Assembly (NCBI GenBank): GCA_021824065.1 | Contig: JAKALU010000010.1 | Location: 1 to 36,822, forward strand | DNA length: 36,822 nucleotides | Reading direction: 5' to 3' | Source of the DNA: Nitrospirota bacterium | Lineage (GTDB): Bacteria; Nitrospirota; Thermodesulfovibrionia; Thermodesulfovibrionales; UBA1546 | Position numbers and translations under genes: made by a program | The notes under the pieces: generated by a model | Databases searched by the model: none | What the model was told of the DNA's origin: nothing | The model's input: the letters and a program-made list of their open reading frames with translations, nothing else | In this document: in pieces, positions 1 through 36,822 of the stretch | Layout: each line of letters starts with the position of its first letter | Position numbering within the stretch: the first letter of the stretch is position 1

Positions 1-1322
1 TTGCTCTTTGTCTTTGTTATTGAGGCAATAGCCTTGTATGTTGCATCAACAGGGCCGTCGCCATATGATATTTTCTTTACTGACTTGCCCTTGACCTTCA
101 TCTTGATTGCAGCCTTTGGCTCTTTTTTCATCCCGCTTGAAACAGAAAGGTCAACAAGGCTGTAAATCTCAGGTATCTTCGAGACTTCTTCTGAAACAAG
201 GGTTTCGATGTCCTCGTCAAAGATATATTTTTTCTGGTCAGCAAGATGTTTGAATTTTTCAAATGCACTTTCTATTTCCTCGGGGCTTAAATCATAGCCC
301 AGTTCATTTAATCTTGCCTTAAACGCATGCCTTCCTGAATGTTTTCCGAGAACGAGTTTTGCGCTTATAAGCCCTATGCTCTCAGGGCTTATAATTTCAT
401 ATGTTGTTTTTTCCTTGAGCAATCCATCCTGGTGAATTCCCGCCTCATGCGCAAATGCGTTTGCACCAACAATTGCCTTATTTGGCTGAACAGGTATCCC
501 TGTTATCTTTGTTATTAGCCTGCTTGAACGGGTAATCTCTTTTGTGTTTATCTTAGTATCTGCATTGAAGAAATCATTGCGAGTCCTTAACGCCATAACA
601 ACCTCTTCCATTGAGCAGTTGCCTGCCCGCTCTCCTATTCCATTAATCGTGCACTCAACCTGTCCTGCACCGTTTAAGATTGCTGACAATGAGTTCGCAA
701 CTGCAAGGCCAAGGTCATTATGACAGTGAACCGAAATCACTGCCCTGTCTTTTATACGCTCTTTTATGGCATTTATGATATTCCCGAACTCTACCGGGGT
801 AGTGTATCCAACAGTGTCGGGAATATTTACAGTAGAAGCGCCTGCGTCAACAACAGCCTCTATGACTTCAAGCAGATATTGCAGATCTGTTCTTGTGGCA
901 TCCATCGGAGAGAATTCGACATCGTCTACAAAGCTCTTTGCAAGTTTTACCATATCTACTGACCTTTTGAGCGCCTCTTCCCGGCTTACCCTGAACTGAT
1001 ATTTCAAATGTATGTCCGATGTTGAATGGAACGTATGTATCCTCTTTTTAGGGGCATCCTTTAATGCCTCCCATGCCTTTTTTATGTCCTCTTCCTTTGC
1101 CCTTGCAAGACTGCATATGATAGGGCCTTCAACCTCGTCACCTATTCTCTTTATTGCTTCAAAGTCTCCTGGCGAGCTTATGGCAAACCCAGCCTCGATT
1201 ATATCCACCCTTAGACGGGCAAGCTGCTTTGCCACCTGTAACTTTTCATCGACAGTCATTGATGCGCCCGGAGACTGCTCACCGTCACGAAGTGTTGTAT
1301 CAAATATCCTGATTATTCTCAT
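1..1322 (-). CDS. leuA: 2-isopropylmalate synthase, C-terminus cut by window edge
   Basis: Condenses acetyl-CoA with 2-oxoisovalerate, the first committed step of leucine synthesis. The N-terminus reads [20 protein letters not shown], the DRE-TIM metallolyase signature, followed by [13 protein letters not shown] (metal-binding HxH) and [11 protein letters not shown], then the LeuA-type region [13 protein letters not shown]. The C-terminal regulatory domain begins ([17 protein letters not shown]) but is incomplete because the reading frame continues past base 1. Start is the ATG at 1322-1320, which overlaps the pssA stop as ATGA, so translation is probably coupled. It is the last gene visible in the ilvC-psd-pssA-leuA operon. 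Homocitrate or citramalate synthase is a less likely alternative. Confidence 0.95.
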
Positions 1323-2047
1323 ATTTTTTCCTGCGAAGGACTCAAGTTTTTAATCCTCCTGTAATAAATGTATAAATTTTCTATTATGCCAACAGCTAAG
1401 TATATCATTGCAAATACAAAGAGGGCAATCTCAGGGTGCATGAGTATGACTGCAAAGATTATAGCGATTGCCACGAGTATCCAGAATGGTTTCCTTTTGC
1501 TGAAGTCCAGCTCTTTTGCGCCATGAAATCTGAGTGTGCTGACCATGAGAATAGAAAGCACAAATGCAAGAAAGAGTATGAAAAGGCTTTTTGAGGCCGA
1601 CCAGTCCATCTGATTATAGAAGATTACTGTTGTTGCAACAACAGATGCTGCCCCTGGTATGGGCATGCCCGTGAATGATTTTTTTTCAGTAGAGCCCATC
1701 TGCACGTTATACCTTGCAAGCCTCAATGCCCCGCATGCAACAAAAAGGAATGCTGCTGCCCATCCGATTCTTCCGAATGGCGTGAGAGACCATTTATAAA
1801 GGAGCACAGCAGGCGCAACTCCGAATGCAACAAGGTCTGATAAAGAATCCAGTTCTATCCCGAACCTTGTTGTGCTGTGTGTGAGCCTTGCAATCCATCC
1901 GTCGAGTCCATCAAATACCATTGCAACCAGTACTGCCCACGCAGCATGGACATAATTGCCCTTTAAAGCCGCAAGGATTGCATAGAACCCTGCAAACATT
2001 CCGCACATCGTAAGGCTGTTCGGAAGTATATAGATTCCTTTTCTCAC
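1319..2047 (-). CDS. pssA: CDP-diacylglycerol--serine O-phosphatidyltransferase
   Basis: Makes phosphatidylserine from CDP-diacylglycerol and L-serine at the inner membrane. The protein has 242 residues with several hydrophobic helices and the complete CDP-alcohol phosphatidyltransferase signature: DGLDGWIAR, eight residues, then G, IEL, D, SLS, D (about residues 46-71). That places it in the membrane PssA class rather than the soluble phospholipase D-like class. It overlaps psd upstream and leuA downstream by 4 nt each (ATGA). The product is the substrate of the neighbouring decarboxylase, so the pair makes phosphatidylethanolamine. Confidence 0.93.
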
Positions 2048-2672
2048 TTAATAGCTCCTATTATCGTCTCTCCTGCCTTCACCCTATCACCTAATTTTAC
2101 CTTAATCTCAGTATCTTTTGGCAGATAGACATCGAGCCTTGAGCTGAATTTGATGATACCGTATCTTTCACCACGCCTTAATTCATCTCCGACCTTCACT
2201 CTGCATACAGCCCTTCTTGCAAGAAACCCGGCAACCTGTCTTACAAGTATGTCGCCGCTTTTACATCCGAGATGCATTGCAATGTTTTCATTTGTGAGAG
2301 ATGCCTCATCCCTGTATGCAGCCCTGAAACCACCTGGCGTATGTTTTACCGCCTTTACAATGCCGTTGCATGGAGCACGGTTTACATGGACATTAAACGG
2401 CGACATGAATATGCTTATCTCTCTGGCGTCTGTCTTCAGATATTCTTTCTCAAATACATCTCTTATCAAGATTATCTTCCCATCAGCAGGTGATACAAAA
2501 AGACCTTCTCCCTCTGGAATTTTCCTCTCAGGGTCCCTGAAAAAATAGAGCATAAAAAGGGTGAGAACAAACGGCAACAGGGCGGACAGGACCCCTGCTA
2601 ATAGGGCGACAGCGGCTGTGATGAGTCCAAAGACAAATATAAAGGGATATCCCTCAGGGGCGAATCTAAGCA

Positions 2673-2673
<1 letters not shown>
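2044..2673 (-). CDS. psd: Phosphatidylserine decarboxylase proenzyme (short type)
   Basis: Converts phosphatidylserine to phosphatidylethanolamine. It has 209 residues, the size of the short archaeal/Bacteroidetes-type family. The N-terminus has two hydrophobic segments (about 10-45), then SPADGKI (Asp64) and FNVHVNR (His96), the expected members of the Asp-His-Ser self-processing triad. The cleavage site reads IIKFSSRLDVYLP around residues 173-185: Ser178 aligns with the serine that becomes the pyruvoyl group, but the usual preceding Gly is Ser177. Start ATG at 2673 overlaps the ilvC stop by 1 nt; the end overlaps pssA by 4 nt. The Gly-to-Ser change is unusual but does not by itself imply loss of function. 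Confidence 0.92.
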
Positions 2674-3719
<1,046 letters not shown>

Positions 3720-3728
3720 TTAGGATAT

Positions 3729-3734
3729 ATTATA
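3729..3734 (-). promoter_or_regulatory. Candidate -10 element for the ilvC-psd-pssA-leuA operon
   Basis: On the minus strand the 114-nt gap before ilvC contains a perfect TATAAT about 37 nt upstream of the ATG, in an AT-rich stretch. No good -35 lies at 17 nt. The short leader offers no room for a T-box or long attenuator, and none is seen. Confidence 0.45.
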
Positions 3735-3806
3735 TTACAGATGTTAAATTTTTTGTTATTAAAAACAGTATCTGAGTGTTTGCGGGGTCAGGCCACGGTT
3801 GAGGGC

Positions 3807-5294
3807 TTATGATTTTTTGGGTGGGGTTAGAAAATTTTTAATCTTTTTTAAAATGAGCCATGTTATTTTAGAGGCACGGAACACGAGACGGGCAGGCCAC
3901 TCCCTGTTAAATATAAAAAGCATGGGCGGTGATATCATAAATTTTATAACAGATTTGGAAAAATTGACGGAAAAGAGTTTCAATATGAGATTTAAATAAG
4001 TGGGCTTTATTTTAAAATAATGTTTTTTGTGAATTCCTTCTGCCTCGTCTCTTAAAAGACCGTCTTTTTTTGCTTTCCTGTATAACTCGGTACCAGGGAA
4101 AAATGTAAGGGAAAAGATCTGAAGCATGTAAGGATAAGGAATCTTAATAAGCATCTTTATTGTATCCAGCACATCATTATTAGTTTCGTATGGATTGTCA
4201 ACAATTATGTCATATCTGATTCGTATCTTATCCGTGAATTTATTTATTATCTCTCCTAATCTTATAGTTTTTTCTGGCTTGAAGTGGCGACGGTTATAAA
4301 GTGCTATGGTCGTCTCGCTGCCGGATTCTATCCCAACACTGAGAGTATGTAATCCAGCATCTGCAAGCATGGATAGCTTTTCCTCCGAGGTAAAGATAGG
4401 ATCTCCAAGAGCGCAGAATGGCATGCCTATCTCTTTCTTATAAAGCATGCTGAATTCAGTTAAATCTTCTTTGCTTATCGCAAAAAATGAATCGTCATGA
4501 AACCATATATTGGTTATAAAATCGAGATTATTTTTAATGTTTTTTATCTCTTCGATAATTCTTTTTGCGCTTTTTTTTCTTACAAGTTTTTGCCCCTTAT
4601 AGAGGGTATGGTAGATATCATTGCAACAATAGGTGCACTTATACGGACATCCTCTTGCCCATATGGTCTGATATGCAGCTGTTCCTGGGATAAGAGTCTC
4701 TTCTAAAATTAAATGCTCTCTTAAAAGTTCCTTTGTCATCGGGACGAGGGAATCACCTTCATGATATATGTAATGGCCATTGATGTCATAGTCCATAAAC
4801 GGCATGGAGTCTATATTCTGTATGAGCGGCCTTATCGCATTTTTCTTTACACCCCCATTCAGTTTAAGGCAGAGGTTCTCCGTGTCGTAATAATTCCCGC
4901 CACTATCCATATTATGGGCGAGTTCAATAATCGCATCTTCTCCCTCGCCAATGCAAACAATATCCGCATATTGAAGACTCTCATCAGGCATGCTTGTGGG
5001 ATGAATACCACCCCAGATAATCGGAACTCTAATCTTTTCTTTTATAGCGTTAGTAATCTGCACTGCCTGTTCGAAATTCCCTGACATCAGGGATATGCCT
5101 ATCAACTTAGAGTCGCTACAGAGCGCTACTAATCCATCGAGAAGTTTGCGGGAATAATTGGATAGAGGTGAATGGGGCGAGGCAGTCAGAAAGACCATTT
5201 TTACATTATGGCCGGCTCTCTTAAGACAAGCAGATATGGTTCTCAAGCCGAGGGCTGCAAGACTGGAATATGGTGATATCAGGGTAATATTCAT
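3807..5294 (-). CDS. B12-binding-domain radical SAM protein
   Basis: A 495-residue protein with an N-terminal cobalamin-binding Rossmann domain (about 1-130, including IIWGGIHPTSMPDES and DIVCIGEGEDAI) followed by a radical SAM core. The [4Fe-4S] cysteines are in ARGCPYKCTYC (Cys216, Cys220, Cys223). Members methylate or rearrange unactivated carbons; the substrate cannot be read from the sequence. It is the last gene of the polysaccharide locus and overlaps the acyltransferase gene by 4 nt (ATGA), with a good GGGGGAGG ribosome binding site. By context it may modify a lipid or sugar made by the locus; that is inference. No gene-level defect seen. Confidence 0.88.
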   Translation of the reverse strand: MNITLISPYSSLAALGLRTISACLKRAGHNVKMVFLTASPHSPLSNYSRKLLDGLVALCSDSKLIGISLMSGNFEQAVQITNAIKEKIRVPIIWGGIHPTSMPDESLQYADIVCIGEGEDAIIELAHNMDSGGNYYDTENLCLKLNGGVKKNAIRPLIQNIDSMPFMDYDINGHYIYHEGDSLVPMTKELLREHLILEETLIPGTAAYQTIWARGCPYKCTYCCNDIYHTLYKGQKLVRKKSAKRIIEEIKNIKNNLDFITNIWFHDDSFFAISKEDLTEFSMLYKKEIGMPFCALGDPIFTSEEKLSMLADAGLHTLSVGIESGSETTIALYNRRHFKPEKTIRLGEIINKFTDKIRIRYDIIVDNPYETNNDVLDTIKMLIKIPYPYMLQIFSLTFFPGTELYRKAKKDGLLRDEAEGIHKKHYFKIKPTYLNLILKLFSVNFSKSVIKFMISPPMLFIFNREWPARLVFRASKITWLILKKIKNFLTPPKKS

Positions 5295-6223
5295 TTTGAT
5301 CCTCCCCCGAAAGGCAGAATATCGTAAGCCAGAAGTCTTACATAGTGACAGGGATATCTTTTAAAATAACCTTCAAGTATAGATGTAAAACTCCTTATAC
5401 CATCTTCAATGCTGCCAATTTTGTCCACTGGGCGTTCAAGTATTAACCTGTGTGTGCAATCCTTTTTTCTTATAGTAAATGTTGGGATTATGGCAGCCCC
5501 TGTCATTATGGCAAGTCTTATTGGTCCGGTCAGAAAAAAGGCCTCTTTGTTCAGAAATGGCACAGCCATCGCGTCTCCGGTGCCCCCATCAATAGATATA
5601 GCTAAGATTTCATTTCTGCGGAGACACTCAATGGCAGGGCGCATTGACCTTTTGAGATATATAAATCTTACTGGCAATGCTTTTTCGTAATCCTCTTTTA
5701 GCCTGAACCATGCCGCCATAAGGCTATCAGGTTTCTTATTAATGACTCCTTCCAGATAACCAATAACATCAGAGGGCAATAACCCTACCTGATTAATTTT
5801 ATAACCCCTATGCCCTAGGCCCGGCATTAGCATATGGGCGTTCCCAAAATGGGCATGGAGTAAGATTACTCCTTTGCCATTTCCCAGAGCGCTGTCAATA
5901 TTTTCAACGCCCTCTACTTCAACGAACTTTTTGATGTTTTCACTCTTCATCCGCTTGTAAAGAAACACCTCAAGCTCGCTGCATATATAATTCTCGCAGC
6001 AACGCTTCACTACCTGTTTTACATTATAAGAGTTGCTGTCAGCTCCAATCAGACCTCTAAACCCATTTTCTATTTTCCCCCTGATTTCTTTAGATACGAT
6101 ATAGTAAAGCTTTCCACCTAACCTGCCTAAAAGATAGATTATGCTTACTGGTATTATGGGCGATGCGCCCTTCAGGGGAACTAACAACAGCCATCTTAAA
6201 AGACCCTTTACGAGAAAAATCAT
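5291..6223 (-). CDS. LpxL/HtrB-like lysophospholipid acyltransferase
   Basis: A 310-residue protein of the LPLAT superfamily, with an N-terminal hydrophobic segment (about 8-35) and a typical cytoplasmic-face domain. The family blocks are GKGVILLHAHFGNAH (117-130) and the later FFLTGPIRLAIMTGAAIIPTF, which matches the substrate and acyl-donor region of LpxL-type enzymes. The expected catalytic HX4(D/E) reads HFGNAH, so the acidic partner is a His. It probably transfers an acyl group to a lipid or glycolipid, but activity is uncertain. It sits between a small unknown ORF and the radical SAM gene, overlapping both by 4 nt. Confidence 0.8.
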   Translation of the reverse strand: MIFLVKGLLRWLLLVPLKGASPIIPVSIIYLLGRLGGKLYYIVSKEIRGKIENGFRGLIGADSNSYNVKQVVKRCCENYICSELEVFLYKRMKSENIKKFVEVEGVENIDSALGNGKGVILLHAHFGNAHMLMPGLGHRGYKINQVGLLPSDVIGYLEGVINKKPDSLMAAWFRLKEDYEKALPVRFIYLKRSMRPAIECLRRNEILAISIDGGTGDAMAVPFLNKEAFFLTGPIRLAIMTGAAIIPTFTIRKKDCTHRLILERPVDKIGSIEDGIRSFTSILEGYFKRYPCHYVRLLAYDILPFGGGSK

Positions 6224-6441
6224 GCCTTCTGTTTGACGAACTTCTTTGAGGTTTTTATCTCATCAAGTGAAAAAATCGCTGTGATAAAAAGAGTTACGGG
6301 CACTGCCTGAAATACTGCTGCATCTTTAGCCTCTTTAAAATACTTTAAAACGACATGCCCGAATCTAAAAGAGCATGGTGAAAATATGGCAAAAAAAAAG
6401 GATATCGAATTTTTAACAGGATTTTTTACGGAAGACCCCAA
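6220..6441 (-). CDS. Small hypothetical protein (TTG start), doubtful
   Basis: A 73-residue reading frame with no recognised domain; Phe-rich N-terminal half and a hydrophobic stretch AVFQAVPVTLFITAIF near the C-terminus. It would start at TTG (6441-6439), 1 nt after the stop of the CpsD-like gene, with AGAGG upstream, and it ends in an ATGA overlap with the acyltransferase start. That tight packing is the only argument for it being real. It could instead be the remnant of a decayed gene or plain spacer of 219 nt. Confidence 0.35.
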   Translation of the reverse strand: MGSSVKNPVKNSISFFFAIFSPCSFRFGHVVLKYFKEAKDAAVFQAVPVTLFITAIFSLDEIKTSKKFVKQKA

Positions 6442-6442
6442 T

Positions 6443-7039
6443 TTAATCCTCTACCTTGTTAAATACAATCCCGACGTTTTTATTGCCCAGAAGTTTATTG
6501 CACTCTCTTGCCTCATCCTTTGATGATTCGCCGTATCCTATGACATAAATAACGTATTCTGAATAATTGGATATCACCATACCATCTGCAAAATCGTGTA
6601 ATGCTGGTGTATCAAATATCACTATATCATATTGACGTTTTATTTCATCTATAATATCTTTCATGCGGTTAGAATCGATGAGGGGGATAGGGTCTGCTAC
6701 GATGGAGCTGTTAGGGAAGAGATGGCTCCCTCCTATGTCATATCCTATATCCTTGAGTTCTGCTTTCCCGAGCAGCACATCCGAGAGCCCCAGGCCAACA
6801 GGCTTTTTAAAAAAGATGTGCAGTCCCGGTGACCTGAGATTGGAATCTATAATGGCCACTTTATGTCCACTCTTTGATAGGTTCAAGGCCAGATATGCAG
6901 AGATGGTGGTTTTGCCCTCACCCTTATAGGTGCTTACGACACTTATAGTCTTGGGCAGGTTGCCTCCTAAGGATGACCTTAAAGAGGCTTGAAGGGCGTA
7001 GCATTTATTAAACAGAAGTAGCGCTTCTTTATTATCCAT
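6443..7039 (-). CDS. CpsD/CapB-like P-loop ATPase of polysaccharide export
   Basis: A 198-residue ATPase of the bacterial tyrosine kinase/MinD-like group, normally the cytoplasmic partner of a Wzz-type protein in capsule or EPS assembly. Walker A is STYKGEGKTT (36-45), Walker A' is VAIIDSNLRSP (61-71, where the family usually has DxDxR; here the second Asp is Asn) and Walker B is IVIFDTPAL. There is no Tyr-rich C-terminal tail, so autophosphorylation of the usual kind is doubtful. It overlaps the upstream Wzz-like gene by 8 nt, as expected for a split kinase pair. Confidence 0.85.
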   Translation of the reverse strand: MDNKEALLLFNKCYALQASLRSSLGGNLPKTISVVSTYKGEGKTTISAYLALNLSKSGHKVAIIDSNLRSPGLHIFFKKPVGLGLSDVLLGKAELKDIGYDIGGSHLFPNSSIVADPIPLIDSNRMKDIIDEIKRQYDIVIFDTPALHDFADGMVISNYSEYVIYVIGYGESSKDEARECNKLLGNKNVGIVFNKVED

Positions 7040-8519
7040 TGTTTATGATATCTGCTTTTAGCACCTTTGGTATAGTAACTAAAACTGGTCGATTCAAACA
7101 ATCAGCTATATCTTTAGTACTCCTGAAAGTATTGTCGATATAATCAAGCAAAAGAACCGCACACAGCCCTGTAACAATTCCAAGAAAGATGGAAATGATC
7201 AATATGAGCTTTTTGTTGGGAAAGTATTTATAATTCTTCTTGCTCGCATCAAGGGCTACTGCTGCCTTTTCTATCACAGATGCATTAGATACGCTTAATG
7301 CCTCTGATATCTTTGCCACTTCTAATTGGGATAAGAGATTACTGTAAAGGGTTTTTAGGTTATCAGCGTTTTTACTGACCCTGGAATATTGTAAATCCTT
7401 TTCTATTATATCCTTTAATTCGTTCTCGATCCGCGCTATCTGGGAATTTATACTCCTGGCTTTGGCTCTTGAAGACACAATTTCTATTTCCGCATCTCCG
7501 TATTTCTGTATGAGGGTATCATAGTAGCTGTTGCGTGCTGTTGTTTCTGAAGAAAAGGTCTTTCCTATCTCATCTTTGATTGCCTTCTTTGTAAACTCTA
7601 TTTCTGATTTTATAGTCTTGAGTTCAGGATGGGCATCTTTCCATTTGTTGAGTTTCTCTGCCAGAGACAGCTCAAGATCGAAAAGTTTGCTTTTGTATGT
7701 CTTTAATAATGGGTTATACTCAACACTTGTCTGGGACAACTTAAATTCGGGATGTTTTTTGAGCGCCATTTCTGTTGCTGTCAAAATACCTTTATCTTCT
7801 TCTATTTTGCTCTCGGTATCAGTCTTTTTGCTCCTGAGGGATGTCAATTCTCCTAAGAGATCATCCTTTTGTTTATCAATATCCACAACAATTTTAGCGG
7901 TCCTGAAAGCTGTTCTTTTCTCCTCCGCCTTATCCCAATCCTCTTTTACCCTTGAGACTTCATTCTCGAGGGTTTTCTTTGCCATAGTTGCTGCGTCTCT
8001 ATTTAAATTATAGAAAAGCCTCAGAAATTCCTCGGCAAAGCCGTTAGCTATTTTTACAGCAGTTTCATGGTCTGTAGAATATGCCTTTATCTCGAATAAT
8101 TCTGAATCTTCTATCTGTTCTGCCTCTACTCCGGTCCTTTGTGTAAAAACCTTTTTTATATAGCTGGGTTCGACAAAGCTACTAATATCGTACAGGTTGC
8201 CTTTCTTGTCCCTTAGATTCAGGTTCTTTATAACATTCTCTGAAACCTGTCTGCTTTCGATCAAGGCAACAAAGGTATCCGGCAGGTAGTCTGAAGTTGA
8301 GTAATATAATTTACCAAGGTCGGCGGGGAAACCGCTGTTAGCCCAACTAAGGAATTGTGGCTGCAAATCCCGGTATTTTATCCATACCTTTGCCTTATAG
8401 CGATATACTGGTTTTACTAAGAAGGAGCCAATAAGAGGCACAAGAACTATAACCAGTACTATTTGTATGCACAACCATTTTCTTCTGCAGATTATCTTCC
8501 AGAGCTTTAATAGTTCCAT
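7032..8519 (-). CDS. Wzz/GumC-like chain-length determinant (polysaccharide co-polymerase)
   Basis: A 495-residue inner-membrane protein with a transmembrane helix near the N-terminus (about 16-36, WLCIQIVLVIVLVPLIGSFLV split by the family pattern) and another near the C-terminus (about 438-460, LILIISIFLGIVTGLCAVLL). Between them is a long, Lys/Glu-rich predicted coiled coil in the periplasm. The N-terminal VKPVYRYKAKVWI and the post-membrane DNTFRSTKDIADCLNRPVLVTIPKV are typical of the Wzz/GNVR family. It regulates polymer length and contacts the export lipoprotein. It overlaps the CpsD-like ATPase gene. The ribosome binding site before the ATG is weak. Confidence 0.88.
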   Translation of the reverse strand: MELLKLWKIICRRKWLCIQIVLVIVLVPLIGSFLVKPVYRYKAKVWIKYRDLQPQFLSWANSGFPADLGKLYYSTSDYLPDTFVALIESRQVSENVIKNLNLRDKKGNLYDISSFVEPSYIKKVFTQRTGVEAEQIEDSELFEIKAYSTDHETAVKIANGFAEEFLRLFYNLNRDAATMAKKTLENEVSRVKEDWDKAEEKRTAFRTAKIVVDIDKQKDDLLGELTSLRSKKTDTESKIEEDKGILTATEMALKKHPEFKLSQTSVEYNPLLKTYKSKLFDLELSLAEKLNKWKDAHPELKTIKSEIEFTKKAIKDEIGKTFSSETTARNSYYDTLIQKYGDAEIEIVSSRAKARSINSQIARIENELKDIIEKDLQYSRVSKNADNLKTLYSNLLSQLEVAKISEALSVSNASVIEKAAVALDASKKNYKYFPNKKLILIISIFLGIVTGLCAVLLLDYIDNTFRSTKDIADCLNRPVLVTIPKVLKADIINNG

Positions 8520-8693
8520 TACATTCTTGACTCTTTCTTTATCTTGAAGTTTTCCCGGTAACTGTTCTTTGTGCTGACCTGTCAGCCCAGCTCAAAGGGT
8601 GAAGACTATGTTAACATTAACTCTCTGTTTTGTCTATGTAACATCCTGCAGGGGCTGCCGAAGGATTCGCCTTTCCCTGACATTGCATTACTG
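8520..8693 (-). other. 174-nt intercistronic region between export genes, with inverted repeats
   Basis: This gap is unusually long for the locus. On the transcribed strand it can form small hairpins: a perfect GCTGAC-N2-GTCAGC at 8573-8586 (seen on the plus strand), GTTAA-N2-TTAAC at 8610-8621, and a GC-rich stretch around 8650-8680 with several competing pairings. There is no T-run behind any of them, and I could not match it to a known riboswitch. It may hold an internal promoter or a leader for the Wzz-like gene. Confidence 0.3.
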
Positions 8694-9491
8694 TTACTGT
8701 GATATTACTATAGATGCTGCTCCTCCCTTACCCCGGAATACATCTTTTACCTGCGGCCATAAAACTATCCCGCTCTCCAGATTAACAACCGGACTGAGTA
8801 TCTTTGAAAGGTGCGAGAAAAACCAGCTCACATCTGCGATGGCTGCCGCCGGCAAATATATTATGTCTCCACTTTGCATGGCAAAGTTCTGGGAAAGGTC
8901 CCCTCCCTTAAATGCGTTTTTTAAATCGAGAGAGATAATATTTGGTTTATCTTTTTCCCTCCTGATTAAAAGCACATTGTTAAGGTTTGCATCGTCTGAC
9001 ATCCCTCCAGCCTTAGATATGGCCTCCACGACGGTAATATCAGAATCTAATGTAAATACTCCAGGGTTGTTCACTTCCCCCAGGACTATTATTTTTTGAC
9101 TTTGAACCGCTGTAACAGTGATGATTACCTCAGGGTCCACTATATATTGTGACAGCCGCTCTCTGAGTTCATCCCTGAGTGTAAAAATGCCTCTGCCAGC
9201 AACCTGTACATCGCCTATCAAAGGGAACATTATCTTGCCGGATGGGTCTATCTTGCCGGATCTTTTAAGGTCATCGTGTCTGTAAACAGTAATATCTACT
9301 GAATCGCCTACACCAAGGATAAACTCCGTGACTCTCACATCCTTAACCTTTTCAATGTTTTCGCCCTGGCCTGCTGCCGCTGCCTTGCCCTCAGCATCGT
9401 CTTCCCTTTTAACGTCTGTGGAAGCACAACCGGCCAAAATCGCGGTAAACAAAATAATATTTATCAGTAAGCTGTATTTATATTTTTTCAT
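8694..9491 (-). CDS. Wza-like outer-membrane polysaccharide export lipoprotein
   Basis: A 265-residue lipoprotein: a basic start, hydrophobic segment and lipobox LAGC (Cys at about 22) mark a signal peptidase II site. The Poly_export domain follows (FILGVGDSVDITVYRHDDL, then SGKIDPSGKIMFPLIGDVQV and VDPEVIITVTAVQSQKI), and then a SLBB domain beginning VLGEVNNPGVF. It would form the outer-membrane channel for the polymer and pair with the Wzz-like protein. GAGGAG lies just before the ATG. It begins a sub-operon with its own probable promoter. Confidence 0.9.
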   Translation of the reverse strand: MKKYKYSLLINIILFTAILAGCASTDVKREDDAEGKAAAAGQGENIEKVKDVRVTEFILGVGDSVDITVYRHDDLKRSGKIDPSGKIMFPLIGDVQVAGRGIFTLRDELRERLSQYIVDPEVIITVTAVQSQKIIVLGEVNNPGVFTLDSDITVVEAISKAGGMSDDANLNNVLLIRREKDKPNIISLDLKNAFKGGDLSQNFAMQSGDIIYLPAAAIADVSWFFSHLSKILSPVVNLESGIVLWPQVKDVFRGKGGAASIVISQ

Positions 9492-9514
9492 AAAATCTCC
9501 TCTGCAACCGCCCT

Positions 9515-9523
9515 ATTATAGCA
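9515..9523 (-). promoter_or_regulatory. Extended -10 promoter upstream of the Wza-like gene
   Basis: On the minus strand the sequence TGCTATAAT is a perfect extended -10, 23 nt before the lipoprotein ATG, in the 89-nt gap after the dehydrogenase gene. A second TATAAT lies just upstream. The overlapping bases TGGATATAATTATGCT also keep a GG-N10-GC spacing, so a poor sigma-54 site cannot be excluded, but the sigma-70 reading is better. Confidence 0.5.
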
Positions 9524-9570
9524 TAATTATATCCAGTATGCCTTTGAGCATAACATATGTTTTGAAAGAT

Positions 9571-9587
9571 AATCTGACCTTCAGATT
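9571..9587 (-). terminator. Weak hairpin at the end of the dehydrogenase gene
   Basis: AATCTGA-N3-TCAGATT is a perfect 7-bp inverted repeat that includes the TGA stop of the dehydrogenase. Only a short run (ATCTTTC) follows on the transcribed strand, so termination would be partial at best; it could also be an operator. Confidence 0.25.
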
Positions 9588-10741
9588 TTGACTAAGATTT
9601 TTCCGGCTGTTCTATTAGTGGAGGCATTGATAGCATCCAGAACAGACTTAAACGGGTATCTTGCTGTGATCATCTTTTCAATATTTAGCTTGCCAGTAGC
9701 AATCAGTTTTATTATATTCGGGAATATTCCGTAGCCTGAATGGCCTCTTGCGCCAACAATCTTGTTGGCGCCGGAGACAAGGACATCCAGATACATAGGT
9801 GTGCTTGTTGCAGCCCTTCCCAGATAGATTATCTTTCCATTTACAGACATAGATTTCTCCATTTCAGGAATAGTTACAGGTGCTGCGCCGGCAGCCTCAA
9901 CCTGAACCTCTGCACCCCAGCCGTCTGTAAGTTCCATAACCTTCTCACTGGCTTTGTGCCCATTTAATTTTTCGGAATTAAAAACAAAATCAGCTCCCAG
10001 ATCAGTTGCTATCTTCAGTCTTTCATCAATCCTATCAAAGGCTATGATTTTACTTGCCCCTGCTATCTTTGCCAGGGCAATAGCGCCAAGTCCGATTGGT
10101 CCAACACCGTATACTACCACTGTGGCGCCCGGGTTAAATCCACCCCCTGAAATAAATATGCCGTTGTATGCACAACCAACAGGTTCTATGAGAGCGCCTA
10201 TATCAAATACCATGTCGCCTGCATATACTCTTTCTAAATCATTAATCTTCCAGCAGTATTTTTCTTTTACAGCAATATACTCTGTAAGGGCTCCGTCAGC
10301 GCTCAGGCCTATAAGCTCTATATTTTTGCATTGATTTGGCGACCCGCTCCTGCACGGCTGACAGATTCCACACCACATAATGCTTTCCACAGCTACCTTA
10401 TCACCAACCTTAAGGTTGGCCACCTTGGTGCCGGTTTTTTCAATCACCCCTGAGAACTCATGACCGAGTATGCATGGCAGTTTTGTCAGGCCAGAAAAGA
10501 TTATGTATCCTTCGTTATCAGTCTCGTACAGGTGGGTGTCAGAGCCGCATATGCCGCAGGACTTAACTTTTATGAGCACGTCGTCATCGTTTATATCCGG
10601 AACAGGCACATTTTTGATCTCAAAATGAGGGTTGCGCCATACCTGGCTGCCGATAAGCGCTCTCTTTCTTTTTTTTTCGGTTTCGCTCAGGGGATAACTC
10701 TTCCTCGGCATCCAATCGGCATCTACAATGAGGGCATTCAT
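9581..10741 (-). CDS. Zinc-dependent medium-chain dehydrogenase, scyllo-inosose 3-dehydrogenase-like
   Basis: A 386-residue MDR-family enzyme. It has the catalytic zinc motifs CGICGSDTH and LGHEFSGVIE, the structural zinc cysteines in WCGICQPCRSGSPNQC, and a Rossmann motif VYGVGPIGLGAIALA followed by an acidic residue (IAFDRIDE), which favours NAD. The N-terminal extension MNALIVDADWMPRKSYPLSE and LYETDNEGYIIFSGLTKLP resemble what I recall of scyllo-inosose/inosamine dehydrogenases such as Thermotoga TM0412. That assignment is from memory and is tentative. It overlaps the acyl-CoA ligase gene by 4 nt and probably oxidises a cyclitol or sugar used by the locus. Confidence 0.82.
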   Translation of the reverse strand: MNALIVDADWMPRKSYPLSETEKKRKRALIGSQVWRNPHFEIKNVPVPDINDDDVLIKVKSCGICGSDTHLYETDNEGYIIFSGLTKLPCILGHEFSGVIEKTGTKVANLKVGDKVAVESIMWCGICQPCRSGSPNQCKNIELIGLSADGALTEYIAVKEKYCWKINDLERVYAGDMVFDIGALIEPVGCAYNGIFISGGGFNPGATVVVYGVGPIGLGAIALAKIAGASKIIAFDRIDERLKIATDLGADFVFNSEKLNGHKASEKVMELTDGWGAEVQVEAAGAAPVTIPEMEKSMSVNGKIIYLGRAATSTPMYLDVLVSGANKIVGARGHSGYGIFPNIIKLIATGKLNIEKMITARYPFKSVLDAINASTNRTAGKILVKI

Positions 10742-12291
10742 ATCGTTTCCAACTGCAATTCCTTTTTGTTGATTTTTCCGCTCCCGATCTTTGGCAGGCT
10801 ATCTCGAAATTCCACTATTCGAGGCACTTTATAATGAGCCATTCTTTCTCTACAGAAATCTATTATCTCTTTTTCTATTAATCCTTTACCATTTTTAGCG
10901 ACTATGATTGCCTTGGGCACTTCTCCCCGGAGCCTGTCCTTTGCAGATACCACGGCTGCTTCCTTTATATCTGGATGTTCTGTCAATACCCGTTCAATCT
11001 CCATTGGATATACTTTCAGCCCGGCTACTTTCATCATACCTGCTTTCCTATCCACAAAATAGAAGTTATTCTCCTTATCTTTTTTGCCCAGATCACTGCT
11101 GTAATACCAGCCATCTCTAAAGCATTGACTGTTTATCGAATCTTCATAATAATTCTGGACAACTGCTGGACCTTTGAATATCATCTCGCCAATCTCACCA
11201 TTGCCAAGTTCTTTTCCATCGTCATCTACTATCCTTACCTCATAGGTAGGACAGGGCTTGCCCACTGACCCGTATACCTGCTTCTCTCCCGGGATATTGG
11301 CAATAGCAATACCTGTTGTCTCTGTGCTCCCCCAGACAGGAATAATAGGGACTCCAACCTTTCGCTCAAATGCCTTGATAATATCTTCTCTGGTATACAT
11401 GCCGCCGCTTTCCGGTAGCCATAACGAACTCAAATCGTATGGCTTATGCGCCAAGGTCTCTAACAGCATTTCATACATTGGCACAAGCCCCATCATACAC
11501 GTGACCCTGTGGTCATAAATTGTTTTAGCCAGTGACTTAGGCTGTACACTATCCAGTAGAACCATTGTTCCTCCCAGATAGAGGGGTCTGGCAAAAAACT
11601 CGTGTGGGTGAGCAAAGGGCGCAAACATACACAGGTGGACATCATCGGGGGTTAATTTCAAGGCACTTACAGAAGCGATGGTATTCCAATATATATGTGA
11701 ATAAGTTGTAACAGCGCCCTTGGAATTCCCCGTAGAACCAGAGGTATAGTTGAGATAAACAACATCATTTTCGTTAATGTCGAGCGAGGGGTCATCAGAG
11801 TCCCTGCCTTTTAGCATTTCCTCCCAGGAGAGGTTATCTTCTGCTTTACTTTCACCAACAACTATAATCAGGATTTTTAGGCCAGGAGGAACGGACTGTC
11901 TCGCAAGTTCTAAAAATTGGTTATGGACGATAAGACATCTCGGCGAAGTACTGTCCATGATGTTGCTAATCTTATCACATGGGAGTTCAAAATTGATGGG
12001 GACTGCAATACCATGACCTTTTGCGATAGAGAGAAACCCTATAACAAGCTCGGGAACTCTCGGGAGCATCAAGCCAACTCTGTCACCTTTTCTGAGGCCC
12101 ACGGCTATCAAGGCATTAGCCATCCTGTTTACAGTCTCATTCAGTTCTTTATAGGTAATATTGCTGTCACGGTAGGTGATGGCTGTCTTTTCCGGGATCT
12201 TCTTTGCATTGTGCTCAAGCATTCTTACAAATGTCATATTGTGCCTGCTCAATCCTGATTTATCTTCGAATTGTGCGCCTTGATCAATCAT
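10738..12291 (-). CDS. AMP-forming acyl-CoA synthetase/ligase
   Basis: A 517-residue adenylate-forming enzyme that activates a carboxylate as acyl-AMP and transfers it to CoA or a carrier. Motifs in order: YLNYTSGSTGNSKGAV (P-loop-like A3), PVWGSTETTGIA (A5), FRDGWYYSSDLG (A7), DRKAGMMKVAGLKVYP (A8) and PKIGSGKINKKEL (A10, with the catalytic Lys). The substrate cannot be read. Placement in a polysaccharide locus recalls acyl-CoA ligases of exosortase-type EPS clusters, but no exosortase is present here. It lies 4 nt after the sugar-transferase fusion and overlaps the dehydrogenase. It may supply an acyl donor for the acyltransferase downstream. Confidence 0.88.
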   Translation of the reverse strand: MIDQGAQFEDKSGLSRHNMTFVRMLEHNAKKIPEKTAITYRDSNITYKELNETVNRMANALIAVGLRKGDRVGLMLPRVPELVIGFLSIAKGHGIAVPINFELPCDKISNIMDSTSPRCLIVHNQFLELARQSVPPGLKILIIVVGESKAEDNLSWEEMLKGRDSDDPSLDINENDVVYLNYTSGSTGNSKGAVTTYSHIYWNTIASVSALKLTPDDVHLCMFAPFAHPHEFFARPLYLGGTMVLLDSVQPKSLAKTIYDHRVTCMMGLVPMYEMLLETLAHKPYDLSSLWLPESGGMYTREDIIKAFERKVGVPIIPVWGSTETTGIAIANIPGEKQVYGSVGKPCPTYEVRIVDDDGKELGNGEIGEMIFKGPAVVQNYYEDSINSQCFRDGWYYSSDLGKKDKENNFYFVDRKAGMMKVAGLKVYPMEIERVLTEHPDIKEAAVVSAKDRLRGEVPKAIIVAKNGKGLIEKEIIDFCRERMAHYKVPRIVEFRDSLPKIGSGKINKKELQLETI

Positions 12292-12295
12292 CGAA

Positions 12296-14065
12296 TCAAT
12301 ATGCCCCTACTTTTTTCAGGACAATTTTTATCGTATTGAATAATATCTTTATATCCAGCCAGAGAGATTGGTTCTTTACATAGAATACATCGTATCTTAT
12401 CCAGTCGTGGAAGGATGCATCGCTCCTGCCCTGTATCTGCCATAGTCCTGTTATGCCGGGAAGCACCTTCAGTCTTGTATCACGCCAGCTCGGGCTGAAT
12501 TGCATCTCATCCATTATTAATGGCCTTGGACCAACAAGACTCATTTCTCCTTTAAGGACATTTAATAGCTGGGGAAGTTCGTCAAAGCTGGTCTTGCGCA
12601 ATATTCTTCCGAGTCTCGTAACTCTCGGATCATTTGTAATCTTAAACATGGGACCGTCAATTTCATTCAGAGAAATTAGTTCTTTGTGGAGTACTTCAGC
12701 ATTGGCGACCATTGTCCTGAACTTTATCATCTTGAACAACCTGCCATTTTTACCACATCTCTTCTGTTTAAAACAGGCAGGACCCGGTGAGTCTATTTTT
12801 ATTGCTGCGGCTATTATCAAAAACAGGGGTGAAAGTAAAACAGTCCCGATGGTCGAAAGAGCTATATCCATCATCCTCTTTACTATTTTGTATGTCTTCT
12901 GTCTTGTTGCCGATATAGCATCAGATAAATCAATAGTGCCCTTTATGCTGTAATCCGAGGGGATAAGGTTGGCATCTCCAACGCTCAGACCATTTAATAC
13001 GATCATGTTTTTGATATAAGAATTGTTTGGAATAGTAGATCCTTCGCCTATTATAGAATGCTCAATCTTTGTCCCTCCTGATAAAGATATGCCATCCCAT
13101 AGTATGCTCTCACGAATAAGAACCCCCTGGGATATTTGACATCCGTTGCCAATAACTGCCGGTCCAATTATTTGAGCCCAATCTTTTATTGTGCAACCAT
13201 CTCCTATGACAACCGGGCCCAGAACATAAGCCTTGGGAGATATAGTTACGTTTTTCCCTGCCCAGACTCTTTCTGCTACCTCTTCCATATTTTCAGGATA
13301 GAAAGTATGGTTCCCGTTCTCTGTAAGAACTGCCCTCTGAACTCTGATGTAATCATTTGCACTATTTATGCATTGATAAATGCCCTCTATTTCGAAAGCC
13401 GATACATTTAGCGATTCTTTTTGTAACGCCGGGATAAGTTGCTCTTTAATATCCATATAACCGTTTTTGTTAATAAATCTAAGGACTACCGGGTCAAAGA
13501 TATACATACCGCTTGATCTCCATGTCCATGGCAATTTTGTATCCATCGAGGAATGGATTATATGGAAACTCCTTATCTTGCTGTCTGGAGCAACTTCAAC
13601 ATGCTCTAATGTCTTATTGCTTATAGTATCCTTGTATATCCCTACTGTTACTGCTGACCGCATTTTATGATGAAACTCAACAGCCTTGCTTAAATTAATA
13701 TCTTCTATAAAAGTACTGTCATTAATTACGACAAAAGTTTCTCCGCCGATAAATCCCTCCAGATCTTTTATAGCACCTGCTGTGCCTCGCGGTTCATCCT
13801 CTATGTGGAAATGTATTTTTATATCAGGAGAATTATATCCTTTAAGTTTGTCAGGAATTTCATTGTTTTTTGATGTGGCTATCATTACCTCCTCTATTCC
13901 ATTGTTCCTTAACGAATCAATTGTAAACTCAATGAGAGGTCGGTTAATAACGGGGAGCATCCAGGTAGGACGGTACTTGTCAAGAGGACTTAATTTGGTC
14001 TTCTGACCTCCTGCCAGTATTACAGCCTTTTTAACCCGAAGGTTAGCTGGAAAATCGTTCATCAT
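12296..14065 (-). CDS. Nucleotidyltransferase-like / hexapeptide repeat / phosphoglycosyl transferase fusion
   Basis: A 589-residue three-part protein. Residues 10-240 have an NDP-sugar pyrophosphorylase fold ([20 protein letters not shown]). Residues about 265-370 are left-handed beta-helix hexapeptide repeats ([20 protein letters not shown] and similar). Residues about 385-589 are a bacterial sugar transferase: one membrane re-entrant helix, [21 protein letters not shown], the catalytic pair in [20 protein letters not shown] and [13 protein letters not shown]. The C-terminal part should load the first sugar phosphate on undecaprenyl phosphate. In the N-terminal part the usual GTRL is KTKL, the RPK lysine is Thr (RPTWML) and NGD is NDS, so that domain may be inactive. 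It overlaps the UDP-xylose synthase gene by 4 nt. Confidence 0.88.
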
Positions 14066-15006
14066 AAGTCCTTAAAGTATGCAATGGTTTTTTTGAGTCC
14101 GTCTTCAATATTATTACGAGGCTTCCAATTCAATTTTTCTTTAGCCAGGGAAATATCCGGTTGCCTTTGTTTGGGATCATCCTGAGGCAATGGCTGAAAG
14201 ATTATCTTTGATTTAGCCCCTGTTATATCAATTATCTTCTTAGCGAGTCTGAGGATTGATAGTTCTGTAGGATTTCCTAAGTTTACAGGCCCTGTAAACT
14301 TGTCAGGGCTTTCCATGAGTTTTAAAAATCCTTCAATCATGTCATCCACATAGCAAAAACTTCTTGTCTGGCTGCCATCACCATAAACAGTTATGTCATC
14401 CCCTCTCAAAGCCTGCATTATAAAATTACTGACAACCCGCCCGTCATTAGGATGCATCCTGGGCCCGAATGTATTAAAGATCCTGGCAACCTTTATCCTG
14501 AGTTTGTGTTGGCGGTGGTAGTCAAAAAATAGGGTTTCAGCACAACGTTTTCCTTCGTCATAGCAAGCCCTTAACCCGACCGGGTTAACATTCCCCCAAT
14601 AAGTTTCAAGCTGGGGATGCACAGTGGGGTCACCATAAACCTCTGAAGTTGACGCCTGCAGTATTTTCGCCTTTAATCTCTTAGCCAGACCGAGCATATT
14701 AATAGCCCCGTGCACTGAGGTCTTTGTTGTCTGAACAGGATCAAACTGATAATGTATCGGTGAGGCAGGGCAGGCCAGATTATATATCTCGTCCACCTCA
14801 ACGTATAGTGGGAAACAAATGTCGTGGCGGAGTACTTCAAAGCGCGGGTTCGTTAAGAGATGGGCAATATTAGAACGCCTGCCTGTATAAAAATTGTCAA
14901 TACAGAGAACCTCATGCTTATCGTTTAGTAGCCTTTCGCAGAGATGCGAGCCTAAAAATCCAGCACCGCCGGTAACAAGAATCCTTTTGCCAGAATAATT
15001 TTTCAT
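14062..15006 (-). CDS. UDP-glucuronate decarboxylase (UDP-xylose synthase)
   Basis: A 314-residue extended short-chain dehydrogenase that oxidises, decarboxylates and re-reduces UDP-glucuronate to UDP-xylose. The NAD motif is [12 protein letters not shown] (11-22). UXS-specific blocks are [20 protein letters not shown], the catalytic Ser/Thr in [10 protein letters not shown], the YxxxK pair in [11 protein letters not shown], and [20 protein letters not shown]. It is the first gene of the polysaccharide operon, and it implies xylose or a derivative in the product. The ribosome binding site AAAGGT is close to the ATG and poor. Confidence 0.92.
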
Positions 15007-15103
15007 ACCTTTTATAAGCCCTTTCTTTTTTATCAGGAAGATTTAAATTTTTTTTATATAAAACAATAGTTATCAGACCATATCCTGATTAACAGCCTAT
15101 ATA

Positions 15104-15134
15104 TAGATATCTCACACAACATTCCTCATGTCAA
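15104..15134 (-). promoter_or_regulatory. Candidate sigma-70 promoter of the polysaccharide operon
   Basis: On the minus strand a perfect TTGACA (15129-15134) is followed 17-19 nt later by GATATC/TATCTA-like -10 sequence. Transcription would begin near 15098 and leave a leader of about 90 nt that contains the small inverted repeat ATCAG-N8-CTGAT. The rest of the 163-nt gap up to the regulator gene is AT-rich without a clear terminator. Confidence 0.45.
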
Positions 15135-15169
15135 GGTAAAATTCACACTGTATTTTCTATAAGCATACT

Positions 15170-15841
15170 TTAAACAGACCGTTTCACTGCATCCCGTGCA
15201 ATCAGGATATAATCATCATGCTCTTTAATAACGCCTTTTGAGACAAGCACCTTCATGCATTTTGATACAGCCTCTCTCGATGCACCTATCCGTGAGGCAA
15301 GCTCTTTGTGGGTTAACCTCTTGCTCTTTAAATAATCTTTACCGCCAATCTTGCCCTCTACCTCTGCAGCATTAAGAAGAGTTTTTATAAGTCTATCGCT
15401 CACCTCAAGGAATGCGAGAGACTCGATCATAGCATCAGAGTTCCTCAACCTCTCAACCAATGTAATCATTAGTTCAACAGCTATCTTTGAGTCCTCAAGA
15501 AGCAGATCTAAAAATATGTTTCTTTTTAAGACAGCTAACTCGGAATCCTCATCTGCTACTATAGTGGCTGATCTTCCTTTGCCATCGAGAAGACTGAATT
15601 CACCAAAGAAGTTACCGCTTTCAAAATAGGCAAGCACAATTTCGGAGCCCTGTTCATCTATAAGAACGGCTTTGAGTCTTCCTGAAACGACAATATAGAG
15701 GTCTGTGCTAAGGTCGGTCTTGTAAAAAACTGCATCACCTTTCTTGTAAAAGGCGCTTTTACATCTTGAGGCTATTTCTTTGAGTTGAGCCTCTTTAAGA
15801 TGTTTAAATATAGGGATATTCTTAATGTATTCGATGAGCAT
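15170..15841 (-). CDS. Crp/Fnr-family transcriptional regulator
   Basis: A 223-residue regulator with an N-terminal cyclic-nucleotide-binding barrel (about 12-125) and a C-terminal winged helix-turn-helix (KRLTHKELASRIGASREAVSKCMKVL, split about 173-200). The phosphate-binding cassette reads FGEFSLLDGKGRSAT (79-93), with the Gly-Glu and Arg-Ser positions of cAMP/cGMP-binding members, so a cyclic nucleotide ligand is plausible. It lacks the four-cysteine Fe-S set of FNR. It stands between the polysaccharide operon and a sigma-54 promoter and could control the former; that is inference. The ribosome binding site (AACTAAAG) is weak. Confidence 0.88.
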   Translation of the reverse strand: MLIEYIKNIPIFKHLKEAQLKEIASRCKSAFYKKGDAVFYKTDLSTDLYIVVSGRLKAVLIDEQGSEIVLAYFESGNFFGEFSLLDGKGRSATIVADEDSELAVLKRNIFLDLLLEDSKIAVELMITLVERLRNSDAMIESLAFLEVSDRLIKTLLNAAEVEGKIGGKDYLKSKRLTHKELASRIGASREAVSKCMKVLVSKGVIKEHDDYILIARDAVKRSV

Positions 15842-15983
15842 CTTTAGTTGTCACGTCTGATAGGTTGCCTCTGGCATGGCTATAGTCTTACATATTTCTG
15901 GTGATTATAGTATTCAAGGTATTCTATAAAGTATTTTCTCATCATTATTGTAGTCATTGTCTTCCGTTCAGCTTCACAAGTAT

Positions 15984-15999
15984 TGCAATAACAGTGCCA
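15984..15999 (-). promoter_or_regulatory. Sigma-54 (-24/-12) promoter upstream of the Crp-like gene
   Basis: The minus strand reads TGGCACTGTTATTGCA. TGGCAC, five bases, TTGCA matches the RpoN consensus, with exactly ten bases between the invariant GG and GC. Transcription would start near 15973, giving a leader of about 130 nt before the regulator ATG at 15841. Such promoters need an enhancer-binding protein; none is encoded in the window. Confidence 0.65.
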
Positions 16000-16022
16000 A
16001 AGATACGCAGAAAAATTATTGC

Positions 16023-16037
16023 TAAATCAATGATTTA
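16023..16037. promoter_or_regulatory. Palindrome TAAATCA-A-TGATTTA, candidate operator
   Basis: A perfect 15-bp inverted repeat about 25 bp upstream of the -24 element of the sigma-54 promoter. It could bind a dimeric regulator, for instance the Crp/Fnr protein itself or an enhancer-binding protein. No experimental support. Confidence 0.35.
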
Positions 16038-16039
16038 AG

Positions 16040-16061
16040 TTACACAAAAAAATAAGTGTGA
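16040..16061. promoter_or_regulatory. Imperfect inverted repeat TTACAC-N10-GTGTGA, candidate operator
   Basis: Six-base arms with one mismatch spanning 22 bp, the footprint of a Crp-family dimer, directly beside the palindrome at 16023-16037. The arms do not match the E. coli TGTGA-N6-TCACA site in orientation. Confidence 0.25.
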
Positions 16062-16198
16062 CATTTTTAATCCATCTATGGGTAAAAAATACTCACTGTC
16101 TACACCTCTTCACGCTTAAGTTTACCATATTCGCAATTCTTTTTATCTGCACCCCGTGTCATGATGTTTAAAATGCAGCCTCTCTGATATTTTTAAAA

Positions 16199-16207
16199 TG
16201 ATATAAT
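16199..16207 (+). promoter_or_regulatory. Extended -10 giving a possibly leaderless aminotransferase mRNA
   Basis: TGATATAAT is an extended -10 whose last base is only 6 nt before the ATG at 16214, so the expected transcription start falls on or next to the start codon. No Shine-Dalgarno sequence is present upstream. Confidence 0.5.
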
Positions 16208-16213
16208 GAATGC

Positions 16214-17098
16214 ATGTATGTTTATATTAATGATGGAATAGTTCCTGCCTCTGATGCAAAGATCTCTGTATTTGACCACGGTTTCCTCTACGGAGACGGA
16301 GTATATGAAACAATGAGGGCATACGATGGTGTGGTCTTTATGATCGAGGAGCATATTAAAAGACTTTTCCGTTCAGCATCAATGATCAGACTTGATATTG
16401 CAAGGGATGCTGGCTCTGTCAGAACTGCCATATATAGAACTCTTTCTGCAAACTCTCTTAAAAGTGCATACATGCGGCTGACAGTTTCAAGGGGTTATGG
16501 CCCTGTTGGCCTTGACCCTGAACTCTGTAAAAAGCCGACATTTATAATTATTGCTGAGGAGTTCAGGGAATATCCTGAAACATATTATGAAAATGGTATC
16601 AGGGTGATAATCGCTGAGACAAGAAGAAACCTTACAACGGCAATCAATCCCCAGATAAAATCTCTTAATTTTTTGAATAACATTCTTGCAAAGGTAGAGG
16701 CAAAAGAAAAGGGCGCTTATGAGGCGTTTATGTTAAATGCATCAGGTCATCTCACAGAGGGTACAATAAGCAATCTGTTTTTTGTTAAGGATGATATCCT
16801 GTGCACACCATCTGTTGAATGCGGAATCCTTGACGGGATAACAAGGGCAATTGTAATAGACCTCGCTGCAAGAAATGGGATTACAGTCAGGGAGGGGAGA
16901 TTCACTCAGGATGAACTATACAGGGCATCAGAGGTATTTATAACAAATACTACAGCCGAGGTGATGTCTGCCTGCAGGGTCGATAATGTAGATTTCATGA
17001 TTGGAGACGTATCAGGGCTGCTGCTGAAAGAGTACAGAAAAGAGGTTGATGCATATGTCAAAGAGAAAAGAGGAGAAAGCCCGTCTCTGCGGGAGTAA
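16214..17098 (+). CDS. ilvE: Class IV PLP aminotransferase (branched-chain type)
   Basis: A 294-residue fold-type IV aminotransferase. The N-terminus MYVYINDGIVPASDAKISVF and HGFLYGDGVYETMRAY are family hallmarks. The PLP lysine is in INPQIKSLNFLNN (about residue 156) and the cofactor-binding Glu in GHLTEGTISNLFF. It most likely interconverts branched-chain amino acids and keto acids, which would fit the ilvC/leuA genes elsewhere in the window. A D-alanine aminotransferase or aminodeoxychorismate lyase cannot be ruled out. The ATG at 16214 has no ribosome binding site and may begin a leaderless mRNA. Confidence 0.85.
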   Translation: MYVYINDGIVPASDAKISVFDHGFLYGDGVYETMRAYDGVVFMIEEHIKRLFRSASMIRLDIARDAGSVRTAIYRTLSANSLKSAYMRLTVSRGYGPVGLDPELCKKPTFIIIAEEFREYPETYYENGIRVIIAETRRNLTTAINPQIKSLNFLNNILAKVEAKEKGAYEAFMLNASGHLTEGTISNLFFVKDDILCTPSVECGILDGITRAIVIDLAARNGITVREGRFTQDELYRASEVFITNTTAEVMSACRVDNVDFMIGDVSGLLLKEYRKEVDAYVKEKRGESPSLRE

Positions 17099-17100
17099 TA

Positions 17101-17138
17101 TTGCGAGACTCATAACAGCGGACAAACGGAACTCGCAA
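17101..17138. terminator. Hairpin between convergent genes
   Basis: TTGCGAG (17101-17107) and CTCGCAA (17132-17138) are perfect complements around a 24-nt loop, in the 50-nt gap between the convergent aminotransferase and HATPase genes. The loop is long and no T-run follows, so this is a weak terminator call. Confidence 0.25.
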
Positions 17139-17148
17139 GCCCGGCAGA

Positions 17149-17694
17149 TTAGTTTGCAGCAATGCCTTTCAAGCCATCCCGGATATCTTCTCTTATAGCC
17201 ACAATTACATCCGGAGAATTCAATGGTATATCTCCGAGTTCTGACCTGATTTCTCTTGTGTCTATGGAATAAGTATTGCTGTTCCGTCTATGTTCATAAA
17301 GGAAATCGATCTCAGGATTACCAGCAATCAACACAATTAATGTATCAGTAATATTTCCCAATGGCTTTCTGTCAATATGGCTGTGTTTAAAATAGGCATG
17401 GACTACTGTCCCTACACCTTTCTCTGACGTAATAGAGATATCTCCTTCAGCCTCTCTTGCCGACTGGGCAAGCAAAGACAATCCAAGGCCAACCCTCCTT
17501 GTCTTTCGGGTGGTATAAAATGGATCCATAACCTTTTTCAATGTATCAGGGTCTATCCCTTTGCCATTGTCTTTTATTTCTATGGAAAAGATATCCTTTT
17601 TCATGTCCTCAATGATTATTATCTCGATCCTTCTTGCCCCAGCAGCAATAGAGTTTTCTACGATGTCAAGTATATGCAATGAAAGTTCTTCCAT
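17149..17694 (-). CDS. HATPase-domain protein (anti-sigma/histidine-kinase-like ATPase)
   Basis: A 181-residue protein with a GHKL ATP-binding domain: N-box HILDIVENSIAAGA, G1 box IKDNGKGIDPD, F-box DPFYTT and G2 box GLGLSLLAQSA. There is no phosphoacceptor His domain, so it is a kinase-type ATPase alone, followed by a C-terminal region of about 80 residues of unknown role. I choose the ATG at 17694 (MEELSLHILD), 1 nt after the PHP stop (TGAAATG), over an upstream TTG that would overlap that gene by 29 nt. It is last in the NuoEFG-like operon. Similar proteins sit beside [FeFe]-hydrogenase HydABC genes in Thermotoga and clostridia. Confidence 0.82.
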   Translation of the reverse strand: MEELSLHILDIVENSIAAGARRIEIIIIEDMKKDIFSIEIKDNGKGIDPDTLKKVMDPFYTTRKTRRVGLGLSLLAQSAREAEGDISITSEKGVGTVVHAYFKHSHIDRKPLGNITDTLIVLIAGNPEIDFLYEHRRNSNTYSIDTREIRSELGDIPLNSPDVIVAIREDIRDGLKGIAAN

Positions 17695-17695
17695 T

Positions 17696-18436
17696 TCAAT
17701 ATATAACCTTTCTTCCTTCAACACCTTTTAAAGCAAGACAAAGTTCCTCAAATGTCGAATGTTCCATAAAAAGACCTGTTGAAACCCTTCCTACATCATC
17801 AAGTTTATGTGCATCGGATGACGTAATCCACGGGATATGGCTGTATTCCCTGAATCTTTTTTTTGCCTCACCTATAGATGTGTTGTAAGAGATTTCGAGG
17901 GCATCCAGTTTCAAGTCAGGCGGGATAAAGCCGAGTTGCCCTATAATCCCGAATCCTTCCCTGTCAATATGAGCTGCAATTGCGAGACCGCCAAAATAAT
18001 GTATGACCTCTACTATTCTGCTAACCGAAAGACGAGTTGATCCTATTAACAGCCTTTTGTTAAAACCGAGAACTTCGTCTTCTTCATTTACAACAACCTG
18101 CATACCAAATACCTCTTCGTCATTTTCTTCGGGCTGGAGATTCTCATAAACTATATCCTGCATCTTCAGGGCATCAGCTATATTGCCAAAAAGACCAAGG
18201 ATATGAACTTCTTCAGAAGAAGTTATCTCGATGCCGGTAATCGCATTTATTCCCTTTTCTTTAGCCAGTCTTTTTGCAACCTCTGCATTCTCTACAGAGT
18301 TGTGGTCGCATATCGCAATTATATTCAGACCCAGAGATGATGCCTTCTCTGCAATTCGTAATGGAGTCATTAATAAGTCAGCACACGGCGAGAGGCAGGT
18401 ATGTATATGGAGGTCTGCCCTGAACTCTACTGGCAT
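17696..18436 (-). CDS. PHP-domain metal-dependent phosphoesterase
   Basis: A 246-residue PHP-family protein with the metal-binding motifs DLHIHTCLSPCAD (about 8-20), ICDHNSVENAE (HN motif), IAAHIDREGFG and ITSSDAHKLDD. The ordered His/Asp residues for a trinuclear metal site are present, so it is probably an active phosphoesterase; the substrate is unknown. It overlaps the DRTGG-like gene upstream by 10 nt and is followed after 1 nt by the HATPase gene. Homologues accompany HydABC-type operons and have been thought to act in signalling or cofactor handling; no direct evidence here. Confidence 0.87.
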   Translation of the reverse strand: MPVEFRADLHIHTCLSPCADLLMTPLRIAEKASSLGLNIIAICDHNSVENAEVAKRLAKEKGINAITGIEITSSEEVHILGLFGNIADALKMQDIVYENLQPEENDEEVFGMQVVVNEEDEVLGFNKRLLIGSTRLSVSRIVEVIHYFGGLAIAAHIDREGFGIIGQLGFIPPDLKLDALEISYNTSIGEAKKRFREYSHIPWITSSDAHKLDDVGRVSTGLFMEHSTFEELCLALKGVEGRKVIY

Positions 18437-18768
18437 CTCAGGCCGAGGCTGTAAAGTCTGCCTACAAGCTCAAAAGCTGGCAGAGGACTCACCATGATTG
18501 GCAAACCTTCCTCTTCAGCCTTTTTCAAAGTCTCTGTGTCAGGGGTTCTATTATTCACAAGTATAATGCCTGATAGTTCTCTTAGAGTTGCAACAGCAAC
18601 AATGTTTTGATGGGTCTGAAGGGTTACCCATATATTGCCCTCTTTGCTGTTTGCTATAACATCGGAAAGGAGGTCGCTTACATAGCCGCCGGTCACCTCT
18701 TTTGTTAAATTAAAAGATGCTGTTTTGACCTCGAGGGATAAGCTATCAACAAGTTCCTGGAGTTTCAT
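18427..18768 (-). CDS. DRTGG-like domain protein, copy 1
   Basis: A 113-residue protein resembling the stand-alone DRTGG domain found next to hydrogenase and NADH-dehydrogenase-like genes. Recognisable parts are VTGGYVSDLLSDVIAN, WVTLQTHQNIVAVATL, GIILVNNRTPDTETL and a C-terminal LPIMVSPLPAFELVGRLY. The family is thought to bind a small ligand or nucleotide, but its function is not established. It overlaps the PHP gene by 10 nt and lies 3 nt after an HATPase gene. A second copy occurs at 19205-19555. Confidence 0.78.
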   Translation of the reverse strand: MKLQELVDSLSLEVKTASFNLTKEVTGGYVSDLLSDVIANSKEGNIWVTLQTHQNIVAVATLRELSGIILVNNRTPDTETLKKAEEEGLPIMVSPLPAFELVGRLYSLGLRCQ

Positions 18769-18771
18769 GTG

Positions 18772-19215
18772 TTACTCTCTTTTTATCTTTATAATAAACT
18801 CTAAAGTGGTTCCTGCACCGGGAGTTGAGGAAAGCTTCATCTCGTCTGCATTCTTCTTGATGTTTGGTAACCCCATGCCTGAGCCAAAACCCATTTCCCT
18901 TATATAATGAGGGGCTGTTGAGTAACCTTCTGTCATGGCGAGAGCGATGTCTTCGATGCCAGGCCCCATATCTTCCACTACAATCTTGAGGTAGTCAGGT
19001 GTGATCGAATACCGCATCATGCCTGCAGGGGTATATATTATTACATTCATCTCTGCCTCGAAGGCGGCTATGGCTGCCCTCCTTATAATGCCGTGATTAA
19101 TACCCATCTTTTCGAGTATAGCCTTAAGTTCACTGGAGGCAACACCTGCATTAGAAAAGTCCTTACCCGTCAGGAAAAAGACGCCTTCAGCGGTTTTTTC
19201 ACATTTATTCTGCAT
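18772..19215 (-). CDS. RsbW-like HATPase protein (anti-sigma type)
   Basis: A 147-residue ATP-binding domain of the SpoIIAB/RsbW type: DFSNAGVASSELKAILEKMG, the N-box AAIAAFEAEMNVIIY, the G1 box VVEDMGPGIEDIA and the G2 box GFGSGMGLPNIKKNADEM. No other domain is present. The start at 19215 (MQNKCEK) keeps the domain intact and overlaps the DRTGG-like gene by 11 nt; upstream ATGs would extend it far into that gene. There is no good ribosome binding site, so coupling to the preceding gene is likely. In related operons it pairs with DRTGG proteins beside NuoE/F-like subunits. Confidence 0.82.
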   Translation of the reverse strand: MQNKCEKTAEGVFFLTGKDFSNAGVASSELKAILEKMGINHGIIRRAAIAAFEAEMNVIIYTPAGMMRYSITPDYLKIVVEDMGPGIEDIALAMTEGYSTAPHYIREMGFGSGMGLPNIKKNADEMKLSSTPGAGTTLEFIIKIKRE

Positions 19216-19555
19216 CAGGACAACTTCGCAATCCCTTCTCATATAATCTGCCACAGGCATCAAACATAGAAAGGTTTGTAATAAGAACGGGAATTTTCTT
19301 TTCTTCTGAAAGAGCCACCGTTTCTCTATCAGGCCGTTTGCCTTGTACAAAGACAATCATCTTTATATTAGCGAACTCTGCGGTGCGTATGACCTGGGCA
19401 TTGGTTAGCGCTGTTATAAGCAAGGATTCAGGTTCACAGAATGCCAGGACATCACTCATAAGGTCCGCACTATAGACCCTCTCAATATGCATATTAGTAT
19501 CACACTTTGTAAGTACATTTGCCCGAAGTATGTCTTTAATTTCATTTAACGTCAT
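19205..19555 (-). CDS. DRTGG-like domain protein, copy 2
   Basis: A 116-residue paralogue of the protein at 18427-18768, sharing the layout VYSADLMSDVLAF, ESLLITALTNAQVIRTAEF, IVFVQGKRPDRETV, IPVLITNLSMFDACGRLYEKGL. I use the ATG at 19555 (MTLNEIKDIL), 1 nt after the NuoG-like stop with GGATAAG before it; an upstream in-frame start would overlap that gene. The two copies are separated by the RsbW-like gene, giving DRTGG-HATPase-DRTGG-PHP-HATPase, as if the module had been duplicated. Confidence 0.78.
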   Translation of the reverse strand: MTLNEIKDILRANVLTKCDTNMHIERVYSADLMSDVLAFCEPESLLITALTNAQVIRTAEFANIKMIVFVQGKRPDRETVALSEEKKIPVLITNLSMFDACGRLYEKGLRSCPDAE

Positions 19556-19556
19556 C

Positions 19557-22028
19557 TTATCCTTTTGCTGACTCAACCCTCACTGCGTCTATGGAGATTC
19601 CACCGTTGGCTGAATAGTGAGTCAGTGCATTAACACGTCCGTGAGGGAAATGCACCGGGACATACACAGTGCCAACCGGAATCGTATCAGTCACCTTTGC
19701 CTTAAGATAAACAGTCCCACGTTTTGATGTTACCTTAACATGACTGTTATCTAAAATGCCGAGCTTTTTAGCATCCTCATCATTTATACCAAGCAAGCCC
19801 TCAGAAACAACGACGTCAAGCGATTTAGACCTTGTTGACATGCTCCCGGAATGTTGTAGTATATCCCTTGTAACCATGGCCATCGGATAGTCTGTATCCG
19901 GCTCTTCACCATAGGAATAGTGAACAGGATTGAAACAAGGCCGAGAGTTGGAGCTTGGGGGTTGAAGGCCGGGCAATGACTTTATCTCTTCCGAGATGCC
20001 ATCGAGACCTCTGGTACCAATGTCTTTTCCCATTGCCCAGGACAGGTTCCTGATAATCAACCAGTCAGGAAGGGACTGACCCGTTGAGTCTACCACCTTA
20101 TGCAGTCGCTGTGTAATTCCTTCGGCATTGGTGAATGTCCCGTCTTTTTCTGCCCAGCTTGAAGCAGGCAGGACCACATGGGCTAATTTCGCTGTCTCTG
20201 TAAATGCAATGTCCTGCACAATCAGAAGGTCTAATGATTTTAATCCTCTGATAATCTTTGAATTATGAGGGAATGTCACAACCGGATCTTCTCCCATGAT
20301 ATAAAGAGCCCTGAGAGAACCTGGATTATACAGCATCTCTAAAATATCTTTTCCAGAGGGCATTTCCATAGCCGGCCTTGCACTTGCCTGATAAATTCCA
20401 AAGGTGTTAGAGTATTCAGCCGGTATCTGGAGCGAATCGGGGCTGTCGCCCATTAAGGTAATCAGATTTGCAGCAGCTAAAACCGTATCTAATCCCTTTG
20501 TATTTTCGGAAATACCGATTGAAAGGGACAGCATCCTGCTCTTAGCCTTTGCAAATATCTCTGCAACAGATACAAGCCCTTCCGCTGCAATCCCTGTAAT
20601 CTTAGAAACCTTATCAGGTGTGTAATCTTTTAATGCTGATTCAAGTGATGAGAAACCTGAAACCTTTGAAGCCTTTTCTCTATCAAAAAGACCTTTGTCT
20701 ATTATAATCTTCATCATTCCGTTCAGAAGTGCTATTGCAGTACCCTGTTTTATCCCGAGCCACTGTGAACTGTGTCTTGTTAGTTTTGTCTCTTTGCTGT
20801 CAGCAACGATAAGGTTGGAACCTTTTCTTTTTGCCTCCAGAATACTCAATCCAAAAACAGGATGCGTTATGCTTAAATCAGACTCGAGGATAAAAATTAC
20901 CTCTTTGTCGAGAGGGGATTTAAGATTTATACGATGGCCTTTTTGATTAAAGGCCTTCTCCCACGCCTTCTCTACAAGGGCGTAACCAAAGGCAGCAGAT
21001 GAATCAATGTTATTCGAGCCGATAACATTTCTCATAAATTTCTGCAGCATGTAGTTATCTTCGTTTGTGCATCTATGCGAACCTATTGCCCCTATAAAAG
21101 AGGCGCCGTGCGACGCTGTGATAAATTTCAGTCCGTCACTGATATAGTTCAGCACCTCATCCCATGATGCCGGCACAAGCTCGCCATTTTTTCTTATCAT
21201 CGGTGTTTTTAGACGATTCTCGCTGTAAATATAATCAAAGCCGAATCTGCCCCTTCCGCAAAGGTTGCCATCGCTTACCCCGTTGTCTTCCTTACCTCTG
21301 GATCTCAGTATCTTCCCTTCCCTCAGACCTAATGTGAGGGTACAGCCGCAGCCGCAGAATGGACATATCGTGTCCTTTTCTTCGAGGAACCAGGCACGCG
21401 CCTGAAACTTGGATGGTTTACTCAAGAGCGCACCAGTAGGACATATGTCTATGCACTGCCCGCAATAATCGCACTTAAGGATTTCGCCAAATGCAGGCTG
21501 AACTACTGTTGAGAATCCTCTCCCTATAAATCCGAGCGCTCCTCTTCCCTGATGCTCAGCACAAATTCGCACACATTTCCCGCAGAGAATGCACCTGTTT
21601 GCAGTCAGCTCTATCAGAGGGCCCCTGACATCAGGCAGGGCTTCTTTCCTGTGCCTTATAAATCGCCCCTCTGGCTTTCCATATTCGTATGCTACATCCT
21701 GAAGGTCACACTCCCCGGCCTTGTCGCATATCGGGCAGTCCAATGGATGGTGGATCAACAGCAGTTCAAGGACAGTCTGGCGGGCCTTCCTGAGTTTTGG
21801 CGTATCCGTTTTTATAATCATTCCAGATGCTACAGGTGTTGAACATGAAGCTAAAAGTCTCGGCTGACCTTCTGCTTCGACAACACACAACCTGCAACCC
21901 CCATAGGGTCTGAGCCTTTTGTCATAACAGAGATTCGGTATTTTAATCCCGTTCATCTGGGCAGCCTTAAGAATTGTAGTACCGTCCTCAACCGAGATTT
22001 TTTTGCCGTCTATTGTCAGTTCTACCAT
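19557..22028 (-). CDS. nuoG: NuoG/FdhA-like iron-sulfur subunit with an empty molybdopterin domain
   Basis: An 823-residue protein. The N-terminus has a [2Fe-2S] site (Cys34, 45, 48, 62), a His-Cys3 cluster (His94, Cys98, 101, 107), two [4Fe-4S] sites (Cys146, 149, 152, 156 and 186, 189, 192, 196) and the N7-type site (Cys222, 225, 229, 257). A full molybdopterin-oxidoreductase-type fold follows, including a C-terminal MopB domain. At the position of the metal-ligand Cys/Sec of formate dehydrogenases the sequence is IDSSAAFGYALV (Gly348), so it should not oxidise formate. It probably conducts electrons from NuoF. The ATG directly abuts the NuoF-like stop. It takes the place that HydA has in hydrogenase operons. 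Confidence 0.88.
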   Translation of the reverse strand: MVELTIDGKKISVEDGTTILKAAQMNGIKIPNLCYDKRLRPYGGCRLCVVEAEGQPRLLASCSTPVASGMIIKTDTPKLRKARQTVLELLLIHHPLDCPICDKAGECDLQDVAYEYGKPEGRFIRHRKEALPDVRGPLIELTANRCILCGKCVRICAEHQGRGALGFIGRGFSTVVQPAFGEILKCDYCGQCIDICPTGALLSKPSKFQARAWFLEEKDTICPFCGCGCTLTLGLREGKILRSRGKEDNGVSDGNLCGRGRFGFDYIYSENRLKTPMIRKNGELVPASWDEVLNYISDGLKFITASHGASFIGAIGSHRCTNEDNYMLQKFMRNVIGSNNIDSSAAFGYALVEKAWEKAFNQKGHRINLKSPLDKEVIFILESDLSITHPVFGLSILEAKRKGSNLIVADSKETKLTRHSSQWLGIKQGTAIALLNGMMKIIIDKGLFDREKASKVSGFSSLESALKDYTPDKVSKITGIAAEGLVSVAEIFAKAKSRMLSLSIGISENTKGLDTVLAAANLITLMGDSPDSLQIPAEYSNTFGIYQASARPAMEMPSGKDILEMLYNPGSLRALYIMGEDPVVTFPHNSKIIRGLKSLDLLIVQDIAFTETAKLAHVVLPASSWAEKDGTFTNAEGITQRLHKVVDSTGQSLPDWLIIRNLSWAMGKDIGTRGLDGISEEIKSLPGLQPPSSNSRPCFNPVHYSYGEEPDTDYPMAMVTRDILQHSGSMSTRSKSLDVVVSEGLLGINDEDAKKLGILDNSHVKVTSKRGTVYLKAKVTDTIPVGTVYVPVHFPHGRVNALTHYSANGGISIDAVRVESAKG

Positions 22029-23900
22029 TTAAGCTTCCCCCTTTGTTGTTTCACCTTCTGTTGCTGTTACCTCGACTAATTCGGATGGACCGCTTTCATA
22101 GCCAGCAGGCAGTATTCTTATGGATTTGAATTTGCACGTCTCATAGCAGGTTCTGCAATGTACACATAGTTCCTGGATAATCTTATGTGGTTTTTTCTTC
22201 TCTCCGACTATGGCTTTTGACGGGCATGCCCTTAAACAGGCACCGCAGCCTTTGCAGAGTTTTTCATCTATCCAGAATGTAACAAGGTTGCGGCATACAC
22301 CTGCCTTGCACCATTTGTCTTTTATATGTGATTCGTATTCTTCCCTGAAATATTTTATTGTTGTAAGTACCGGATTAGGAGCTGTCTGCCCCAGACCGCA
22401 CAATGATGTAGTAATTATATCTCTGCCGAGATCCTGCAGTGTCTCTATATCGCCTTCTTTCCCCCTGCCTTCTGTAATGTCAGTAAGGATATCGAGAAGT
22501 ATTTTTGTCCCCACCCTGCATGGTGTGCACTTCCCGCAGGATTCATCTGCTGTAAACTCAAGGAAGAATTTAGCTGTGCCCACCATACATGTATTGTCAT
22601 CCATGACAACCATTCCGCCTGATCCGACAATCGCACCGGTCGCAACAATATCCTCGTAAGTCACAGGCGTATCAAGAAGACTTTCAGGGATACACCCTCC
22701 TGACGGCCCGCCGAGCTGAACTGACTTATATTTTCTGCCCTTCCTTATCCCACCGCCGATATCGTATATAATTGTCCTTAAAGGGATGCCCATAGGAACC
22801 TCAACCAATCCCACATTGTTGACAGCGCCTGTGAGAGCGAACACCTTGGTGCCGGTGCTCTTTTCAGTGCCCAGGCTTCTATACCATTCTGAACCATTAA
22901 TGATAATGGGAGCTATCTGCGCTAAGGTTTCGACATTGTTCAGCACTGACGGCTTATCCCATAAACCTTTATGTGCAGGGAATGGAGGCCTTGGTCGGGG
23001 CATTCCGCGTTTGCCCTCTATAGAACGCATCAATGCAGTCTCTTCACCGCACACAAAGGCGCCGGCTCCCTGATATATCTCAAGTTCGAAATCAAATCCG
23101 GTATCCAGGATATTTTTACCGAGGAGCCCTGCCTCTGTAGCCTGATCAATTGCTATCTGGAGGCGTTTAACAGCCAGCGGGTACTCAGCCCTGACATAAA
23201 TATAACCGTGATGTGCTCCTATTGCTTTTGCGCCTATAATCATACCCTCAATAACTGAATGCGGGTCGGCCTCCATAACAGACCTGTCCATGAAAGCGCC
23301 GGGGTCACCCTCATCGCCATTGCACAGCATAAATTTGACATCGGATTTGACCTTTGATGCAAATTCCCATTTCAATCCTGTGGGAAAACCTGCACCGCCT
23401 CTTCCCCTCAGTCCCGAGTCTTTTACAACCTTTATTATTTCCTCAACGGTCATCTGTGTAAGCGCCTTTGCAGCTGCCTGATAACCATCTCTGGCAATAT
23501 ATTCTTCGATCTTTTCAGGGTCAATAAGCCCTTTATTCCTCAAAACCCTCAAGACCTGATGCTTGAAAAAGGGGATATCCTTCATCATAGGGATGGCGGT
23601 CTTCTTCTCAGGCTCTTTAAACATCAATTTCTGGTAAGGCCTGCCTTTCAGAAAATGTTCTTCAACTAATTTGGGGATATCCTCGACCGTTAACTTCTGA
23701 TAAAAGACTTCATCGGGATAAACCGCCATGACCGGTCCCTCGGCACAATAGCCATTGCAACCAGTCAGGACTATCTTTATCTCTTCATCGAGATCCCTCT
23801 TTCTTAACTCCTCCTGGAGAGCTTTCTTCACCTTCATGGTTCCGCTGGCAACACAACCTGTTCCTGCGCATAGCATTAAGTTCGCACGAAACTTTTCCAT
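22029..23900 (-). CDS. nuoF: NuoF/HydB-like NADH-binding flavin subunit
   Basis: A 623-residue subunit that oxidises NADH (or NADPH) through FMN. Order: a thioredoxin-like [2Fe-2S] domain (Cys11, 16, 48, 52); the FMN/NADH core with GLRGRGGAGFPTG (163-175), NGDEGDPGAF and GAGAFVCGEETAL; a [4Fe-4S] site SCGKCTPCRVGT; and two C-terminal ferredoxin sites (CKGCGACLRACP and CVHCRTCYETCK). The N- and C-terminal additions are those of HydB/HndC-type subunits of soluble complexes rather than of the respiratory complex I NuoF. A strong AGGAGG precedes the ATG. Bifurcation is possible but cannot be shown from sequence. Confidence 0.92.
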   Translation of the reverse strand: MEKFRANLMLCAGTGCVASGTMKVKKALQEELRKRDLDEEIKIVLTGCNGYCAEGPVMAVYPDEVFYQKLTVEDIPKLVEEHFLKGRPYQKLMFKEPEKKTAIPMMKDIPFFKHQVLRVLRNKGLIDPEKIEEYIARDGYQAAAKALTQMTVEEIIKVVKDSGLRGRGGAGFPTGLKWEFASKVKSDVKFMLCNGDEGDPGAFMDRSVMEADPHSVIEGMIIGAKAIGAHHGYIYVRAEYPLAVKRLQIAIDQATEAGLLGKNILDTGFDFELEIYQGAGAFVCGEETALMRSIEGKRGMPRPRPPFPAHKGLWDKPSVLNNVETLAQIAPIIINGSEWYRSLGTEKSTGTKVFALTGAVNNVGLVEVPMGIPLRTIIYDIGGGIRKGRKYKSVQLGGPSGGCIPESLLDTPVTYEDIVATGAIVGSGGMVVMDDNTCMVGTAKFFLEFTADESCGKCTPCRVGTKILLDILTDITEGRGKEGDIETLQDLGRDIITTSLCGLGQTAPNPVLTTIKYFREEYESHIKDKWCKAGVCRNLVTFWIDEKLCKGCGACLRACPSKAIVGEKKKPHKIIQELCVHCRTCYETCKFKSIRILPAGYESGPSELVEVTATEGETTKGEA

Positions 23901-23947
23901 TAATATCCTCCTAAAATCTTACTTTACCTCTGCCTTTGCCTGTCTTT

Positions 23948-24331
23948 TTAGTATGTCGTCTCACTGCCTACTACCAAAGCATATTTTTCTACAGGGTTTC
24001 CGCCAAGCACATGTTCTTTGAATATCTCTCTGATCTTTTCATCGTTCAGATCGCAATACTTAACCGGCGGCTTGTTCATTATCTCTACGGTCGCCAATGG
24101 TTCACGCGCACATAGCCCTGCACAGCCAGAGGTTGTAACTATAACATCGTTTACATTTGATTTAGTTATTTCATCCATCAGGGCAGTCATAACGTTCCTT
24201 GCACCTGCAGCTATTCCGCATGTTCCCATATGGACAGTGACCTTCGCCCTGTACCCGCCCTCTCTCAAGGTAAAATCTGCTTTATGTTTTTCTTTAATCT
24301 TCCGAAGATCATCTATGGTTAATCTCGGCAT
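23948..24331 (-). CDS. Thioredoxin-like [2Fe-2S] ferredoxin, HndB-like
   Basis: A 127-residue protein with a thioredoxin-like ferredoxin fold: VHMGTCGIAAGARNV and VTTSGCAGLCAREP carry the cysteines. The first motif has one Cys where canonical members have two, as also seen in HndB-type subunits of NADP-reducing hydrogenases. It starts 1 nt after the receiver-NuoE fusion with a strong GGAGGGG site, and lies 47 nt before the NuoF-like gene. It is probably a small electron-carrying subunit of the same complex. Confidence 0.85.
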   Translation of the reverse strand: MPRLTIDDLRKIKEKHKADFTLREGGYRAKVTVHMGTCGIAAGARNVMTALMDEITKSNVNDVIVTTSGCAGLCAREPLATVEIMNKPPVKYCDLNDEKIREIFKEHVLGGNPVEKYALVVGSETTY

Positions 24332-24332
24332 C

Positions 24333-25265
24333 TTACCCCTCCTTCTCCGCTATTTCTTCTTCTATTTCTTCTGAGGCTGTTGATTTTAAAATTGTCGGCT
24401 CGTACTGACTGATAACATCTAATGCCTTTTTTTGAGTCATGGCGCCATATGTTTCCTGGTCAATAACCATGACAGGCGCAAGCCCACAGGCTCCAAGGCA
24501 TCGAACGCCCTCAAGTGAAAACTTTCTGTTTTCTGTGGTCTCTCCAATGTCTATCTTTAATGCCTCTCTTATTTTACTCAGGACTCCTTCAATCCCTTTT
24601 ACATAACAGGCAGTGCCGAGACATACCCTGATATTATGGTCGCCCCTCGGTTTCATGGTGAAGAAAGAATAAAAAGAGACAACACTGTGCACTTCTGCTG
24701 TCGGTATATTTAATCCTTTGGAAATTCTTTTTTGAACTATAGGCGGAAGATACCCTACAATTTCCTGTGCACGCTGGAGCACTGGTATCAGACAGCCAGG
24801 TTTGTTTTTATATTCCTTGATAATCCTGTCCAGTTCATTGAGCATAGAAGGCGGGAACTCTTCTTTAGGCTTCTCTTCAACATAAACTTTCCCCTTTACC
24901 CATTCTAATGCCCTCTGAGTTACATCTACCAGCGCCGCAGGCGTAAAAGGTTTAGGCACGTAATCGATGATGCCGAGTTCCAGTGCCTCTTTGATCGTGT
25001 CTTGAGATGGATAACCTGTAATAATCACAATCCCGATATCCGGCTTTGATTTTTTCATCCATCTTATCAAAGTGATTCCGTCAACCTCTGGCATCTTGAG
25101 GTCTGTCAGGACAAGGTTGTAGTTGTTCTGTTCCATCTTGAGTATTGCCTCTCTTCCACTTAAAGCCCCTTCGACATGATACCCCTCTGCACTAAGAACC
25201 CTTTCGGCACTTTTTATTACAATTATTTCGTCGTCCACAACAAGAATCTTAGCGGCTTCTGCCAT
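24333..25265 (-). CDS. nuoE: Response-regulator receiver domain fused to NuoE [2Fe-2S] subunit
   Basis: A 310-residue fusion. Residues 5-125 are a complete receiver domain: acidic pocket Asp11/Asp12, phosphoacceptor Asp55 (LVLTDLKMP), Thr83 (IITGYPS) and Lys105 (PKPF). Residues about 140-290 are a full NuoE: VGYLPPIVQKRISKGLNIP, VVSFYSFF and the four [2Fe-2S] cysteines Cys215, 220, 256 and 260 (CLGTAC, CLGAC). Translation starts at 25265 with AGGGGG upstream, and nothing suggests a frameshift join. The NuoE part should pass electrons from the NuoF-like flavin; phosphorylation of the receiver could gate assembly or activity. The cognate kinase is not evident. Confidence 0.92.
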   Translation of the reverse strand: MAEAAKILVVDDEIIVIKSAERVLSAEGYHVEGALSGREAILKMEQNNYNLVLTDLKMPEVDGITLIRWMKKSKPDIGIVIITGYPSQDTIKEALELGIIDYVPKPFTPAALVDVTQRALEWVKGKVYVEEKPKEEFPPSMLNELDRIIKEYKNKPGCLIPVLQRAQEIVGYLPPIVQKRISKGLNIPTAEVHSVVSFYSFFTMKPRGDHNIRVCLGTACYVKGIEGVLSKIREALKIDIGETTENRKFSLEGVRCLGACGLAPVMVIDQETYGAMTQKKALDVISQYEPTILKSTASEEIEEEIAEKEG

Positions 25266-25285
25266 ATACTACCCCCTCACAAAAA

Positions 25286-25348
25286 TTTCAAATCTCAAAT
25301 CTCAAATTTCAAATCTCAACAACTTTTAACTCTTAACTTTTAACTTTA
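25286..25348. repeat. Heptanucleotide tandem repeat array
   Basis: Nine consecutive 7-mers fill 63 bp of the 90-nt gap between the two receiver-domain genes. Five are TYTCAAA-type (25286-25320: TTTCAAA, TCTCAAA, TCTCAAA, TTTCAAA, TCTCAAC) and four are AACTYTT-type (25321-25348: AACTTTT, AACTCTT, AACTTTT, AACTTTA). The array lies within the transcribed region of the operon. Confidence 0.8.
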
Positions 25349-25355
25349 CACTTAT

Positions 25356-26123
25356 TTAAACCGTTATTGGTTGAATCCTCGCTAACCACAGGAGCCAGCC
25401 CTCGCTCAAGTTGTCACGTATGAGGGCGCTCATAGCTGTATTAGCATTAATGTTAATCTCTTTGACCTTCCCGGTCATTGGCGAAATAAGGTCCTCGGTC
25501 TGGCCTGAACCCGATAAGATTTTGCCGAAGGATTCTCCTGCTGCAATTATATTTATTCCCTCAGGAATATCGATATACATGAGCTGGCCGCTCAACAGCC
25601 AGTATCTTATGTCACAACCAATCTCCCAGAGCCCATCCCTGATCGGCCTTGCCCATGTGCCCTCTTTATAAAAGATGACGGGATTCTCCGTATCTCTGAG
25701 TGATACGATATCATTCCTGAATTCATCAATAAATGCCTTCCTTAAAATCCAGCCTCTCTGATCAAATATCTTGTTAGCAACGTTTATCATAAAATCTGGA
25801 GTGAAAGGCTTCTCGATATATTCAAATGCTCCAAGTCTTACAGATTCTTTGGCATCTTCTAAGGTCGGATATCCTGTAATTATGACTACATCAAGCTTGG
25901 GCTGAATTATTTTGGATTCTTTTAATACGATAATGCCGTTCACATCAGGGAGCCTTATATCAGAGATGAGGAGGTCAAACTCTTCATTAGAAACTTTCTT
26001 TATTGCATCTTCGCCCTTATCAGTGGTTATGATATTGTAACCTTCAGCACCGAGAATTCTTTTACAACTGAGAGTTACAACAGGGTCGTCGTCTAATACT
26101 AAAATCTTTCCCTTTTTTTCCAT
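25356..26123 (-). CDS. Response-regulator receiver domain fused to GcvH-like domain
   Basis: A 255-residue protein, first gene of the operon. The receiver domain (5-125) has Asp11/Asp12, Asp55 (LLISDIRLP), Thr83 and Lys105, at the same residue numbers as the receiver-NuoE fusion, so the two are probably duplicates. Residues about 150-250 resemble the glycine-cleavage H-protein/lipoyl fold (YIDIPEGINIIAAGESFGKI, then LISPMTGKVKEIN and EGWLLWLARI). The lipoylated Lys loop (ESVK in GcvH) is ILSGSGQTED and has no Lys, so it is probably not lipoylated. GGAGG lies before the ATG. No DNA-binding domain is present. Confidence 0.85.
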   Translation of the reverse strand: MEKKGKILVLDDDPVVTLSCKRILGAEGYNIITTDKGEDAIKKVSNEEFDLLISDIRLPDVNGIIVLKESKIIQPKLDVVIITGYPTLEDAKESVRLGAFEYIEKPFTPDFMINVANKIFDQRGWILRKAFIDEFRNDIVSLRDTENPVIFYKEGTWARPIRDGLWEIGCDIRYWLLSGQLMYIDIPEGINIIAAGESFGKILSGSGQTEDLISPMTGKVKEININANTAMSALIRDNLSEGWLLWLARIQPITV

Positions 26124-26148
26124 AATTATGCCTCCATCTGTATTACGT

Positions 26149-26165
26149 CGAATAAATTCTATTCG
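26149..26165. promoter_or_regulatory. Inverted repeat CGAATA-N5-TATTCG, candidate operator
   Basis: Perfect 6-bp arms, 26 bp upstream of the first gene of the redox-signalling operon. The position suits a repressor or autoregulator of that operon. It could also form a hairpin in the leader RNA. Confidence 0.35.
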
Positions 26166-26332
26166 CCCAATCTTAAAACAAGAGGAAGCAAGAATAATAC
26201 CACCTTATAAAAACTAAAAAACCAATGAATTTGCCTTAAAATCACGGTTCTTACGCAGGTTGCTGTATATTTAATAAATACACTTTCCTTCTGAAATCTG
26301 ATGTAAACCTAATAAAATCTAAGGGGGAAAGA

Positions 26333-26353
26333 GTGTATATAATTTGTATACAC
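26333..26353. promoter_or_regulatory. 21-bp inverted repeat GTGTATA-N7-TATACAC, candidate operator
   Basis: Perfect 7-bp arms spaced so that their centres are about 14 bp apart. It is centred near -96 relative to the rightward promoter, a position typical of an activator site. Confidence 0.4.
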
Positions 26354-26401
26354 ATGAGTAATTATACTTTTAAATCCTACATTTTTCAATCAAATTCTTC
26401 G

Positions 26402-26431
26402 TTGACACAATTTATAGCTTATATGTTAAAT
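26402..26431 (+). promoter_or_regulatory. Promoter of the radical SAM cluster, possibly leaderless
   Basis: A perfect TTGACA (26402-26407) is followed at 18 nt by TTAAAT (26426-26431), which ends 7 nt before the ATG at 26439. No Shine-Dalgarno sequence precedes the ATG, so the mRNA may begin at the start codon. Confidence 0.5.
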
Positions 26432-26438
26432 TATCAAA

Positions 26439-27776
26439 ATGAAATTACTTCTCGTTTCTCCTCCATTCGGCGAGAAAGGGCAAATGTCAAAAGGTCTTCC
26501 GATAGCCCCGCCTGTTCTTGAATATATGGCAGGTCTTACTTATCAGGTAAGACCTGATATCCATGTTGAGCTTCTGGATGCCAATAAAGAGCAATTTAAC
26601 CCTGCGGCTGTGGATGCCGACCTTGTAGGGTTTACTGTTCTTACCCCACAGGCACCATGGGTTTATCAAATGTCGGATGAGCTCAGGTCAATGGGTAAAA
26701 AGGTTGCACTTGGCGGGATGCATGTTACAGCGATGCCTGATGAGTCGAGGCAACATGCTGATGCTGTCATACTCGGGGAGGCGGAAGGAATATGGAAAGA
26801 ACTCCTTGATGATGTCAATAACAACAGATTGAAGCCTGTTTATAACGGCAGGTTCTCTGACCTTATTGGCTTGCCCAGGCCTGTAACGAATCTCTGGAGA
26901 ACAAATTATGTTTATGGCTATTTTCAAACCTCACGGGGCTGTCCTTTTAGTTGTACGTTTTGTTCTGTTCACAAATTCTTTGGTGGAAAAGTCAGGAAAA
27001 GGCCGGTTAATGAGGTCGTTGAAGAGGTTGCCGCAAGCAAATGGAGGCTTTTCTGGGGGATAGATGACAATATATGGGGTGTGGATATAAACCACACGAT
27101 AGATCTCTACAGGGAGATGAGCAAAAATGTAAAAGGAAAATGGTGGTTTGGCTCGGGTGATCTTGTATCGGTGCAGCATCCCCGTTCAGACGAACTGCTT
27201 GGGTATGCGAGAAAGGCAGGTCTGACCGCAGTTCTTGTTGGCTGGGAGTCCAATAATATGATGAGCCTTAAGGAATATAAGGCTGTGGGAAAGCAAGGGA
27301 AGGATAGGCGTGATGCTATAAAAAAGATAAGGGATTTTGGTATCGAAGTAATGCTCTTTATAATGGTTGGTGGAAGGCAGGACATGAGAGATGATTTTGA
27401 AGGTATCCTCAATCTATGCGATGAACTAAAGGTTTCTGCACATCCGGTCATGACAACCCCTTTCCCGGGCACAGAGCTTTACGAGGCATACGAGCCTTAT
27501 CTTATCCATGGTCTTGACTGGAACAGTTTTGATGGTAATCATGCAGTTTTCGAACATCCCACGATGACTCCTGAACAAAGGGAAGATGCTATTATAAAAC
27601 TGAGGGCAGATCTTTTTACTATCCCCAAAATATTGCAGAGGATGTTTCAGATATCATGGAGGGGTTTCCCGATGAGCCATATTACATCATGGATGATCCA
27701 GTACCCTCAGGGAAGGGCATTTAAGGAGTATGCAAGGGAAAGGAAGGAGAGAGTTTTAATACGCGCTACGCTCTAA
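26439..27776 (+). CDS. B12-binding-domain radical SAM protein
   Basis: A 445-residue protein with a cobalamin-binding domain (about 1-125: LLLVSPPFGEKG, VALGGMHVTAMPDES, AVILGEAEGIWKEL) and a radical SAM core with TSRGCPFSCTFC (Cys168, Cys172, Cys175). The C-terminal 80 residues (from about ALFEHPTMTPEQREDAI-type sequence onward) are basic and lack a named domain. The substrate is unknown. A second B12-type radical SAM gene lies 446 nt downstream with a small membrane protein between, so the group probably works as one pathway. Start ATG 26439 has no ribosome binding site. Confidence 0.87.
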   Translation: MKLLLVSPPFGEKGQMSKGLPIAPPVLEYMAGLTYQVRPDIHVELLDANKEQFNPAAVDADLVGFTVLTPQAPWVYQMSDELRSMGKKVALGGMHVTAMPDESRQHADAVILGEAEGIWKELLDDVNNNRLKPVYNGRFSDLIGLPRPVTNLWRTNYVYGYFQTSRGCPFSCTFCSVHKFFGGKVRKRPVNEVVEEVAASKWRLFWGIDDNIWGVDINHTIDLYREMSKNVKGKWWFGSGDLVSVQHPRSDELLGYARKAGLTAVLVGWESNNMMSLKEYKAVGKQGKDRRDAIKKIRDFGIEVMLFIMVGGRQDMRDDFEGILNLCDELKVSAHPVMTTPFPGTELYEAYEPYLIHGLDWNSFDGNHAVFEHPTMTPEQREDAIIKLRADLFTIPKILQRMFQISWRGFPMSHITSWMIQYPQGRAFKEYARERKERVLIRATL

Positions 27777-27803
27777 ACGCATTACACTATAATAAAAGTT
27801 AGT

Positions 27804-28199
27804 ATGAGTCCTGCACTTGGTGTATTTATAATGATGAACAATTATTTTCACGATGTGGCAACTGCCCTCCTTGCAGCAAGCGGTATTGCCATGTGGCTAA
27901 TCGTCAAGAAATATGACGATAACACCAATACTGATGTAACAGTTTACTTTCTCAGTATATATAGAGGTATAACAAAACTTGCAAGGTTCTCTCTTTGCTG
28001 GATACTCATAGGCGGTATCCCGAGAACCATAGCGTATAAAGATTTTGAATGGGCAAATGCTGTGGGAAAAAACCAGGTGCCAGCCCTGATAGCCAAACAT
28101 GTCCTTGCCTTTGCATTAGTTGGAACTGGAGTATATTTATGGGTAAAATTAAACAATAGAATAAAGGATATAAAATCAAATCAGAATCTGGCAAGATAA
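27804..28199 (+). CDS. Small integral membrane protein of unknown function
   Basis: A protein of up to 131 residues with about three hydrophobic helices (roughly 13-35, 57-74 and 93-116) and a basic C-terminal tail. His16 and His99 lie at the edge of or inside helices 1 and 3 (FHDVATALL, LIAKHVLAFAL), which would allow haem or metal binding; this is only a possibility. I do not recognise the family. The start is unsure: ATGs at 27831 and 27834 (MNNYFHD) are equally plausible and none has a good ribosome binding site. It lies 27 nt after one radical SAM gene and 23 nt before the next. Confidence 0.7.
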   Translation: MSPALGVFIMMNNYFHDVATALLAASGIAMWLIVKKYDDNTNTDVTVYFLSIYRGITKLARFSLCWILIGGIPRTIAYKDFEWANAVGKNQVPALIAKHVLAFALVGTGVYLWVKLNNRIKDIKSNQNLAR

Positions 28200-28222
28200 T
28201 TACGGGGGAAAAGGGAAAATCT

Positions 28223-29665
28223 ATGAAAAAGATCCTCTTTATTACGCCTCCCTTTCATGCAGGGGTTGTAGAGGTTGCAGGGAGCTGGGTTCCGCTCTAC
28301 TATGTTTATCTCGCAGGCGCTGTCAGGGCTGCTAAGTTTGAGGCTGAGATATATGATGCAATGACAAAGAACGTGGGATACCATGAAATAGGCAAAAAAC
28401 TTATGGAGTCAAAGCCTGATTTTGTTGCTGTCTCAGCTATAACATGCACAAGCATAGATGCGATTAAGGTTATTGAACTCGCTAAAGAGTTAAATCCAGA
28501 GGTGAAGACCATAATGGGCGGGGTTCATTCAACTTTTATGTATGAAGAACTCTTTTCTCTAACAGAGGGTCTTGATTATATTGTGTGCGGCGAAGGAGAG
28601 ATTACACTTCCAGAACTCCTTACCTCAGTGAGGGATGGCAGAGATTTAAACGGGGTTAAAGGCATTGTCTATAAAGATAAAGGCAGAATTTTCAAAACAG
28701 AAGGGCGCGAATACATACACAACCTTGATAATCTTCCGATGGCTTGGGACCTTCTTGACTGGAGCGACTATACATACTTTATCCTGCCTGGTTCAAGACT
28801 TGGCGCAATTTCTACATCGAGAGGATGTGAGAAAGAATGCACATTTTGTTCTCAGCAAAAATTCTGGGGAAGGACTTGGAGGGCAAGGTCACCAGAGGAT
28901 TTGATAAGAGAGATGGAGGAACTCAGCAAGAAATACAAAGTTAATGTAGTTCTTCTTACAGATGATTATCCTACACCGGACAGAGAGCGATGGGAGAGGT
29001 TCCTCGATTTGTTGATAGAACGAGATCTTGACATAAAAATCCTGATGGAGACGAGGGCAGGGGATATTATAAGAGACAGGGATATCCTGCACAAGTATAA
29101 GAAAGCAGGCATCATTCACATATATGTTGGTACCGAGGCGACAGAACAGACAAGCCTGGACTATATTAAAAAGGATCTCAGCATAGAAGAGTCAAGAGAG
29201 GCACTAAGACTTCTGCGGGAATACGGTATTATCACAGAGACTTCTATGATACTCGGCTTTCCAGATGAGACAATGGATTCCATAGAAAGAACCCTGAGAC
29301 TTGCGATTGATTTCAATCCTGACTTTGCCCACTTCCTTGCCATTGCGCCATGGCCCTATGCAGATATCTATGAGGAGCTTAAGGATTACATTGAGGTCTA
29401 TGACTACAGGAAATATAATCTTATAGACCCTGTGATTAGACCGAAAAATATGACCATCGACGATATTGACAAAGCGATAGTTGATTGTTACAGGGCTTTT
29501 TATATGAATAAGTATGCAGAAATTATGGAAGATGGGGATGAGTTCAAGAAAGATTATATGCTTACATCCATGAAACTTATGATGAGCAATTCTTTTATAA
29601 AAAAGAAAATTGGTCAGTTAGGCTCAATGCCTGAAGAGGTCAGACAGATAATAGACTCACCATAA
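28223..29665 (+). CDS. BchE-like B12-binding radical SAM protein
   Basis: A 480-residue protein. The N-terminal cobalamin domain begins ITPPFHAGVVEVAGSWVPLY and contains IMGGVHSTFMYEEL, both close to what I recall of BchE, the anaerobic Mg-protoporphyrin ester cyclase. The radical SAM cysteines are in RGCEKECTFCSQQKFWGR (Cys202, Cys206, Cys209), and FCSQQKFW also resembles BchE. Later blocks (IYVGTEATEQTSLDYIKKD, ITETSMILGFPDET) fit the family. No other chlorophyll gene is present, so the substrate may be another tetrapyrrole or a lipid. GGGGGAAAAGGG serves as ribosome binding site. Confidence 0.87.
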   Translation: MKKILFITPPFHAGVVEVAGSWVPLYYVYLAGAVRAAKFEAEIYDAMTKNVGYHEIGKKLMESKPDFVAVSAITCTSIDAIKVIELAKELNPEVKTIMGGVHSTFMYEELFSLTEGLDYIVCGEGEITLPELLTSVRDGRDLNGVKGIVYKDKGRIFKTEGREYIHNLDNLPMAWDLLDWSDYTYFILPGSRLGAISTSRGCEKECTFCSQQKFWGRTWRARSPEDLIREMEELSKKYKVNVVLLTDDYPTPDRERWERFLDLLIERDLDIKILMETRAGDIIRDRDILHKYKKAGIIHIYVGTEATEQTSLDYIKKDLSIEESREALRLLREYGIITETSMILGFPDETMDSIERTLRLAIDFNPDFAHFLAIAPWPYADIYEELKDYIEVYDYRKYNLIDPVIRPKNMTIDDIDKAIVDCYRAFYMNKYAEIMEDGDEFKKDYMLTSMKLMMSNSFIKKKIGQLGSMPEEVRQIIDSP

Positions 29666-29812
29666 AACAATTTAGCTAAAGAAGAAGCTTTTCAAGACCT
29701 GCCAAGATAATATTTATGATGTATCAATCCCTTCTGCCCCGGATAATCTAATTTGCAATTTCCTTTTTTTATGATAGACTTTCTATAAAACTATATTAAC
29801 AGGAGGGAATAT

Positions 29813-30253
29813 ATGGCACACATAACACGCACTATAAATATTAATGCCCCCTTATCAAAGGTGTTTGATTATGTAACAAGTCCTGAAAACTGGGCGAGAT
29901 ATGTAACAAGTCTTGTTGACGTCAAGAATGTATCTAACAAGACCCCTGATACAGGCACTACATTTGAATGGGTCTACAGGATGCTCGGCGTGAACTTCTC
30001 AGGGAAGGGCAGTGTTATCGGGTATGAGAAGGACAAGATGTTCGCTCTTAAGATGGAAGGTGCATTCCCTATCAAAGAAACATATCGTTTTGAGGGCGAC
30101 GCAGGAGGTACAAATCTTACCTTTGAGATCGATTACGATGTGCCCGGGCAGCTACTCGGTGTTGTTGCAGACAGGCTTGTTGTAGAAAAGATGAATATAA
30201 GGGAGGCCGACACTGTTTTAGAAAAAGTAAAGGCCCTGTGTGAATCACTATAG
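29813..30253 (+). CDS. SRPBCC (START-like) ligand-binding protein
   Basis: A 146-residue protein of the polyketide cyclase/Bet v1-like superfamily. The N-terminus ITRTININAPLSKVFDYVTS and PENWARYVTSL are typical, followed by strand-rich sequence and a long C-terminal helix (EADTVLEKVKALCESL). Such folds bind hydrophobic ligands, including lipids and tetrapyrroles. A strong AGGAGGG lies 8 nt before the ATG. It follows the BchE-like gene after 147 nt and may bind a product of that cluster; this is inference from context. Confidence 0.83.
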   Translation: MAHITRTININAPLSKVFDYVTSPENWARYVTSLVDVKNVSNKTPDTGTTFEWVYRMLGVNFSGKGSVIGYEKDKMFALKMEGAFPIKETYRFEGDAGGTNLTFEIDYDVPGQLLGVVADRLVVEKMNIREADTVLEKVKALCESL

Positions 30254-30428
30254 CCGGGATCATTTAGCATTTAATAATTAATAACTTTTCATCAGCCGGA
30301 CCGATGGTTTGTCTTTTAAAGGCGGCTTTCGTTCGTTAGGATCTGGACCCCGGGCTTTTTAAAACCCTTGTTTGAGATAAGGGTAATCCTTCTTAATCAT
30401 AGTATGGATACAGATTTATGAAATATTA

Positions 30429-30457
30429 TTGACAAAAAAAGAAGTATATAAAACAAT
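30429..30457 (+). promoter_or_regulatory. Promoter of the FHA gene, possibly leaderless
   Basis: TTGACA (30429-30434), 17 nt, AACAAT (30452-30457), then 6 nt to the ATG at 30464. No clear Shine-Dalgarno sequence is present. The rest of the 210-nt gap before it shows nothing else that I can name. Confidence 0.45.
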
Positions 30458-30463
30458 AGTGGT

Positions 30464-31483
30464 ATGACAAGAGAGATTTTCCCGGAAGGTCAGGTAATAT
30501 TTAAGAATAAGCCATATACAACCGAGTTTTTTACCCTTACCATAGATGAGATAGATAAGGCAGGAGAAGCCTTTATGGGCATAATCAAGGTTGACGAACC
30601 AGGGGCTTCATATTTTTTGTTTTTTCTGAGAGGCGATGCCTATGCAGCAGGCTATATCACAAATGGCAAGCCCATGCCCTTAAGCATAAAAGACTTCCTG
30701 CAGCATATGTCTGCTGGCACAAAACAAAAAACTCTCTCCCTCTATAAAACTGACCCTGTCCTGCTTAAAGGGATGCTCGTATTTCTTCAGAGAGAGCCTT
30801 CTTTAAAGGCAACGACAGATATGATTAATCTTGACAGTATTCTTGACCAGATTAAAAATGAAAAGGCAGCAGCCTTTGTTATACTGAAAAAAAATAAGGT
30901 ACATAATTTTTTTTATTTTCATTCAGGCGAACCAAAGACGGCACATTTTGCAGATACATCTAAAATACAGGAGGGCAGTTCTATTGCAGAGCAGATGCTC
31001 CTCTATGCATATCCTGCTGATAAAACACCTGTTGCTGCAATGGTATACCGCGATATCAAAACATCAGAAGCAGCTGATACAGCCGAGATTAAGCCGTTCC
31101 TTATAGCGGACGCCCTGCTGTATGAGCGCAAGGAAGCTGTTAAACCAAAACCCGATGCACACTCAACGATAAAAATTAAAGAAGAAAAACCGGCGAGAGT
31201 AAGAATTGAGATAACCGAAGGACCGCAGAAAGGTAATAAATTCAATGTCCCGCTCCCATGCACAATAGGTCGGAGGGATGCAGACATACGGATCAGGGAT
31301 ATGACAATCTCAAAAAGACACGCGTCCTTAGAGGCGTCGGGAGGGCATATTGTTTTTAAAGACCTTGACAGCACAAACGGCAGCATAGTCAACGGTAAAG
31401 AGGTTAAAGAAATAGAATTGTTAGGTGGGGACATTATTCAGTTGGGCAATACGACGCTGAAGATACATTTTGTTTCAAGTTGA
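30464..31483 (+). CDS. FHA-domain protein with uncharacterised N-terminal region
   Basis: A 339-residue cytoplasmic protein. The C-terminal 95 residues are a forkhead-associated phosphothreonine-binding domain with all key blocks: CTIGRRDADIRI, ISKRHASL, DLDSTNGSIVNGKEV. The N-terminal 200 residues contain FMGIIKVDEPGASYFLFFLRGDAYAAGYITNG (cited in part), a layout reminiscent of DUF4388/roadblock-associated modules, but I cannot assign it. A Lys/Pro-rich linker (about 215-245) separates the two parts. No kinase or phosphatase is adjacent. It reads phosphorylation from elsewhere in the cell. Confidence 0.83.
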   Translation: MTREIFPEGQVIFKNKPYTTEFFTLTIDEIDKAGEAFMGIIKVDEPGASYFLFFLRGDAYAAGYITNGKPMPLSIKDFLQHMSAGTKQKTLSLYKTDPVLLKGMLVFLQREPSLKATTDMINLDSILDQIKNEKAAAFVILKKNKVHNFFYFHSGEPKTAHFADTSKIQEGSSIAEQMLLYAYPADKTPVAAMVYRDIKTSEAADTAEIKPFLIADALLYERKEAVKPKPDAHSTIKIKEEKPARVRIEITEGPQKGNKFNVPLPCTIGRRDADIRIRDMTISKRHASLEASGGHIVFKDLDSTNGSIVNGKEVKEIELLGGDIIQLGNTTLKIHFVSS

Positions 31484-31557
31484 TGCATCCGCTCAAATAC
31501 CATGCCCTATCTGACTCATGCAAATTTGTGATAGTATTTTATAAAAGGAGGTTCTAA

Positions 31558-32091
31558 ATGGTTATAGGAAAACCGTTCTTTACATCTGAGCAGATTCAGA
31601 ACAAGGTAAAAGAACTCGCTGACAGGATATCGTCTGACTATGAAGGTAAAAACCTTCTTGCAGTTGGAATACTGAAGGGAGCATTTATGTTCTATTCTGA
31701 TATTGTCAGGATGATAAGAGTTCCATTGGCTGTTGATTTTATAATAGCCTCAAGCTATATGAAGGAAAGCACAACAGGAGAGGTCAAGGTTTACTACGAT
31801 ATCAGAGAGGATATATCAGACAAAGATGTCCTGCTGATAGAGGACATTGCTGACTCAGGCATAACCCTTAATTATTTAAGGGAGAGGATACTTGCGAGGG
31901 GTCCGAAGAGTCTTAGGATTTGTGTATTCCTCGACAAAAAAGAGAGGAGGGTGGTAGACGTTCCTCTGGACTATGTAGGGTTTGAAATACCGAATGAATA
32001 TGTTGTGGGTTACGGCCTTGATTATGACAATAAATTCAGAAACCTCCCGTATATTTCGATATTCAAGAAGACGGCCACCGATGCAAAATGA
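31558..32091 (+). CDS. hpt: Hypoxanthine phosphoribosyltransferase
   Basis: Salvages hypoxanthine or guanine to IMP or GMP with PRPP. The 177-residue length is standard. The PRPP-binding motif is VLLIEDIADSGITLNYL, preceded by the SxKG-type loop GILKGAFMF and the flexible-loop SSYM; FEIPNEYVVGYGLDY near the end is the purine-recognition region. AAGGAGG lies 8 nt before the ATG. It is monocistronic or heads a loose operon; a MITE-like repeat lies just downstream. Confidence 0.94.
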   Translation: MVIGKPFFTSEQIQNKVKELADRISSDYEGKNLLAVGILKGAFMFYSDIVRMIRVPLAVDFIIASSYMKESTTGEVKVYYDIREDISDKDVLLIEDIADSGITLNYLRERILARGPKSLRICVFLDKKERRVVDVPLDYVGFEIPNEYVVGYGLDYDNKFRNLPYISIFKKTATDAK

Positions 32092-32109
32092 AAAACAATA
32101 GATTTTCAA

Positions 32110-32199
32110 TGTCATTGCGAGCAATCTCTGAAGACGAGATTCCTTGCGGAGTTTATCCTGAGCAGAAAAGCGAGATTCTTCGCTTCGCTCTGAATGACA
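32110..32199. mobile_element. MITE-like intergenic element with terminal inverted repeats
   Basis: A 90-bp non-coding element between hpt and queD. Its 13-bp ends are inverted repeats with two mismatches: TGTCATTGCGAGC at 32110-32122 and, on the other strand, TGTCATTCAGAGC at 32199-32187. Inside are the hairpin AATCTC-N7-GAGATT and a second GAGATTC. The sequence resembles the dispersed TCATTGCGAG/GCAATCTC intergenic repeats seen in many environmental bacterial genomes. Only one copy is in this window, so mobility is inferred. Confidence 0.5.
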
Positions 32200-32252
32200 A
32201 GTGAAGGACTTGGGTGACAGGTTGAATATCTGCGTAAAAAGAAAGGGACAAG

Positions 32253-32624
32253 ATGTTTGAACTCATGGTAGAGACAACATTCGCTGCTGCGCACCAATTG
32301 AGAGGATACAAAGGCAAATGCGAACAAATGCATGGACATAACTGGAAGGTTCAGGTGCATGTGGTGGCTGAAAGGCTGAATGATATAGACATAGTAATGG
32401 ATTTTCACGATATAAAAAAACTTCTGAATGAGGTTATAGAACCATTAGACCATTCATTTTTAAATGATATCTTCCCGTTCACAGAAAAAAACCCGTCATC
32501 TGAAAACATAGCAAAATGGATATACGATTCTCTCAACAAAAAACTCGCCAGTGAATTTGTTCAGGTCTCTGCAGTTACAGTATGGGAATCAGACACAGCA
32601 TCTGCAACATACTATGAAGACTGA
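32253..32624 (+). CDS. queD: 6-carboxytetrahydropterin synthase (QueD/PTPS family)
   Basis: Makes 6-carboxy-5,6,7,8-tetrahydropterin from dihydroneopterin triphosphate in queuosine/7-deazaguanine synthesis. The 123-residue protein has the zinc ligands His14 (FAAAHQL), His27 and His29 (HGHNW), the catalytic Cys23 (KCEQMHGHNW) and the pterin-binding Glu in VWESDTASATYYE. Length and the KCEQMHGHNW form fit bacterial QueD better than a tetrahydrobiopterin enzyme. GGGAC is a modest ribosome binding site. It overlaps the TldE-like gene by 11 nt; other queuosine genes are not in the window. Confidence 0.92.
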   Translation: MFELMVETTFAAAHQLRGYKGKCEQMHGHNWKVQVHVVAERLNDIDIVMDFHDIKKLLNEVIEPLDHSFLNDIFPFTEKNPSSENIAKWIYDSLNKKLASEFVQVSAVTVWESDTASATYYED

Positions 32625-33987
32625 CAGAGAATTTGCGTCTGAACTTATCGAGCTTGCCCTCAAAAAAGGTGCAGACCAGGCAGAGGTGTATATAAAATCA
32701 TCCAGAAATCTCTCCCTGGAAGTAAAAGATCAGACGATAGATGCGATAGAGTCCTCTCTCAGTTTTGGTTATTCACTGCGTGTGATACAGGATAAAAGAC
32801 TGGGATTTTCTTATTCAACATCTGCTGATGAGATAGAATCAGTTGTCAAGAGTGCTACCGAGACAGCGAAATGGGCTGATATGGATGAATATCTGGACCT
32901 TCCTAATCCCCCCTCACTACCTCCCGAAAGCTTTCGAGATAAAAAGAGGAGCGCGGGAATAGAGGTATTTGACAGCGACTCAGCGGATATAAAAGAAGAC
33001 GAGGCAATAAAATATGTTCTCTCAATAGAAAAAGCAGCAAGGGATTTTGACAGCAGGATAAAAAAAACAAGAAAGGCCTCGGGTATATTCAACAGCGGTG
33101 AGATACTGATATTAAACTCAAAGGGTGTTGATATATCCTATCCTTACACGAAATACACGGCCCAGGTAATGACCGTTGCAGAGGAAAATGGCGAGAGCCA
33201 GATGGGATGGGATTTTGAGGGGAGCAGGTTTTTGAAAGATATATCATTTGAAGGTGTTGGAAAAAATGCTGCAAAGCGTGCAGTACAGTTACTCGGTTCA
33301 AGGAAGATTAAGACTATAAAAGCTCCTGTCTTACTTGATAATTCAGTGGTCTCAGAATTTCTTGGGGTATTTGCTTCATCCCTTTCAGCAGAATCGGTGC
33401 AGAAAGGCAGGTCTCTACTGAAGGACAGGCTTGGACAGAAAGTAATAAGTTCAAATATAAACCTTTTCGACAACGGCCTGATTCCACGAAGGCTCGGTAC
33501 AAGGCCTTTTGATGATGAGGGGGTTCCGACATCAGAGAAGGTTTTAATAAGGGAAGGAACGCTCCAGGGCTTTTTGTACAACACATACACTGCAAAAAAA
33601 GATGGTGTTAATTCAACTGGCAATGCTGTGCGTGGAGGGTACACAGGACTTCCTTCGGTAGGCATAACTAATCTCTATCTCAAATCCGTTTCCGATTCTG
33701 ACGGCATACCCTTTAAAAATCTCTTGAGTTCACTGAATAAAGGGCTTTATATAACCGAGGCAATGGGGATACACACTGCAAACCCGATATCAGGAGAATT
33801 TTCTATCGGGGTGTCAGGCTTATGGGTAGAAACCGGAGAGGTAAAATTCCCTGTGAAAGAGGCAGTGATCTCAGGAGATATACTAAGCCTTTTTGGGAAA
33901 ATCGAGGCATTCGGAGATGACCTCAGGTTCTACGGCAACATCGGAACGCCGAGTCTTTTAATCGGTGCAATTGATATAAGCGCTTGA
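32614..33987 (+). CDS. pmbA: TldE/PmbA-like subunit of the TldD/E metalloprotease family
   Basis: A 457-residue protein of the TldD/PmbA family, which cleaves peptides such as microcin B17 precursor and degrades unfolded peptides as a TldD-TldE heterodimer. Family blocks: LALKKGADQAEVYIKSSR, DQTIDAIESSLSFGYSLRV, VSEFLGVFASSLSAESVQKG and TGLPSVGITNLYL. The zinc motif HExxxH of TldD is absent, so this is the TldE-type partner. The ATG at 32614 (MKTDREFASEL) is inside the end of queD; an in-frame start further upstream would add non-family residues. No TldD gene is in the window. Confidence 0.9.
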   Translation: MKTDREFASELIELALKKGADQAEVYIKSSRNLSLEVKDQTIDAIESSLSFGYSLRVIQDKRLGFSYSTSADEIESVVKSATETAKWADMDEYLDLPNPPSLPPESFRDKKRSAGIEVFDSDSADIKEDEAIKYVLSIEKAARDFDSRIKKTRKASGIFNSGEILILNSKGVDISYPYTKYTAQVMTVAEENGESQMGWDFEGSRFLKDISFEGVGKNAAKRAVQLLGSRKIKTIKAPVLLDNSVVSEFLGVFASSLSAESVQKGRSLLKDRLGQKVISSNINLFDNGLIPRRLGTRPFDDEGVPTSEKVLIREGTLQGFLYNTYTAKKDGVNSTGNAVRGGYTGLPSVGITNLYLKSVSDSDGIPFKNLLSSLNKGLYITEAMGIHTANPISGEFSIGVSGLWVETGEVKFPVKEAVISGDILSLFGKIEAFGDDLRFYGNIGTPSLLIGAIDISA

Positions 33988-34009
33988 AGGGGTTACCCAC
34001 TTTGATGCC

Positions 34010-34039
34010 TTTACACGCTCCATCTTAAAATCGTATAAT
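34010..34039 (+). promoter_or_regulatory. Sigma-70 promoter of etfBA
   Basis: TTTACA (34010-34015), 18 nt, TATAAT (34034-34039), with the expected transcription start near 34046 and a leader of about 46 nt before etfB. It fits the 104-nt gap after the TldE-like gene. Confidence 0.55.
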
Positions 34040-34091
34040 TAGAACCTGTATTGTTCTGATTTAAAATAATTATGGAAAAGACTGAATAGAG

Positions 34092-34874
34092 ATGAATATA
34101 GTTGTCTGCATAAAGCAGGTGCCTGATACTGCAGAGGTAAGGATTAATCCTGAGACCAACACTCTTATAAGGGACGGGGTTCCAACTATTATTAACCCTT
34201 ATGACATGCATGCGGTTGAGGCAGGGCTTCAGATTAAGGAATTAACCAAAGGCAAAGTCACTGCCCTGACAATGGGGCCTCCGCAGGCAGAATCAGCCTT
34301 GAGAGAGGTAATATCAATGGGTGTTGACGAAGCCGTGCTCTTAAGTGACAGGGCATTTGCAGGCTCTGACACATGGGCGACCGCATACACACTCTCAAAG
34401 GCAATAGCAAAGATCGGAGCGAACATAATTATATGCGGCAAACAGGCAATAGACGGCGATACAGCGCAGGTCGGGCCTGAGATTGCAGAGTTTCTGAATA
34501 TCCCTCATATTTCTTATATCAGAAAGATCGAGGCTGTTAAATCAGATTCGATCAGGGTTCAGCGCCTGATGGACGAAGGTTATGATATTGTTGAATCAAC
34601 ACTGCCAGTGCTCCTAACAGTAGTAAAAGAATTAAATGTACCAAGGCTGCCTTCTTTAAAGGGTAAGATGGCAGCTAAGAAAGCAGAGATTAAGAAACTC
34701 GGACACAAAGAACTGGGTGTTGATGAAAAAGACACAGGGCTTAAAGGCTCGCCAACACAGGTAAAGAACATCTTTGCCCCTGAGACGAGGGCTGATAGAA
34801 GAATGCTTCATGGAACCATCGAGGAACAGGTTGCCCAGCTCGTAGAGGAGTTACAAAAGCTCAGATGCCTATAG
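34092..34874 (+). CDS. etfB: Electron transfer flavoprotein beta subunit
   Basis: A 260-residue EtfB. Family hallmarks: MNIVVCIKQVPDTAEVRI at the N-terminus, NPYDMHAVEAGLQIKE, MGVDEAVLLSDRAFAGSDT and CGKQAIDGDTAQVGPEIAE, the AMP/NAD-or-FAD-binding loop. The conserved DGDTAQVGP segment is shared with EtfB of bifurcating enzymes as well as others, so it does not settle whether it bifurcates. Overlaps etfA by 10 nt. It would carry electrons between an acyl-CoA dehydrogenase or other partner and ferredoxin or quinone; no partner gene is in the window. Confidence 0.94.
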   Translation: MNIVVCIKQVPDTAEVRINPETNTLIRDGVPTIINPYDMHAVEAGLQIKELTKGKVTALTMGPPQAESALREVISMGVDEAVLLSDRAFAGSDTWATAYTLSKAIAKIGANIIICGKQAIDGDTAQVGPEIAEFLNIPHISYIRKIEAVKSDSIRVQRLMDEGYDIVESTLPVLLTVVKELNVPRLPSLKGKMAAKKAEIKKLGHKELGVDEKDTGLKGSPTQVKNIFAPETRADRRMLHGTIEEQVAQLVEELQKLRCL

Positions 34875-36049
34875 TCGTTGACAGAGAAAAATGCACCGGC
34901 TGCGAGACATGCGTAAGTGCCTGTCCCTTCACTGCGATAGAGATGAAAGAAGGGAAGGCATTTATTAATGAATACTGCCAGATGTGTATGGCATGTATCT
35001 CTGCATGTCCTGAGGGTGCGATAAAGGAAATCCCGGAGGTCCAGGAAGTCCAAAAAATTCAAGAGGGGAAAGGGGTCTGGGTATTTGCTGAACAGAGGGA
35101 AGGAAAAGTCGCATCTGTCTCATATGAACTGCTCGGAGCAGGAAGAAGACTTGCTGATGAACTTAAGACAGAGCTTTCTGCAGTTTTATTCGGGGCCTCT
35201 GAAAAAGATGCAAAGGAGCTTATTGCATGGGGCGCTGACAGAGTATACCACTCAAATAGTCCCATATTCGAAAAGTTTAATGACGAGCCTTATTCAAGAC
35301 TTCTTGTTAATCTGATAAGAGAGCATAAACCAGAAATAGTTCTTGCAGGGGCAACGCCAATCGGCCGCTCGTTTATTCCAAGGGTTGCAGCAAGATTAAG
35401 GACAGGGCTCACCGCAGATTGTACAGCACTGGAAATAGACAAAGAAACACGGAATTTTTTACAGATACGTCCTGCATTTGGCGGCAATATAATGGCTACA
35501 ATACTTTGCCCGAACCATCGCCCTCAGATAGCCACAGTGAGACCGAGAGTCATGAAAAAGGGTGAATATAACCCTGACAGAAAGGGAGAGATTGTTTCAG
35601 TATCAGCAGAAAATCTATTATGCAGGACAAGGGTTGTGGAGACAGTGAAAGAAGAGTCCGAATGCAGGGTAAATCTTCAGGAAGCAGATATTATTGTTGC
35701 AGGCGGAAGGGGTCTTGGCAATGCAAAGGGATTTAATCTTCTTTTCGAACTTGCAGAGGCGCTCGATGCAACCGTTGCTGCATCAAGGGCAGCGGTTGAC
35801 GAAGGCTGGATTCCATACAGGCATCAGGTAGGTCAGACAGGGAAGACTGTATGTCCAAAGATATATTTAGCTTGCGGGATATCAGGCGCTGTTCAACATC
35901 TGGTTGGCATGCAATCATCTGACATAATCATTGCAATAAATAAGAATCCGGAGGCTCCAATATTTAATGTTGCGACATATGGAATAGTAGGCGACCTTTA
36001 TGAGCTTATTCCATTATTAATAAAGAAAGTAAAAGAGGCTAAGGGATGA
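34865..36049 (+). CDS. etfA: Electron transfer flavoprotein alpha subunit with N-terminal 2[4Fe-4S] ferredoxin domain
   Basis: A 394-residue fusion. Residues 1-55 are a ferredoxin domain with two [4Fe-4S] sites: Cys10, 13, 16, 20 and Cys38, 41, 44, 48. The remainder is EtfA, ending in the FAD-binding domain with VGQTGKTVCPKIYLACGISGAVQH (quoted in part) and AINKNPEAPIFNVATYGIVGD. Ferredoxin-fused EtfA occurs in anaerobes and offers an electron wire to the FAD. The fusion and the overlap with etfB indicate one complex. The stop is followed at once by repeat-rich sequence. Confidence 0.94.
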   Translation: MPIVVDREKCTGCETCVSACPFTAIEMKEGKAFINEYCQMCMACISACPEGAIKEIPEVQEVQKIQEGKGVWVFAEQREGKVASVSYELLGAGRRLADELKTELSAVLFGASEKDAKELIAWGADRVYHSNSPIFEKFNDEPYSRLLVNLIREHKPEIVLAGATPIGRSFIPRVAARLRTGLTADCTALEIDKETRNFLQIRPAFGGNIMATILCPNHRPQIATVRPRVMKKGEYNPDRKGEIVSVSAENLLCRTRVVETVKEESECRVNLQEADIIVAGGRGLGNAKGFNLLFELAEALDATVAASRAAVDEGWIPYRHQVGQTGKTVCPKIYLACGISGAVQHLVGMQSSDIIIAINKNPEAPIFNVATYGIVGDLYELIPLLIKKVKEAKG

Positions 36050-36050
36050 A

Positions 36051-36087
36051 GTTGAAAATTAAAAAGTTAAAATTAAAAGTTAGAACA
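36051..36087. repeat. AT-rich heptad-like repeat after etfA
   Basis: The sequence can be read as 7-mers GTTGAAA, ATTAAAA, AGTTAAA, ATTAAAA, GTTAGAA. It resembles the second half of the array at 25286-25348 on the opposite strand. Confidence 0.55.
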
Positions 36088-36107
36088 GAACTGATAGGTC
36101 TTTTCCC

Positions 36108-36140
36108 CTGTCTGCTGTCTACTGTCTGCTGTCTACTGTG
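36108..36140. repeat. CTGTCTR heptamer array running into the fabD start codon
   Basis: Four 7-mers (CTGTCTG, CTGTCTA, CTGTCTG, CTGTCTA; 36108-36135) followed by CTGTG, whose last three bases are the fabD GTG. The array fills the space where a ribosome binding site would be expected. Confidence 0.75.
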
Positions 36141-36822
36141 AAAATCGCCTTTGTTTTTCCGGGGCAGGGTTCGCAGCATGTCGGCATGGGGAAAGACTTG
36201 TATGATAATTTTGAGGAGGTAAAGACTCTCTACAGGGAAGCCTCTGATGCACTCAAATATGATGTTGCAAAACTGAGTTTTAACGGGCCTGTAGAAGAAC
36301 TGAATAAGACCTTTAGGACGCAGCCTTGCCTTCTTGCAGCGAGCATTGCAGCATACATGGTTCTAAAGTCAAAAGGCTTATCACCTTCTGTTGTTGCAGG
36401 ACACAGCCTCGGTGAATACTCAGCACTGGTTGCAGCATCAGTTCTTACATTCAAGGATGCTGTAAGGCTTACAGAGAAGCGGGGTCAATTGATGCAGGAG
36501 GCAGTCCCTGAAGGCAAAGGACTCATGGCTGCGCTCCTTGGATTAGATAGGGACAAGGTTGATGAAATATGCCGCTCTGCTGGTTCAGGATATGTCGCTC
36601 CTGCCAATTACAACTGCCCCGGCCAGATAGTAATATCAGGTGAAAAGGAAGCAGTTGAAGATGCAATGAAACTTGCAAAAGATGCAGGCGCTAAAAGGGT
36701 AATACCATTGGCAGTAAGCGCACCATCTCATTGCACCCTGATGGCAGAGGCTTCAAATAAGCTCTCTGAATTTCTGTTTCTTGAGAACATAGAGATGAAG
36801 ATCCCTCAGATTTCTGTTGTGA
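36138..36822 (+). CDS. fabD: Malonyl-CoA:ACP transacylase, C-terminus cut by window edge
   Basis: Loads malonyl groups onto acyl carrier protein for fatty acid synthesis. The visible 228 residues start VKIAFVFPGQGSQHVGMGKD and include the nucleophile elbow AGHSLGEYSAL, the malonyl-binding Arg in TEKRGQLMQEA, and SAPSHCTLM with the catalytic His. The only in-frame initiator before the GQGSQ motif is the GTG at 36138; in-frame stops lie upstream at 36060 and 36081. No Shine-Dalgarno sequence is present because a CTGTCTR repeat abuts the codon. It would head a fab gene cluster beyond the window. Confidence 0.92.
   Translation, partial: MKIAFVFPGQGSQHVGMGKDLYDNFEEVKTLYREASDALKYDVAKLSFNGPVEELNKTFRTQPCLLAASIAAYMVLKSKGLSPSVVAGHSLGEYSALVAASVLTFKDAVRLTEKRGQLMQEAVPEGKGLMAALLGLDRDKVDEICRSAGSGYVAPANYNCPGQIVISGEKEAVEDAMKLAKDAGAKRVIPLAVSAPSHCTLMAEASNKLSEFLFLENIEMKIPQISVV

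Follow-up and report, generated by a model that had tools for sequence, protein, structure and literature searches.

A receiver domain fused to the BfuC-type subunit of a Bfu-like NADH/ferredoxin enzyme in Nitrospirota

A gene encoding a receiver domain joined to a NuoE-type [2Fe-2S] domain (REC-NuoE) was found in a stretch of 36,822 nucleotides from a Nitrospirota bacterium (GenBank contig JAKALU010000010.1; hereafter the window), and comparisons of domains, structures and trees identify its product as the BfuC/HydC/StnA-type subunit of a Bfu-like (HydABC/Stn) NADH/ferredoxin enzyme. We consider it slightly favoured that a membrane histidine kinase phosphorylates the fused receiver and thereby sets the gate movement or the assembly of this complex. 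As a rule, receivers act on DNA-binding or second-messenger domains. Receivers with non-DNA-binding outputs, whether enzymes or protein-binding domains, combine receiver and effector in one chain; unlike in these others, the effector in REC-NuoE is an electron-transfer subunit. To our knowledge, the regulation of bifurcating enzymes is largely open. If our reading is right, the fusion would place a bifurcating enzyme under a post-translational phospho-switch, and these bacteria may use phosphorylation as a direct switch for an energy-conserving enzyme.

The original prediction, a receiver fused to a complete NuoE-type domain in a single frame, was borne out. REC-NuoE is one uninterrupted reading frame without internal stops, and both of its Pfam domains are complete (Table 1), the PF01257 match being near full length (profile positions 2-144 of 145). 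The receiver active-site residues D11, D12, D55, T83 and K105 and the [2Fe-2S] ligand cysteines C215, C220, C256 and C260 are all present at the positions that had been named. The protein consists of the receiver (residues 7-115), a hinge (about 118-146), the helical domain of NuoE (about 139-203) and the thioredoxin domain (about 210-288), with a linker of about 28 aa between the receiver and the NuoE domain. In the AlphaFold2 model the receiver was confident and the NuoE domain moderately confident, whereas residues 126-133 of the hinge had a pLDDT <50 and the placement of the receiver against the NuoE domain was undefined (pTM 0.45). Between REC-GcvH and REC-NuoE, window positions 25283-25347 hold 7-bp tandem repeats (AAATCTC x5 and AACTTTT x4).

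Table 1. Coordinates of the REC-NuoE gene, its domains, neighbouring genes and paralogs (window positions unless a locus is given)
Feature	Position	Strand	Remarks
REC-NuoE (BfuC-type) fusion	24333..25265	minus	310 aa; ATG start; Pfam, conservation, AlphaFold
Receiver domain	24921..25247	minus	residues 7-115; PF00072 (Response_reg), E 1.6e-27
NuoE/[2Fe-2S] thioredoxin-like domain	24402..24830	minus	residues 146-288; PF01257 (2Fe-2S_thioredx), E 7.9e-49
HndB-like small [2Fe-2S] thioredoxin-like protein	23948..24331	minus	127 aa; weak NCBIfam ferredoxin match
NuoF/HydB (BfuB)-type FMN subunit	22029..23900	minus	623 aa; N-terminal [2Fe-2S] + C-terminal 2x[4Fe-4S]
NuoG/FdhA-like (BfuA-type) subunit	19557..22028	minus	823 aa; FDH-like
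REC + GcvH-like protein	25356..26123	minus	255 aa; second receiver protein, upstream of REC-NuoE
DRTGG-domain protein	19205..19576	minus	domain search, synteny
SpoIIAB-like HATPase	18772..19215	minus	start reassigned to internal ATG
DRTGG-like protein	18427..18768	minus	under Pfam cut-off
PHP-domain protein	17696..18436	minus	domain search
HATPase_c protein without DHp/HisKA	17149..17724	minus	C-terminal extension; domain search
Receiver + helical-half NuoE paralogs	L105 7204-8154, L106 7418-8206, L107 6404-7219, L108 6936-7694, L109 7300-8061		

Conservation of the fusion extends across a large set of Nitrospirota, most of them uncultured. By a tabulated count, the full fusion occurs in about 110 of 396 Nitrospirota genomes, all of the same class as the window, and the other classes among these genomes gave receiver-only or NuoE-only matches. 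A scan of GTDB species genomes allowed 77 of the best 80 relatives to be read end to end as fusions. That a chimeric assembly or a frameshift had joined two adjacent genes is vanishingly improbable and was rejected: a two-component gene, REC-GcvH, does adjoin REC-NuoE, and no other support for an artefact was found, whereas the same fusion with a linker of 24-39 aa (27-29 in most) recurs in 105 sequences of independent assemblies, three of which are single-contig chromosomes (CP070644, CP070737 and CP070632). A sequencing or assembly join is thus excluded, and the gene is real, as had been supposed. All nine residues (D11, D12, D55, T83, K105 and the four cysteines) are invariant in the window protein and the 77 orthologs, well beyond what chance would give. 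Among the 105 fusions read, 102 keep both D55 and K105; in these 102, invariance is confined to 10 of 120 receiver columns, including D11, D12, D55 and K105, and two carry T83 replaced by Ala (L131 and L132), with the kinase present in both genomes. A plasmid search gave no obvious fusion among the matches listed. The NuoE tree is a polytomy at the fusions, with the REC-less NuoE of family f25 branching among them, and fits one gain with later loss and several gains alike. The arrangement had also been called uncommon, which holds for the open-access literature searched, where no description of a receiver-NuoE fusion or of a receiver with an electron-transfer-subunit output was found, but not within Thermodesulfovibrionia-type Nitrospirota, where the fusion is common.

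The NuoE label itself had to be narrowed: the NuoE-type [2Fe-2S] domain is complete, but the protein is not the NuoE of complex I, and its partner genes are of the Bfu/HydABC/Stn type. In the NuoE tree, the complex I copies, including the window genome's own copy on contig C152, form a separate clade; on this ground and that of the HydB-type NuoF partner, assignment to complex I was rejected, and no nuoA-D or nuoH-N genes were recognised within the window. The NuoE part matches PF01257 and nuoE_fam, in line with the NuoE-like nature of BfuC, and has NiFe-HydC and HydC as its closest PDB chains, and Foldseek and phmmer matched it to HydC, NfnC and Stn chains. The NuoF subunit aligns end to end with NiFe-HydB (7t2r; 839 bits) and contains PF01512, PF10589 and Fer4 of the BfuB definition, with SLBB at the expected place slightly under the cut-off (23.7 vs 27). 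The cysteines of its additional clusters, [2Fe-2S] at the N-terminus and 2x[4Fe-4S] at the C-terminus, are conserved, and nearly all orthologs retain the cofactor cysteines of both NuoF and NuoE. In the NuoG-like subunit, the Fer2_4, NADH-G_4Fe-4S_3 and Fer4_Nqo3 domains of the BfuA definition were found. Its best full-length PDB matches are formate dehydrogenase (FDH) alpha chains; the FDH catalytic Cys/Sec is replaced by Gly in 91/91 orthologs and the adjacent His by Tyr in 85/91, and a formate dehydrogenase was rejected since both catalytic positions are lost. This FDH domain is consistently dead, yet keeps its [4Fe-4S] cysteines. The combination of a HydB/BfuB-type NuoF with a dead FDH-like NuoG points to a Bfu/HydABC/Stn-type complex. 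The HndB-like gene starts 1 nt past the REC-NuoE stop, and C38, C70 and C74 of its product are invariant in 92 sequences. A GltD-type NADPH/FAD module was absent from the window proteins scanned and had no ortholog in the genome.

This correction matters because the NuoE-type subunit is the proposed mobile gate in such complexes. For StnABC and HydABC, a swinging movement has been proposed that carries its C-terminal thioredoxin domain between the FMN and ferredoxin sides; in StnABC, bifurcation is abolished when the StnA thioredoxin-domain cluster is deleted (PMC10482914). The receiver is therefore joined to the very subunit that is proposed to control bifurcation by moving.

The order REC-GcvH, REC-NuoE, HndB-like, NuoF and NuoG is kept in nearly all of 80 loci, REC-GcvH lying almost always directly 5′ of REC-NuoE. 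The receiver site of REC-GcvH is intact in 79/79 orthologs, and its lipoyl-lysine position is not Lys. Across loci, the DRTGG-HATPase-DRTGG-PHP-HATPase block (window 17149-19576) is located 3′ or 5′ of the enzyme genes. A tandem NuoF-NuoG duplication stands behind a single REC-NuoE in L045, L047, L050 and L057. A separate HndB-like gene was not found in L022, L027, L028, L033, L053 and L072, where the NuoF N-terminus is unusual, with its first two cysteines replaced and the ORF longer in most; these are possibly HndB-NuoF fusions. A promoter scan 5′ of REC-GcvH gave matches at chance level.

At the head of the cluster in several relatives (L011, L026, L067 and L115) stand a membrane histidine kinase and, with it, a single REC, an NtrC-type regulator or both. 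Two transmembrane segments are predicted in the kinase, which also contains HAMP, HisKA and HATPase domains. Within the first 260 residues of 47 long kinases, CxxCH precedes HAMP in 43/47 and CxxxxCH in 45/47; these motifs in the periplasmic part suggest c-type haem, and the kinase is possibly a di-haem redox sensor. Both motifs are conserved in the kinases L118:786-2369 (G000:C127) and L011:5499-7085. The window genome encodes an ortholog, 80% identical to the cluster kinase of the relatives, on another contig (C127), where it is followed by a single REC and then by an NtrC gene cut by the contig end. We infer that it is the cognate kinase of the REC-NuoE receiver, which, judged by its residues, looks competent for phosphorylation.

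The fate of the receiver was compared with that of the kinase. Three fusions have degenerate receivers, in genomes G174 (D55N, T83V), G172 (D11C, D12S, D55H, K105S) and G144 (D12N, D55Y, K105A). When 80 genomes were searched at E<=1e-70, a line chosen after the fact, the kinase was present in 64/64 of the other fusion genomes, absent in G172, G144 and G174, and absent in 12/13 fusion-less genomes. The receivers of 21 of the 64 kinase-positive fusion genomes were read directly, and D55 and K105 were intact in 21/21; the remaining ones were presumed intact from the ortholog alignment. A strict pairing of dead receivers with a missing kinase was weakened at looser thresholds, at which the best matches in G172 and G174, two of the three genomes, were shortened, fast-evolving kinases inside the kinase clade (branch lengths 1.5 and 1.61, the longest in the clade; median 0.1), while G144 had none. 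In addition, G160 has an intact receiver although its kinase is short and fairly divergent (branch 0.95). The results, from three genomes in two independent lineages, are suggestive of a receiver whose acceptor Asp disappears only in genomes in which the kinase has been lost or has decayed. Such co-erosion is the pattern expected if the acceptor site is kept only while the kinase works. In these lineages NuoE persists alongside a dead receiver, which indicates that the fused receiver can outlive phosphorylation.

Our preferred reading, kinase control of the complex through the fused receiver, can be laid out as follows. REC-NuoE, the HndB-like protein, the NuoF/BfuB subunit and the dead FDH-like NuoG/BfuA subunit would form a soluble, Bfu-like NADH/ferredoxin oxidoreductase whose BfuC-type subunit has apparently gained an N-terminal phosphoacceptor domain. 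The membrane kinase, with HAMP, HisKA, HATPase and a periplasmic loop bearing the two haem-c-type motifs, would phosphorylate D55, as well as the sibling receivers in REC-GcvH, the single REC and the NtrC-type regulator. Through the hinge of near-constant length, the phosphorylated receiver would repack against the complex and change how the NuoE [2Fe-2S] domain moves or docks; this domain is the gate proposed to swing between the FMN and ferredoxin sites. As to the direction of the effect, the enzyme may be turned on or off, or shifted between NAD(H) and ferredoxin. The stronger claim, that this is direct two-component control of electron bifurcation in which a haem-c-motif membrane kinase acts through a gate-subunit receiver on the NAD(H)/ferredoxin split within seconds, is tentative, and we rate it at somewhat less than even.

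The main rival to this reading runs the signal in reverse, with the NuoEFG-like complex as a redox sensor or scaffold that presents its receiver and REC-GcvH to the kinase; the phosphate supply to the NtrC-type regulator would then be set by the NADH/ferredoxin state, through a phosphate sink or redox-gated dephosphorylation. Kinase, single REC and NtrC are indeed genes of the same clusters, and parts of the complex look non-catalytic, given an FDH-like subunit without catalytic residues in all 91 orthologs and a GcvH-like domain without its lipoyl lysine. Also in keeping with it, paralogs L105-L109 have lost the [2Fe-2S] cluster while their receiver and NuoE helical domain remain, and genome G004 keeps the kinase and REC-GcvH with the fusion absent. 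However, the near-universal conservation of the NuoF and NuoE cofactor cysteines is what a working oxidoreductase would be expected to show, and the FdhF domain of StnC is equally inactive in the bifurcating StnABC (PMC10482914). We regard reverse signalling as unlikely.

Less probable again is a purely structural receiver that serves dimerisation or docking to a membrane or partner and goes unphosphorylated in normal life. In three sequences (L112, L113 and L114), the fold region of the receiver persists although the active site is broken, and the T83 substitutions in L131 and L132 would be in line with such a role. This would leave the retention of D55 and K105 in 102/105 fusions and the invariance of D11, D12, D55 and K105 to be accounted for, and the degenerate receivers coincide with kinase loss or erosion.

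Among known systems, the Bfu family comprises electron-bifurcating BfuABC enzymes such as HydABC and NiFe-HydABCSL (Schut et al., 2022; PMC9304861). The window complex resembles them in having a NuoE-type C subunit, a NuoF-type B subunit with an N-terminal [2Fe-2S] and C-terminal 2x[4Fe-4S], and a NuoG-type A subunit. It differs by the receiver on the C subunit, the extra HndB-like protein and the dead FDH-like domain in A; no third-substrate module was recognised in the window complex, and bifurcation, and with it any third substrate, is presumed here from the genes. With StnABC, an Nfn-type Bfu transhydrogenase (PMC10482914; PDB 8oh5, 9bov), it shares an StnAB-like core and a NuoG-type subunit with an inactive FdhF domain, whereas the GltD NADPH module is missing from its NuoG, operon and genome, and its StnA-like subunit carries a receiver. 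NAD-dependent formate dehydrogenases (FdsABG, FdhAB) are similar in overall subunit types and in the full-length match of NuoG to the FDH alpha chain, but the window NuoG is without their catalytic Cys/Sec and His. The closest precedent for the regulation is Rv3143/MSMEG_2064 of Mycobacterium, an orphan response regulator with NuoD as its binding partner and a modulating effect on complex I (PMC9274095), in that a CheY-like receiver is tied by protein contact to an NADH dehydrogenase-type complex. In contrast to this free actinobacterial protein with NuoD of complex I as its target, the window receiver is covalently part of a NuoE-like, Bfu-type subunit. Whether D55 phosphorylation alters the electron split thereby becomes a directly testable question.

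Natural variants offer ready controls, namely a dead receiver with an intact NuoE and an intact receiver with a cluster-less NuoE. In paralogs L105-L109, the thioredoxin part with all four cysteines is lost, and D55 is replaced by Glu in L107 and L108. Intact NuoF and NuoG genes adjoin these paralogs, as does a GltD-like gene in L106. By the published StnABC mechanism, complexes containing them should not be expected to bifurcate. At L064:7310-8182, the cluster's SpoIIAB-like HATPase carries a near-identical copy of the REC-NuoE receiver, which marks the receiver as a module that moves between components of one pathway. The related cluster of family f25 has a NuoE that lacks the REC (52-56% identical) and is not accompanied by such a kinase; CBS domains are joined to its SpoIIAB-like HATPase (L101).
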